Origin: a virus
Direction: 5' to 3' (one strand)
IMG/VR virus record: IMGVR_UViG_3300003690_000164
Coordinates: 1 to 35,532 of that record
DNA length: 35,532 nucleotides
Of the stretch, positions 1 through 35,532 are shown in pieces. The notes under the pieces are model-generated. The model searched no databases. It saw only the letters and a program-made list of their open reading frames with translations, and was not told the origin of the DNA. Each line of letters starts with the position of its first letter. Within the stretch, counting starts at the first letter, position 1. The position numbers were made by a program, and so were the translations under genes.

Positions 1-1
1 G

Positions 2-565
2 GGACCACCACCTATGGCAGGACCACCTCCGATGGCAGGACCACCACCTATGGGACCACCGCCTATGGGGCCATCACCTATGGGACCACCTTCGATGGGG
101 CCACCTCCGATGGGACCGCCGTTAGGGCAAGAAATGCCCGCTGATAATGCGGCTGCAGACCAGCTTATCAATCAAACGATCATGGCTGTGCTGGGCCAGT
201 TACCTCCAGAGCAGGCTGAAATCGTTATCACCCAATTTATAAACGAATTCGGTGAAGAGGCTTTCCAGATGTTGCGTCAGCAAGCCTTACAGATGGTTGA
301 ACCGGGCGCTCAGACTCAAGGTATGATCCAGGGGCCGGGTGGCGGCATGGATGACATGGTTCAGGGTTCGATTGGGGATCAGCAACGGGTGGCTGTTTCG
401 CCGGGGGAATTCATTGTCCCGGCTGATGTGGTGTCAGGGCTTGGTGATGGCAGTTCCGACGCAGGGGCAGACAAACTGGATACCATGATGAATCAAGTCA
501 GGATGGCAAAGACGGGCGGCGTCATGCAGCCCAGACGGATCAGTAATACGGTTCTTCCGGTATGA
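2..565 (+). CDS. Pro/Met-rich phage protein, 5' end cut by window edge
   Basis: The reading frame is open to the first bases of the window (GGA CCA CCA CCT before the first ATG at 14), so the true start is probably to the left. The first ~35 residues are tandem PPPMG/PPPMA units. A helical segment of about 55 residues follows, then a conserved-looking tail with G-D-Q-Q-R-V-A-V-S-P-G-E-F-I-V-P and a terminal MAKTGGVMQPRR. I recognise this tail type from environmental phage virion-region proteins but know no function for it. The next gene starts inside its stop codon (ATGA, 562-565), so the two are translationally coupled. It is probably a minor virion or assembly protein, by position only. Confidence 0.7.
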   Translation, partial: GPPPMAGPPPMAGPPPMGPPPMGPSPMGPPSMGPPPMGPPLGQEMPADNAAADQLINQTIMAVLGQLPPEQAEIVITQFINEFGEEAFQMLRQQALQMVEPGAQTQGMIQGPGGGMDDMVQGSIGDQQRVAVSPGEFIVPADVVSGLGDGSSDAGADKLDTMMNQVRMAKTGGVMQPRRISNTVLPV

Positions 566-1083
566 ATCAGACAGCGCAAGAAACGGCAATTGCACCACGG
601 GATATTCCTCTGGAACCTCGGGTCAAGCCGAAAAATGTCCCTCGGGAGGTCACGCACACCATTACCTTAGTTCCTCCTGAACATTTATATTCGCTGTGGT
701 TTGAGGTGCAGGATCATCTGGCTCCGGCTGTTGCAAGGGCGAATGGACGCTGGAATCTGGAGTTTCTGTATGCGGCTATTGTCAGTGGACATCAGCATTT
801 ATGGCTGGCTTTCGATAAAGACAAGCATATTGACGGGGTATGGACCACTGAATTTATTGATTATCCCTGTAAACGGATGTTGGCTATTCAATTTTTGGGC
901 GGTTCAAAAATCACCGATTGGGGTTGGGAGATGATTGATCGCACTAGCAGTTGGGCGGCTGATAATGGATGCAGTGGTATTGAAGCTACCGGCAGGGCCG
1001 GTTTTTGGAAATGGTTGGAGCAGGATGGATTTACTCGCTCCTACACAGTTTATGAAAAGGAGTTAGATCATCATGGGCGGTAG
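562..1083 (+). CDS. GNAT-like acetyltransferase-fold phage protein
   Basis: 173 aa. The middle and C-terminal part has the order of a GNAT fold: a strand with HLWLAFDKDKHIDGVWTT, a strand MLAIQFLGG, then a helix and EATGRAGFWKWLEQDGF, like the last helix-strand of small GNATs. The classic acetyl-CoA loop (Q/RxxGxG/A) is not clear, so catalytic activity is uncertain. Genes of this sort are common among phage structural genes, where their substrate is unknown. It overlaps the upstream gene by 4 nt, and the next gene starts 11 nt before its end, which fits a single late operon. Confidence 0.6.
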   Translation: MNQTAQETAIAPRDIPLEPRVKPKNVPREVTHTITLVPPEHLYSLWFEVQDHLAPAVARANGRWNLEFLYAAIVSGHQHLWLAFDKDKHIDGVWTTEFIDYPCKRMLAIQFLGGSKITDWGWEMIDRTSSWAADNGCSGIEATGRAGFWKWLEQDGFTRSYTVYEKELDHHGR

Positions 1084-2050
1084 TAGCGGTCAACCTCCTG
1101 TTCAACAGGTTACAACGACCACCAGTAATCTTCCTGAATATGCGCAACCGTGGTTCGAGACTGGGATGGGAGCGGCTCAAGAGGAATGGCAGAAAGACTA
1201 TGTGCCATACGAAGGGCCGAGAATGGCGGGTTATGATCCGCTTACGCAACAGGCCATGCGGGCCAAGGAGCAACTGTTCAGGGCTGGCGCACCACAGCAA
1301 TTCCAGATGGCTTCGGATGTTGCCTCACAACTTGCGTATCAGCCGTCGCATTTAGGGATGTCCATTGCCGGGGGCTATGATCCTGGCACTTTAGCCAATC
1401 AGCAAGCCATTCAGCAATACATGGACCCGTACCAGCAACTGGTGACGGATATTGAAAAACGGGAAGCCAGACGGCAGTCTGAAATGATGGGAACCGGTAT
1501 AGCGGAACAAGCCACTCAAGCCGGTGGCCTGGGTGGCTACCGGGAAGGGATCATGCAGGCCGAACGGCAGCGTAATCTCGGCCAGCAGTTGGGCGATATC
1601 CAGACCCGTGGTGGTCAGGCTGCATACCAGCAAGCACAACAGGCTTTTGAACGAGATCGGGCCGCTCAACTGGGAGCAGCCCAATTAGGGATGACCGGCC
1701 TTTCTGCGGACCAGGCAACCCGTAACACTCAATTACAAGCAGCGCAGTTACTGGGTGGTTTTGGACCGCAAGCGTATCAGGGGGCGTTGCAACGTATAGA
1801 GGGGTTAGGACAAGTAGGGGCTGGGAGGCAGGCTCAGACCCAGCAACAGTACGATATGATGTATCAGGACTTTTTACGTCAGCAAGAATATCCAGAACAA
1901 AAACTCAGTAAATACTTCCAAATGCTGCACGGTATTCCGGTTGCGCCATCGACGGTTCAAACCAAGGCGGGTGGTCCTAGTGGGTGGTCGCAAGCATTGG
2001 GTGGAATTGCTGCGTTGTCTGGTATGTACGGAGGAAGGGGCGGCCCCTAG
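1073..2050 (+). CDS. Gln-rich virion-region protein, function unknown
   Basis: 325 aa. It opens with Q-V-T-T-T-T-S-N-L-P-E-Y-A-Q-P-W-F-E, an N-terminus I have seen in hypothetical proteins of marine phage contigs next to large internal virion proteins. The middle (about residues 90-260) is rich in Gln and Ala with long predicted helices and repeated QAAQL/AQLGxxGL stretches, which suggests a helical, oligomeric virion component. The C-terminus is Gly-rich. The start at 1073 lies within the end of the GNAT-like gene. The role (tail fibre adaptor, internal core or scaffold) cannot be decided from sequence. Confidence 0.65.
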   Translation: MGGSSGQPPVQQVTTTTSNLPEYAQPWFETGMGAAQEEWQKDYVPYEGPRMAGYDPLTQQAMRAKEQLFRAGAPQQFQMASDVASQLAYQPSHLGMSIAGGYDPGTLANQQAIQQYMDPYQQLVTDIEKREARRQSEMMGTGIAEQATQAGGLGGYREGIMQAERQRNLGQQLGDIQTRGGQAAYQQAQQAFERDRAAQLGAAQLGMTGLSADQATRNTQLQAAQLLGGFGPQAYQGALQRIEGLGQVGAGRQAQTQQQYDMMYQDFLRQQEYPEQKLSKYFQMLHGIPVAPSTVQTKAGGPSGWSQALGGIAALSGMYGGRGGP

Positions 2051-2063
2051 GGGATAGTTAAAC

Positions 2064-2696
2064 ATGACTGCCATGAATATTTTAGAAGTGGAAGACCTCG
2101 TTAAGGGGCTTCCTGATGAGGCTCTGATGCAGGAAGCACAGCAGCCCAGCGGGCAATACGGGTATGTGCCTCAATTTCTGCTGATTTCTGAAATTCAACG
2201 CAGAACCGATATGCGTGATCGCTATCAGGCACAGTTGCCGCAAGAACAAAGGACTGTAGCCGATCAGATCATTCAGGAAGCAATGGCCCCTCAAGGCGCT
2301 CCTGGCATGGGGCCTCCGCCTATGAATGGTGGGCCTCCCCCAATGCCCCCACAGATGCCTCCGCCTCCACAAATGGCCGGTGGCCCCCCGCAGATGCCAC
2401 CAGGAATGCCTCCACAGATGCCCCAAGGGATGCCTCCAATGCCTCCGGGGATGCCTCCGGGGATGCCTATGGCGCATGGCGGGGCTGTGCCGATGCAGAG
2501 GAATGGCGGGGTTCCTGATGCGATGATTGGGCAGGCAATCAGGCAAGTCCCTAATGCGTTTATCGAAGATTCAAACAAGTTCAATAAAGCTACTCTTGCC
2601 GATATCTCGCCTTCGGATATTCCTGCGTTGAGACATGGGCATACCTCAAGTGTTGTCGATGGTTCGTGGCGGGCCTGTGAGAATGCAGGGAGGTAG
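2064..2696 (+). CDS. Pro/Met-rich phage protein, N-terminal half of a probably split gene
   Basis: 210 aa. Residues 1-70 are a helical domain (ILEVEDLVKGLPDEALMQEA, then ISEIQRRTDMRDRYQ). Residues 74-135 are a low-complexity PPQMPPGMPP tract, followed by MAHGGAVPMQRNGG. After residue ~190 (SDIPALRHG) the frame becomes atypical and ends in WRACENAGR. The overlapping frame that starts at 2635 continues naturally with G-I-P-Q-V-L-S-M-V-R-G-G-P-V-R-M-Q-G-G. I infer that the two frames were once one gene of about 640 codons. The exact switch point (around 2625-2640) cannot be fixed by eye. Confidence 0.6.
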   Translation: MTAMNILEVEDLVKGLPDEALMQEAQQPSGQYGYVPQFLLISEIQRRTDMRDRYQAQLPQEQRTVADQIIQEAMAPQGAPGMGPPPMNGGPPPMPPQMPPPPQMAGGPPQMPPGMPPQMPQGMPPMPPGMPPGMPMAHGGAVPMQRNGGVPDAMIGQAIRQVPNAFIEDSNKFNKATLADISPSDIPALRHGHTSSVVDGSWRACENAGR

Positions 2697-3984
2697 GGAA
2701 GTAGAAAGTCCGCGTGAAAAAGAAAGGAGAGAACGTCGGGAAAGATGGAATATGCAATTGTACGGTACCAAGGAAGGGCCAGAGTCATGGGCATCTCGGG
2801 GGCTTCGTAAGGCAGGAGAGTGGTACGAGCCGAAGGTGCTTGCCTCAGAGCAACGCCGTGCTGAAGCACAAGATTTGATAGCTCAGGAGAAGTTAGAAAG
2901 GGCTATGGCACTTGTTGGTGTTGTTGAACCCAATGGTGCTTCGACCGTTAAAAATCAGCTAAATATTCCTGTACCAATCCATACCACTGTTCCTGGTGTA
3001 TCTGTTGACTCAGATGCCGTAGTCGGAGTTGAGCCTCTTGTTATGGCTGCTGAACCTAATGGCGCTCCGGTAGATGAACGGAGATTAGCTGAACTCGGGA
3101 AATTTCTTACTCTTTTTGGCACAGATAAATCCGGTGGTCTTACAGGTAACATCGATATAGAAGAACTTTCTGACTTAGAAACAGAAATTACTGCCTCTCG
3201 TGGTGCTAAGAAAACAAAAGACGATATTGATAGCAAAATTTTATCAGGCTTAAATATACAACCTAATGTTTGGGATACCAAACGACGGGGCTATTTGCAG
3301 AAATTAGAAGATCTTTCTGCACGGGAAATACCGTCAGTTGATTATAAAGATTGGATTGAGGCTCTTGAAAAAAAATCCGATGAAAGAGCCAGACGTGCAG
3401 CGATGATTGCATTTGGCAGAGGTATTGCCGGAGGATCTGTTGCCGAAGGTTTGGGGATGGCAGGCGAAGCCATGTTGAGCGTACAGGAGAAGTATGACAG
3501 TTTATTACAGGAACTTAAATTAGCTCAATTGCGTGGGGATTCTGAAGCAGAAATTGCAAAGATAGAAAGAGATATTAACATTGCAAAAGTACAGTTAGGG
3601 GCAATTCCTGATCCGCCTTCGGTTCCTGCACCGCCTTTAATTCAGAAGCTGCATGAATATCGGAGGTCTCTTGATAAAGAAAGTCAAGAATGGCGAGACG
3701 TTGATGAGGTTATAAAAGGGATGCCTTCTGGTGATGATATTACTCGTGCAGAGCAGGTAAGGATTGACTTGATAACCAAATTTTTTCCTTATGCGGCTGA
3801 GCTTAAGACAACGATGCTTGAAAAAGATATGAAAGAGTGGAAGCCAAAACACAGTCCTGATCAGAGTAAAGGGTGGACCTTGATGAGGCAAATACAAGAT
3901 TATATAGATGAGCTTGGTATATCTTTTGGACCAAAAAAAGTCCAGGAATTGCCCCTATTAGTGATGCCAAAGAATAATTCTTAA
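2635..3984 (+). CDS. Virion-region protein, C-terminal part of a probably split gene
   Basis: 449 aa as given. It opens with MGIPQVLSMVRGGPVRMQGG, the same M-x-x-GG-x-V/P-x-M style motif that ends Pro-rich phage proteins, so the start at 2635 may be an artefact of a frameshift. The rest is mostly charged helix: a basic stretch near residues 25-40, a segment around 235-275 with EALEKKSDERARRAAMIAFGRG, and a coiled-coil-like EKYDSLLQELKLAQLRGDSEAEIAKIERDI region. No enzyme motif is seen. By position, just before a giant internal protein, it is likely a minor virion or ejection protein. Confidence 0.6.
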   Translation: MGIPQVLSMVRGGPVRMQGGREVESPREKERRERRERWNMQLYGTKEGPESWASRGLRKAGEWYEPKVLASEQRRAEAQDLIAQEKLERAMALVGVVEPNGASTVKNQLNIPVPIHTTVPGVSVDSDAVVGVEPLVMAAEPNGAPVDERRLAELGKFLTLFGTDKSGGLTGNIDIEELSDLETEITASRGAKKTKDDIDSKILSGLNIQPNVWDTKRRGYLQKLEDLSAREIPSVDYKDWIEALEKKSDERARRAAMIAFGRGIAGGSVAEGLGMAGEAMLSVQEKYDSLLQELKLAQLRGDSEAEIAKIERDINIAKVQLGAIPDPPSVPAPPLIQKLHEYRRSLDKESQEWRDVDEVIKGMPSGDDITRAEQVRIDLITKFFPYAAELKTTMLEKDMKEWKPKHSPDQSKGWTLMRQIQDYIDELGISFGPKKVQELPLLVMPKNNS

Positions 3985-4031
3985 GTCTACATTTCAGTAA
4001 AATGCGTAATGCCTCTAAAGGATAGTAATGT

Positions 4032-7000
4032 ATGCCCATTACTGAAGTTGAACTTCCAGATGGTTCGCGTATTTCTGTTGATCATCCAAGGAATGCGACT
4101 GAATCAGATATTCTTAAATTTGTAAAGTCGCATTATGGGGATGCGTTACCAGAAGAAGTTGTACCTGATATTTCTTCTGCTGTGATTGAAGATACACCAA
4201 GACGAACTACGGGATCTGGTTTCCTCCAGGGATTATCTCGTGGGGTTGATGTTGTTCAGCGTGGGTATGGATCTGCCTTGGAAGGATTTGGGAAATTTAC
4301 AGGTTTGGAAGGGCTGGAAACGACAGGAGCAGAGATTGCTGAAGAACAAGAAAGACAGCTTGCCGAGAAAGCTCCATTCGCAACACGCAGGCAAGACGTA
4401 GAAGACATTCGTTCCGGCGCAAGATTTTTCACTGAAACATTAGGCGAGCAAGTTCCCAATCTAGCGACCACATTAGCTGGTGCTGGGGCTGGGGCGGCAA
4501 TAGGTTCAGCATTTCCTGTTATTGGGACAGCTATAGGAGGTATAGCTGGAGGTCTTGCCGTCAATATTCCTTTTTTCTATGGCTTGAATCGTGAAGCGCA
4601 GAAAGATGCAGTAGAAAAGGGTATTAAAACGGAAGTCAGCGAAGGGGCTGCATTTCTTGCTTCACTGCCGCAGGCTGCACTTGATTTAATTGCTGACAGA
4701 TTTCTTTTAGGGGTAGCTGGTAAAAGCGCATTGAGTGCTGAATACATTATCCGTACCGGCAATATTTTTACCCGAGGAGTTAAAGGTGCTGCCGCCGGTA
4801 CTGCTTTGGAGGTTCCAACAGAGGTTGGTCAGCAAATCATTGAAAGATTTCAGGCTAATGAAGATATCACAAGCGAAGAAGCATTAAATGAATATATAGA
4901 TGTTGCGGTCGCTGCTGGGATTCTTGGCGGAACTATAAGAGGTACTGCATCTATTGTTAAAGGAGATGTTCGCAAGCAGGATTTAATTGTTAATGATTGG
5001 GAGGCAAAAGAATTTCAGGAACAAGAGGGGCCAGATTGGGCTGACAGGCCAAGGGATGCTACAGATAAGGTTGTGACCGATCAAAAGGTAGAAGATGAAG
5101 CTGAGAAGACTGTTCCAGAAGTTGATGAAGCTGTTCCAGAAGTTGCAAAAAAAGATAGTGTATTTACAAGAATTAGAAAAGCTATTGAAGAAGGCAGGGT
5201 TAAAATACATGAATCAGAATGGACTAATGCGCCTAAATTGCCTGCCAATTTAGCAATAGATCCAACCTATAAAAATTATAATGTTAAGTTTGCTAACGAT
5301 GTAGATAAAGCATTATTTATCGTTAGCGATCCATCGATCACAGAAGAACAACGTAAAGAATATACTGCTTTTCTTAAAACCGTTTTTCCCAAAAGATCCG
5401 GTCAGGATTTTATAAGAATGGGGTTTGAATATAGAAAAACCCTTGATGGCTTATTGAGTGATGGCATAGTGGATTCTAATGGAGCTTTAGCACCTGATTC
5501 TTTTACTAAACGTGGTCATGCGGTGCTTGATCCAGATTTACCGGAGACTGTTGTTGAAACGATAACAACTCCGAATGAAGATTTAAGGGCAACTATTCTT
5601 GAAATTGCCCAAGATAAATACAGAGAAGATGTAGGCTCTGTTCAGGCTGCAAACAATGATCAGGGGGTAATTCCTCCAATGTTGACAAGAAAAGAAGCCG
5701 GACTTCCGTCAGGTAACTTTTTTAGCTTTGAGAATATCTACAATAAATTAGATAAGTTTATTTATCATATCCAGGATAGATTGGTTGGATTACTAAGAAT
5801 AGAAGAAGCTATCAATGAAAATAGAAAAAATACTATTTCTGAACTTAATGCGGATAGAAAAACAAAAGGTTTAGATCCTTTATCACCAGCAGAAATAAGA
5901 TCTTTGGATCTTGCTCCATTAACCGCAAAAGAATCTGCTTATAAAGGTGAAGAAAGAATGCCCGGAATCATCGGGTCTATGATTCGAGCTTTTGAAAAAA
6001 ATGAACTTACACCTCTATCCCTGAAAGTTAACAGGATCAAGAAGAAATTTTCTGATATTACGATGCCTGTCATAGAAGAATTTCTTGTCCTTCGCCACGC
6101 TATTGAAAGAAACAAGAAAGTCAGGCTTATTAGGCCAACTAATGAAGCGGGGGCTGGGGAAATACAATATGAAAATGGCGATAAACGACGATTGACTGAT
6201 AATTATGTAAAAGAAAGAATGGCATTGCTATACGATGTGAAATGGGATGAGAAAAATAATGTCTGGACTGGAGGGAACGAGAAAGCGAAATATTTACAGG
6301 ACATAGCCAAGGATGTTGATGCCATTGTTAAAAAATCAATGGATGTACGAGTGGAAAATGGTTTGTTAACCGATACAGAAGCAAAAACCATAAGCAACAC
6401 ATTCAAATATTATATTCCCTTAAAAGGTCATAAGACTTTTGAGGATGATTATTCTGGTGTTTTTAGAAGTTCTTCCGGTGAAGGTCAGGCATCCGGTTTT
6501 ACAGTTGTTGGAGAAGAAGGTAAAAGGATCAAAACAGGAAGAACCACTGAAGCTGATACCCCTCTGGGTACTATTATAGGAGATAGAGCTAATGCGATTC
6601 AGAGAGGAGTTAAAAATAAATCGTTTTCCGAGCGACTGTATAATTTAGCAAAGGAAAATCCCAATAATAATGCTTGGAAAATCTTCACTAATAAAGATGC
6701 TAAATACGAGAAGATGTTTTCGTCAATTTATACTTATGTCGGAAATGATCCACGATTTCAGGGAATGGAAATATCTAAAGATGAATATAAAGCTGTAGAA
6801 AATCCAGATGAATGGCTTCAGAAAATAAATACTAAACGACGCCAGATTAGAAAAGGAGAGGCAGAAAGACTGGAGTTAATCGGAGCAAAACTTGATGGCG
6901 AGCAAGTATATATAGAAATAGCAGATCGGAGGCTCAGAGCGACTTTATTAAATCTTGATGTAGATGAGATGGGCACTGTTGTACGAACTTTAGGCAGAGT

Positions 7001-8831
7001 CAACCGCTTTCTATCAATGGTAAATACAAGTCTTAATCCAGGATTTCTGGTTGGTAACTTTGCAAAAGATATCCAAACAGCCGCATGGAATGTTCTTGGC
7101 GAGCAAACAATGGTTGGCGGAAAGGCTGAAAAGAAAAAGCTCGTAAGAAAAATTCTTTTTAGTACACCTAAAGCGATTCTAACATTCTATAGAGGAATAA
7201 GAGGGGCTACGCGGTTTAACAGGCATACTAATAAATGGGAATCAAGACTTACAGAGAAACAACAGAAAGATTACAATGAATATATTAACTCTGGCACTAA
7301 AGCCGATTGGTTCCATTCGAGACCTCCAGAAGAACGATTGACAGATTTTAATACTTTAAGGTCAATGTCTGATGGAACTTTCAAGGGAACTACCAGGCAA
7401 AGAAGAGAAGCATTGTTGAATTTCATAGAAGATCTAAATGCTGCTGTGGAAAATGGTGTTCGATTTTCTGCTTTTATTCATGGGAGAGATGCGTTCATTA
7501 AAGGCGATAGTAAGCAATTAACTCAAGAAACGGGTAAAGATTTAACTGTTCCGCAAATTCAAGCGATAGAAAGTGAAGCTATTGCTCAAGCGTCAACTTT
7601 GTCAAAAAACTTAACAATCAACTTTAATCGTAAGGGCCAACAAGGCGCATTACTTAATAGTTTGTATCTTTTCTTTAATGCAAGTGTTCAGGGATCAGCT
7701 AATTTTGCCAGAGGATTTATTCCAGGGTTAGGTCCTGGTATATCTAAAGTAAAGTATGCGGCAGCATCAAGTATGATTGCATTGGCTTATTTGCTGTCTA
7801 AGTGGAATGAAGCGTCAAGCGATGAAGATGAGAACGGTAAAACATTTTATTCAAATATTCCCGATTACGAGAAAGAACGTAATTTTATTATGATGAAGAC
7901 GGTTTTAGATCCTAATGCTGATGGCAGTGAATATTGGAAATTTCCTTTGCCTTACGGTTACAATATATTTCATGTGACTGGAACGGTTATCGAGGAAATG
8001 GAATCAGGTAATCGAGACACTGGGGAAGCGACATCTTTGCTTGCGTCAACATTGCTTGGGTCATTTTCGCCAATTAGCATAGGAGGTTCTGCTGCCGGTC
8101 TTGCGACAGCAGCCGTCCCATCTGCCGCCCAACCTGTCGCGCAATTAGTGGCTAACCGTAATTTCTGGGGAACACCTATTTACCCTGAAAATTTCCCGGC
8201 AGGTGTTCAGTATCCAGCCAGCCAACTTGCTTTTAGAACCACGGGCGAAGGGTATAAAGTTATCACCGAATTTCTAAATGTTTTGGGAGGAGGCAATGAA
8301 AGTGAGCCTGGGTCTTTATTGGGTATCAGTACAGATATATCACCGGATGCTTTAGAGCATTTAGCTGAAGCTGTCCTTGGCGGGGCAGGGGCTACTGGCA
8401 CTAGAGGTTTAGGGGCATTTAATAATTGGACAAACAGAGAGGACATCAAGGTTAAGGACATACCTTTTAGAAGAAGGCTTGAAGGAGAAGTTGATAACTT
8501 TAAGAGCCAACAGAATTATTATGATCGCAAAGAAGATATTATAAGAAAGGTCAATCAATACGATGTTTTAATATCACAAGGTAAGCGCGCCGAAGCTCGA
8601 AAATACAGAGAAAAAAATATTTTATATTTTCGCATGGAGAATATATTAAAATTTTCCGAAAAAAGACTTAGCGAGGAAAATAAGAGAATCAAAAACTTAA
8701 GAAATAAAAGTATATTAAATCCGGCTAATGCTATTGCTTATCAGGATATGTCTCTCAATATAGAAGATAGAAAAGATGATATATACAATCGGTTTAATCT
8801 TCTTTTCGATGAAAAAGAAAAAAAGAGGTAG
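4032..8831 (+). CDS. Giant internal/ejection-type virion protein (LPD38-like)
   Basis: 1599 aa. The N-terminus (PITEVELPDGSRISVDHP, then ESDILKFVKSHYGD) is a short domain often found at the start of very large phage internal proteins. Residues ~145-185 form a Gly/Ala-rich hydrophobic stretch that could insert in a membrane. The region around 985-1280 (NRFLSMVNTSLNPGFLVGNF, then F-S-A-F-I-H-G-R-D, then LSKNLTINFNRKGQQG and YLFFNASVQGSANFARG) matches my memory of large polyvalent protein-associated domain 38 in phage ejection-type proteins. The C-terminus is a Lys/Glu-rich coiled coil. AAAGGA lies upstream of the ATG. A role in genome delivery is inferred from size and family. The gene is notably AT-rich compared with what follows. 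Confidence 0.75.
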   Translation: MPITEVELPDGSRISVDHPRNATESDILKFVKSHYGDALPEEVVPDISSAVIEDTPRRTTGSGFLQGLSRGVDVVQRGYGSALEGFGKFTGLEGLETTGAEIAEEQERQLAEKAPFATRRQDVEDIRSGARFFTETLGEQVPNLATTLAGAGAGAAIGSAFPVIGTAIGGIAGGLAVNIPFFYGLNREAQKDAVEKGIKTEVSEGAAFLASLPQAALDLIADRFLLGVAGKSALSAEYIIRTGNIFTRGVKGAAAGTALEVPTEVGQQIIERFQANEDITSEEALNEYIDVAVAAGILGGTIRGTASIVKGDVRKQDLIVNDWEAKEFQEQEGPDWADRPRDATDKVVTDQKVEDEAEKTVPEVDEAVPEVAKKDSVFTRIRKAIEEGRVKIHESEWTNAPKLPANLAIDPTYKNYNVKFANDVDKALFIVSDPSITEEQRKEYTAFLKTVFPKRSGQDFIRMGFEYRKTLDGLLSDGIVDSNGALAPDSFTKRGHAVLDPDLPETVVETITTPNEDLRATILEIAQDKYREDVGSVQAANNDQGVIPPMLTRKEAGLPSGNFFSFENIYNKLDKFIYHIQDRLVGLLRIEEAINENRKNTISELNADRKTKGLDPLSPAEIRSLDLAPLTAKESAYKGEERMPGIIGSMIRAFEKNELTPLSLKVNRIKKKFSDITMPVIEEFLVLRHAIERNKKVRLIRPTNEAGAGEIQYENGDKRRLTDNYVKERMALLYDVKWDEKNNVWTGGNEKAKYLQDIAKDVDAIVKKSMDVRVENGLLTDTEAKTISNTFKYYIPLKGHKTFEDDYSGVFRSSSGEGQASGFTVVGEEGKRIKTGRTTEADTPLGTIIGDRANAIQRGVKNKSFSERLYNLAKENPNNNAWKIFTNKDAKYEKMFSSIYTYVGNDPRFQGMEISKDEYKAVENPDEWLQKINTKRRQIRKGEAERLELIGAKLDGEQVYIEIADRRLRATLLNLDVDEMGTVVRTLGRVNRFLSMVNTSLNPGFLVGNFAKDIQTAAWNVLGEQTMVGGKAEKKKLVRKILFSTPKAILTFYRGIRGATRFNRHTNKWESRLTEKQQKDYNEYINSGTKADWFHSRPPEERLTDFNTLRSMSDGTFKGTTRQRREALLNFIEDLNAAVENGVRFSAFIHGRDAFIKGDSKQLTQETGKDLTVPQIQAIESEAIAQASTLSKNLTINFNRKGQQGALLNSLYLFFNASVQGSANFARGFIPGLGPGISKVKYAAASSMIALAYLLSKWNEASSDEDENGKTFYSNIPDYEKERNFIMMKTVLDPNADGSEYWKFPLPYGYNIFHVTGTVIEEMESGNRDTGEATSLLASTLLGSFSPISIGGSAAGLATAAVPSAAQPVAQLVANRNFWGTPIYPENFPAGVQYPASQLAFRTTGEGYKVITEFLNVLGGGNESEPGSLLGISTDISPDALEHLAEAVLGGAGATGTRGLGAFNNWTNREDIKVKDIPFRRRLEGEVDNFKSQQNYYDRKEDIIRKVNQYDVLISQGKRAEARKYREKNILYFRMENILKFSEKRLSEENKRIKNLRNKSILNPANAIAYQDMSLNIEDRKDDIYNRFNLLFDEKEKKR

Positions 8832-8840
8832 GAAAATTAT

Positions 8841-9503
8841 ATGACGATGGGGCAAACAGTACCGCCGGGTTATTACGTCAGCAACAGCGCAGACGAGGAC
8901 GTGTTCTGCGTCACTAAAAGCAATAACTTTTATTTCAAGAAAGCCCGTGGCAAGAAATGGTCACGCACGGATTCATGGAACTTCGATCACATCTGTGATG
9001 TGGAAACCGTCAACGAAGTGCAGGGTGTCAGTGCTGATGTGAACACGCACGATGGCCGTGGTCTTGAAGTCAGCGTATCGGCGCATATCGGCGTCACGGT
9101 CTCCGACGTGATGAAATGGCATTACGTCAACCCGGATGGCAACCAAGCCACGCTATGGGCTGGCCCTGAAGGCGGCCCCGGCAAGGGTGTGAGTGCTGAC
9201 GTGGGTGTCTGGTACGACAAGAACGGCAACATCCATATGAAGCTCTCGGCTTCAGGGGTGATCCCTCACTTTGATTTTGGCGCGTCAGTTGTGATCAATC
9301 CGAAAACGATTGCTGACCTGGACAAGCCTACAGCAGATGACAAGGCGTTCGCCACGGGATTCACCGAAGGGGCCACTCTGGGTATTGCAGACAAGCCGCC
9401 GAAGATTCTAACTCAAGGTGTTGCCGTGGTGGACAAGGTGGGCAAGAAAGTTCTTAGTTGGTCAATTTCTACGAAGGCTTGTTCATCAACGAGGGCCATT
9501 TAG
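8841..9503 (+). CDS. Unknown Gly/Val-rich beta protein
   Basis: 220 aa with no recognised domain. It contains two copies of the hexamer GVSADV (about residues 62-67 and 117-122), each followed by an alternating beta pattern (LEVSVSAHIGVTVS and VGVWYDKNGNIHMKLSASG), so it is probably an all-beta, internally duplicated protein. There is no signal peptide. AGGAAAA precedes the first ATG, and a second ATG lies two codons on. The gap to the giant virion gene is only 9 nt, yet base composition jumps from AT-rich to balanced. The gene thus opens the accessory block while staying physically joined to the late genes. Confidence 0.65.
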   Translation: MTMGQTVPPGYYVSNSADEDVFCVTKSNNFYFKKARGKKWSRTDSWNFDHICDVETVNEVQGVSADVNTHDGRGLEVSVSAHIGVTVSDVMKWHYVNPDGNQATLWAGPEGGPGKGVSADVGVWYDKNGNIHMKLSASGVIPHFDFGASVVINPKTIADLDKPTADDKAFATGFTEGATLGIADKPPKILTQGVAVVDKVGKKVLSWSISTKACSSTRAI

Positions 9504-9700
9504 TGCAGTTCAGGCTGGGATACGACAACCTGGTCTGGGTGGATGAAGCCATTGAATCCAACCATGAGCCACAGTCGAAAATCATTACCAAGATTTACGG
9601 GATTAGCGATGCAATGAAATTTCAAAGCAGTCTCATCAATTTTGGCTATAACCATCTGCCTGCTTTTGAATTGATCGAGCAGCCCGAATATACCAATTAA
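9503..9700 (+). CDS. Small protein, GTG start inside upstream stop
   Basis: 65 aa from a GTG at 9503 that shares one base with the upstream stop (TAGTG). A GAGG at 9491-9494 lies 8 nt ahead, so I prefer this start to a TTG at 9458 that lacks a ribosome site. The product (VQFRLGYDNLVWVDEAIESN, ending EQPEYTN) has no recognised motif and no membrane segment. The same TAGTG arrangement is used two genes further on, supporting a coupled operon. Confidence 0.55.
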   Translation: MQFRLGYDNLVWVDEAIESNHEPQSKIITKIYGISDAMKFQSSLINFGYNHLPAFELIEQPEYTN

Positions 9701-9714
9701 CAGGACAGACGATT

Positions 9715-10053
9715 ATGGGTGATCAATTCAGCGGTGACCTGTCACGCAATGAAGTGGAGATGGATCTCAGTAAGTTCCTTGAGATTATGAAGGACAACTC
9801 GGATCTCAAGGATAAGATTCGTGAATTGCAGATACATCTTGCCAAGACCATTGATGCGTGGCGTATCTTTCCTCGCGTGTTCGTCGGGGTATATATCTAT
9901 CTGCTGTACGCGGTGGTGATGTGGTTTATGACCATAGCAGAACCAAACTTGGAGCAAGCTGGTCTGGTGTCGGTTGTTGTGGGCGCTATGGCAGCAGTGT
10001 TTGGAATATATGCCGGGACATCTCAGACAAAAAATTTCAAGGGTGAGGGTTAG
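9715..10053 (+). CDS. Two-TM small membrane protein, holin-like
   Basis: 112 aa. The N-terminal ~45 residues are charged and helical (LSKFLEIMKDNSDLKDKIRELQ). Two hydrophobic segments follow (about 52-72, F-V-G-V-Y-I-Y-L-L-Y-A-V-V-M-W-F-M, and 82-100, GLVSVVVGAMAAVFGIYAG), separated by a short turn. I recall similar small two-TM proteins in marine phage genomes, sometimes labelled holin. No lysis activity can be read from the sequence. It stands first in a run of three membrane genes linked by one-base overlaps, and no endolysin is next to it. Confidence 0.65.
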   Translation: MGDQFSGDLSRNEVEMDLSKFLEIMKDNSDLKDKIRELQIHLAKTIDAWRIFPRVFVGVYIYLLYAVVMWFMTIAEPNLEQAGLVSVVVGAMAAVFGIYAGTSQTKNFKGEG

Positions 10054-10334
10054 TGAGCGAGGTTTTTACTCTGGTTGCCGATGTAGGCTTTCCCATAGCG
10101 ATGGCGTTGATCTGTGGGTTCTTTATTTTCCTCACGATCAAATATATTTTAGAGAGCGTTATCGGCCAAGTGAACGGTATTCACATAATCGTGCATGGTT
10201 TAGACAATCGCGTTAAGACGATGAATCACGACATCATTCGCTTGGACGCAACCATGTGTTCAGTACTAGGTATTCGCCCTGACCTGAACAGGATTGCAAG
10301 GGCTGATGGGAAGGAAGATGCGCGGCGTGACTAA
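10053..10334 (+). CDS. Single-TM small membrane protein (copy 1 of a pair)
   Basis: 93 aa from a GTG sharing one base with the upstream stop (TAGTG), with GGTGAGGG just ahead. One N-terminal membrane segment (V-G-F-P-I-A-M-A-L-I-C-G-F-F-I-F-L) is followed by a charged helical tail with HDIIRLDATMCSVLGI. The next gene has the same design and shared residues (GFPI, then DNDIIRLQQKLDTV), so the two look like a tandem duplication. They could be holin/antiholin-type partners or spanin-like accessories, but this is inference. Confidence 0.6.
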   Translation: MSEVFTLVADVGFPIAMALICGFFIFLTIKYILESVIGQVNGIHIIVHGLDNRVKTMNHDIIRLDATMCSVLGIRPDLNRIARADGKEDARRD

Positions 10335-10585
10335 TGGATATTGCATCAGCGATCAACGAATATGGGTTTCCCATCGTCATGGCGGTGGGCCTGCTGTACA
10401 TGATTTACTTCATTTGGCAGTTCATCACCCATCAGATAAAAAAGAAACTGTCAGAGGCGAACACAACCCTAGTTGCCCTCATAGACAGGATTCGTATGCT
10501 TGATAATGACATCATAAGATTACAACAGAAATTGGACACGGTGATTGAACTGCGTGAGTTGAAAGAAAATGATGCGACTGATTAA
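10334..10585 (+). CDS. Single-TM small membrane protein (copy 2 of a pair)
   Basis: 83 aa. The ATG overlaps the previous stop by one base (TAATG). The N-terminal anchor is Y-G-F-P-I-V-M-A-V-G-L-L-Y-M-I-Y-F, then a basic stop-transfer (QIKKK) and a coiled-coil-like helix (TLVALIDRIRMLDNDIIRLQ). It is a diverged sister of the preceding gene. csgF starts 16 nt before its end, so the membrane genes and the curli-type genes are translated as one unit. That overlap is the main reason to treat the curli genes as part of the phage and not as an assembly join. Confidence 0.6.
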   Translation: MDIASAINEYGFPIVMAVGLLYMIYFIWQFITHQIKKKLSEANTTLVALIDRIRMLDNDIIRLQQKLDTVIELRELKENDATD

Positions 10586-11033
10586 GCTGTTCTTTTTGCT
10601 ACCCGCAGTTTGCGCTGCTTCTGATCTGGTGCAAACATTTAAGAATCCCAGCTTCAGCGGCGTAGGGGCATCTGCTCACTATCTCACGATTGATGAACAA
10701 GAGCGCACCCGAAAAAAGGCGATTGCCGATGACATTGAAGCCAAGTTGAATGAAATAGAACGGGATGCTGATAACACGACGCTGGCTAAATTCCTACGCA
10801 ACATTGAAAGCCGGATTTTCTCGCAGTTGTCACGTGATCTGGTGGAGGCATTGTTTAACTCTGAAACGGGCGGCACAGGCGGTAGCTTTGATTTGGAGGG
10901 CAACATCATTCAGTTTATCAACACAGGCGATGAGATCATCCTGACCATCACCGACATAGACGGAGGCATAACCGAAATCAGGATTCCCGTAGGGACGTTC
11001 GGCATATGCTCAACAGACGATTGCGGTATTTAA
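10569..11033 (+). CDS. csgF: CsgF-like curli assembly protein
   Basis: 154 aa. A signal peptide (MMRLIKLFFLLPAVCAA) is followed by the CsgF hallmark near the mature N-terminus: QTFKNPSFSG, matching the family's FRNPNFGG. Further on are a helix F-L-R-N-I-E-S-R-I-F-S-Q-L and a C-terminal beta region GNIIQFINTGDEIILTITD then GITEIRIPV, which corresponds to the YIVDI...LNVTD...TSTIQV part of E. coli CsgF. In bacteria CsgF sits in the neck of the CsgG outer-membrane pore and helps place the nucleator subunit at the surface. Here csgG overlaps its 3' end by 28 nt, as expected for a pore-and-partner pair. Confidence 0.85.
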   Translation: MMRLIKLFFLLPAVCAASDLVQTFKNPSFSGVGASAHYLTIDEQERTRKKAIADDIEAKLNEIERDADNTTLAKFLRNIESRIFSQLSRDLVEALFNSETGGTGGSFDLEGNIIQFINTGDEIILTITDIDGGITEIRIPVGTFGICSTDDCGI

Positions 11034-11881
11034 TTATATGCGTTGCGATTACCTGCGTTGCCGGATGCGCTGCCATCGGGTCAGTTCGCGGGTGCAGGGA
11101 CACACGCTCTCAGATTGCCGGTGAGCGTGACTACGGCGGCATTGAATGTCCAGAGGGGCCAAGGATTGAACGCCCCTCGCTGAAGGCTCTGGTGGATTTA
11201 CCGCCGCCATCACGCAAGGCTGTTGTTGCCGTTTACTCGTTCCAAGACCTCACGGGACAGCGCAAGTCATCTGACAACATGGCGTTGTTCAGCACGGCTG
11301 TAACTCAAGGCGCAGATTCATTCTTGATTGATGCGCTTCAGAGTGCAGGCGGTGGAACATGGTTCACCGTCGCAGAACGCGGGCATCTGGATCACCTCAC
11401 GCGGGAACGCCAACTCATCATTTCCACGCGCAGCAGTTACGATGGCGAGGGTGACAACAGGTTGCGCCCGCTGCTGTTTGCGGGGCTGATCATGGAGGGT
11501 GGTGTTGTCGGCTTTTCAAGCAACCTTAGAACGGGAGGGTTAGGTGCCAGATGGCTTGGTATCGGGGTGAGCAACCAGTATAGAAGGGATGAAATCGTAA
11601 TTTCATTGCGGGCCGTGCTTGTTCAGAGCGGAGAAATTCTCCTAAATGTCATGACGAGCAAAACTATCTTCTCGGCAGCAAGCGGGATTGATCTGTTCCG
11701 ATTTACAGAGAACGGCACTGAGCTAGTTGAAGTTGAGTCCGGTGTCACCCGTAACGAAAGCTCTGGGTACGCTGTAAGGTCAGCGATTGAAGCTGCCGTT
11801 TATGCGATAATTATTCAGGGCATAGAAAAGGATGTCTGGGATTACCAAGCCCCAGAGGAGGAACCCAATGCGATGGATTAG
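11006..11881 (+). CDS. csgG: CsgG-like outer-membrane curli secretion channel
   Basis: 291 aa. A lipoprotein signal ends in the lipobox V-A-G-C with Cys21 as the lipidation site. The body shows the CsgG line in order: VAVYSFQDLTGQ, FSTAVTQGADSFLIDAL, FTVAERGHLDHLTRERQLI, AGLIMEGGVVGFSSNLRTGG, GARWLGIGVSNQYRRDEI, S-L-R-A-V-L-V-Q-S-G-E-I and NVMTSKTIFS. These match E. coli CsgG almost block for block. CsgG forms a nonameric outer-membrane pore that secretes unfolded curlin. An insert of about 20 residues with two Cys follows the lipobox. The curlin-like gene starts 14 nt before its stop. CsgE and CsgC are not found in the window. Confidence 0.92.
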   Translation: MLNRRLRYLIICVAITCVAGCAAIGSVRGCRDTRSQIAGERDYGGIECPEGPRIERPSLKALVDLPPPSRKAVVAVYSFQDLTGQRKSSDNMALFSTAVTQGADSFLIDALQSAGGGTWFTVAERGHLDHLTRERQLIISTRSSYDGEGDNRLRPLLFAGLIMEGGVVGFSSNLRTGGLGARWLGIGVSNQYRRDEIVISLRAVLVQSGEILLNVMTSKTIFSAASGIDLFRFTENGTELVEVESGVTRNESSGYAVRSAIEAAVYAIIIQGIEKDVWDYQAPEEEPNAMD

Positions 11882-12554
11882 CATTTTATTATGGGTGGTT
11901 GCGTCTACGGTTCATGGTGCAAATAACCTGATTTACGTGACACAGAGCGGAGGGTCATCAGCCCTGACGATGAATTTAACACAGACCGGAAATTCAAACG
12001 TCATTGGCACGAATAATGCGCGTGTATCCCTGACCGGAACGGGCATGACCGTGGACGTTGACCAGATCGGCGACAGCAATGTCATAGCTGCGACCGTGGC
12101 CCAATCTAACTCAACATCATTTACGCTGCGCAGTGTCGGAGATTCAAATACGCAAACGCTCGCGGTAGGAGCGACAGGCGATGCACAAGGCTCGGATTTT
12201 GATTTCGCCGCGGTTGGCGACTCCAACGTACTCGTTTATACCCAAGGGGCAGCAGCCACGGCAACAAGCGCAGATACTGACATCGTGATTGCCGGAACCA
12301 GCAACAACCTCAACATAGTCACAGAGGTGGTTGGTGGAACGAATAATATTGATATTGATGGGGACGGGAACGATTGGGACAGTACTCAGACGGGAAATGC
12401 AAATCATTCAATAACGGCTGAAATTTCTGGAAGTACCAACAACATTGATATTTCTCAGAGTAATTCTGGTGGCTCTACCAGCGGTATCGTTAGCCTGATT
12501 GCAACGACCAGTGGCGGCACGATTGACATAGACCAGTGTACAAGTGGCTGCTGA
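11868..12554 (+). CDS. Curlin-repeat (CsgA/CsgB-like) secreted amyloid subunit 1
   Basis: 228 aa from the ATG at 11868, chosen because GAGGAGGA lies just upstream and a signal peptide (MRWISILLWVVASTVHGA) follows. The mature protein is Asn/Thr/Ser-rich with repeated strand-turn units that carry Q-x-G-x-S-N or G-D-S-N turns (LTQTGNSNVIG, VDQIGDSNVIA, AAVGDSNVLVYTQG, TQTGNANHSI, ISQSNSGG). These are the spaced Gln/Asn/Gly positions of curlin repeats. It ends DIDQCTSGC. By analogy it is an exported, self-assembling fibre or nucleator subunit; whether it is A-like or B-like cannot be told. csgG overlaps its start and the FecR gene overlaps its end. Confidence 0.82.
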   Translation: MRWISILLWVVASTVHGANNLIYVTQSGGSSALTMNLTQTGNSNVIGTNNARVSLTGTGMTVDVDQIGDSNVIAATVAQSNSTSFTLRSVGDSNTQTLAVGATGDAQGSDFDFAAVGDSNVLVYTQGAAATATSADTDIVIAGTSNNLNIVTEVVGGTNNIDIDGDGNDWDSTQTGNANHSITAEISGSTNNIDISQSNSGGSTSGIVSLIATTSGGTIDIDQCTSGC

Positions 12555-13624
12555 TAGTTTTACCCCTTGTTGCCTACGGAGAAGTAGGCTCAATCACTGA
12601 ACTGCGTGGCATCGGCGAAGTCATTCGCCAAAACAACCCTGATTCTTTGACAGCCCAGCTTACGCTTGGCATTGCGAGCATGGATAACGTGCGCACCGGC
12701 AATGGACGCTTGGCAGTGCGGTTTCTGGATGACAGTGTTGTACGGCTGACGGAGCGTTCCAGCATTATCATTGACGAATACATATTTGACCCAGACCCTG
12801 CAAAAAGCAAACTCGCACTAAAAATGGCGAGCGGCACGGCGCGATTCCTAACCGGCGCACTGGGCAGAATCAGAAAAGAGAACGTCACTATAACGACCTT
12901 AACGGCAACCGTGGCAATTCGCGGCACCGATTTTACGGTAACTGTTTCAGAGATTGGCGAGACACTGGTCATTCTTTTGCCATCTGCACTGGGCGATGGC
13001 AGCGCAAGCGGCGAGATTACCGTCACTTCAATGGCCGGAGTGGTTGTGCTTGACGAGCCATTTCAAGCAACGATGGTTAGCGTTTCAGAGACCCCCCCCA
13101 CGCCCCCAGTGGTTCTGTCAAACATGACCTTGGCGTTCATAGATAATCTGCTGATCGTCAACCCGCCAAATGAAATACAGGAAGCGATAGAGGAGCAATC
13201 GGCAACATCTACGAATGTGCTGGACGTGGATTTTCTTGAGGAAACAGAACTGGATGAATCTGAATTGGATGAGGATGAACTGGGAGATGAGATCGGGCGG
13301 CTGGATATTGACCTGCTGGCGGTGGATTTTTTAACGGACATTTTGGATGCGGTTTCAGTCGCTGCCAAGGGAAAGCAGCAAGTTGCTGAACTGGATGGCG
13401 TCAAGATTGAAGGGTTGCTTCCGGGATTTGACCCCGTTGCACAGACGTATGTGCTAGTGGAGGGGGAGGTGCTGACCATTTTCCGAAGCGTTGAGAACAC
13501 CGTTGACTTGGAGCTTGATAAAAGCGGCGCATACAACATCAGCATCCTCACGGCTGGCAGGCAGATTGAGGCAACGGTCAACGGAGGAGGCGGTAATGCG
13601 ATTACTATTGTTCAGTCTAATTAG
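12536..13624 (+). CDS. FecR-domain periplasmic protein
   Basis: 362 aa from a GTG start 19 nt before the end of the curlin gene. A signal peptide (MYKWLLIVLPLVAYG) is followed by a FecR domain at about residues 17-145: EVGSITELRGIGEVIRQN, LGIASMDNVRTGNGRLAVRF, DDSVVRLTERSSIIIDEYIF, SGTARFLTGALGRI and TATVAIRGTDFTVTV. There is no N-terminal cytoplasmic sigma-regulator part, so it is the free-standing type. The C-terminal half has a very acidic stretch (LEETELDESELDEDELGDE) and a beta region. Such FecR proteins are often found beside CHASE2-type cyclases, as here. A sensing or scaffold role is inference. Confidence 0.8.
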   Translation: MYKWLLIVLPLVAYGEVGSITELRGIGEVIRQNNPDSLTAQLTLGIASMDNVRTGNGRLAVRFLDDSVVRLTERSSIIIDEYIFDPDPAKSKLALKMASGTARFLTGALGRIRKENVTITTLTATVAIRGTDFTVTVSEIGETLVILLPSALGDGSASGEITVTSMAGVVVLDEPFQATMVSVSETPPTPPVVLSNMTLAFIDNLLIVNPPNEIQEAIEEQSATSTNVLDVDFLEETELDESELDEDELGDEIGRLDIDLLAVDFLTDILDAVSVAAKGKQQVAELDGVKIEGLLPGFDPVAQTYVLVEGEVLTIFRSVENTVDLELDKSGAYNISILTAGRQIEATVNGGGGNAITIVQSN

Positions 13625-14384
13625 TGTATCCGTTTGCTGGGCCGGGAATAACTCGGTGGAAGTCCAGACAAAGGGAACAGGCACAGCCATATATATTGAT
13701 CAGATTGGGTCTACGAATACAGCGCGTGTCTGGTGCGGCCTGTCCGGCGGCACTTACGACACGCACACCTGTAGTTCTGCCGTGATTGACATTGACCAGA
13801 CAGGCACCGGCAATCTGGCAAAAGCGTATTCTCAGTACACTAATCACACCGGCAATGAATACACGATCACCCAGGAGGGCGACAATTCCACCGGGTACAT
13901 TGATGCCGACGAAGATGATAATGAGATGACCGTAACCCAAACAGGCGATAACTTTTATGCGGAAATCTACATGAGCGGTGACGATAACGTGTATGAAATA
14001 ACCCAAACAGGCGATTCGCATTATGCGAAATTCTATGCCTTTGGGGATGACTCTAGCTGGACGGTCACGCAATCGGGAACGGGTGGTGCGCATAATGCTT
14101 ACATCAAGTCCTGCGGAAATTGTAATCATAACGATGCCACGATCACGCAGTCCGGTAGTGGAGCCAAAAACGGCGACATAGAATTCAGGAATAATCCTGC
14201 TGACAATTCAACGGTCAACCTGACGCAATCAGGGGATGGTGCTCATGTGGGTAACATTCTGGTCAAGCAAGGAAATTACACGGTGAACGCCACCCAGACC
14301 GGGACAATCGTCAAGGGCTATACAGTAACCCTGGACTGTACCTCATCCTGTGACAAGACGGTCACAGTTAATCAATATGATTGA
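13596..14384 (+). CDS. Curlin-repeat secreted amyloid subunit 2
   Basis: 262 aa from the ATG at 13596, selected for GGAGGAGG upstream and an immediate signal peptide (MRLLLFSLISVSVCWAGNN). At least eight repeats carry the pattern T/D-Q-x-G-x-x-N/H-x-A/Y (YIDQIGSTNTA, DIDQTGTGNLAKAYSQ, TITQEGDNSTGYID, TVTQTGDNFYAEIY, EITQTGDSHYAKFY, TVTQSGTGGAHNAYI, TITQSGSGAKNGDI, NLTQSGDGAHVGNI). The spacing is more regular than in subunit 1, so this is the better candidate for the major fibre protein. Cys pairs occur in several turns. It starts 29 nt before the FecR gene ends. The many Asp residues would make the fibre acidic and perhaps calcium-binding (inference). Confidence 0.85.
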   Translation: MRLLLFSLISVSVCWAGNNSVEVQTKGTGTAIYIDQIGSTNTARVWCGLSGGTYDTHTCSSAVIDIDQTGTGNLAKAYSQYTNHTGNEYTITQEGDNSTGYIDADEDDNEMTVTQTGDNFYAEIYMSGDDNVYEITQTGDSHYAKFYAFGDDSSWTVTQSGTGGAHNAYIKSCGNCNHNDATITQSGSGAKNGDIEFRNNPADNSTVNLTQSGDGAHVGNILVKQGNYTVNATQTGTIVKGYTVTLDCTSSCDKTVTVNQYD

Positions 14385-14411
14385 TCATATGAGATGTAGT
14401 CAATAGGCGCA

Positions 14412-16196
14412 TTGAAAATCCTGCTCCCAATTTTGCTGGCGCTGTTGTTGCTGCGGGTGTTCGATCCGTTTCCGGTGGAGACCCTTCGGCTTAAATATTT
14501 CGATACGCTCTTGACCCTCAAAGAGCCCGTCCAGAGCGAATCCGTTTCCCTATATAACATTGACGAGGACGCATTAGCCGAGGGTGGTCAATGGCCCTGG
14601 CCCAGGCAGCAACTGGCAGAGCTTAATCGTCAGTTACTCGATGCGGGTGCTGTAGCAATCGTTTACTCGGTGTTGTTTCCGGAGCCCGACCGCTTTGGCG
14701 GTGATGCAGCCTTTGCCGAGAGCATGGCTGAAATTCCCACCTTCCTCTCGGCCGTAGCCACCACCGACACGAGCCGGCAACAAGGCTGGCATATCGGGGT
14801 GGCTAAGCTCGGTCCTGTGAATGAACACGCTTTAAGCTACCCAGGGATCCTGCCCAATGTGCCCGTGCTCCAGGCAGCGGCCGCCGGCACCGGGATTGTT
14901 ACCACGGCCCCGGAGGTCGATGGCCTGGTCCGCAGGGTGCCTATGCTGGTGAGGGTTGGGGAGAGCCTCTACCCGGCGCTGGGGCTGGATGTCCTGAGAG
15001 GGCTGGCGGGTGACCCCTCCTACCAGGCAAAAGCCGGTCAGAGCGGCATACAGTCGGTCAGGGTGCCTAATTACGCCACGATCGAGACCGACCAGGCTGG
15101 CAGGGTGTGGGTGGACTGGAGTACGACGTTTTCACCAAAGCCCCTGGCAGGCACCATCGTCTTTGTGGGGGTGACGGCAGCGGGCGTTTCCCCGCTTATA
15201 CCGAGCCCACGCAATTTGATCCACTCACACCAGCTCCAGGCCACTTTATTTGAGACTCTTCTCAATGGCACCTCACCGATTCGCCCGGACTGGGCGCTGG
15301 GTGCTGAGATATTGGTGATCCTGATTTTGGGCATTGTGACAGCTTGGTCAGTGCGTTCTTTGCCTGTATTGGCTGTCCCAGTAGGGGTCTTGGTGGTTGG
15401 CGCTCTAGCGGCCTCCTGCTCAGTCTGGGGCTATTTACGCCTCGGAGTGTTGGTTGATGCGGCGTGGCCAGTGTTCTCGAGCCTGGTGGTTGGGGGAACG
15501 GGTATGGCTCAACGTATGATCAGCGAATACCGGCAGAAGCTCCAGATCAAAGGAATGTTCGGGACGTATGTCTCCCCCAAGCTGGTGCAGCAATTGGTGG
15601 ACGATCCAAGCCTGATGAAATTAGGCGGTGATACCAAGACCATGAGCTTCCTGTTTGCTGACATCGTGGGGTTTACGCCCATCTCCGAGCACTTCAAAAA
15701 CAACAACGATCCACAGGGTTTGGTCACCCTCATCAACCGCTTGCTGTCCGCCTTAACCGAAGTGGTGCTGTCCCTGGATGGAACCATAGACAAGTACATG
15801 GGCGATTGTGTGATGGCTTTCTGGGGTGCTCCTGTGGACTGTGATAACCATGAGGAGCGTGCCGTGATTTGTGCAACGCTTATGCTGGAGGCGCTTGAAC
15901 GCCTAAACGAGGAGCTCGAATCGGAGGGGTTGCCTAAGCTAGGGCTGGGCGTAGGTCTGAATAGTGGAAGGTGCGTCGTTGGGAATATGGGTGGTGAGCA
16001 ACGCTTTGACTTCAGTTGTGTCGGGGATAGCGTGAACGTGGCTGCCAGATTGGAAGCGAAAAGCCGTAGCTATACTGAAAACGTCCTGATCGGAGAACAG
16101 ACCGCCAAGGCTGTGCCGGGTTTAGTCCGGCGTCTTGATTCAATTCAAGTTAAAGGGAAAGAGGAACGGTTAGAAGTTTATACATTGCGTAACTAA
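14412..16196 (+). CDS. CHASE2-domain class III adenylate/guanylate cyclase
   Basis: 594 aa from a TTG start. An N-terminal membrane segment (residues 2-16) leads into a periplasmic CHASE2 sensor (about 20-290; LKYFDTLL, NIDEDALAEGGQWPWPRQQL, then IVYSVLFPEPDRFGGD). Three membrane segments follow (about 296-317, 318-340, 345-364), then a catalytic domain (about 405-590). Metal-binding Asp417 (FADIVGFT) and Asp465 (KYMGDCVMAFWG) are present, Lys461 favours ATP, and the N-x3-R transition-state pair is Asn542/Arg546 (VNVAAR). All key residues for an active enzyme are there. It should make a cyclic nucleotide in response to a periplasmic signal, possibly via the neighbouring FecR or curli proteins (inference). 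Confidence 0.9.
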   Translation: MKILLPILLALLLLRVFDPFPVETLRLKYFDTLLTLKEPVQSESVSLYNIDEDALAEGGQWPWPRQQLAELNRQLLDAGAVAIVYSVLFPEPDRFGGDAAFAESMAEIPTFLSAVATTDTSRQQGWHIGVAKLGPVNEHALSYPGILPNVPVLQAAAAGTGIVTTAPEVDGLVRRVPMLVRVGESLYPALGLDVLRGLAGDPSYQAKAGQSGIQSVRVPNYATIETDQAGRVWVDWSTTFSPKPLAGTIVFVGVTAAGVSPLIPSPRNLIHSHQLQATLFETLLNGTSPIRPDWALGAEILVILILGIVTAWSVRSLPVLAVPVGVLVVGALAASCSVWGYLRLGVLVDAAWPVFSSLVVGGTGMAQRMISEYRQKLQIKGMFGTYVSPKLVQQLVDDPSLMKLGGDTKTMSFLFADIVGFTPISEHFKNNNDPQGLVTLINRLLSALTEVVLSLDGTIDKYMGDCVMAFWGAPVDCDNHEERAVICATLMLEALERLNEELESEGLPKLGLGVGLNSGRCVVGNMGGEQRFDFSCVGDSVNVAARLEAKSRSYTENVLIGEQTAKAVPGLVRRLDSIQVKGKEERLEVYTLRN

Positions 16197-16220
16197 TTAG
16201 TTATCACCTTTGTTCTCAGA

Positions 16221-16421
16221 CTATTCCCAAACCAATGCTTCGGGATAGGCTGCTAGTGCTTCTTCCTTTGTCTCATATGATCCCTCCCATTTGACTATAG
16301 GTTGACCTGCCAGTACCGATGACTCTGGGTATCCGTCCCAGTCAGTGACCTTCACGGCCCATTCATTTACACGACCGCTGTCGTCGTAAAATTCAGTCAG
16401 GGCGTATGTTATGTTGCTCAT
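16221..16421 (-). CDS. Small acidic protein, function unknown
   Basis: 66 aa from the ATG at 16421, which has a strong AAGGAGA 7 nt ahead. A longer in-frame start at 16457 also has AGGAG, so a 78-aa form is possible. The product (NITYALTEFYDDSGRVNEW, WDGYPESS, YETKEEALAAYPEALVWE) resembles small phage proteins with a beta-hairpin core and a terminal helix. No function is known to me. It is the last gene of a two-gene minus-strand unit that converges on the cyclase gene with 24 nt between the stops. No terminator is visible in that gap. Confidence 0.55.
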   Translation of the reverse strand: MSNITYALTEFYDDSGRVNEWAVKVTDWDGYPESSVLAGQPIVKWEGSYETKEEALAAYPEALVWE

Positions 16422-16472
16422 GTCTGTGTCTCCTTTTTTAGATTGTCTGTTGGTCATGTCATTACTCCTGTT

Positions 16473-16751
16473 TTATTTGACGCCCTTGAGTAACTGGCCC
16501 GCCTTTTTGGTGATCCCCCATCGGCTTCCCAAGCGGCGTAGGTCGCGACCGGGTGTGCGGCCTTTGCGAGCGTGGCGTTCCTCGAGAGGGGTTAGTTCAT
16601 CGTGCTTGACACGATGAATCCTTACGTTGTCACCTTCCCAGATAATCAGGTCAGTCCACTTGTGTCCCACTGAGCCGACCAGACCTAAATGAAGACCTTG
16701 GGTTTTGGGATGATGGTAGTGAGCGAGTGAATGTGTAATTGGTTTATCCAT
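16473..16751 (-). CDS. Small basic protein, function unknown
   Basis: 92 aa from the ATG at 16751, chosen because AAGGAGA sits ahead of it. The frame extends upstream to 16844, but that part crosses a palindrome and lacks a ribosome site. The protein starts DKPITHSLAHYHHPKTQG and has VGSVGHKWTDLIIWEGDNVRIHRV, then a very basic C-terminus (RHARKGRTPGRDLRRLGSRW). It may bind nucleic acid, judged by charge only. It belongs to the minus-strand unit with its own control region (16770-16960), separate from the longer operon to the right. Confidence 0.5.
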   Translation of the reverse strand: MDKPITHSLAHYHHPKTQGLHLGLVGSVGHKWTDLIIWEGDNVRIHRVKHDELTPLEERHARKGRTPGRDLRRLGSRWGITKKAGQLLKGVK

Positions 16752-16769
16752 AATGATCTCCTTTATCAG

Positions 16770-16787
16770 TAGGTAATATTTTACCAT
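16770..16787. promoter_or_regulatory. Palindrome GGTAA-N4-TTACC, operator-like
   Basis: The sequence TAGGTAATATTTTACCAT contains a perfect 5-bp dyad, GGTAA/TTACC, with a 4-bp spacer. It lies 19-36 nt upstream of the start codon of the gene at 16473-16751. The same 18-bp element with only two spacer bases changed occurs at 32134-32151, also just upstream of a minus-strand frame. It is a likely repressor or activator site, though the protein is unknown. Confidence 0.5.
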
Positions 16788-16871
16788 GCGGTTTTTTGGA
16801 CCGAAGTTATTGGGCTGTAGAGCAACGAAAAGAACAATCAGCAAAATTCTTCAATGACTTACGAATGATTT

Positions 16872-16886
16872 GCGCAAGATTTGCGC
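16872..16886. promoter_or_regulatory. Dyad GCGCAA-gat-TTGCGC in leader region
   Basis: This is a perfect 6-bp inverted repeat with a 3-bp spacer, which also forms two direct copies of GATTTGCGC at 16868-16876 and 16878-16886. It lies 121 nt upstream of the start at 16751. Just beside it (16856-16868) is the motif TCAATGACTTACG, whose reverse complement recurs twice near 28790 and 28890. The stretch likely holds the promoter and control sites of the small two-gene unit. No clear -10/-35 pair was found. Confidence 0.4.
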
Positions 16887-16911
16887 TCGCTGGAAAAAAT
16901 TTTGGTTTTTG

Positions 16912-16950
16912 AAAAAACGTGCCGCGTCGTTATTGGCTTTCAGAGGCACG
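16912..16950 (-). terminator. Rho-independent terminator (second of two)
   Basis: Read on the minus strand, CGTGCC (16950-16945) pairs with GGCACG (16923-16918) across a 21-nt loop and is followed by six T (16917-16912). It stands directly behind a second hairpin and works with it to stop transcripts from the minus-strand operon to the right. The long loop makes it the weaker of the two. Confidence 0.55.
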
Positions 16951-16978
16951 AAAAAAAAGCTTGACAGGGTTTCAAGCT
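16950..16978 (-). terminator. Rho-independent terminator overlapping a stop codon
   Basis: On the minus strand, AGCTTGA (16978-16972) and TCAAGCT (16964-16958) form a perfect 7-bp stem with a 7-nt loop, followed by eight T (16957-16950). The first arm contains the TGA stop of the HTH gene (16972-16974), so the operon ends right at its last codon. It separates the large early operon from the two small genes to the left. Confidence 0.8.
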
Positions 16979-17295
16979 AAATTATTGGATAGCAGTTGAT
17001 CCTTGAGTTGTTTGCTTTCGGCTTCTAACTCCTTAACACGTTCCTCGGCCTTCAGTTTAGCCAAGTGTTCTGCGACGTATTTCGCTCGAAGGCGCAACAC
17101 CCTTTCTTGTTTGGCGACAATCTGCCGCACTCTTTCTTTAGATAAGCCGCCATGCTTAATACCAAGCTCGCGGTAAGTAGTTCCTTCAGAACTTCTTTCC
17201 TTGTAAATTTGTTCGTCCCTTTTTTTAAGTTCTTTTCGTTGTCCGGGGTATGCTTCTCCTGGCAAGAGATTATTTATTGCAGTCTTTTTAATCAT
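16972..17295 (-). CDS. Sigma-70 region 4-like HTH protein
   Basis: 107 aa from the ATG at 17295, which has GAGGA 7 nt ahead and follows the upstream stop. The centre (about residues 38-70) reads TYRELGIKHGGLSKERVRQI, the helix-turn-helix of sigma-70 region 4 (GxSxERVRQI). A long charged helix follows (LKAEERVKELEAESKQLKDQ). It has no other sigma domains, so it is more likely a DNA-binding regulator or a host-polymerase modulator than a full sigma factor. It is the last gene of the minus-strand operon, and its stop codon lies inside the terminator. Confidence 0.65.
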   Translation of the reverse strand: MIKKTAINNLLPGEAYPGQRKELKKRDEQIYKERSSEGTTYRELGIKHGGLSKERVRQIVAKQERVLRLRAKYVAEHLAKLKAEERVKELEAESKQLKDQLLSNNLA

Positions 17296-17308
17296 CTGTG
17301 TCCTCGCA

Positions 17309-17704
17309 TTATTGATCTCCATCAGTTGAATCAATAAAGCATTGCTCTTCCAGCTCAATAAGTAATTCAAGATAATGCTTTGCTTTTTCAAGATCGTTCA
17401 GGCCGCCTTTCTTTTTCCATCGACACAGGTACTTAATGACGTTGCCGGCACCAAAGCTTAATTTGTTTCTCTCAATAAACTCAAACGGTGAGATTTGAAA
17501 TTCCTTGTAATGGTCCCCACCGATTTGTTTGTCGTAAGGGCTTATAAATCGATGCCAATCTAATGCATTCAGCGCGGCATTGCCCGAGGCAATCCGTTGT
17601 TGTTCGGCGGAACGTGCGTTGCGCGCATCGTCGTCTTCTATTTGTTGAAGTTCCATGTCATTCTTGGAGCGAGGACGCCCCATGCTGTCGGTTTCTTTGG
17701 ACAT
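17309..17704 (-). CDS. DUF3310-type phage protein (T7 gp1.7-like nucleotide kinase family)
   Basis: 131 aa. The C-terminal half is a clear DUF3310 sequence: DKQIGGDHYKEFQISPFEFI, then ERNKLSFGAGNVIKYLCRWK and KKGGLNDLEKAKHYLELLIE. Phage T7 gp1.7, which carries this domain, is a nucleotide kinase affecting dTMP/dGMP. The N-terminal ~45 residues are charged and variable. AGGGAGA lies ahead of the ATG. A role in nucleotide metabolism during phage DNA synthesis is likely by family. The HTH gene follows after 13 nt. Confidence 0.85.
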   Translation of the reverse strand: MSKETDSMGRPRSKNDMELQQIEDDDARNARSAEQQRIASGNAALNALDWHRFISPYDKQIGGDHYKEFQISPFEFIERNKLSFGAGNVIKYLCRWKKKGGLNDLEKAKHYLELLIELEEQCFIDSTDGDQ

Positions 17705-17718
17705 ATATATCTCCCTGG

Positions 17719-18018
17719 TCAGTAATCTATGAGCTTTTTCGCTTTGTTTAGAATGTCGTTGAATTCTTTTCGATGATTGTTGGTGAGTGACATCATCTCG
17801 TAGGCTTCGATTAGGGCATCCAGGATTGTTTTTAATTCATCGATCTCTTTTTCGCACTCTGCCAGCGGGTTAATAGGCTGCCACTCCCTCAGTACGGTCT
17901 CAAGTTCTTTGTATTTGTTTTCTTTTATTGCTCTGATTTTTGCTGCACTGCCGATTCCGCTCACTGTCGAAGGTTTTACTTCCTTGTTTTTTTTATCTGG
18001 ATAATTGAGCCAGTACAT
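17719..18018 (-). CDS. Coiled-coil protein, function unknown
   Basis: 99 aa. The first 35 residues are basic (YPDKKNKEVKPS). The rest is nearly all charged helix (YKELETVLREW, then KEIDELKTILDALIEAYEMM), so a coiled coil is likely. There is no ribosome site, but the start is only 2 nt past the stop of the 51-aa gene upstream (TGA-TC-ATG), which indicates coupled translation. It is probably a small structural or regulatory partner in the early operon. Confidence 0.5.
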   Translation of the reverse strand: MYWLNYPDKKNKEVKPSTVSGIGSAAKIRAIKENKYKELETVLREWQPINPLAECEKEIDELKTILDALIEAYEMMSLTNNHRKEFNDILNKAKKLIDY

Positions 18019-18020
18019 GA

Positions 18021-18176
18021 TCAGATTTTCCGCAGTGGGAGATCAAACTGAATTGCTGTTAAAACATTTATCCAGTATTTTCGCATGTCAAGCGGCAATG
18101 CATGGCGCCGCAGAATTTTCTGAACCGCATTGATGCGGCATTTCTTTAGTTCCGGTGCTGATAACTCATCATTCAT
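18021..18176 (-). CDS. 51-aa basic protein, easily missed
   Basis: 51 aa. The start ATG overlaps the upstream stop as ATGA (18173-18176), with GGAGAAGGGC just ahead. The product begins MNDELSAPELKKCRINAVQK and ends AIQFDLPLRKI, a short helical basic protein with no known family. Both the overlap and the strong ribosome site argue that it is a genuine gene despite its size. It sits between the gene at 18173-18490 and the coiled-coil gene. Confidence 0.6.
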   Translation of the reverse strand: MNDELSAPELKKCRINAVQKILRRHALPLDMRKYWINVLTAIQFDLPLRKI

Positions 18177-18490
18177 GCCCTTCTCCATACTCGAACTCCT
18201 TTTGTCCCATCTTCAACTACCGATCGCATGGTGAGCATGAAGCCCTGGGTGCGCTTGAGATAAGCTGTGCGGTTCGATAGGACATGATAGGCGGTTGTGT
18301 TAGTTAAAACACCCCTGAAAAAAACACTTTCCCCCGGCTTCAACTGGCGCAGCAGGCTGAAAGGATGGCTGCCATCGAAGCGCCTTGGTGGCAACGGCAC
18401 ATCCCGTTCGATGCTGGGAAGAACAAACGGTTGATCATCGTTCAATGTCTTCACTCGATGAATAGCTTTGCGGCAAGAGCCTGTACTCAT
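18173..18490 (-). CDS. Small beta-rich phage protein, function unknown
   Basis: 105 aa from the ATG at 18490 (GAGGG upstream); another ATG lies at 18508. The product contains RDVPLPPRRFDGSHPFSLLR, then QLKPGESVFFRG and a basic C-terminus with T-T-M/V-R-V-W-R-R. Small phage proteins with 'DVPLP...M..GESFFF/I' have the same outline as the product of the 21207-21473 gene (IDKGVPLP...MKVGDSI...IWRV), so the two may be distant paralogues. Function unknown. Confidence 0.6.
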   Translation of the reverse strand: MSTGSCRKAIHRVKTLNDDQPFVLPSIERDVPLPPRRFDGSHPFSLLRQLKPGESVFFRGVLTNTTAYHVLSNRTAYLKRTQGFMLTMRSVVEDGTKGVRVWRRA

Positions 18491-18749
18491 GCAGCCCTCG
18501 AGCCGCATTGCCTCGCCGCCTTCGTTCTATGATGTGAGAGCCAAACTTCTTTTTCCGCAAATCTCGTAATCTGGCGCTAATTGAGGCTTCTGGGTCCCCC
18601 GTGGTAAAAGCGATTTCGGCCAGGGTTCGCCAGCGGTTGTCCTGCATCAAATTGAACACTCTCGAATTTTGCCCAGTGAGGCGCTTGAAATCGAATGCCG
18701 CCTGGTATGACATTCCATCAAAGTGAGCTCTCGGCAGTTTGTTCGCCAT
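18435..18749 (-). CDS. Winged-helix DNA-binding protein
   Basis: 104 aa from the ATG at 18749 (GGGAGA upstream); the longer frame to 18848 is not needed. The core NSRVFNLMQDNRWRTLAEIA, then TGDPEASISARLRDLRKKKF and a wing with R-R-R-R-G-N, reads as a winged helix-turn-helix of the kind common in phage early operons. It probably regulates transcription or replication initiation. Its start lies within the zinc-ribbon gene's 3' end, and the next gene starts inside it, both typical of this operon. Confidence 0.65.
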   Translation of the reverse strand: MANKLPRAHFDGMSYQAAFDFKRLTGQNSRVFNLMQDNRWRTLAEIAFTTGDPEASISARLRDLRKKKFGSHIIERRRRGNAARGLHEYRLLPQSYSSSEDIER

Positions 18750-18873
18750 CAGCGATCTCCCGCCAATACCTCGATTTGCAACCTGGGCAGCCGTTTTGCT
18801 GGAAAACATAGCCACGCTCTCCGGGCCGGTCTGCCCATGTCGCCCCACAACCGCGGCATTTCCACTGCCTCAA
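18718..18873 (-). CDS. 51-aa zinc-ribbon protein
   Basis: 51 aa from a TTG at 18873, one base after the stop of the SSB-like gene; no standard start fits. It shows two CxxC knuckles, KCRGCGATW and GCPGCKSRYW, 22 residues apart, which is a four-Cys zinc ribbon. The C-terminus is acidic (DGEQTAESSL). Small zinc ribbons like this often act as adaptors in phage replication or transcription, but no specific role can be assigned. The frame continues upstream to 19047, but that extension is a shadow of the SSB-like gene and not believable. Confidence 0.5.
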   Translation of the reverse strand: MRQWKCRGCGATWADRPGERGYVFQQNGCPGCKSRYWREIADGEQTAESSL

Positions 18874-18874
18874 G

Positions 18875-19252
18875 TCAGAAGGGGAAGGGCTCTTCTTTGG
18901 GCTCAGGAGCCGCTGGTGAGGGCTCCGAGGGGGCTTCCTGCTCAATGCCATCCTCCTCAAACAAGTGATCGTGGTCGCGGCTGTAGAACACACTGGATGA
19001 CACCCGGAAATACTTGCTGCCGTCCTTGGCGGTGTTGAGCCACGCACTGATATTGATCCGTGGTCCGAGGTCCGGGCTCTGGCCCTCTTGGGAGAAGGCG
19101 TTATTGCGCATCAGCACCACCAGCGTTTTCAGCATTTCCTCCGTGACCACGATAAAGCCTCGGTACGGTGGTTGCCGATTGCTCTCATCAGCGCCTGGGT
19201 TGGCCCAGATGCCTCCCTGCTGCGATTTGGGATATTTTTCGTCGTAGTCCAT
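18875..19252 (-). CDS. SSB-like protein with acidic C-terminal tip
   Basis: 125 aa. The start overlaps the upstream stop (TGATG). It begins like compact phage single-strand-binding-type proteins (GGIWANPGADESNRQPPYRG, then INISAWLNTAKDGSKYFRVS), and the last ~30 residues are Pro/Glu-rich and end EEPFPF. Bacterial SSBs end in an acidic tip such as DDDIPF that recruits partners, so the tail is a telling analogue. It lies just downstream of the annealing protein and nuclease genes, as expected for a recombination set. I cannot confirm an OB fold by eye. Confidence 0.55.
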   Translation of the reverse strand: MDYDEKYPKSQQGGIWANPGADESNRQPPYRGFIVVTEEMLKTLVVLMRNNAFSQEGQSPDLGPRINISAWLNTAKDGSKYFRVSSSVFYSRDHDHLFEEDGIEQEAPSEPSPAAPEPKEEPFPF

Positions 19253-19812
19253 CAGTCATCTCCTTTGGGTTGTTGAAAACTTTTCTGTAACGTGCGTAAT
19301 TCTTCGATCGTCATTTGCCGCAACGGATCGAGCCGTTCGTGAAATTGCTTGATCTCATTCTGAAATCCCTGGTTGTACAATTTCAGCAAGGTGGGTCTGT
19401 TTTGATCGGTGAATTCCTGCACCCAGCCGGCTGCGGTTTCGGGATCGCCGGGTTTTTGTGGTGTGTCTTCAGGCGGCAATGCAAACATGACGATTGTCGT
19501 GTAGATAAAATCCAGCACTTCCGTGATCGTGTCCAATTTCACATCGACGGTCACTTGTTCTTTAATGGCGTTCATTCGGTCCTCCAGACTCCATTCTTTG
19601 CCTTCAATCAGGGATGTGCGTTGTGGCGCCAGTTTCACTGGCGGGGTTTGTTTTTTTTTAGGTTTAGGCGATGGCGCTTCTGCCTTGTCGTTGATGGCAT
19701 GATCCACTTCCTCAAAAGAAGCATAGTTACCTCCTGATAAGCCACAAGCCGCCAAGGCGCGTCCAATCGAACTCGTTAAACAGTTTTCCACTGCGCTGGT
19801 TTTATTTACCAT
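19252..19812 (-). CDS. Single-strand annealing-type protein, C-terminal part of a split gene
   Basis: 186 aa as it stands. The opening VNKTSAVENCLTSSIGRALA, ACGLSGGNYASFEEV is the conserved middle of ERF/Rad52-like phage annealing proteins and related hypothetical proteins, which normally have about 80-90 residues ahead of it. Those residues are found in the overlapping frame at 19806-20060. The rest is a basic linker (KPKKKQTPP) and a helical C-terminal domain that probably binds partners. The ATG at 19812 has no good ribosome site. The function (annealing DNA during recombination-dependent replication) is inferred from family and context. Confidence 0.65.
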   Translation of the reverse strand: MVNKTSAVENCLTSSIGRALAACGLSGGNYASFEEVDHAINDKAEAPSPKPKKKQTPPVKLAPQRTSLIEGKEWSLEDRMNAIKEQVTVDVKLDTITEVLDFIYTTIVMFALPPEDTPQKPGDPETAAGWVQEFTDQNRPTLLKLYNQGFQNEIKQFHERLDPLRQMTIEELRTLQKSFQQPKGDD

Positions 19813-20060
19813 GCCGGAAGCCCTAAATTCTTCAGCAAAATCATTAGCAATTTGTTGCCAGCTACCATTTTTGAAAACTGATATGACTGTTTCGAAATAA
19901 TCTTCCCATCTGAGCCAAATGCTTCTCGAAATGCCTGAACTCTCGTATGCACTTCTGCATATAGCTTTCCCTTGATATTGACTTTATCCTTGTCAGGAAG
20001 CTCGGCCATGTTTCGGACTGCGCCGAGCAATCGGTCTTGTTTGTTTTCCTCGCTGGTCAC
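19806..20060 (-). CDS. Single-strand annealing-type protein, N-terminal part of a split gene
   Basis: 84 aa from a GTG overlapping the upstream stop (GTGA). Residues 1-55 (AELPDKDKVNIKGKLYAEVH, TRVQAFREAFGSDGKIIS) are the conserved start of the annealing-protein family. After that the frame turns to nonsense (KQSYQFSKMV...GLPAW). Reading one base back at the AAA near 19889-19892 gives VISVFKNGSWQQIANDFAEE, FRASGMVNKTSAVENC, which is the expected family sequence and joins the next frame. A lost A in a short A run is the simplest cause. No classical slippery heptamer is present. Confidence 0.65.
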   Translation of the reverse strand: MTSEENKQDRLLGAVRNMAELPDKDKVNIKGKLYAEVHTRVQAFREAFGSDGKIISKQSYQFSKMVAGNKLLMILLKNLGLPAW

Positions 20061-20320
20061 AGATATTTCTCCTTCGTTGCTTTAATGATTATTTCGGCTA
20101 ATTCTTTGACCGCTAACTTATCAAACAGAGCGAATGGGATTTCTACTATCCTTTCTTCTTTTGAGGTGACAGAAATCACCACGTTCTCATGCACCAAAGT
20201 CATGCGAATGCCAAGCGTCTTGAATCGCTCGTCGGCCCATAGACCGAGCATCTTTCGCTCAATGCTGTCATCAGCATGAAATTCGAGGGTTATGCTTTTG
20301 TCAAAATCAAATGCTGGCAT
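20057..20320 (-). CDS. Small phage protein, function unknown
   Basis: 87 aa from the ATG at 20320 (GGAAAGC ahead), overlapping the end of the nuclease C-terminal gene by 14 nt. It begins PAFDFDKSITLEFHADDSIE and contains TLVHENVVISVTSKEERIVE, then a helical end (ALFDKLAVKELAEIIIKATK). The mix of beta strands and a final helix suggests a small globular domain. It lies between the nuclease and annealing-protein genes, with a GTGA overlap to the latter, so it is likely part of the recombination operon. No family recognised. Confidence 0.55.
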   Translation of the reverse strand: MPAFDFDKSITLEFHADDSIERKMLGLWADERFKTLGIRMTLVHENVVISVTSKEERIVEIPFALFDKLAVKELAEIIIKATKEKYL

Positions 20321-20891
20321 TTTTGCTTTCCAGATATTCGTGATTCTGATCGCAGAACTGCGCCACCTTGCACCAGTCTTCACAGCGGGTGCGTTTGCCA
20401 GGTCTATGCTGGATCACATGGTCGCCGTTCAATTGATTGTCAGAGGCCCAGGTGATCGCCTCGTCCATGCTGTCGCACACCTTGCTGGCTCGCTTGGCCG
20501 TAGCAGACTTGAGCACCGCGTATTTATCCGGCTGGGACCACATTTCTTCTGGAGTACAGTCCGGCAGACGCGAGCCGACCAGGGCCGAATAGGCGGCATC
20601 CTGGTGCAACGCGAGGCGCTCCTCTACATAGGCTTCGGTTTCCTCCCATGACCACAGCGGCACCGGCAGCTGCAGCACAGGGGCAGCAGGGTAATCATTG
20701 CGCTTCTTCGCATCACTGGCCCGCCAGTCTCTGAATATGACGAGGATGTACAGCGCGGACACTTCAATGCCCTTGGCTTTTGTCAGCAAATACCGATAAG
20801 AATTCGTTTGACAAATCCACTCAGGCTTGAGGCCGCCAGCATTTAGCATGTAAGTCCAAACGCCGGTTGTTTTGTAGTCGATAGCGATCAT
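20307..20891 (-). CDS. RecB/Cas4-like PD-(D/E)XK nuclease, C-terminal part of a split gene
   Basis: 194 aa. It starts with the catalytic D-Y-K motif (IAIDYKTTGVW), then the QTNSYRYLL helix (motif QxxxY), then ILVIFRDW, YPAAPVLQLPVPLWSWEE, a Cys-rich C-terminal region (CTPEEMW, then RCEDWCKVAQFC). These are typical of phage RecB/Cas4-like exonucleases that prepare single strands for annealing. The preceding motifs of the same domain (GxxxH and GAID) are in the overlapping frame at 20888-21217. The ATG overlaps that stop as ATGA, so two coupled polypeptides are also possible. Confidence 0.7.
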   Translation of the reverse strand: MIAIDYKTTGVWTYMLNAGGLKPEWICQTNSYRYLLTKAKGIEVSALYILVIFRDWRASDAKKRNDYPAAPVLQLPVPLWSWEETEAYVEERLALHQDAAYSALVGSRLPDCTPEEMWSQPDKYAVLKSATAKRASKVCDSMDEAITWASDNQLNGDHVIQHRPGKRTRCEDWCKVAQFCDQNHEYLESKNASI

Positions 20892-21217
20892 TGGTCGTTC
20901 TCGTCTTCAATTTGGAGATCAATGGCCCCAGACAGCCTCAGACCGCTTGGGTGGTCATAGAAGACCCGTTCTTCGGTAATGACCCCCTCACCCGCGGCTC
21001 GCTCCAGCATGACGTGTACGGCCGTTCCAAGCAGTGAGAACACGCGATCGCTGATCGACTCCTCAATCTCGTCTTGATGAATCTTTGTGAGTTGGGCTAT
21101 TCTGGGGCTGTCAATCCAGACAGATGGGGTGATGTCGGAATCGCCGGCATCGTATGTGTCATGGACGAGGGCGTCGAAAATGGGCTGCAGCAGGTTCAGG
21201 TCGTTTTTAATTCGCAC
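20888..21217 (-). CDS. RecB/Cas4-like nuclease, N-terminal part of a split gene
   Basis: 109 aa from a GTG at 21217 with GGAGAG ahead. It has the nuclease GxxxH motif (LLGTAVHVMLERA) and the metal-binding Asp of motif GAID (GLRLSGAIDLQIEDEND) and then stops. The next catalytic residues (D-Y-K) begin only three residues into the following frame. A -1 step at CAA-TGA would give ...ENDQ-MIAIDYKTT without loss, so either one nucleotide is missing or the enzyme is made as two chains. Neither part alone has a full active site. Confidence 0.65.
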   Translation of the reverse strand: MRIKNDLNLLQPIFDALVHDTYDAGDSDITPSVWIDSPRIAQLTKIHQDEIEESISDRVFSLLGTAVHVMLERAAGEGVITEERVFYDHPSGLRLSGAIDLQIEDENDQ

Positions 21218-21473
21218 GGCTCACTCTCCAGATGCGGAGATGCGGGCCGCTGTCGTCGGTGCCCCTGGCGATCTTGAATTTATAGTGAGGGTACTTTTTG
21301 GTGAATCTCGAAGTTCGCATGCGACATGAGACCAGTTTTCGCTCGAGTTCTTTCTGGGATTGGGCATCAACCCGGATCGAGTCACCCACTTTCATTCCCC
21401 TAAGTGGCAGCGGTCCCACCTCCACCCGCTCGGCAAGATGGACCGGCAAAGGGACTCCTTTGTCAATTTTCAT
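21207..21473 (-). CDS. Small phage protein with IDKGVPLP N-terminus
   Basis: 88 aa from the ATG at 21473 (GGGGA ahead). The design M-K-I-D-K-G-V-P-L-P ... MKVGDSI ... K-Y-P-H-Y-K-F-K-I-A-R-G ... LRIWRV is very common in phage early regions, in proteins that remain uncharacterised. It appears to be a small beta domain with a basic surface. It is the first gene of the minus-strand early operon, so the promoter should lie in the short divergent gap at 21474-21543. That gap is AT-rich, but I see no clear consensus promoter. Confidence 0.65.
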   Translation of the reverse strand: MKIDKGVPLPVHLAERVEVGPLPLRGMKVGDSIRVDAQSQKELERKLVSCRMRTSRFTKKYPHYKFKIARGTDDSGPHLRIWRVSRAN

Positions 21474-21543
21474 ACTTTCCCCACATTCAATAATTGTTTC
21501 ATAGAGACTCAATGTTCAATGATCAAGGGTTGCAAGTATAGTC

Positions 21544-21945
21544 GTGCCAGAGTCTGCATGTAAACCCCCCAGGCGATTGTCTTTTGTGATCCAGGGAGAA
21601 CCCGCCAGCAAGGCGAATTCACGTCAGCTTGTCACGATCAAGGGACGCCCGGCGTTTATCAAGTCAGCCAAAGCAAGGCGCTATGTGGCTGATTTTCATG
21701 CACAATGCCCTAAACCCAGGCAGCTTTTTGAGGGTGATTTATGTATCACAATCGACATCTGGTATGGTTCCAGGCGCCCCGATTTGGACGGCAGTTTGCT
21801 TCTCGATGCATGCCAAGGCATCATATATAAAAATGACCGGCAATGCCGTGAAATACATTTATACTGGCACTTGGATCGTGAAAATCCTCGAGCGGAAATC
21901 ACGATAACGGAAATGAGAAAACCGACAACGAGGAGAGACCCATGA
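21544..21945 (+). CDS. rusA: RusA-like Holliday junction resolvase
   Basis: 133 aa from a GTG at 21544; a TTG at 21577 is an alternative because neither has a strong ribosome site. The fold markers are FVIQGEPASKANSRQLV, PAFIKSAKARRYVADF, then RRPDLDGSLLLDACQGIIYK and NDRQ. Asp80, Asp82 and Asp98 correspond to the acidic metal-binding residues of the RusA dimer. The enzyme cuts four-way junctions or branched phage DNA. It is divergent from the early operon and coupled by ATGA to the primase-helicase gene, so both are probably transcribed from the gap at 21474-21543. Confidence 0.85.
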   Translation: MPESACKPPRRLSFVIQGEPASKANSRQLVTIKGRPAFIKSAKARRYVADFHAQCPKPRQLFEGDLCITIDIWYGSRRPDLDGSLLLDACQGIIYKNDRQCREIHLYWHLDRENPRAEITITEMRKPTTRRDP

Positions 21946-23708
21946 GCAGCAGCGCAGTTGAAATGGCCGTACAAGGTGTCACACAAAACCAACGAATTCT
22001 CTGCCCTGCTTGCTCTGGCACCAGGCAAAAACACAAAACCGAAAAGACATTATCAATCACGTTCGATGGTCCCGTTAAAATTTACCATTGTTTCCACTGC
22101 GATATTTCCGGCAAAATCTCACAAGAAAAAAACTACGACACTTTCGACAACTTCCTGCGTTCTTCCCCCCTACATCCCAACGTCATTGAATTACCTGCGG
22201 CGACCCATGACAGGCAGCTGCATGAATTCCTGGGTGCTCGTGGCATCAGCCGGGAAACAGCCAGTCAATACGGGGTGGTATCGGATGTCAGGTGGTTCAA
22301 CAAAAGCGTGGGCGAAAAATTAGCGATCGGCTTTGTGTATGGCGATCGAAAAGAGCCATCCGCGATCAAGTGGCGATCGCTCCAGGGCAAGTCGTTCATC
22401 CAAACGGGTGCGGCTCAGACCTTCTACGGTCTGGAGCAGCTGCCTGAAGAACTGGGTGAGCTGCCGTTGGTTATTTGCGAAGGCGAGCTAGACGTTTGGA
22501 GCTGTCAGGAAGCCGGCATACCGTCAATCGGCGCCCCCAACGGGGCCCCGGCTAGCCTCAAGCAGAACGACAACGGCACCAAGTACAATTACGTCTGGGA
22601 GTCGCGCGCGCTGATCGAGTCGTCCCGCAAGGTCATTTTGTTCACCGACCGGGACCAACCGGGAGAGAATCTGAAAACCATCCTGGCCAGAAAAATAGGT
22701 CGTGGTAAGTGCTGGGAGGTGACCTACCCGAACGAAGAGAAAGACGCCAACGAAGTGTTGTGCAGCGGTCCCGATGGGGCAAATGCCCTGAAGGAGATGA
22801 TCGAAACAGCCACACCGATGCCCCTGGCCGGCGTATATGCGGCCAGTGACTACGAAGAGGAATTGATGACCCTGTATGAAAAAGGGTACGGTCGCGGCCT
22901 TAGCACGGGTTTCAAGAGCCTGGACGAGATCCTGACCATTGCACCTGGGCTGCATGTGGTGACCGGATCCCCATCGATGGGTAAGTCGGAATTTGTTGAT
23001 GCGCTGGCCATCAATCTCAGCCTGGAAAACAATCTCAGTTGGGCTGTGTGTTCAATGGAGAACCCCGTTTCAACGCACCTTGCCAAGCTGTCAGAAAAAA
23101 TAGTCGGTAAGAGATTTTACGAGGGCCCCTCTGAACGCATGTCCAGAACAGAGCTCGATGAGGCTAAAGCCTTTATTGAAAAACATTTTGTATTCCTTGA
23201 GCAGAAAGACGGCAATCTCCAGACGATCGACAGCATCATCGATTCCACCAAGCAAGCTATCATGCGGTTTGGCTCGACCAGCTACGGCCTAATAATCGAT
23301 CCGTATAATTTTGTGGAGCAGGGTAGGAGCAGGGGTAGCGATCAGAATCAATCAATGAGCATCTCAGAAATGCTCAGTAAGCTCATCGCCTTCGGCCAGA
23401 GTCACGATCTCATAATTTTCTTCGTCGCTCACCCCGTGAAGCAATATCCAAACCAGGACGGCAAGTACCCGGTGCCTGATGGGCATTCGATTTCGGGCTC
23501 GGCCGCATGGCTAAGTAAAAGTCAATGCGGAATCACCGTCCACAGATCGGGGAACCCTGATGACAATCAGCCGGAAATTCATGTTTGGAAAATGCGTTTT
23601 AAGTGGCACGGCAAAATGGGCTGCGTGAAACTAAACTACGACGTGAACACGGGACGGTTCAGCGACCTGCCAAGAGATGAGAATTTTGATTGGTCCGTGA
23701 AGGACTAA
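21942..23708 (+). CDS. Primase-helicase (T7 gp4-like)
   Basis: 588 aa. A zinc-binding site (Cys21, Cys24, Cys50, Cys53) is followed by a TOPRIM primase core with Glu180 (VICEGELD) and Asp236/Asp238 (LFTDRDQPG). A RecA-fold helicase starts with Walker A GSPSMGKS (342-349), then C-S-M-E-N-P, LIIDPYNF as Walker B and VAHP further on. The order and length fit phage bifunctional primase-helicases that load at the fork and make primers. Start and RusA stop overlap (ATGA). Its stop overlaps, by 4 bp and tail to tail, the stop of the minus-strand gene that follows, leaving no room for a terminator. Confidence 0.9.
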   Translation: MSSSAVEMAVQGVTQNQRILCPACSGTRQKHKTEKTLSITFDGPVKIYHCFHCDISGKISQEKNYDTFDNFLRSSPLHPNVIELPAATHDRQLHEFLGARGISRETASQYGVVSDVRWFNKSVGEKLAIGFVYGDRKEPSAIKWRSLQGKSFIQTGAAQTFYGLEQLPEELGELPLVICEGELDVWSCQEAGIPSIGAPNGAPASLKQNDNGTKYNYVWESRALIESSRKVILFTDRDQPGENLKTILARKIGRGKCWEVTYPNEEKDANEVLCSGPDGANALKEMIETATPMPLAGVYAASDYEEELMTLYEKGYGRGLSTGFKSLDEILTIAPGLHVVTGSPSMGKSEFVDALAINLSLENNLSWAVCSMENPVSTHLAKLSEKIVGKRFYEGPSERMSRTELDEAKAFIEKHFVFLEQKDGNLQTIDSIIDSTKQAIMRFGSTSYGLIIDPYNFVEQGRSRGSDQNQSMSISEMLSKLIAFGQSHDLIIFFVAHPVKQYPNQDGKYPVPDGHSISGSAAWLSKSQCGITVHRSGNPDDNQPEIHVWKMRFKWHGKMGCVKLNYDVNTGRFSDLPRDENFDWSVKD

Positions 23709-24223
23709 AGCAATCCATTTTCCCGCGCGGTATTCAGCAATTCTTCAGCCAGGTGCTGATTTTGTTGTTCCAGCTCGTTGCGTAAACTGAGAAGCTGTTG
23801 ACGTAGTCGTTCAATTTTTGGATTCAACCCATTCAGTATGGCGGCCGCCTGGTTGAGCCTTTCGATCGCCTCCCTGGCATCGATTATTGGCGTCTCTTCT
23901 TCCCTTTTATCCTGGTAGAATTTGATCACGGAAAACATTTTTTTTATGTGCTTGTACTGCTGCTCGGTGGTGTCGATCGTTTCATCGAAGTCTTCAATCA
24001 TGGTGGGGTCTTCAGCGTCATCATACGCATACAGATGATAAACGATGCCATCGATATCAGACATGCCCTCAATATACTCAAAAAGTTCCAGCCCCTGTTC
24101 AGCTGCATCCTTCTTGTGCTCCGCTAGCATTCCATTGATGAAATCCACATGTGAGATGTTCACCTTTTTCAGGATATTTTTCTCCGCCTTGCTGAGCTGG
24201 TAAATGATTTTTTTCATTTTCAT
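23705..24223 (-). CDS. Acidic coiled-coil protein, function unknown
   Basis: 172 aa. The N-terminal half is acidic and helical (HVDFINGMLAEHKKDAAE, then DGIVYHLYAYDDAED). The C-terminal ~65 residues are a convincing coiled coil (AREAIERLNQAAAILNG, then IERLRQQLLSLRNELEQQNQ). The start overlaps the upstream stop within ATGAAAATG. No family is recognised. As the last gene of its operon, ending against the primase-helicase, it may be a replication accessory, though only position says so. Confidence 0.55.
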   Translation of the reverse strand: MKMKKIIYQLSKAEKNILKKVNISHVDFINGMLAEHKKDAAEQGLELFEYIEGMSDIDGIVYHLYAYDDAEDPTMIEDFDETIDTTEQQYKHIKKMFSVIKFYQDKREEETPIIDAREAIERLNQAAAILNGLNPKIERLRQQLLSLRNELEQQNQHLAEELLNTARENGLL

Positions 24224-24747
24224 TCAGGGTTAGGAATGAGACTTGTAGGATCAAGGCTGACCCTGTGGTCTCGATCATTGAAACATACTCGCACGTCACC
24301 AAAGTCCATGATGAATAGGTCGGTGTAAGGTGAGTTCCAACGAATGGGACCATTCTCTACTGGCGGCTGGACGCGGACCTGCACGAATTCTATTTCGACA
24401 GGAAGTTTCGTAACTGCTGTATTTATGCGCTGCCCCCACCACCAGACTAAGTTTCGGCTCGCCTTGAAATCGTCAATAGTATCTCGCGTGAATACCAAAT
24501 CATCAATGGTTATCGCAACGTCCAAAATGGTGCTGAAGACTTCTTCAATCTTTTCATTGAGGATTGCTGTTCCTAGCCTTCGTAACAGTGTTCCGGTCCT
24601 GGCAAACATCTGCGCCGTTTCGCTTTGCAGTTCCTCAGCAGTTACCTCAGCACCGCCAAAGCCTTCCTCACCGTCAACCGCTGCCATAATTTCAATGTCT
24701 CTCAGTTCAGCTTTCGTTGGCTCTCTTAGTTCATCTTTAGTTTTCAT
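24220..24747 (-). CDS. Unknown protein
   Basis: 175 aa, with acidic residues at the N-terminus (KDELREPTKAELRDIEIMAA) and mixed alpha/beta character (LVWWWGQRINTAV, VEIEFVQVRVQPPVENG, FIMDFGDVRVCFND). No known domain. The start is preceded by a 154-nt gap that contains three tandem repeats, so this gene may have its own control or respond to a protein that binds them. It overlaps the next gene by 4 nt. Confidence 0.55.
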   Translation of the reverse strand: MKTKDELREPTKAELRDIEIMAAVDGEEGFGGAEVTAEELQSETAQMFARTGTLLRRLGTAILNEKIEEVFSTILDVAITIDDLVFTRDTIDDFKASRNLVWWWGQRINTAVTKLPVEIEFVQVRVQPPVENGPIRWNSPYTDLFIMDFGDVRVCFNDRDHRVSLDPTSLIPNPE

Positions 24748-24784
24748 ATGTCACCTATTTACATTTCAAACCTACATCTAATAT

Positions 24785-24914
24785 ACGATTCAGGACGAGT
24801 TTTATTAGAAATAAATTAGCCCATACTTAGTAAACAACTCAGAACGTATTTCATTAGAAATAAATTAGTCCTACCTAGTAAACGATTCAGGACACAAATC
24901 ATTAGTCAGTAAAA
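24785..24914. repeat. Three imperfect tandem repeats of ~49 bp
   Basis: Units start at 24785, 24834 and 24882 (the last is partial). Each opens with AC-R-A-C/T-TCAG-R/A-ACG-like sequence, then CATTAG or TATTAGAAATAAATTAG, and ends TAC-Y-TAGTAA. Units 1 and 2 share AGAAATAAATTAG exactly. The repeats occupy the gap between the start at 24747 and a 30-aa gene ending at 24902, overlapping its last codons slightly. They may be binding sites (iterons, operators) or a replication or transcription control element. Copies differ by scattered changes, so they are not a recent duplication. Confidence 0.75.
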
Positions 24915-24994
24915 TACCAAACCACCAGCACCGGGAGCAAAATAACGCCCAGCGAAAAAACCGGTTCCACCCAGAAATTCAAGAAGTTAAGCAT
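24902..24994 (-). CDS. 30-aa single-TM peptide
   Basis: The ATG at 24994 shares its A with the stop of the upstream gene (TGATG), and GGGGG lies about 10 nt ahead. The product is almost all membrane segment: it starts MLNFLNFWVEPVF, runs through a hydrophobic V-I-L-L-P-V-L-V-V-W-Y-F and ends TD. The stop-start overlap and hydrophobic run support translation. Such peptides in phages can affect the host envelope, lysis timing or exclusion, but no function can be given here. Confidence 0.55.
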   Translation of the reverse strand: MLNFLNFWVEPVFSLGVILLPVLVVWYFTD

Positions 24995-25797
24995 CACAGT
25001 CTGCCCCCTGGCGTTATACGGTTATGGCAGATCAATTCAATGTCTGCGGTGAGGTTAATCAATGTGGTGGCCAGGAATTCTCTGTCTTCACGGTCCGGTT
25101 TTTTGTTGTTGAGCAATGTGACACCGATCGCCCTGAGCCTGGCTTGATTGTTACTCTCTTTCAGAGTCTTTACAGCATGAACCGCAACGGCTTCAGATAA
25201 TTCTTTTTCGCATCCGTCGATTGCTGCGTTGATGGCTTCGCCTATTTCGAGCTTCGCTCGGGCGCGATAATTGCGGATGTTCGGCGGGAATCCCGGTATA
25301 TCAAGCAGAGCCCCGAACTGCTTTTTAATGAACAAGGTTGAATAGGTTTCCTCCCGTGATTCTGCGCAGATGTGCAATTCCAGGGTGGGTTCTTTGTTCT
25401 TGTTCCACCACACATCGTCAACGAAATCGCTATTGACCTCAACCCAAATACATTCGGGCAAAAATACCGGGAAAGCCCGAACGGGAAAACCGAACACCTC
25501 CGGGTTGCCGCTAGCGGAATCAAACTTGCTGATTTCCAAATTTATGATGGGCGTTTCCACATAACCTTGATGGAATGGCAACCAATCCTCGCCAATAATA
25601 AAATAATAATTACTGCAACGAATGATGTTGACAAACCAGTCTTCTAATTCTTTCAGTCTGTCCTTGCTGCCGGGAAAGGTGCCGCTGGGATTCAGCAGCC
25701 CAACGGAACGCAAGTGTTGATTGAACTCGCTGTTATGCAAACCGATGAATTCGCGGATGATACTTGTCTTGTACGCGGGGTCAGCAACATATTTCAT
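24994..25797 (-). CDS. Unknown 267-aa protein
   Basis: It has AGGAGA ahead of the ATG. It starts KYVADPAYKTSIIREFIGLH and holds an aromatic-rich middle (NYYFIIGEDWLPFHQGYV, FPVFLPECIWVEVNSDFVDD). A helical C-terminal third with EIGEAINAAIDGCEKELSEA and ESNNQARLRAIGVTLLNN follows. I see no catalytic motif or known domain. It lies between the Mom-like GNAT gene and the 30-aa peptide gene. The conserved-looking aromatic positions suggest a folded domain and not a disordered protein. Confidence 0.6.
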   Translation of the reverse strand: MKYVADPAYKTSIIREFIGLHNSEFNQHLRSVGLLNPSGTFPGSKDRLKELEDWFVNIIRCSNYYFIIGEDWLPFHQGYVETPIINLEISKFDSASGNPEVFGFPVRAFPVFLPECIWVEVNSDFVDDVWWNKNKEPTLELHICAESREETYSTLFIKKQFGALLDIPGFPPNIRNYRARAKLEIGEAINAAIDGCEKELSEAVAVHAVKTLKESNNQARLRAIGVTLLNNKKPDREDREFLATTLINLTADIELICHNRITPGGRL

Positions 25798-25821
25798 TTT
25801 TCAGTTCTCCTGCTTAATCTC

Positions 25822-26685
25822 TTAGTGTCTTTGATCCAATGAGTCCAGTTGTTTGGCCCAGCGTTGCTTGGGCACGATCGGAGAATGATCGGATCGAGCT
25901 CTTGATGGACGGCTCCAGCTGCCGCCGCGACTGGGCTTGCCATCGCGTCGCCAGCGGGCATAGCGCAACGACCGGCCTGATTCCTGTTGTGCCAGGGTGT
26001 AGGTGATGATCTTGGAATAGCCACGCCTGGCAGCCTCTTCAGCTGCGGCACGATAGCCCAGGCTGGCGGCCTTCCAGGTGAGTTTGGGGTTCAGTGAATG
26101 ATCAATGCACAGCCGGTTGACTTCGCACACAGCGCGGTGGTCGATCTTTCGAGCCACGGGCCGGCCTACCCAGATGATGGCTATCAGTTCTGGTCCATTG
26201 AAAACAGCATGGCCCCACAGCCAACCCGGAGGAGCCTGGTTGTGGCGGTGATGATCGGTGATGAATTGCTTGGCCACTTTTTGGCGGACTTCACCGGAGG
26301 CCCAGGCATGATTGGTTGAATCACCTCCGAGCAGCTCAATGCTCAGTCCGTAATCGATCTTGAACGGGTGCTCGTGAATAGACTCGGTGGATGATTCAAA
26401 ATAGAATTGCCGGCCGGCGCCTGATTCCTGGGCAAGCAGTTGGCCGCACTTGGTGTTATTGAGCAGGAAATCCCAGCCATCATCTTCACTGATTGCTGTG
26501 ATCAGGTCCTGCAATGCCTCACAACAAGTGCCCCAGGTAAAGTTGGTGTCCCTGACGGTCTCAGAGAGCTCGGGCTCGATGTCATGGTCAATGAGGTACA
26601 GCGGCAGATTCTTTTCACCGCAATACGGACATGGGGCATCAAGAGGACTGTGCAACCAATCCAAATCGTTTAGTTCAGCGCGCAC
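25822..26685 (-). CDS. XF1762/Mom-like GNAT with N-terminal zinc-ribbon
   Basis: 287 aa from a GTG at 26685, 11 nt inside the upstream gene. Residues ~18-60 hold CPYCGEKNLPLYLIDHD and a TCCEAL pair, likely a metal-binding module. The second half (HRHNQAPPGWLWG, GRPVARKIDHRAVCEVNRLC, AASLGYRAAAEEAARRGYSK, ITYTLAQQESGRSLRYARW, GGSWSRPSRAR) is the XF1762-type GNAT-like domain, related in layout to phage Mu Mom, which modifies adenine to resist restriction. DNA modification is a reasonable hypothesis, but XF1762 proteins have no proven reaction that I know of. Confidence 0.65.
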   Translation of the reverse strand: MRAELNDLDWLHSPLDAPCPYCGEKNLPLYLIDHDIEPELSETVRDTNFTWGTCCEALQDLITAISEDDGWDFLLNNTKCGQLLAQESGAGRQFYFESSTESIHEHPFKIDYGLSIELLGGDSTNHAWASGEVRQKVAKQFITDHHRHNQAPPGWLWGHAVFNGPELIAIIWVGRPVARKIDHRAVCEVNRLCIDHSLNPKLTWKAASLGYRAAAEEAARRGYSKIITYTLAQQESGRSLRYARWRRDGKPSRGGSWSRPSRARSDHSPIVPKQRWAKQLDSLDQRH

Positions 26686-26878
26686 TGTATTCTGCTTTGC
26701 GGCTTAATCGTCCCGCTTTGTGGGCCGCGTTATATTCTGCACACCACGCTCTAGCTTCCTCTTCAGTACTAAAGCGCGCTCTAGTCCGAACCGATTTCCA
26801 AGGCTGTGCTCCTGGCTCCAGGCCATTGGGCCATTCAGGGTTTTCGATCCACCACGTTCTCACTTTGCATTCAAACAT
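26675..26878 (-). CDS. Small phage protein downstream of hammerhead ribozyme 1
   Basis: 67 aa with AAGGAC ahead of the ATG. Product: FECKVRTWWIENPEWPNGLE, then RTRARFSTEEEARAWCAEYN, a small alpha/beta protein of a kind common in phages, function unknown. Its 5' leader begins 26 nt upstream at the predicted cleavage site of the ribozyme at 26899-26961, so its mRNA would carry a defined 5' end. It overlaps the GNAT gene. Confidence 0.6.
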   Translation of the reverse strand: MFECKVRTWWIENPEWPNGLEPGAQPWKSVRTRARFSTEEEARAWCAEYNAAHKAGRLSRKAEYSAR

Positions 26879-26898
26879 CTGTTTGTCCTTTAGTGGTT

Positions 26899-26961
26899 TT
26901 CCAAGATCCCCAACCTCTGTGGGGATTTCGACTGATCACCAATCAGTCTCGTCGGTTGGAA
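26899..26961 (-). ncRNA. Hammerhead ribozyme 1 (type I fold, variant core)
   Basis: Minus strand, 63 nt. Stem I: UUCCAA (26961-26956) with UUGGAA (26904-26899). Core: CCGACGA (26955-26949) in place of CUGANGA, i.e. U4 changed to C. Stem II: 7 bp GACUGAU/AUCAGUC, loop UGGUG. Then GAAA (26929-26926). Stem III: 6 bp UCCCCA/UGGGGA, loop CAGAGGU. Then U-C, with cleavage expected between 26905 and 26904. Stems II and III differ in sequence from ribozyme 2 but keep pairing, which is covariation evidence. The U4 change may lower activity. Confidence 0.75.
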
Positions 26962-26962
26962 T

Positions 26963-27499
26963 TTATTTGCGGCAGGGCATCACGATCCCGACTCGGCTGG
27001 GTTCTTGTTCAGAAACAACGCGAACCGGGCTAGAGCCGTCAAATATGTCCAGCCGAACAATGGGCTCCTTGCCGCGACCACCGCCCGCTGCTAGTGCTTG
27101 CGCCAGTTCCAGAACGTACTGTGCGTTGAGGCGGATACTGACGACGGGCTCTTTAGAATCGTCGATTAAGACCCGCTCGTAGTCGGGGAACTGGCCGTTG
27201 TCGATGCGCTCGTAATGAGCCAGCGGCAAACCGCTACCCGAGTCAATCAGCGTTGCATCGCCGTTGCAGACGATTTCAGCGGATTCCAGCTTGCGCTTGC
27301 GGGCATCCTTGATCACATCAAGCGGCACGGGACCGCTGGTGTCATCGGCGTGTACTTCCACCGGTATCTTGACCAGCTTATGGCCGTCAGTCGCAACCAA
27401 GCACTTGTTTTCCACATCTAAATGTGGGTCTCTAAGGTAAGGACGCACATCCTTTACGCTCGCTATTTTCTCCAGTTTGAGTTTTGGATCAATTTTCAT
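26963..27499 (-). CDS. DnaN-like sliding-clamp domain protein
   Basis: 178 aa from the ATG at 27499, with GAGGAAA upstream. The pattern CLVATDGHKLVKIPVEV, SAEIVCNGDATLIDSG and the ending VSEQEPSRVGIVMPCRK follows beta-clamp domains (in full DnaN: ...LVATDGHRLA... and a terminal VVMPMR). It is half the usual length of DnaN (~366 aa), as in phage clamp-like proteins, so it may form a larger ring, or act as a decoy or partner of the host clamp. It is flanked by two hammerhead ribozymes, one in the leader of its mRNA and one just past its stop. Confidence 0.75.
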   Translation of the reverse strand: MKIDPKLKLEKIASVKDVRPYLRDPHLDVENKCLVATDGHKLVKIPVEVHADDTSGPVPLDVIKDARKRKLESAEIVCNGDATLIDSGSGLPLAHYERIDNGQFPDYERVLIDDSKEPVVSIRLNAQYVLELAQALAAGGGRGKEPIVRLDIFDGSSPVRVVSEQEPSRVGIVMPCRK

Positions 27500-27520
27500 C
27501 GTCTGTTTCCTCTGTTGGTT

Positions 27521-27585
27521 TTCCAAGACCGTTGACCTCTGGCAACGGTTTCGGCCGGGTACCAACCGGCGCTCATCAGTTGGAA
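27521..27585 (-). ncRNA. Hammerhead ribozyme 2 (type I fold, canonical core)
   Basis: Minus strand, 65 nt. Stem I: UUCCAA (27585-27580) with UUGGAA (27526-27521). Core CUGAUGA (27579-27573) is fully canonical, and GAAA is at 27552-27549. Stem II: 6 bp with one bulged C (G-[C]-GCCGG / CCGGC-C), loop with UUGGUAC. Stem III: CCGUUG/CAACGG, loop CCAGAGGU. Then U-C, with cleavage expected between 27527 and 27526, leaving a 27-nt leader before the clamp gene start. The stop codon of the upstream gene (27576-27578) supplies U4-G5-A6 of the core. Confidence 0.9.
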
Positions 27586-27959
27586 TTGATCGCTTTCGCT
27601 ATGGGTGTGTTCTGGTAGATCTCGACAAAGCTCTCAAGTGAGCCATCAAAGAACTCTTCCCAGGTGGTCTCATCGCCCCAACCTTCACGTTTGAAAGCCT
27701 TTATACCAACCTGTTGATGGATGTCTGGGCCAGTCCATGTAACGGAGATGTCATAGCGATATTCGGTGTCGCCATGTACCTCATGATTGGCGGTGATTTC
27801 AGCGCGATCGTTTTTGCGGATGAAGCCCTCTGGGTTACGCACCCCATCAAGGTACTGTGCTGCCCCTTCAGGGTAGCCATCATGATGAATGTAAAGGGTG
27901 ACCGCTGGCTTGAATCGAAGGTCAGCACGTATGAATCGATAGGTTGCTCGGGTGCTCAT
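27576..27959 (-). CDS. Small conserved phage protein (STRATYRF type)
   Basis: 127 aa with GAGAGGAG ahead of the ATG. It starts STRATYRFIRADLRFKPAV and has TLYIHHDGYPEGAAQYLDG, the same opening and H-x-D/W-G-Y-P-E-G-A-A block as a small family found in phages and some bacteria, without a known function. It ends with SN-stop, and that stop is part of the hammerhead ribozyme core. It is the first gene of its operon. Its leader resembles the two ribozyme-derived leaders (GAAAAC then a purine-rich ribosome site at the same distance), although no ribozyme precedes it. Confidence 0.7.
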   Translation of the reverse strand: MSTRATYRFIRADLRFKPAVTLYIHHDGYPEGAAQYLDGVRNPEGFIRKNDRAEITANHEVHGDTEYRYDISVTWTGPDIHQQVGIKAFKREGWGDETTWEEFFDGSLESFVEIYQNTPIAKAINSN

Positions 27960-28104
27960 TGCGTTCTCCTCTCGGTGTTTTCTTGGTCCTCAATATGAAG
28001 ATTAGCATGATACATCGTGACTATGCAACACCCTATAAACACTATGGTTATATGGCTGAAATATGAGGCTATCAGGATGCTGTGAGGCTATGATCCATTG
28101 CTGT

Positions 28105-28653
28105 ATGACAAACACCAAAGAATTGACACCTAAGATGTACAGGTTCTGCAGAGAGCTCGCCTCCGGCAAAACCCAAGCAGAAGCCTATCGCATCGCCTAT
28201 AACGTCGGTGATGAGGCTAAACTCAAGACGCAGAGAGAGGCGGCCAGCCGTTTGATGGCGCGTAGCAACATCCGAGCAACGGTGGAGGAGCTCATCGCTA
28301 AGAGAGAGGCTGGAATACAGGCCAGGAGCCTCTCGCAAAGGGATCTCGTGCTGACGAGGCTCCGAGAAGCCATAGATAATGAAGATTTCGGCTCTAACCG
28401 ACTGAAAGCATTGGATTTAATGGCAACTGTCGCTGGAATGAAGCGTACCGACGTGACCATCACCCAGACCGACGACAGGGACGCTGAAGCGATCAAAGAA
28501 GAGCTCGCAGCTAAGCTGCTGGCACTGGGGATCGGCCTAGATACGGGCTCTGAGGACGACAGTGACGCTGTTGAAGCCGATCCCGAGACTGATGAAGCCG
28601 AGCTCGACCAGGATCCAGTACCGGACCCGGTAGCGGATCCATCACTACACTGA
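28105..28653 (+). CDS. Terminase small subunit-like DNA-binding protein
   Basis: 182 aa from the ATG at 28105; an ATG at 28063 would add an odd Cys-rich leader (SGCCEAMIHCC), so I prefer the later start, though neither has a ribosome site. The N-terminus (ELTPKMYRFCRELASGKTQA, EAYRIAYNV) is the HTH of phage TerS-like proteins (FCxEYxxG...AAxRAGY). LTRLREAIDNEDFGSNRLKA follows as an oligomerising helix region, and the tail is very acidic (DSEDDSDAVEADPETDEAE). It should select the DNA end for TerL, whose gene is 3.5 kb to the right. Confidence 0.7.
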   Translation: MTNTKELTPKMYRFCRELASGKTQAEAYRIAYNVGDEAKLKTQREAASRLMARSNIRATVEELIAKREAGIQARSLSQRDLVLTRLREAIDNEDFGSNRLKALDLMATVAGMKRTDVTITQTDDRDAEAIKEELAAKLLALGIGLDTGSEDDSDAVEADPETDEAELDQDPVPDPVADPSLH

Positions 28654-28675
28654 TTGATCACGATTGCCCACTTTG

Positions 28676-28699
28676 GGCCTGGAATGACGATTTGCGTAT
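28676..28699 (+). promoter_or_regulatory. Candidate sigma-70 promoter
   Basis: TATAAT is a perfect -10 box. An upstream TTGGGC, 18 nt before it, is a poor -35 (TTGACA differs at three bases). The box lies inside a 6-bp dyad (ACGATT/AATCGT). If used, the transcript would run through the 840-bp noncoding region to the terminator at 29366-29413. Weak call. Confidence 0.3.
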
Positions 28700-28786
28700 A
28701 ATCGTTATTATGTTAAATATGTAGTGTTTATGCGGCTCTCAGCAAATCTCTGGTTTCCCACCTGCCATTTTCAATGGATTCGCTCG

Positions 28787-28906
28787 TAAGTCATTGATTC
28801 TTTGTCTACTGGATTGCAGCCAATCGGCTTCCATTTCCCACTTTCATTGATTTCAGTGGTTTCCGGGTGTAGCTTTTTCGAGATTTCGCTTGTAAGTCAT
28901 TGATTC
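28787..28906. repeat. Direct repeat GTAAGTCATTGATTCTTT (two copies, 102 bp apart)
   Basis: The 18-bp core occurs at 28787-28804 and 28889-28906, with TCGCTC and TCGCTT just ahead. The inner motif CGTAAGTCATTGA also occurs on the minus strand at 16868-16856, near the control region of the two small genes. Recurrence in two gene-free control regions, and in the matching orientation to the genes, suggests a phage-specific promoter or regulator site. Confidence 0.5.
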
Positions 28907-29214
28907 TTTTGAATCGCTGTCAGACCTCGGCCTTGCCAGATCCAGAATATCGTTAATAATCAACCCCTTACCCCCCCTGTGGCGAGGCCGTGGTCGTCGA
29001 AGCGTTGACATAGTAACCCACTCAAATAATGACCTGATTTTCAATAATTTTCACCTTTTCCTCATATTTTGATGTTTTAGCCATGATTGTTGCATAGTTA
29101 CGCCGTAATTATTGCCTGGAATGACCTTGGGACTCCTGGGTGGAAAAATTTTTTTCAAAAAAAAATTGCTTTTTCCCAGCTGATCGAATACCTTTGTACA
29201 ATCCCGGCGGAGCC

Positions 29215-29355
29215 GCTATATATAGCTATAGCTATATATAGCTATCAAAGCTATAAGCTATATCTAGCTTTGACTATATATAGCTTCTTTTTTTTTTTAG
29301 TTATATTACTAGTCTAAATACAGCTTTAGCTATATTATAGCTATAGCTTGATATA
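29215..29355. repeat. AT-rich AGCTATA repeat block with perfect 28-bp palindrome
   Basis: 29215-29242 reads the same on both strands (GCTATATATAGCTA plus its mirror). It is followed by a hairpin CAAAGCTA/TAGCTTTG (29246-29253, 29265-29272), another CTATATATAGC (29274-29284), a run of T and more AGCTATA units to 29355. Such DNA melts easily and can extrude cruciforms. An origin or a packaging signal is possible; nothing in it codes for protein. Confidence 0.6.
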
Positions 29356-29365
29356 GCGTTTTACG

Positions 29366-29413
29366 GGCAGCGGGTATTCCATGTCGGGAATTTCTACCTG
29401 CTGCCTTTTTTTT
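29366..29413 (+). terminator. Strong Rho-independent terminator with no nearby upstream gene
   Basis: GGCAGCGGGTA (29366-29376) pairs with TACCTGCTGCC (29395-29405), 11 bp with a single G-T, enclosing a small inner TTCC/GGAA hairpin, followed by eight T (29406-29413). The nearest gene upstream on this strand, terS, ends 710 nt earlier. The terminator may end a noncoding transcript or the terS mRNA and insulates the structural genes that begin at 29497. Confidence 0.85.
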
Positions 29414-29496
29414 ATGCTGCAGCAAAGCATTTGTAGTCATGGGTATTTTTTGTTCTAATCAGTTGATATTGTCATCTATTTGACTAAAAACTATCC

Positions 29497-29976
29497 ATGA
29501 GAAAAGCAAAATATATATTCACAGAGGATCAAGATTATTTGCAACGGGAGGTTCTTATCTCTAATCGTGAGGAGCCTCATTCGGGCAGGAACTTATTTGT
29601 TCACCAACGAGAACGACATCCTTACCCCAAGGCATGGGACAACGAACTGCCTGATTCGCTGCTTTCTGACAGTGAAGATATCAATTTCACCCTCGATTCC
29701 AGCGGTGAATGGACTGAATCCAAGACCTACACCACCGTTGGTTCCAAGGTATCCATCTCCGGGGAGGTAACCAGCCCTGCCGGTTACACCTGGAACATCA
29801 AGGTAGTGAGCAGTTACGGTGGCTGGTCCAAGGAAAAGGACGATATCCCCACCGGAACCAGCGTATCTTTCAGCGTTCCGACCAATTTTGGCTCAACGGA
29901 ACTGCATCTGCATGTGTATTCGTTGAACGGGGCTGCTGACGCAGGTTTACAGGGAACCCTCAAGGTATCTGACTGA
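29497..29976 (+). CDS. Virion-region protein with C-terminal beta-sandwich-like domain
   Basis: 159 aa. The N-terminal ~55 residues are basic and irregular, with no ribosome site at the ATG, so the start is uncertain. From residue ~58 (SEDINFTLDSSGEWTESKTY) it becomes a regular series of strands (T-V-G-S-K-V-S-I-S-G-E-V, Y-T-W-N-I-K-V-V, SVSFSVPTNFGSTELHLHVY) ending TLKVSD, like a small Ig-like or jelly-roll decoration domain. No specific family is recognised. Its stop overlaps the next start (TGATG), linking it to the large virion-type gene. Confidence 0.55.
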   Translation: MRKAKYIFTEDQDYLQREVLISNREEPHSGRNLFVHQRERHPYPKAWDNELPDSLLSDSEDINFTLDSSGEWTESKTYTTVGSKVSISGEVTSPAGYTWNIKVVSSYGGWSKEKDDIPTGTSVSFSVPTNFGSTELHLHVYSLNGAADAGLQGTLKVSD

Positions 29977-32009
29977 TGCCGGTACGCAAGGTCAACGGCG
30001 GCTATCGCTGGGGCAGTTCCGGCAAGGTCTACCCCAACAAGTCCCAGGCGGAACGCCAGGGGCGGGCAATCTACGCTTCCGGTTACGCGCATGGCGGTCA
30101 GGCCGGCAATGAGTCTGTTCCTGGTGGGTTACAGCGTATTGCACAGCTCCGTGGTGAAGCGGAAATGCTTCGCCATCGCGGGATGCAGGAACTGATTCCT
30201 GATGTGCTGTCCGATGTGGGGGCTTATCTCGATTCTGTTCCTGGTGGATTACGGCGTATTGCCCAACTCCGGGGTGAAGCGGAAATGCTTCGTCAGAGTG
30301 GGAGTCAGGAATTACTAGAACAGTTGACCCCTACCTCGGCTCAGGCTGCCTGGTTTGCAGGCCAGTTGCCTTGGGGAATGGGAACAGCGGATATTGCCGG
30401 TAAAGCCCCCGGACCACCTTCATCCGAAGCATCTTTGAGGGAAGCGTTTTCTGGGGCACACATGCGCAGTTTGCGTGAGAACATTCGCCAGGGGGATTAC
30501 TGGCCTGCGGCGGGGCAGGCGCTTGGAGGGGCGGCCGATATCCTTCAGACGATACCGTTTCTGGCATGGGCGGGGACCGGTATTAAAGCTACCAAGGCGG
30601 GAGCGGAACTTGCGACCCAGGCTTTGAGAGGTATTGCCAGGTTGCCCGAAGCGGCCAAGGTAGCTGAAACGGTTAAACCACCTGACGTAGCACGGCTGGG
30701 TGATTTTCCCACCACAACGCCTGGCAGGATTGTTCATAAGACTAAGGATAAAGGTGGCTACACCGTTAATCTGCCCACCGGGGATGTGCCTGAAAGCGGT
30801 CTGATGGTTGGCAATTACCCCAATGTGGACCCGCGAAACGTGGTGTTGGGCGTTGAGGATTTGAACAGAAAAGCCATTCAGGCTCATGCGCAACAAAACG
30901 CCAAAGTCCTGGCCAGACAAGACAGTTATCTGGGTACTTGGTTCAATCCTGATGAAGGCAAAGTCTATCTTGATGTCAGTACCCGATTTGACCCGGACGA
31001 TATCAGGAAAGCGACTGTGTTCGGTGAGCGTACCGGGCAAATGGCTGGTTTTGACATAGAAAAAATGTCTGATTTTCCGATCGGGAACTGGCGCGAATAC
31101 ATTCTGACGCCGGAACTCACTCACCGCATGGATGAAATGGCTGCCGTAGGTCGTGCGTATCTGGACAGGAATATGGTTCCAGGTCGTGAGTGGTGGGATA
31201 TCCGGGGCACGATATTTGAGGAAATTTACGGACCTGAACTGATGCGGTCTGTGGCCGGCTTTACCTCGGCTACGGCGCCGAACACTCAATTGAGAGAAAA
31301 TTTGCAGTCAATGAGTGAATATATGCGCCGCGCCATTAACGGTGAACCTATTGTTCAGCCTGATTGGAGGGTGCCCGAAGACGCGGTTTTCAGGACTCCT
31401 GGGACTCAAATCGGGATGGAGAAATCCAAGGCGGCGAATTTGCGAGCTGTTGAACGCGGAGCACTGGATGAACTGTCTGCGGGTAAGATTCGCAACATGG
31501 CTGCGGCGATGCTGGATGATCCCGATGCAGTGGTGTTGGATCGTTACTGGGCGAGAATTGCAGAAAACCCGGAAAAAGGTGTTTTCACCGCATCGGCAGA
31601 AGGCATTGTGCCGCAACCGACAGGTGGCAAAGGCTTGGGCGAACAATATGATCTGTTGAAAGATCGGGTGATTGCGGCCGCAATGCGGGCGGAACGCACA
31701 CCGAGAGATTACAGCGCCGATGTCTGGACCGGGATCAGGGAAACGATTAAAAATGACTCAGAACTGTTTGGCGTTAAGTATAAGAAAGGATCCATCAAAG
31801 GCCCGTCGATGGGATTTGCAGATTTACTTGAAGTGATGCTGGATGAAAAAGCGAAACTTCTCAATATCAGTGTCAGTGAGCTCAAGGCCAGGTTGGGGCG
31901 CGGAGACGCAAACTTACTGTCGATGATGCTTGCTTCGCCGGTGGTTTACGCGGTTTTCAGTCAGTTGGAAGAGGGCGCCCCGGTAGGTAACAATGGTGCT
32001 TCCACCTGA
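29976..32009 (+). CDS. Large virion-associated protein with 40-aa tandem repeat
   Basis: 677 aa. It starts PVRKVNGGYRWGSSGKVYPN, KSQAERQGRAIYASGY, an N-terminal module found on many phage proteins (a Lys/Tyr-rich 'GGYRWG...QAERQGRAIYASGY' tag). Residues ~47-117 hold a 40-aa repeat, SVPGGLxRIAQLRGEAEMLR, present twice (nt 30114 and 30234, 120-nt period). Further on, GTWFNPDEGKVYLDVSTRF and TGQMAGFDIEKMSDF resemble a domain in large polyvalent phage proteins. No enzyme motif was identified. The gene precedes terL, so a virion or ejection role is likely. Confidence 0.65.
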   Translation: MPVRKVNGGYRWGSSGKVYPNKSQAERQGRAIYASGYAHGGQAGNESVPGGLQRIAQLRGEAEMLRHRGMQELIPDVLSDVGAYLDSVPGGLRRIAQLRGEAEMLRQSGSQELLEQLTPTSAQAAWFAGQLPWGMGTADIAGKAPGPPSSEASLREAFSGAHMRSLRENIRQGDYWPAAGQALGGAADILQTIPFLAWAGTGIKATKAGAELATQALRGIARLPEAAKVAETVKPPDVARLGDFPTTTPGRIVHKTKDKGGYTVNLPTGDVPESGLMVGNYPNVDPRNVVLGVEDLNRKAIQAHAQQNAKVLARQDSYLGTWFNPDEGKVYLDVSTRFDPDDIRKATVFGERTGQMAGFDIEKMSDFPIGNWREYILTPELTHRMDEMAAVGRAYLDRNMVPGREWWDIRGTIFEEIYGPELMRSVAGFTSATAPNTQLRENLQSMSEYMRRAINGEPIVQPDWRVPEDAVFRTPGTQIGMEKSKAANLRAVERGALDELSAGKIRNMAAAMLDDPDAVVLDRYWARIAENPEKGVFTASAEGIVPQPTGGKGLGEQYDLLKDRVIAAAMRAERTPRDYSADVWTGIRETIKNDSELFGVKYKKGSIKGPSMGFADLLEVMLDEKAKLLNISVSELKARLGRGDANLLSMMLASPVVYAVFSQLEEGAPVGNNGAST

Positions 32010-32151
32010 GATAGGCTCGATGCCTTCTGAGCTCTTTGAGGGTCATGCCTATAAATCGGGCACGATGGCGCTCAAACTCCTCGGGGAGTTCTTTTTCATA
32101 CAGCCACCAATAGCGATTTTTATCATGCATAACTAGGTAATAGCTTACCAT
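31957..32151 (-). CDS. Possible small antisense-side protein between structural genes
   Basis: 64 aa from the ATG at 32151. The product (RYWWLYEKELPEEFERHRAR, then TLKELRRHRAYLRWKHHCYL) is strongly basic and aromatic and looks protein-like, not random. No ribosome site precedes any ATG. Its 3' end overlaps the end of the plus-strand virion gene by 53 nt, and the GGTAA-N4-TTACC palindrome covers its first codons. This would be the only minus-strand gene in the late block. It could be a small regulator; treat as tentative. Confidence 0.35.
   Translation of the reverse strand: MVSYYLVMHDKNRYWWLYEKELPEEFERHRARFIGMTLKELRRHRAYLRWKHHCYLPGRPLPTD
32134..32151. promoter_or_regulatory. Second GGTAA-N4-TTACC palindrome
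   Basis: TAGGTAATAGCTTACCAT matches the element at 16770-16787 at 16 of 18 bases, with both changes in the spacer. It lies 50 nt upstream of terL and at the start of the small minus-strand frame. A shared regulator of both sites is the simplest reading. Confidence 0.5.
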
Positions 32152-32200
32152 TCTGAATGTATAACGCAACAACATACTAACTTGTAACGGCAACAAACAC

Positions 32201-33706
32201 ATGCTCGAAGGAATGAACCCTGAAACCTTGGACCAGTTGCAGAATTGCCCGGCTGAAGATCAGCGGGAAGTGCTCAAGCTGATCGAGAGCATCGAAGCGG
32301 CCGAGCGCAAAGCGACTGCCAGGAGCAGTTTCATGGGCTTTGTCAAACACGCCTGGCCGGCCTTCATTGAAGGGCGGCATCACCCCATCATGGCAAAAGC
32401 CTTTGAGCGGGTGGCCGCAGGCGAGCTCAAGCGCCTGATCATCAACATGCCCCCCAGGCACACCAAGTCTGAATTTGCTTCTTACCTGTTGCCGGCGTGG
32501 TTTTTGGGCCAATACCCCGATAAAAAAATCATCCAGACCGCACACACCGCCGAATTGGCGGTGGGGTTCGGGCGCAAAGTGCGTAACCTGGTTGCCAGCG
32601 AGGACTACAAGACCATCTTTCCCCAGGTCGCGTTACGCGCCGATTCCAAGGCTGCCGGCCGCTGGAGCACCAACCAGGGCGGTGAATATTTCGCCATCGG
32701 GGTGGGCGGTGCGGTGACCGGTAAAGGTGCCGACCTGTTGATCATCGATGATCCCCATTCCGAGCAGGAAGGCCAGAGTATCGACCCGGCGGTGTTTGAC
32801 AAGACCTACGACTGGTACACCTCCGGGCCCAGACAGCGGCTACAGCCAGGTGGCGCGATCGTGATCGTGATGACACGCTGGCACAAGCGGGATCTTACGG
32901 GGAAGATCATCAAGGCATCGACCCAGCGCGAAGGCGTGGATGAGTGGGAAGTCATCGAGTTCCCGGCGATCATGCCTTCGGGCAATGCGTTGTGGCCCGA
33001 ATTCTGGAGCCAGAAAGAATTGCTGGCGCTGCAGAACGAGCTGCCGGCTTCCAAGTGGTCGGCCCAGTACCAGCAGGATCCCACCTCCGAAGAAGGCGCA
33101 CTGGTCAAGCGGGAATGGTGGAAACGCTGGGAGCAGGACCGTACCCCGCATTGTGAATTTATTATCCAGTCCTGGGACACCGCGTTTTTGAAAACCCGAA
33201 GGGCTGATTATTCAGCCTGCACCACCTGGGGCGTGTTCTATCATCCCGATGACGAAGGCGCGACCCGGCCGAACATTATCTTGCTGGATGCCCACAAGGA
33301 ACGCCTGGAATTTCCCGAACTGAAGAAGAAGGCGATGGAGTTCTATACCAGCTGGCAACCCGATGCCTGCATTATTGAAGCGAAAGCGGCGGGGGCGCCG
33401 CTGGTTTTTGAGATGCGCGCTATGGGGATTCCGGTGTCCGAATACACACCCTCGAGGGGCAATGACAAAGTCGTCCGGGTCAATGCGGTGGCGGATTTGT
33501 TTGCTTCCGGCGTGGTGTGGTGTCCCGAGACTAGGTTTGCCGAGATGGTGATTGAGGAATTTGCATCTTTTCCGGTCGGGGAGCATGATGATTTGGTGGA
33601 TAGCAGTACGCAGGCGTTGCTGCGGTTTCGCCAGGGCGGTTTTCTGCGGTTAGGCACCGACGAGGAAGATGAACCGATGTATAAACGCACTGCCAATTAT
33701 TATTAG
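32201..33706 (+). CDS. terL: Terminase large subunit
   Basis: 501 aa. ATPase: a variant Walker A PPRHTKS (84-90), Walker B LLIIDDPHSE with Asp183/Asp184, and VMTRWHKRDL as the coupling motif. Nuclease (RNase H-like): Asp326 in QSWDTAF, then DACIIEAKAAG and a late acidic GEHDDLVDSS. These are the standard parts of a phage packaging motor that drives DNA into the prohead and cuts concatemers. A second ATG 12 nt on is possible. The portal follows two small genes later, as is usual. Confidence 0.95.
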   Translation: MLEGMNPETLDQLQNCPAEDQREVLKLIESIEAAERKATARSSFMGFVKHAWPAFIEGRHHPIMAKAFERVAAGELKRLIINMPPRHTKSEFASYLLPAWFLGQYPDKKIIQTAHTAELAVGFGRKVRNLVASEDYKTIFPQVALRADSKAAGRWSTNQGGEYFAIGVGGAVTGKGADLLIIDDPHSEQEGQSIDPAVFDKTYDWYTSGPRQRLQPGGAIVIVMTRWHKRDLTGKIIKASTQREGVDEWEVIEFPAIMPSGNALWPEFWSQKELLALQNELPASKWSAQYQQDPTSEEGALVKREWWKRWEQDRTPHCEFIIQSWDTAFLKTRRADYSACTTWGVFYHPDDEGATRPNIILLDAHKERLEFPELKKKAMEFYTSWQPDACIIEAKAAGAPLVFEMRAMGIPVSEYTPSRGNDKVVRVNAVADLFASGVVWCPETRFAEMVIEEFASFPVGEHDDLVDSSTQALLRFRQGGFLRLGTDEEDEPMYKRTANYY

Positions 33707-33720
33707 GAGTATATAAAACT

Positions 33721-34038
33721 ATGCCCGGTATATTCGATAGATTACAAGCAATTCGAGCTGACTCCCCAACTGGCGGTGCTTTAGGGCAGATATCAGAGCG
33801 TGAAATGGAGATTATTATACGAAACCTTAACAAACTTGAGGATCGGGAAGGGTTAGGGCAAATTTCGGATAAAGAGCTTAAATTGTTAATGCGTAAATCT
33901 TTAGGCCAAGTTAGTGAAAGAGAGTTGGAATTATTAGGGAGGAACAAGGTAAAGAAGATGGCGCATGGCGGCAGAGTGACAAGACCTATTGATGGCAGGG
34001 CCACTAAAGGTTTAACGAGAGGCTCAAGGAGAACATAA
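33721..34038 (+). CDS. Small basic protein with LGQxSERE repeats and MAHGG motif
   Basis: 105 aa, AGGAG upstream. It has three copies of LGQ(I/V)S(E/D)(R/K)E(M/L/E)(E/K)(I/L)L (residues ~21, 45, 61), then VKKMAHGGRVTRP and a basic end. The next gene carries LGKLSDRQLALL and VKKMAHGGKIT, so the two are paralogues. Both lie between terL and portal. Their small size, basic charge and position suggest DNA- or portal-associated virion proteins; unproven. Stop and next start overlap (TAATG). Confidence 0.6.
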   Translation: MPGIFDRLQAIRADSPTGGALGQISEREMEIIIRNLNKLEDREGLGQISDKELKLLMRKSLGQVSERELELLGRNKVKKMAHGGRVTRPIDGRATKGLTRGSRRT

Positions 34039-34355
34039 TGCCCAGTTATTACGACAGCACTAAAACCAAGCCCGGCAAAGCCATACTGAAATATAAAGAG
34101 GGTGGTAAGGCAAAAAGAAAGCGTAAAGGCGCATCTTTGGGTAAGCTCAGCGACAGGCAATTGGCTTTACTCAGAGAGGATATCTTGAAACCGACCAAAG
34201 CAAGAGCAGCCTTTAAGGCAGCGGGTGGGGGCAAGGTAAAGAAAATGGCACATGGCGGCAAGATTACTGTTGTAGGTGTTGAAAACGGCCATGATGTCAC
34301 GCTTGCTCGTGGCAGTGGGGCAGCTCGTTCACAGAAATTCCGCAAGAACGGATAA
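34038..34355 (+). CDS. Small basic protein, paralogue of the preceding gene
   Basis: 105 aa. It opens PSYYDSTKTKPGKAILKYKE, then a very basic K-A-K-R-K-R-K-G stretch, one LGKLSDRQLALLRE unit, VKKMAHGGKITVVGVENGHD and a basic C-terminus. Compared with its neighbour it has one repeat instead of three but the same MAHGG module. The portal gene begins directly after its stop (TAA-ATG). Function unknown; possibly a small head-completion or DNA-condensing protein. Confidence 0.6.
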   Translation: MPSYYDSTKTKPGKAILKYKEGGKAKRKRKGASLGKLSDRQLALLREDILKPTKARAAFKAAGGGKVKKMAHGGKITVVGVENGHDVTLARGSGAARSQKFRKNG

Positions 34356-35532
34356 ATGCCAATTGAGCGCCCTTTAGGGCAAAACCCGTTCCTGCAATTA
34401 CAGCCAGAGGCTGCTCTGGAAATCGATATCGTCAACCCCGAATCGGTGTCGATGGAAACCCCTGATGGCGGGGTGGTGATTGATTTTGATCCCAATGCGA
34501 TGGATCAGGGCGGCACCGAACACGATGCCAACCTGGCCGAATACATCGAAGAACCCGAACTGCGCGAGATCGCCTCGGAGTTGGTTTCCGCTTACCAGTC
34601 AGATCGTGACAGCCGGTCAGACTGGGAAGAGACTTACATCAACGGGCTGGACCTGCTCGGTCTCAAACACGAAGACCGGACCACCCCCTGGGACGGGGCT
34701 TGCGGGGTGTTTCACCCGCTGCTGACCGAATCGGTGATCCGTTTCCAGGCGCAGGCGATTCAGGAACTGTTCCCGGCGGCAGGCCCGGTCAAGACTGCCG
34801 TGGTCGGGAGATTGACCGAGGAGAAGCAGCAACAGGCCACTCGGGTCAAGGATTATCTGAATTACCTCCTCACCGAGCGCATGACCGAATACCGCTCCGA
34901 GACCGAGAAGATGTTGTTCTCGCTGCCGCTGGCCGGCTCGGCCTTCCGCAAGGTGTACCACGACCCGAACCTGGGGCGTCCGTGCTCGATGTTTGTGCCG
35001 GCAGAAGATTTCGTGGTCAGTTACGGCGCGGCTGATCTCACCACCTGCGAACGCGCTACGCATGTGATGAAGCGCAGTAAGAACGACGTGCGTAAGTTGC
35101 AGGTGTCCGGGTTTTTCCTGGACGTGGACTTGCCCGCACCCAGTCCCGATACCGGCGAGATCGAGCGTAAATACAACGAACTGACCGGGGATTCAGCCAA
35201 TTACGACATGGATTCCAGGCACACCATTCTGGAGGTCCAGGTCGATCTGGATTTGCCGGGATTTGAAGACATCCAGGATGGCGAGCCGACCGAGATCGGG
35301 GTGCCCTACGTCGTCAGCATCGACAAGTCCTCGCGCACCATTTTATCCATCCGACGCAATTGGTACGAAGACGATCCGCTGAAAATTAAGCGCGAACATT
35401 TCGTCCATTACCAGTACATGCCCGGTCTGGGCTTTTACGGCTTCGGCCTGATTCACCTGATCGGTGGTCTGGCGAAATCGGCCACCTCGCTGCTGCGGCA
35501 ACTGGTCGATGCGGGCACCTTGTCCAATTTAC
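34356..35532 (+). CDS. Portal protein, 3' end cut by window edge
   Basis: At least 392 aa, open to the right edge. After an acidic N-terminal ~50 residues come YQSDRDSRSDWEETYINGLD, LLGLKHEDRTTPWDGACGVF, H-P-L-L-T-E-S-V-I-R-F-Q-A-Q, VPAEDFVVSYGAADLTTCER, then REHFVHYQYMPGLGFYGFGL and IHLIGGLAKSATSLLRQLVD. I recognise this series from portal proteins of environmental tailed phages; the clip and wing helices fit the usual layout. It forms the dodecameric ring that TerL docks on. A normal length of 650-750 aa means roughly half the gene lies outside the window. Confidence 0.85.
   Translation, partial: MPIERPLGQNPFLQLQPEAALEIDIVNPESVSMETPDGGVVIDFDPNAMDQGGTEHDANLAEYIEEPELREIASELVSAYQSDRDSRSDWEETYINGLDLLGLKHEDRTTPWDGACGVFHPLLTESVIRFQAQAIQELFPAAGPVKTAVVGRLTEEKQQQATRVKDYLNYLLTERMTEYRSETEKMLFSLPLAGSAFRKVYHDPNLGRPCSMFVPAEDFVVSYGAADLTTCERATHVMKRSKNDVRKLQVSGFFLDVDLPAPSPDTGEIERKYNELTGDSANYDMDSRHTILEVQVDLDLPGFEDIQDGEPTEIGVPYVVSIDKSSRTILSIRRNWYEDDPLKIKREHFVHYQYMPGLGFYGFGLIHLIGGLAKSATSLLRQLVDAGTLSNL

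Follow-up and report, generated by a model that had tools for sequence, protein, structure and literature searches.

A phage-borne curli-type module that probably drives amyloid export, with a five-gene block that appears to have been exchanged between phages

Introduction

The window analysed here, a 35.5 kb fragment of a tailed-phage genome, carries csgF, csgG, two curlin-type genes (cur1 and cur2) and fecR in a single overlapping operon (10569-14384), with two small membrane genes (TMa and TMb) on its 5' side and a gene encoding a CHASE2-adenylate cyclase on its 3' side. We consider it probable that the phage carries here a type VIII (curli) secretion module through which the infected cell is made to export amyloid. 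The module does not represent a new kind of system, since papers from 2020 to 2022 had already described it with an identical gene order. csgF and csgG with hypothetical partners were found in pelagimyophages in 2020 (PMC7029224), and in 2022 the order HK-csgF-csgG-csgA/B-FecR-csgA/B-AC was reported in HTVC023P-type phages, with a wide ocean distribution and transcripts (PMC9599517), while csgFG was described in phage Melnitz with a proposed role in lysis (PMC9004378). In GenBank, the entries for HTVC008M and Melnitz-3 (L002, L003) likewise display the full gene order. What is new here is the apparent swap of a block of genes, the reading of the FecR-domain protein as a likely surface anchor, and the finding that the small genes contain no kinase domain.

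Results

Organization of the locus

The features identified in the window are the following.

9715..10053, plus strand: two-helix membrane protein, phrog_10198 (PHROG 1.8e-23), a family of unknown function; holin-like by shape and position
10053..10334, plus strand: TMa, membrane protein of 93 aa, phrog_18771
10334..10585, plus strand: TMb, 83-aa paralogue of TMa
10569..11033, plus strand: CsgF, pore chaperone/partner (Pfam PF10614, E 7.6e-15, 55.7 bits against a cut-off of 25.8)
11006..11881, plus strand: CsgG, outer-membrane lipoprotein pore (Pfam PF03783, E 3.1e-46)
11832..12554, plus strand: cur1, putative curlin-type fibre subunit with signal peptide (conserved repeats, AlphaFold2 strand ladder)
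12536..13624, plus strand: FecR-domain exported protein, probable fibre anchor (Pfam PF04773, E 3.2e-10)
13596..14384, plus strand: cur2, fibre subunit with curlin repeats and a signal peptide (Pfam PF07012, E 1.6e-16)
14412..16196, plus strand: CHASE2-adenylate cyclase (Pfam PF05226, CHASE2, 5e-36; PF00211, class III cyclase, 5e-19)
10569..14384, plus strand: putative recombining block csgF-csgG-cur1-fecR-cur2 (DNA identity profile against G394, a related contig)

A preliminary description had placed csgF, csgG and two curlin-repeat genes in one operon at 10569-14384 within a tailed-phage genome, and both the genes and their coordinates and context proved right, with profile searches recovering CsgF, CsgG and the curlin repeats of cur2, and with cur1 recognised by its repeats and model. 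Its remark that the set is tied by gene overlap to small membrane genes upstream agrees with the overlapping TMb/csgF joint. The limits that it gave to the module do not hold, as the TM pair in front and the cyclase behind are regular parts. Across 58-90 loci the median overlap was 19-32 nt at the TMb/csgF, csgF/csgG, csgG/cur1, cur1/fecR and fecR/cur2 joints. A scan for promoters and terminators returned matches no more numerous than in shuffles.

Contig integrity and identity of the phage

The possibility that the contig is chimeric, with junctions at 8.7-9.0 and 16.1-16.5 kb, was rejected because related IMG/VR contigs, most of the relatives being metagenomic, cross both junctions in the same order. 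G394 (60,023 bp) repeats the window order from the ejection genes through g8841 (92% identical), the two-helix gene, the TM pair and csgF-cyclase to the minus-strand early genes, and in L213, L216, L217 and L219 the cyclase gene runs into the same early genes and a primase. Near the first junction the window carries a low-GC gene encoding a 1,599-aa LPD38 protein where G394 has a 1,050-aa gene; no IMG/VR relative of the 1,599-aa gene was found by pattern scan, and this swap is ordinary phage mosaicism. The terL gene is 90% identical to the window in G394 and 84% in G396. The window terminase is 54-56% identical to those of HTVC023P-type pelagiphages and 59% to that of phage DSL-LC04, and the phage is a relative of the HTVC023P type with a GC content of about 49%, against about 36% in 023Pt_psg01. 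A SAR11 host is doubtful because of this GC content.

The pore components

The phage CsgG profile matched the solved E. coli CsgG at 2e-64 and aligned along its length, and a lipobox-like motif is found in 82 of 91 CsgG homologues. In CsgF, the FKNPSF motif of the window aligns with FRNPNF in the N-terminal pore-binding segment (FxNPxF) of the solved protein. In accordance with the absence of CsgE asserted in the preliminary description, PF10627 found no match in the window and three relatives, while the E. coli control was matched. CsgE is an accessory periplasmic gate that raises secretion and is not essential (PMC7029224).

The missing gate, together with the FecR family name, could be taken to favour an open CsgG pore through which nutrients or cofactors are taken up, FecR then acting as a regulator for iron; this is one of the suggestions made by the authors who described the module (PMC9599517, PMC7029224). 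We regard this as very unlikely, since curlins and CsgF would be unneeded for uptake and yet are universal in the module loci, and since the FecR-domain protein lacks an anti-sigma region and co-varies with the fibre genes.

Curlin-type fibre genes

The Pfam curlin match in cur2 comprises five repeat stretches in the open reading frame 13491-14384, and the likely start is the ATG at 13596, before the signal peptide. For cur1 no Pfam match was obtained, and a fold search of cur1 against the PDB gave no significant match. Its repeat Q/G/N positions are kept across an alignment of 49 homologues, and in its AlphaFold2 model short strands stack into a regular ladder (pLDDT 86.9, pTM 0.79; the alignments used for structure prediction contained no rows from GenBank records). 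From these repeat positions and the model, cur1 is predicted to be an exported curlin-repeat substrate.

The presence of these genes bears on the proposal, put forward for Melnitz (PMC9004378), that CsgG and CsgF form a device that times lysis, in the manner of a pinholin or secretin, and exports no amyloid. The module directly follows the holin-like two-helix gene in the window and several relatives, and a phage lysozyme lies upstream of it in L008, both as expected of such a device. However, the Melnitz proposal presumed no fibre genes, whereas the curlins are here present, conserved and strongly selected; neither fibres nor a FecR protein are needed for lysis, and in L004 the module sits downstream of the portal gene instead. 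A lysis device is consequently an improbable reading.

The FecR-domain protein

In the model, the fecR product begins with a signal-peptide-like segment, which is followed by the FecR domain, an acidic linker of low confidence and a beta domain at the C-terminus. Neither sequence nor model revealed an anti-sigma region ahead of the FecR domain, the beta domain starting at about residue 16, and an iron-signalling anti-sigma FecR regulator was rejected for want of a cytoplasmic anti-sigma region and transmembrane helix before the FecR domain. An iron-regulator role is thus unlikely. FecR-family anti-sigma proteins also match the fold in fold searches.

In 74 of 75 full-length homologues the strand at the C-terminus looks like that of a curlin, with the pattern hydrophobic-x-hydrophobic-x-Q close to the end. 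When the FecR profile was run against 398 proteobacterial genomes, many of the top matches outside curli operons corresponded to the first ~200 profile residues in very long open reading frames, and many relatives of the domain are N-terminal parts of proteobacterial frames of 1,000-7,800 aa. Among four such frames examined, three contained RTX repeats and two matched the Pfam FecR family close to the N-terminus. The top PDB sequence match of the phage protein, weak at E 0.01, is 5ix9, labelled as an antifreeze protein/cell surface anchoring domain, and the structural match to it is good over 63 columns. The giant RTX adhesins carry, as the phage does, an N-terminal FecR-like domain on exported surface proteins; in contrast, the phage protein has 362 aa and lacks RTX or Ig repeats, FecR being the sole Pfam family matched. 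The most likely role of the FecR-domain protein is to anchor the fibre, or to cap it, at the surface of the cell.

Small membrane genes upstream of csgF

Among the 70 phage csgG loci that reach far enough upstream, TMa is present in all and TMb in 58; each shows one hydrophobic stretch when read by eye. By position they would be the genes published as a histidine kinase, an identity that the sequences do not bear out: no HisKA or HATPase domain was found among the Pfam matches up to E 1 in 10 members of ~80-115 aa. TMa and TMb are missing from three near-complete relatives devoid of the module (W01, W02 and G398), and since they are present where the module is, the pair belongs to it. Weak holin and YvrJ scores had raised lysis genes as a candidate identity, but this was rejected because the pair comes with the module and is missing from module-free relatives. 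The pair occurs nowhere in either of the Caulobacteraceae genomes with csgF-csgG-curlins-FecR-cyclase, and gave a marginal match in one of 385 alphaproteobacterial genomes. We regard it as a putative phage-specific and module-specific accessory, predicted to lie in the inner membrane.

The two-helix gene sits just upstream of the module in the window's phage group and is 86% identical in G394, in the same place; a search of the relatives of its product for a holin Pfam match found none.

The CHASE2-adenylate cyclase

The window cyclase holds all class III residues, namely two metal Asp, the adenine-selecting Lys and Asp, and the transition-state Asn and Arg. Over 62 sequences these are kept, in the order D, K, D, D, N and R, in 62, 60, 62, 53, 61 and 62; the position kept in 53 is the second adenine-selecting Asp, and the metal Asp and the Arg are found in every sequence. 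The active site is therefore nearly invariant among homologues.

Conservation, selection and exchange of a five-gene block

CsgG relatives are encoded by at least 586 IMG/VR stretches. When about 100 fetched loci were scanned locally with HMMs, nearly all phage loci had their genes arranged as TMa-TMb-csgF-csgG-cur1-fecR-(cur2)-cyclase, and the order is kept in about 80 IMG/VR loci. Among loci with enough sequence, csgF was present in 70/70, cur1 and fecR each in 48/48, the cyclase gene in 47/48 and cur2 in 41/48. Pairwise dN/dS (NG86) had medians of 0.04-0.10 in each of the eight genes, those for the curlins among them, indicating purifying selection, and the pore-chaperone-substrate set of the preliminary description is real and selected. 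Together with the nearly invariant active site of the cyclase, this selection suggests that the module is probably maintained and functional.

DNA identity between the window and G394 is 71-92% up to ~10.6 kb, falls mostly to 42-60% up to ~14.4 kb and returns to 76-79% in the cyclase gene, the end bins of 26% and 49% in this profile being alignment ends. Across the same block the window and G396 are mostly 54-69% identical, so that inside it the window is closer to G396, which has the more distant terminase, than to G394. Likewise, in the CsgG tree G394 (L228) and the window fall in different supported clades. Replacement of csgF-csgG-cur1-fecR-cur2 as a unit accounts for these two observations, and the sequences point to exchange between phages as a single block, the breakpoints of which lie near 10.55 and 14.4 kb. 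A faster rate within the block fails to explain why the window is nearer to the more distant phage. The cyclase gene seems to be exchanged separately, since in L004 the block is 60-77% identical to the window at the protein level and the cyclase 35%.

In 35 complete loci the identities within the five-gene block co-vary with rho 0.81-0.92, against 0.43-0.64 between block genes and the TM pair and 0.66-0.73 between block genes and the cyclase, all uncorrected for phylogeny. Due to its co-variation with the export and fibre genes, fecR belongs with that set.

Discussion

Comparison with known systems

The window follows the published pelagiphage type VIII order, with small gene(s), csgF, csgG, curlin, fecR, curlin and cyclase. 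The closest known counterpart, the module of HTVC023P-type pelagipodophages (PMC9599517), has the same order with one or two small genes first and a related backbone; the window differs in its higher GC, in small genes without a kinase domain and in the reading of FecR as an anchor. The pelagimyophage HTVC008M and the methylophage Melnitz (PMC7029224, PMC9004378) also share the order, with CsgG 46% and 42% identical, but they are myoviruses with other genome surroundings and curlins only 25-31% identical. With the curli of E. coli (type VIII) the window has in common the CsgG pore, its partner CsgF and curlin-repeat substrates; it lacks CsgE, and adds a FecR-domain protein, a cyclase and the TM pair to the operon. 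Two Caulobacteraceae MAGs (L090, L091) carry a chromosomal csgF-csgG-curlin-curlin-FecR-CHASE2 cyclase operon that, unlike that of the phages, is without the TM pair, and their CsgG forms a long branch nested among the phage sequences. A bacterial origin of the FecR and cyclase genes was considered; five alphaproteobacterial curli loci gave, within the 15 kb covered, no match to the phage FecR or cyclase profiles.

Proposed mechanism and role

In the mechanism that we propose, CsgG and CsgF would form an outer-membrane pore, and signal peptides would carry the cur1 and cur2 products to the periplasm, from where they would pass through the pore and polymerise outside. The FecR-domain protein would be exported along with the curlins and hold or close the fibre at the surface, and the CHASE2 cyclase may produce cAMP on a periplasmic signal. 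The amyloid would probably alter the surface of the infected cell, to the presumed benefit of the phage. The roles that the preliminary description listed for it stand as hypotheses.

Sec-dependent export and the assembly of the pore require a live, energised cell, which argues against a rival view in which the amyloid acts only once the cell has lysed, keeping virions, debris and nearby cells together (sibling capture or virion retention). The position of the module at the late-strand (structural) end beside the holin-like gene suggests late expression, and sibling capture, the main alternative, was put forward for pelagimyophages (PMC7029224), but no clumping was seen in Melnitz cultures (PMC9004378), which weakens it. 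Action after lysis is, on balance, rather doubtful.

As to the living cell, the amyloid may well block the adsorption of competing phages, a role that falls somewhat short of probable and for which there is an experimental precedent, since in E. coli curli interrupts the binding of phages on the scale of single cells and stops them from diffusing (PMC9778933). That it holds cells or virions together is a more tentative suggestion. We may also speculate that the five genes form an amyloid cassette, flanked by a conserved TM pair and a cyclase, which phages trade as one unit of matched specificity; interchangeable coats on infected cells would then determine which phages or cells are kept out or captured.

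Phage-coded amyloid secretion appears to be widespread in viral contigs, and two of the published roles need to be revised: for FecR, anchoring is likelier than the regulation of iron, and in the 'histidine kinase' no kinase domain is seen. If the exchange of the block reflects specificity, the module would be a surface-exclusion system evolving by cassette swapping.

In two of the csgG loci compared with the phage, the CHASE2-adenylate cyclase gene of the curli module has a divergent form:

L004, 13470-15230: divergent cyclase
L231, from 5314: divergent cyclase

Both products share just 35-39% identity with the window cyclase while the adjoining block, csgF to cur2, reaches 60-77%, and from these sequences we infer that there are at least two exchanged cyclase types.

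Another difference concerns the following gene of the window:

4032-8831: LPD38 polyvalent protein gene (1,599 aa)

Its GC content is about 37%, against approximately 50-54% in the surrounding DNA, and an IMG/VR pattern scan for its relatives found none. In the close relative G394 this position is occupied by another gene, of 1,050 aa.

The module, together with its upstream TM pair, is also found in five contigs (L103 and L092-L095) that GTDB bins place in Pelagibacter, Flavobacteriaceae and Synechococcus genomes. Since L103 also bears a phage terminase and portal, these look like mis-binned phage contigs. A 1,499-bp "Salmonella phage" record (OR851715.1, H7), encoding a CsgG 40% identical to that of the window, may be host DNA.

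In Caulobacteraceae, a chromosomal operon (L090, L091) displays the order csgF-csgG-curlin-curlin-FecR-CHASE2 cyclase, and its CsgG falls within the phage CsgG clade, on a long branch. Transfer from phage to bacterium is possible, as is a donor lineage.

Follow-up and report, generated by a model that had tools for sequence, protein, structure and literature searches.

The window, the whole 35,532-nucleotide stretch of marine phage DNA that was analysed, carries a curli module in the order CsgF-CsgG-curlin-FecR-curlin-cyclase, with all genes on the plus strand, as assigned from Pfam matches and synteny (Table 1). The initial annotation had placed a FecR protein between two curlin genes, followed by a CHASE2-class III cyclase, and matches to PF04773, PF07012 and PF05226 with PF00211 bear this arrangement out. 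A Pfam search gave no match for the first curlin-like subunit (11868-12554), and CsgE is absent from the module. Judged from sequence, the open frames, domain matches and conservation of the locus are far beyond chance, and the window is related to HTVC023P-type podophages, from which it differs in its higher GC content of about 50% and in a terminase 54-56% identical to theirs.

Table 1. Coordinates of the curli module and adjoining small genes in the window.
Feature	Position	Strand	Evidence and remarks
h2, small protein (93 aa)	10053..10334	+	possible start GTG; looks like one membrane helix and a coiled coil
h3, small protein (83 aa)	10334..10585	+	looks like one membrane helix and a coiled coil
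CsgF	10569..11033	+	PF10614, E 7.6e-15; phrog_35372
CsgG outer-membrane curli pore	11006..11881	+	PF03783, E 3.1e-46; placed in tree
Curlin-like subunit 1	about 11868..12554	+	likely ATG 11868; repeat-like sequence; syntenic with first curlin of HTVC008M and Melnitz
Exported FecR-domain protein	12536..13624	+	GTG start; hydrophobic N-terminus; PF04773, E 3e-10
FecR curlin-kernel tail N354-A-I-T-I-V-Q360	13595..13615	+	motif in last 10 residues
Curlin subunit 2	13596..14384	+	likely ATG 13596; Curlin_rpt PF07012, three stretches, E 5.9e-17
CHASE2-class III cyclase	14412..16196	+	TTG start; CHASE2 PF05226 (5e-36) and Guanylate_cyc PF00211 (5e-19)

The cyclase is predicted to consist of an N-terminal helix, a periplasmic CHASE2 domain, three membrane helices and a cytoplasmic cyclase domain. 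CHASE2 covers residues 8-308 and, as in CHASE2 sensors, lies between the N-terminal helix and the three membrane helices, which the AlphaFold2 model (mean pLDDT 88) places at residues 4-17 and 295-383. The predicted catalytic domain superposed on CyaC at about 1.7 A. Alignment with solved class III cyclases identified D417 and D465 as the metal aspartates, N542 and R546 as the transition-state pair and K461 as the base-specifying lysine position, which is Glu in the guanylyl cyclase Cya2. No catalytic residue was lost on alignment, upholding the earlier claim that these positions are intact. Across 133 viral cyclases, D417 was kept in 133, K461 in 131, D465 in 132, and N542 and R546 in 130 each, with most exceptions being incomplete sequence rows; at the position of Asn542 the Melnitz enzyme carries Ser. 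The second specificity position, S535, is Ser in 93 and Thr in 38 of the 133 rows. The enzyme thus has the residues of a class IIIb adenylate cyclase: two metal aspartates, the Asn/Arg pair, and Lys with Thr or Ser. It shares its catalytic fold and residues with the class IIIb enzymes CyaC (1wc1) and CyaB (3r5g), from which it differs in its CHASE2 domain and membrane anchor and in having Ser for Thr at the second specificity position. The cyclase is under purifying selection as estimated from alignments with those relatives near enough for measurement, which gave a dN/dS of about 0.08-0.12 at dS at or beyond 1. It looks intact and adenylate-specific, with Lys461 paired with Ser535, and this membrane-bound enzyme probably makes cAMP.

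Numerous viral contigs share this gene order, as do two lineages of isolated phages. HTVC008M (KC465899) has the window's order, also without CsgE, at 40% identity for the cyclase, 48% for CsgG and 37% for FecR, and the methylophage Melnitz (PMC9004378, MZ577097) has it as well; the cyclases of these two phages form a clade separate from that of the window cyclase. FecR lay upstream of the cyclase in all 32 cyclase-fetched viral loci with enough upstream DNA, and the cyclase followed FecR in 46 of 48 loci fetched with FecR. The two proteins vary in likeness independently: compared with one relative (L005) the window is 84% identical in the cyclase and 51% in FecR, and compared with another (L084) it is 73% identical in FecR and 35% in the cyclase. 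By these comparisons the cyclase is exchanged among similar cassettes, whole or by domain, yet retained; such exchange speaks against tight coevolution at a FecR-CHASE2 interface. The view that a cyclic-nucleotide enzyme is rare in phages holds for annotated phage records, with a cyclase match in 8 of 50,697, but not for the sea, where phage curli modules are abundant and a relative of the cyclase is encoded in 438 stretches of viral contigs. Nor is the combination new, since FecR and adenylate cyclase were already reported by Wittmers et al. 2022 (PMC9599517) in pelagiphage curli modules, which are carried by HTVC023P-type podophages and pelagimyophages. What is added here to published work is the FecR tail, chromosomal Caulobacteraceae cassettes, the swapping of the cyclase and the lack of support for a histidine kinase.

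The predicted structure of FecR comprises a FecR beta domain (residues 18-181), a linker (182-262) and a second beta-rich domain (283-360), and the protein ends in a curlin-type strand. The published curlin kernel is N-x-psi-x-psi-x-Q, and repeat 5 of CsgB has been implicated in CsgF binding (PMC10192328). Each of the 127 distinct viral FecRs had the motif [IV]x[IVL]xQ within its last 10 residues, where 2.06 such proteins were expected; 80 of the 127 tails have the strict kernel and 43 more begin it with Ser. Among 1838 ORFs of these viral contigs the motif was found in 121 FecRs, 114 curlins and 19 others, several of which resemble curlins too. Outside viral FecRs this type of C-terminus is, by motif count, almost confined to curlins, and it was found in 0 of 36 cellular FecRs without curli. 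As an ending common to all viral FecRs it is new relative to published work. The Curlin_rpt Pfam model matched 0 of 37 FecR members, for which one half-repeat may be too short; we do not call FecR a curlin, because its tail is a single half-repeat without such a match. We also asked whether the tail merely reflects the overlap of FecR with the start and ribosome-binding site of curlin 2, and ruled this out because all 27 FecRs without an overlapping downstream gene start keep it. In the window, the GGAGG of the curlin-2 ribosome-binding site codes part of a FecR Gly run.

We propose that the phage type VIII secretion (curli) module of the window includes a signalling branch of its own, which would link curli export or assembly to cAMP, a reading we hold at somewhat short of an even chance. 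The components are present as read from the DNA: CsgF with the CsgG pore, a pair of curlin-type subunits, an exported FecR and a CHASE2 adenylate cyclase whose class IIIb site is intact. FecR would reside at the pore or in the periplasm. Its C-terminal strand would attach to curlin subunits, to the end of a fibre or to the gate formed by CsgF and CsgG, and the cyclase would read the FecR domain through its periplasmic CHASE2 domain; the domain predictions support a placement in which FecR and CHASE2 can meet in the periplasm. Curlin export or assembly would then change cAMP in the infected cell. A phage-encoded cAMP receptor was dropped as a candidate when no cNMP-binding protein was found in 12 viral records, and we assign the action of cAMP to host receptors because none was found in the phages searched; our search of the literature found no report of cAMP receptors in Pelagibacter. 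The initial annotation had offered the state of curli export as a possible cue. The curlin-like C-terminus lends that cue independent support and suggests that the FecR-cyclase pair senses fibre export, while the mechanism is one that we infer. The more specific form of the proposal, in which FecR enters the curli pathway by its amyloid tail and gates the CHASE2 cyclase with its FecR domain, converting export or assembly into cAMP, is possible but rather unlikely. If true, amyloid biogenesis would be coupled directly to a second messenger in phages and a Caulobacteraceae lineage. The tail gives a tangible physical clue that FecR is part of the fibre pathway, and with it a connection between amyloid export and cAMP can be put to the test in a laboratory host.

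Alternatively, FecR may be no more than a structural component of the curli machine, anchoring or nucleating the fibre as CsgB does, with its tail as template or tether; the cyclase would then be a separate cAMP-raising effector answering to its own CHASE2 cue. The tail is indeed the same in kind as the C-terminus of the nucleator CsgB (AIRVTQR in E. coli), and the cyclase is swapped independently of FecR. However, the cyclase nearly always follows viral FecR, and the adjacency of FecR and a CHASE2 cyclase recurs in cells without curli, as their gene neighbourhoods indicate, both in Alphaproteobacteria and in other bacteria. FecR lay within 500 bp of the cyclase at 23 of 80 cellular cyclase loci, two of the 23 being Caulobacteraceae curli loci. 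FecR-CHASE2 kinase operons also exist: a Burkholderia biofilm operon (PMC5192318) likewise has an exported FecR-domain protein adjoining a CHASE2 sensor enzyme, although its FecR has a LysM domain, its output is a histidine kinase and it lacks curli. We consider a purely structural FecR with a separate cyclase unlikely.

In the published reading of Wittmers et al. 2022 (PMC9599517), the curli genes are under the transcriptional control of an iron-responsive FecR acting together with a histidine kinase and the cyclase. The FecR fold does resemble the cell-surface signalling domain of PupR (periplasmic domain, 6ovk match, E 2.8e-4), with no match to the PDB by sequence search, and like FecR/PupR regulators the window protein has a periplasmic FecR domain. 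It differs from them in lacking an anti-sigma domain and a cognate ECF sigma factor: in the model its N-terminus is a signal-peptide-like helix with strands from residue 18, and Sigma70_r2 was not found in five records of the window's phage type, some of them fragments. HATPase_c was likewise not found in the window (itself a fragment), the L005 and L010 records, HTVC008M or Melnitz, the five records covered by this search, and domain searches of h2, h3 and neighbouring upstream ORFs gave no histidine-kinase domain. The published upstream histidine kinase is, on these searches, not supported in the window or the two isolates, and we regard transcriptional control by an iron-responsive FecR as improbable.

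Equally improbable is a role of the CsgG-CsgF pore in lysis timing, as proposed for Melnitz in a study that also noted an absence of clumping (PMC9004378), with FecR and the cyclase part of that clock and the small upstream proteins acting like holins. Genes for small membrane proteins, h1-h3, do lie directly upstream of the cassette, where the ORFs encode 83-115 aa; h2 has a homologue at the equivalent position in HTVC008M and Melnitz, and 64 of 66 viral loci have h2 or h3 on their upstream side. Yet no holin family reached the cut-off for these proteins, the domain search of h3 giving only a weak, sub-threshold YvrJ match, and the Melnitz argument rested on missing curlin genes, whereas the deposited Melnitz genome has curlins with repeats in its annotation, and such curlins were found in the window. 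Host DNA mistakenly joined to the phage, conceivable in that bacterial genomes carry related FecR-cyclase pairs, has a negligible probability and was excluded by the equal order on many contigs and isolated phage genomes and by single contigs bearing both terminase and cassette, one of 60 kb combining a 90%-identical terminase with an 84%-identical cyclase.

Full-length matches to the curli-type FecR were found only in G001 among 385 alphaproteobacterial genomes and only in G001 and G002 among 249 family genomes, and these two match by construction because both sequences are in the query profile. Five other alphaproteobacterial curli loci, about 19.5 kb each, showed neither FecR nor cyclase. 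Two Caulobacteraceae MAGs (L244 and L281) carry a chromosomal CsgF-CsgG-curlin-curlin-FecR-cyclase cassette with a curlin-type FecR tail, differing from the window in that FecR follows both curlins and housekeeping genes lie on both sides; h2 and h3 were not found in these cassettes. The CsgG of both MAGs branches within the phage CsgG tree, which reopens the published account of one-way transfer from Alphaproteobacteria to phages.

The kind of system found here, a FecR gene and a CHASE2-class III cyclase gene among curli genes, is already published. Podo- and myophages of Pelagibacter carry CsgF, CsgG, CsgA/B, FecR and adenylate cyclase, and the same study covers expression of these phage curli genes and describes an alphaproteobacterial origin of the module with later transfer between phage families (Wittmers et al. 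2022, PMC9599517). By tblastn, cyclase, CsgG and FecR co-occur in Pelagibacter phage HTVC008M and four Melnitz methylophages, and gene order in HTVC008M and Melnitz is identical to that of the window. A relative of the cyclase is encoded in 438 IMG/VR stretches; FecR and CsgG were present at all 32 cyclase-fetched loci with enough upstream DNA, and the cyclase lay downstream of FecR at 46 of 48 FecR-fetched loci. The window, a 35,532-base IMG/VR virus record whose right end falls within the portal gene, is a relative of HTVC023P-type podophages, since its terminase shows 54–56% and its portal about 48–50% identity to the proteins of HTVC027P, HTVC023P and 023Pt_psg01. With about 50% GC, it adds a higher-GC lineage to the known carriers. 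The parts worth following are a curlin-type FecR tail, chromosomal cassettes and cyclase swapping, for which we found no published account, though an earlier report may exist.

Features of the window
Feature	Position	Strand	Remarks
h1-h2-h3-CsgF-CsgG-curlin 1-FecR-curlin 2-CHASE2 cyclase, in order		+	overlaps mostly small
LPD38 protein, 1599 aa	4032-8831		about 37-45% GC, against roughly 50% for the genome
h1-h3, three small genes upstream of CsgF	9715-10585	+	membrane-protein-like look
FecR start	GTG 12536	+	19 bases before curlin 1 end
Curlin 2 start	likely ATG 13596	+	within FecR gene
CHASE2 cyclase start	TTG 14412	+	downstream of curlin 2
AT-rich direct repeats (three, 44 bases each) and GCTATATATAGC palindromes	24779-24919 and 29215-29358
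Mom-like DNA modification protein	25822-26685		phrog_1384, E 6.6e-18

The initial annotation had reported FecR and an intact CHASE2 cyclase among curlin genes, an observation that was confirmed, and alignment with solved enzymes and 133 viral sequences bore out every cyclase residue it had named. The protein matched both CHASE2 and Guanylate_cyc domains. In its model (pLDDT 88) a single N-terminal helix precedes the CHASE2 domain, and three helices separate the latter from a catalytic domain that resembles CyaC. The metal ligands are D417 and D465, the transition-state pair is N542 and R546, and K461 aligns with the base-specifying Lys, a position at which the guanylyl cyclase Cya2 has Glu. 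The second specificity position is Ser535 (Ser in 93 and Thr in 38 of the 133), and the essential residues are nearly invariant across the viral set. By sequence the active site is intact, and cyclase activity is predicted. The dN/dS of about 0.1 is only rough because dS is at or past saturation. Two natural variants were seen: VIT replaces the IDK of others in one viral cyclase (L013), with loss of Lys461, and Melnitz has Ser at the Asn542 position.

All 127 distinct viral FecRs carry the strand [IV]x[IVL]xQ at the C-terminal end, compared with 2.06 in shuffles, with the Q one to three residues before the stop. The exact curlin kernel, N-x-psi-x-psi-x-Q (PMC10192328), occurs in 80 of them, and Ser replaces Asn in 43. 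Among 1838 distinct ORFs of at least 120 aa in contigs with viral FecRs, tail bearers were 121 FecRs, 114 curlins and 19 others, several of which resemble curlins. E. coli CsgB, ending in AIRVTQR, has the tail form as the viral FecRs do, whereas E. coli CsgA does not. None of the 36 FecRs taken from cellular loci without curli genes has the tail, a rough control given that several are either short or long multidomain ORFs; Caulobacteraceae FecRs adjoining curli genes carry it. The tail codons of the window overlap the curlin 2 start, but a by-product of this overlap was rejected, as the tail is kept in 27 of 27 FecRs without an overlapping downstream start. The Pfam curlin model did not detect the tail, so we do not call FecR a curlin.

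The cyclase has been exchanged among relatives. Between the window and one viral locus (L005), identity is 84% for the cyclase, 51% for FecR and 57% for CsgG; with another (L084), it is 73% for FecR and 35% for the cyclase. Two further viral loci, L085 and L088, share FecRs at 95% and CHASE2 halves at 66–92% per 50-residue segment, and their cyclases fall to 36–56% from the membrane helices onward. This is a natural output-domain swap that left FecR and the CHASE2 half similar, and active-site residues are retained in the replaced catalytic half of L085. Retention of the cyclase despite exchange argues that its activity matters, and the exchange itself argues against a strict pairing of FecR with CHASE2.

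Module content, conservation, the intact active site and the FecR tail are established by sequence. The initial annotation's proposal, that the phage alters host second messengers on a periplasmic cue, is supported in part. FecR would work in the curli pathway via its tail and may signal to CHASE2; cAMP would then act on host receptors, since no cNMP-binding domain was found in the 12 viral records searched. Alternatively, FecR could be purely structural, like CsgB, with the cyclase independent.

A second rival, the published reading, takes FecR for an iron regulator. FecR has a signal-peptide-like N-terminus. In its predicted structure the FecR domain has a fold akin to the periplasmic part of PupR and is followed by a linker of low confidence and then by another beta-rich domain. 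The anti-sigma segment is absent from the window's FecR, and a search of records of its phage type turned up no sigma factor; the name 'regulator of iron transport' is therefore inherited from E. coli FecR. The FecR model also gave a short Foldseek match to 5ix9, titled a cell surface anchoring domain (63 columns, 1.2 A, E 0.05). The Melnitz idea of lysis timing, a third rival, assumed that curlins are absent, but the deposited Melnitz genome has annotated, repeat-bearing curlins. The published 'histidine kinase' (PMC9599517) is unsupported in the records searched, a set outside that paper's nine genomes: no HATPase_c domain was found in the window, two relatives, HTVC008M or Melnitz, and the genes upstream of CsgF encode 83–115 aa. 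In the window these are holin-like by eye only, with all family matches below cut-off.

In bacterial genomes, FecR lay within 500 bp at 23 of 80 cyclase loci. CsgF and CsgG were absent from 21 of these; the other two, Caulobacteraceae MAG contigs L244 and L281, hold the complete order CsgF-CsgG-curlin-curlin-FecR-cyclase at about 5.9–12.0 kb of the locus. Genes for glycosyltransferases, a TonB receptor, acyl-CoA dehydrogenase and methylmalonyl-CoA mutase flank these cassettes, which are therefore likely chromosomal, with the caveat that both contigs come from MAGs. In a cyclase tree built by a quick method (SH-aLRT support only), 30 phage and the two Caulobacteraceae proteins formed one group (100) apart from other cellular cyclases. 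CsgG likewise grouped phages with Caulobacteraceae (99/94) against E. coli and five other alphaproteobacterial curli loci, from which FecR and cyclase are absent. On these groupings the composite cassette probably arose once. The Caulobacteraceae CsgG pair is nested within the phages (97/93), and phages alone formed one group in no bootstrap tree. The cellular copies may be phage-derived or reflect repeated cell–phage exchange, the trees allowing either direction.

Elsewhere in the window, the AT-rich direct repeats and GCTATATATAGC palindromes are possibly regulatory or replication sites.

Follow-up and report, generated by a model that had tools for sequence, protein, structure and literature searches.

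RESULTS

A sliding clamp-like gene between two hammerhead motifs

The DNA studied is IMG/VR virus record IMGVR_UViG_3300003690_000164, positions 1-35,532, and the window is this whole 35,532-nt stretch. On its minus strand a 127-aa ORF, a β sliding clamp-like ORF and a 67-aa ORF follow one another (Table 1), and both junctions between them consist almost wholly of a hammerhead motif (HH-A or HH-B) together with the leader that its predicted cut would leave. The TGA stop of the 127-aa ORF (27578-27576) is at the same time U4-G5-A6 of the HH-A core. The next gene on this strand, the Mom-like one, has a GTG start and overlaps the 67-aa ORF. A consensus scan found no sigma-70-like promoter in either ribozyme junction (the region as a whole gave 7 vs 4.7 in shuffles).

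Table 1. Features of the clamp region, with positions in the window
Feature	Position	Strand	Remark
127-aa ORF, upstream of clamp	27576..27959	(-)	no family match
HH-A, type I hammerhead motif	27521..27585	(-)	core CUGAUGA / GAAA / GUC, consensus
HH-A leader, 27 nt	27500..27526	(-)	left by predicted cut
β sliding clamp-like ORF, 178 aa, similar to part of DnaN	26963..27499	(-)	
HH-B, type I hammerhead motif, U4C core variant	26899..26961	(-)	CCGACGA / GAAA / AUC
HH-B leader, 26 nt	26879..26904	(-)	left by predicted cut
67-aa ORF, downstream of HH-B	26675..26878	(-)	no family match
Mom-like DNA modification protein ORF	25822..26685	(-)	phrog_1384, E 6.6e-18

Genes for an exonuclease (20307-20891), a primase/helicase (21942-23708) and the small (28063-28653) and large (32201-33706) terminase mark the window as tailed phage DNA. 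It also holds a DNA ejection-like gene (1073-2050) and, at 4032-8831, a 1599-aa protein similar to C-terminal portions of giant phage proteins (PHROG 14770 and 616). No close relative was found among named phages: in a DNA search with the window, the ribozyme region had no relative there and the remainder gave just weak terminase matches.

The middle ORF had originally been described as DnaN-like, which its sequence bears out. A profile built from four relatives matched PDB β clamps over residues 14-142 (E 2.8e-6), and the ORF matched the processivity factor family phrog_947 (E 1.2e-6); a better PHROG match has a RusA-like label. With 178 residues the ORF is about half of a 366-aa clamp. Its AlphaFold model, built from a shallow alignment, reached a pLDDT of 37 and was dropped as too poor a query for a fold search. 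The sole match to the protein among named phages is in Hafnia phage yong1, at 33%.

One consensus hammerhead and one core variant

HH-A consists of UUCCAA (27585-27580), the core CUGAUGA (27579-27573), stem II (27572-27553), GAAA and a stem III closing on GUC, with the predicted cut between 27527 and 27526, 27 nt ahead of the ATG at 27499. It has the complete type I core (CUGANGA, GAAA, A15.1-U16.1 and an NUH triplet, here CUGAUGA, GAAA and GUC) and three helices of 6, 6 and 7 pairs, stem II being interrupted by one bulge and the chain ending in stem I. HH-B is laid out in the same way: UUCCAA (26961-26956), the core CCGACGA (26955-26949), stem II (26948-26930), GAAA and a stem III closing on AUC. 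It would be cut between 26905 and 26904, which is 26 nt before the ATG at 26878. Its GAAA, its NUH triplet (AUC) and its three helices of 6, 8 and 7 pairs are those of a hammerhead; its core departs from the consensus CUGANGA by the replacement of U4 with C. We therefore call HH-B a core variant, hammerhead-like. Of the 117 viral matches listed from the pattern search described below, four, counting HH-B itself, have C at position 4. According to the sections of PMC3088659 that treat it, the U4C change considerably lowers activity in vitro, yet a viroid hammerhead carrying it was functional in vivo and permitted infectivity. Because of this lowered activity the cut at the 3′ side of the clamp message may be slow, and by analogy HH-B is expected to be slower than HH-A, not necessarily dead.

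A search of both strands of the 35.5 kb for three-helix type I hammerheads returned HH-A and HH-B and no others, and 30 block-shuffled windows contained none. A covariance model, to whose seed both motifs belong, recovered the same two at 75.1 and 74.5 bits. At the gathering threshold, an Rfam search of the window found nothing. A permissive search yielded sub-threshold matches to RAGATH-1 and HH9; the best match of both motifs was the RAGATH-1 hammerhead (RF03152), at 30.0 and 26.3 bits against a gathering score of 56.3. The snoRNA matches of that search were taken as chance. In nearest-neighbour folding, which has no pseudoknot term, the hammerhead fold of HH-B is nearly the minimum (-21.6 vs -23.0 kcal/mol), whereas that of HH-A lies 6.2 kcal/mol above it (-20.1 vs -26.3 kcal/mol), so that minimum free energy folding alone does not support the HH-A fold.

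The matched leaders are arms of a predicted pseudoknot

Both leaders start with UUGGAAAACCA, a sequence with exactly two occurrences in the window, neither with a mismatch, and each carries a Shine-Dalgarno-like site (AGAGGA behind HH-A, AAAGGA behind HH-B). The original prediction was thus correct on the bracketing of the clamp ORF, on the cut sites 26 and 27 nt ahead of the starts, and on the shared leader start and ribosome site; its view of the matched leaders as such has to be changed. Leader bases 8-11 (ACCA) can pair with UGGU in loop II in both motifs: 27519-27516 with 27564-27561 in HH-A, and 26897-26894 with 26941-26938 in HH-B. Because loop II covaries with these leader bases, the shared UUGGAAAACCA appears to be mainly a stem I arm and a pseudoknot arm, and not a shared translation signal alone.

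The covariation comes from an alignment of 33 ribozymes in which all 132 loop II-leader cells are paired. Double changes occur at three of the four pairs (GC to AU 10 times, GC to AU twice and UA to CG twice), and sliding the loop II partner destroys the pairing. Its rows were never chosen or dropped on this pairing. In a wider test of 116 of the 117 viral matches (the one dropped did not have a single loop II hairpin), at least four contiguous Watson-Crick pairs between loop II and leader were present in 75 of 116 ribozymes among the matches listed, as compared with a mean of 28 and a maximum of 42 in 1000 leader swaps. The other 41 include families with GGAA-like stem II loops. HH-A and HH-B are assigned to the predicted pseudoknot by pairing and covariation.

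The first 12 nt of the HH-A leader can also form a UUGG-AAAA-CCAA hairpin. In 79 representatives, post-cut leader bases 1-4 were predicted to be paired more than with the remainder shuffled (Wilcoxon P = 0.00035), a statistic that reflects predicted pairing and not hairpin covariation, the UUGG arm being fixed by the search pattern; individually, 14% of the 79 leaders fell under the 5% level. A function of such a 5′-terminal hairpin is modestly supported by this modelling. Long near-perfect hairpins stand a few bases past the predicted cut site at L019, L058, L074, L075 and L096.

Bracketing of the clamp in related viruses

Three close relatives of the clamp were found. In L002 (82% identity) it is likewise flanked by both ribozymes and its neighbours differ from those in the window; the stem II and III sequences are different and still pair, and the predicted cuts lie 26 and 25 nt before the starts. 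In L003 there is only the downstream ribozyme, 25 nt ahead of the next start, and the clamp is preceded by another gene and a plain Shine-Dalgarno leader, with no upstream ribozyme. Because the L003 clamp does without one, bracketing is not needed for clamp expression. The covariance model finds these sites with E-values of 7.7e-13 (L002, whose ribozymes are not in the seed) and 7e-14 (L003, whose ribozyme is). By eye, the gene directly upstream of the L003 clamp resembles the Mom-like gene, so that gene order would differ from the window. The whole record of the third relative, L004, gave no hammerhead match, its contig having just 38 nt ahead of the clamp, and there was no hammerhead at the distant clamp relatives L148-L155.

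A widespread hammerhead motif at gene junctions

An exact pattern with a CCAA/UUGG stem I, which left position relative to genes unspecified, found the live core in at least 119 IMG/VR stretches, vs 16 in a complete scan with a dead core (GAAA changed to GTTT). Stem III had at least three pairs in 91 of the 122 unique live-core matches listed and in none of the 7 unique dead-core matches. The 122 matches, 117 viral and 5 from GTDB, are those that the following tallies describe. Among the 122 matches listed, 98 are followed 15-45 nt after the cut by a start codon that has a Shine-Dalgarno-like site (7.7% at random positions, 4000 draws), an upstream ORF stops at the ribozyme in 97 of 122 among the matches listed (11% at random), and both hold for 81 of 122 of them (1% at random). 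The distance from cut to start is nearly fixed, being 22-38 nt in most matches listed. The pattern admitted both C and T at position 4; 113 of the 117 viral matches listed have T, the consensus base. The five GTDB matches of the stricter pattern had no match to the covariance model and were taken as chance.

The 33-sequence alignment (A4) was drawn from the 117 viral matches in three steps. Dropping long stems, other leader starts, contig ends and duplicate stems left 57; removal of five with a short stem II left 52; and removal of another 19, mainly with a longer stem II and including both from L002, left 33. Of the 719 cells in its stems 93.7% are paired, both partners vary in 15 of 22 pairs, and none of the shifted registers comes close to the true one. 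The covariance model built from these 33 had one or more hits in 48 of the 50 records scanned, up to seven in a single record, and none at 29 control loci. With both partners changing in a compensatory way in stems II and III and in the loop II-leader pairs, the structures of HH-A and HH-B are, on comparative sequence evidence, conserved RNA, and their placement at gene junctions is strongly non-random.

A looser helix search gave 129 unique ribozymes at 94 loci, with no locus carrying motifs on both strands. In 90 of the 129 the upstream stop falls between -12 and +1 relative to the core, and in 28, HH-A among them, it is the core's own UGA. There were 35 consecutive ribozyme pairs, 13 of which bracket a single ORF by a crude test. 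The ribozymes precede a diverse set of mostly small ORFs (111, falling into 89 clusters); among 89 downstream ORFs scanned, four were ATPase-like and two anti-restriction-like. L038, L162 (G040:18500-24221) and L161 (G021:36500-42800) contain arrays of 6-7 hammerheads, roughly one for every gene or every second gene. L038 (2774-7858) has seven in about 5 kb, with differing stem I sequences, and G040 has seven in about 4.5 kb. Several upstream ORFs in L038 end in the core's own UGA. In DNA searches against named phages, the L038 and L068 arrays had no match and L162 had one 2% match only.

The motif also occurs in cultured phages. The locus L007 belongs to a phage that is nearly identical to Pseudomonas phage PhiCHU, and the ribozyme region of L007 matches 90 named records, 89 of them over at least 80% of the query. 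All six sequences checked (four of the 90 records, L163-L166, together with L007 and L061) contain the motif. In LUZ24 (L163, 2411-2509) the ribozyme comes directly after annotated gp5, which ends at 2409; the predicted first post-cut base is 2481, and annotated gp6 starts at 2509. The hammerhead, 28 nt before gp6, is absent from the features listed for that stretch. It resembles HH-A and HH-B in its order of stop, ribozyme, 28 nt and start and in the pairing of loop II (UGAUU) with the leader (AAUCA), and differs in its long stem III loop and its downstream gene. PaP3, a phage tested by Perreault et al., is presumably a relative of LUZ24.

DISCUSSION

Our results suggest that HH-A and HH-B are probably cis-acting type I hammerheads that cut a minus-strand phage operon at its gene junctions. 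The arrangement is known but little studied, and operon cutting has already been proposed for this class of phage hammerhead. In the portions of their 2011 paper concerned with phages, Perreault et al. proposed the cutting of phage transcripts by hammerheads flanking single genes, and reported cleavage of gene-flanking phage arrays in the course of in vitro transcription and, for one array, in E. coli (PMC3088659). As described there, those type I hammerheads share with ours the core CUGANGA/GAAA/NUH, three helices, an open stem I and a pseudoknot between stems I and II, a feature known in hammerheads, and the arrays share clustered copies flanking single genes. Relative to the same portions, what differs here is that the downstream gene's leader supplies the pseudoknot partner, that HH-B carries U4C, and that the clamp content and the sequences are new. 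The HHphage variant of haloviruses HF1/HF2 lies 13 nt upstream of a helicase gene start, and a transcript there has been mapped to begin no more than 3 nt from the cut site; it differs in being a structural variant from viruses of extreme halophilic archaea, and the first part of section 11 of that paper describes no bracketing pair (PMC3088659). The relevant passage of PMC10085705 still calls the biological reason for ribozyme-gene associations unknown. A literature search, with most subscription papers outside its scope, recognised no published account of this clamp arrangement or of the LUZ24 hammerhead.

Operon cutting is the best reading of the motifs; cleavage, the RNA ends and the benefit are inferred. 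Loop II, by its covariation, would pair with leader bases 8-11 just past the cut and lock stems I and II in the active fold. Each ribozyme would then cut its own RNA 26-27 nt ahead of the next start, giving a 5′-OH message with its ribosome site intact, and the message upstream would finish with the hairpins of stems II and III followed by a 2′,3′-cyclic phosphate. For the clamp this predicts a message of about 622 nt (27526-26905), HH-B with its U4C presumably cutting more slowly than HH-A. The likely use would be to make each gene's message independent of the adjacent ones, with defined, structured ends. For the operon splitting by a ribozyme pair originally proposed for this clamp, the conserved, covarying structures at the junctions and the repeated bracketing in L002 speak in favour. 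Against operon cutting count the U4C core of HH-B, the HH-A fold at 6.2 kcal/mol above its predicted minimum, the sub-threshold Rfam scores, the 41 of 116 related ribozymes short of four contiguous loop II-leader pairs, the missing upstream ribozyme in L003 and the negative result in L004 with its 38 nt ahead of the clamp.

Cleavage might instead serve mainly the downstream 5′ end, a 5′-OH followed by the terminal hairpin UUGG-AAAA-CCAA slowing 5′-dependent decay, with separation of the clamp message a by-product. We regard this as possible, if rather less than evenly probable. The nearly fixed distance from cut to start (22-38 nt in most matches listed), the excess pairing of leader bases 1-4 (P = 0.00035) and the long post-cut hairpins at L019, L058, L075 and L096 are what it would predict; but only 14% of the 79 leaders fall individually under the 5% level, the HH-B hairpin is weaker, and the loop II pseudoknot already accounts for the same bases. 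Ribozyme-made ends can also serve as decay entry points. Cleavage could act as a down-regulator, genes behind ribozymes being expressed less or only late through loss of upstream context or decay, and the U4C of HH-B could tune the amount of cutting. A Shine-Dalgarno-like leader kept after the cut in most matches listed would be odd for a destructive element, and we think this role unlikely.

The motifs could alternatively be mobile or recombination-prone DNA modules at junctions between shuffling genes, self-cleavage being incidental or lost. U4C in HH-B would fit such a loss, the genes flanking the same clamp differ among the window, L002 and L003, and the 111 downstream ORFs fall into 89 clusters. 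Compensatory double changes in stems II and III and the pseudoknot nevertheless suggest that selection acts on the RNA, T is kept at position 4 in 113 of the 117 viral matches listed, and none of 94 loci has motifs on both strands, which makes DNA modules a distinctly improbable account. As for a chance resemblance to hammerheads, neither motif reaches an Rfam gathering score, but the absence of hits in 30 shuffles, the covariation and the conservation of the site in L002 and L003 (model E 7.7e-13 and 7e-14) already refute it at the level of conserved structure, and we give it almost no credence.

Operon cutting could, in addition, be gated by ribosomes. Translating ribosomes on either side of a junction would block ribozyme folding, so that the junction would be cut only while untranslated. 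In this way translation load would turn a polycistron into single-gene messages, a reading that we think a long shot. It builds on the upstream stop codon, which the core often includes or adjoins, and on the pseudoknot arm, which lies at the edge of the downstream ribosome site. Genome compactness alone could give the same stop positions, and core-UGA stops make up about the share expected from one reading frame in three. If gating were true, whole phage gene blocks such as those of L038 and G040 may run on it.

The order of stop, ribozyme, 22-38 nt and start is a common and widespread design of phage gene junctions, not an oddity of one clamp gene. Cultured LUZ24-like phages make possible a direct test of the purpose of phage hammerheads, a question dating from 2011. 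Should cutting be confirmed, phages of this kind would obtain monocistronic messages from a single transcript with no protein nuclease involved, and the resulting 5′-OH and 2′,3′-cyclic phosphate ends would be missed or misread by standard RNA mapping based on 5′-triphosphates.

Follow-up and report, generated by a model that had tools for sequence, protein, structure and literature searches.

What does a hammerhead motif do at the boundary between two phage genes, directly ahead of the gene for a sliding clamp? We addressed this question in a window of 35,532 nucleotides, positions 1 to 35,532 of IMG/VR virus record IMGVR_UViG_3300003690_000164, in which the clamp gene and its neighbors lie on the minus strand. 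Briefly, two type I hammerheads stabilised by a pseudoknot, named HHR1 and HHR2, probably cut the polycistronic phage mRNA and thereby separate the clamp message from its neighbors.

A clamp gene flanked by two hammerheads

The stems and catalytic core of HHR1 occupy 27521..27585 on the minus strand. Read from 5' to 3', the element is UUCCAA-CUGAUGA-G(c)GCCGG-UUGGUAC-CCGGCC-GAAA-CCGUUG-CCAGAGGU-CAACGG-U-C^UUGGAA-AACCAA-CAGAGGAAACAGACG-AUG, with the caret marking the predicted cut. Stem I is formed by six base pairs between UUCCAA (27585-27580) and UUGGAA (27526-27521), and its 5' strand is followed by the core CUGAUGA (27579-27573). Stem II contains the pair G27572-C27553, the bulged C27571 and the helix GCCGG/CCGGC (27570-27566 and 27558-27554). 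The G12A13A14 residues (27552-27550) lead into the seven base pairs of stem III, in which A27549 pairs with U27528 and CCGUUG (27548-27543) with CAACGG (27534-27529). C17 is located at 27527, and cleavage is predicted between C27527 and U27526. Every core residue of a type I hammerhead is present (C3, U4, G5, A6, N7, G8, A9, G12, A13, A14, A15.1-U16.1 and H17). The initial annotation had described a minus-strand hammerhead with its parts in exact order, and all of these elements were indeed found, with further agreement from a held-out covariance model, covariation and relatives (see below). Its span of 27521-27585 covers the stems and core and stops short of the full extent: loop II UUGGU (27561..27565) pairs with the 3' tail ACCAA (27519-27515), just before the ribosome site, so that the pseudoknot tail reaches 27515. 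The whole element including this tail was read from the sequence as 27585-27512. Neither the pseudoknot nor HHR2 had been recorded in that annotation.

HHR1 is not a chance match. A descriptor of the hammerhead core, three stems and C17 matched twice in the window, and no match of that score was obtained in 300 dinucleotide-preserving shuffles. The gene upstream of HHR1 (27576..27959, minus strand, 127 aa) has no family match; a similar protein follows a hammerhead in loci L034/L066. Its UGA stop codon (27578-27576) doubles as U4-G5-A6 of the HHR1 core. By nearest-neighbour energies that ignore the pseudoknot, a competing fold in which the 5' strand of stem I pairs with loop II is 2-5 kcal/mol more stable, and HHR1 may therefore be misfolded part of the time.

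Downstream of HHR1, a half-size DnaN-like sliding-clamp gene of 178 aa (26963..27499, minus strand) starts with the ATG at 27499. The protein matches the processivity factor phrog_947 (E 1.2e-6), and its profile against PDB beta clamps covers residues 147-280 only (E 2.8e-6), which agrees with the earlier placement of the hammerhead ahead of a DnaN-like gene. The identity of the clamp rests on these sequence profiles since its AlphaFold model is unusable (pLDDT 36). Being half the size of bacterial DnaN, the clamp-like protein may use more subunits per assembly. The defined 27-nt leader that had been proposed to keep the ribosome site is borne out as a prediction from the cleavage site: it spans 27526-27500 on the minus strand, with GAGG at 27512-27509.

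The second hammerhead, HHR2 (26890..26961, minus strand), lies immediately 3' of the UAA that ends the clamp gene (26965-26963) and precedes the ribosome site of the gene that follows, so that the clamp gene is flanked on both sides. Its stem I is the same as that of HHR1, its stems II and III differ and still pair, and the hammerhead is the computed minimum-energy fold. Cleavage is predicted between C26905 and U26904. The core, CCGACGA, carries U4C and has C at N7, with all remaining core residues present. U4C occurs in 5 of the 125 distinct copies of the family. This change considerably lowers activity in vitro, and a viroid that carries it is still infectious (Perreault 2011, PMC3088659). 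HHR2 would thus probably cut more slowly than HHR1. The next gene (26675..26878, minus strand, 67 aa) has no family match, and its 26-nt leader after the predicted cut (26904-26879) holds AAAGGA. Further downstream on the same strand, we observed a Mom-like DNA modification gene (25822-26685; phrog_1384, E 6.6e-18).

Three relatives of the clamp gene were found, in loci L003, L004 and L005. In L003 (83% protein identity), a hammerhead lies at either side of the clamp gene, and both the stems and the neighbor genes differ from those in the window; the L004 clamp (77% identity) has the downstream hammerhead and lacks the upstream one. The HHR2 site is kept in both: a hammerhead follows the stop codon, its stems differ and pair, and the next genes differ. 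The L005 clamp (71% identity) has no hammerhead at its downstream boundary, and its upstream side ends at the contig end. Neither site is therefore essential to every clamp gene, and the boundary hammerhead is kept while the clamp neighbors change, yet is not obligatory. At L005 578-650, the place where the other three clamp loci carry a hammerhead is taken by a GC hairpin that resembles a terminator and has a T run.

No cultured phage matched the clamp, and an array region was likewise without a cultured relative; the terminase large subunit of the phage shares 54-59% identity with its counterparts in Pelagibacter phage HTVC027P, phage DSL-LC04 and one more record. Scans of the operon for sigma-70 promoters and terminators gave matches at chance level. 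Several other features of the window were observed. The exact motif GTTGCATAGTNACGNNGTA occurs twice, at 28011-28029 (minus strand), just before the leftward ribozyme operon, and at 29089-29107 (plus strand), facing right. With 0.19 occurrences expected by chance at ≤3 mismatches and none in unrelated loci, it is a candidate phage promoter or operator as judged from sequence. AT-rich nested palindromes of the AGCTATATATAGCT type beside a T run (29210-29360) form a possible replication origin, and a 48-bp tandem repeat in two copies (24804-24905) lies in a gap between leftward genes.

A phage family of hammerheads at gene boundaries

The Rfam hammerhead models (RF00163, RF00008, RF02275-RF02277 and RF03152) gave no match in the window at their gathering thresholds. 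In E-value mode, the RAGATH-1-hammerhead model matched HHR1 with 26.3 bits and HHR2 (26980-26900) with 30.0 bits, both under the cutoff of 56.3; HHR1 aligns to model positions 23-77 only, and the 5' stem-loop of the model is missing. We considered this silence at gathering as evidence of absence and rejected it once custom covariance models matched. One of them, R2, is based on 37 sequences, with the source phage, its clamp relatives and the copies with U4C excluded. It scores HHR1 at 68.6 bits (E 1.3e-17), HHR2 at 65.8 bits (E 8.3e-17), the two L003 copies at 55.3 and 53.3 bits and the L004 copy at 64.8 bits. The covariance-model scan that the initial annotation had suggested as a check is thus negative with Rfam and positive with a held-out model. 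R2 also finds the hammerhead of phage PaP3, which is absent from the model (46.5 bits, E 5e-11); in the whole genomes of PaP3 and Bcep176 and in four antirestriction-gene regions of named phages, PaP3 gave the only match. The Bcep176 hammerhead (A6C core, Perreault 2011) is missed by both R1 and R2, so R2 does not cover every phage hammerhead. An Rfam threshold is reached by a single hammerhead copy (RF00163, L138) among those in seven array loci and two phage genomes. The Rfam hammerhead models are too narrow for the phage family to which HHR1 and HHR2 belong.

Pattern scans of viral contigs in IMG/VR returned 26 and at least 119 stretches, and the same element is carried by more than 100 phage contigs. 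In 1.17 Mb of fetched loci, 156 copies (107 distinct) matched the descriptor, compared with none in the reversed sequence. Applied to 257 Gb of cellular genomes, the scan pattern gave nine matches, which R1 scored as weak at best, and the family is therefore essentially viral in the collections searched. Copies were found in 77 of the 78 records that were searched over their full length; they are clustered and number up to nine, and none of the multi-copy loci examined mixes strands.

Covariation supports the structure across this family. Standard pairs make up 94.3% of the pair cells among 59 distinct relatives, double changes occur in 17 of the 21 pairs, and the covariation score is 0.466 compared with 0.178 for shuffled and ≤0.104 for slid alignments; stems I-III were part of the descriptor selection, and the pairing of loop II with the tail was not required. 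This predicted pseudoknot helix covaries on its own, with double changes in three of four pairs and 95.9-96.6% pairing across relatives, as in UGGU/ACCA, UAGU/ACUA, UGAU/AUCA, GGGUU/GACCC and UUGCU/AGCAA. As a caveat, the second of the two scan patterns prescribed AACYA in the tail, although it set no constraint on loop II or on the choice between C and U. We also considered a 5' hairpin of the cleaved product, UUGG-AAAA-CCAA, and rejected it: it forms in HHR1 and is lost where the tail is AACUA or GACCC. The pseudoknot is favoured over this hairpin because the pairing with loop II is kept with these tails. A pseudoknot in this role has been demonstrated by mutation for other hammerheads (Perreault 2011, PMC3088659).

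The layout around the copies is uniform. A Shine-Dalgarno (SD) sequence and a start codon follow the predicted cut after 19-61 nt (median 29) in 109 of 116 distinct copies with enough flank. In these 116 copies the upstream stop codon usually abuts the hammerhead or falls inside it, most often ending at element offset 0, +1, +6 or +10 (22, 11, 16 and 20 copies, respectively). In L136 and L137, hammerheads occupy nine boundaries of an operon; where a boundary has none, the genes often overlap by a short stretch, as is typical of translational coupling. Arrays also contain core variants, with U3-A8 in place of C3-G8 (UUGAUAA) or with an A inserted after A6, named A6a (CUGAAUGA). These natural variants are located, all on the plus strand, at L141 922-989, L053 3374-3442 and 3645-3713, and L136 4050-4118 and 5046-5114, and both types have been discussed before (Perreault 2011, PMC3088659).

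The 110 proteins encoded downstream of the copies, most of them short and of unknown function, form 60 clusters among which no similarity was detected, and the element is thus tied to boundaries and not to one gene. An ArdC-like antirestriction gene (phrog_7245) follows a hammerhead in seven phage loci (L012, at 2465-3376 on the minus strand, L014, L022, L037, L053, L051 and L060), which recalls the association with ardA in Agrobacterium and Legionella (Perreault 2011).

The variety of these neighbors could also mean that the boundary hammerheads serve mainly as joints at which whole genes are swapped by recombination, with self-cleavage being incidental or hitch-hiking. The clamp relatives, in which the genes on both sides change and the hammerhead stays, would fit this explanation, as would the 60 unrelated clusters and the near-invariance of stem I and the tail in many copies. 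However, base pairing in stems II and III and in the pseudoknot is maintained by compensating changes as their sequences diverge, a pattern that selection for DNA identity would not sustain, stem I types are mixed within arrays, and the copies are oriented with transcription and lie between the stop codon and the ribosome site. We regard exchange joints as an unlikely main role.

Proposed processing of the clamp message

For the preferred reading, in which HHR1 and HHR2 separate the clamp message by cleavage, the following sequence of events is proposed. Once the leftward polycistronic RNA is made, each hammerhead would fold through stems I, II and III and the contact between loop II and the 3' tail, and both would cut co-transcriptionally after C17. 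The upstream message would then carry a terminal 2',3'-cyclic phosphate, located 3' of the stable hairpins of stems II and III, and the downstream message would start as a 5'-OH leader of 26-27 nt with its ribosome site. Decay and translation of the clamp mRNA would thereby be freed from the flanking genes, similar to the insulation provided by RiboJ. The hammerhead sequence and structure, the covariation, the conservation at the clamp, the place between stop codon and ribosome site and the recurrence across the family are observed; cleavage in the cell, which of the ends decay faster and any change in the clamp level are inferred. A 5'-OH end is a poor entry for the 5'-monophosphate-dependent RNase E. 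In E. coli, transcript increases about 2-fold and protein 2-10-fold with RiboJ (PMC6206723). The modelled accessibility of the stretch from the SD sequence to the start codon rises from 0.52 to 0.56 unpaired after the cut (P 2e-4), a slight increase, so relief of structure would account for a small part of the effect at most. The suggestion of the initial annotation that a self-cut end alters mRNA decay or uncouples the clamp from the upstream gene is plausible and fits the family-wide layout.

The overlap between the upstream stop codon and the element bears on another explanation, in which a ribosome terminating upstream, or another signal, decides whether the hammerhead folds and cuts, so that both genes would be coupled and not just separated. 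The UGA within the HHR1 core is consistent with such regulation, as are the competing fold of HHR1 and the 36 of 116 distinct copies whose upstream stop codon extends into stem I or the core, to offset +6 or +10. Nevertheless, the stop lies just before the element in many copies, HHR2 among them, and overlap is hence not required; the alignment also shows no conserved extra domain able to sense a ligand. Regulated cutting therefore seems improbable to us, to about the same degree as exchange joints.

The 5'-OH and 2',3'-cyclic phosphate ends left by hammerheads are ligation substrates, and the stem I strands of the two window copies match over 6 bp, so the ends of an excised clamp RNA could meet. 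Excision by HHR1 and HHR2 and religation into a circular, retrozyme-like mRNA is nonetheless very improbable, since cross-pairing is possible in 32 of 55 adjacent pairs compared with 32.3 when the order is shuffled within records, spliced or circular products were sought in such arrangements and none was found (Perreault 2011, PMC3088659), and U4C in HHR2 would slow the reaction.

Known hammerheads and a possible punctuation of phage operons

The proposed processing of the clamp message by hammerheads has precedents. Hammerheads of prophages and phages flank single genes or short blocks, as in the triple array around ardA in Agrobacterium, in Clostridium scindens and in Azorhizobium, and in all three hammerhead types, pseudoknots link the regions of stems I and II (Perreault 2011, PMC3088659). 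Processing into gene-length mRNAs was proposed in the same study, in which three such arrays cut during in vitro transcription and 4 of the 18 consensus hammerheads assayed in vitro failed to cleave (PMC3088659). Gene-flanking, pseudoknotted phage hammerheads are thus known; what is new is the scale and the uniform layout. In comparison with those arrays, the type I family described here recurs in uncultured phages, occupies up to nine boundaries of an operon and has a uniform order of stop, ribozyme and SD sequence, with leaders of about 29 nt. The literature that we searched, with most subscription papers and bioRxiv outside its scope, does not describe this family, and an earlier report is possible. 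A 2017 review regards the role of prokaryotic and phage hammerheads as still open and stresses the phage link (PMC6155905).

The closest likeness in a named phage is the PaP3 hammerhead (L146, 44112-44026, minus strand), listed in Fig. S6 of Perreault 2011 (PMC3088659). Its cleavage is predicted between 44041 and 44040, a UAA directly precedes its stem I, loop II GAUU could pair with the tail AAUC, and an SD sequence and GUG start follow a 28-nt leader, whereas it differs in being a single copy with a longer stem III, other neighbor genes and a cultured host. PaP3 ORF66 may begin further upstream than annotated: at 44012-43976 (minus strand), a GTG in the same frame has a ribosome site and is located 36 nt before the annotated start and 28 nt after the predicted cut. 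HHphage of haloviruses HF1/HF2 is similarly located 13 nt upstream of a replication gene, a helicase (Perreault 2011), and an in vivo 5' end was mapped ≤3 nt from its cut (PMC3088659); in contrast to HHR1 and HHR2, it belongs to an archaeal virus and has a variant core related to one needing high Mg2+. RAGATH-1-hammerhead (RF03152), the best Rfam match of both elements, has the core and the stem I/III layout in common with them, but carries its own stem-loop 5' of stem I and a minimal stem II, whereas the HHR1 pseudoknot joins loop II and the 3' tail. RiboJ is also a self-cleaving ribozyme before a ribosome site that removes upstream RNA and raises downstream output (PMC6206723); it is engineered and placed after a promoter, whereas HHR1 and HHR2 are natural and lie between genes.

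We tentatively suggest a broader reading, namely that uncultured tailed phages use hammerheads as a general separator between genes of accessory operons, which would turn a polycistronic RNA into mRNAs of single genes or coupled pairs with uniform 5'-OH leaders, in a manner similar to mitochondrial tRNAs, and that a stop codon inside the element would let upstream translation gate the cut. Taken together, these parts are possible and not the likelier outcome. With many natural copies in one layout (stop, ribozyme, ribosome site and start), arrays and core variants, the processing idea is directly testable. The family lies almost wholly below the Rfam thresholds, and phage operons are therefore annotated without their hammerheads, which are also a source of natural insulator parts.
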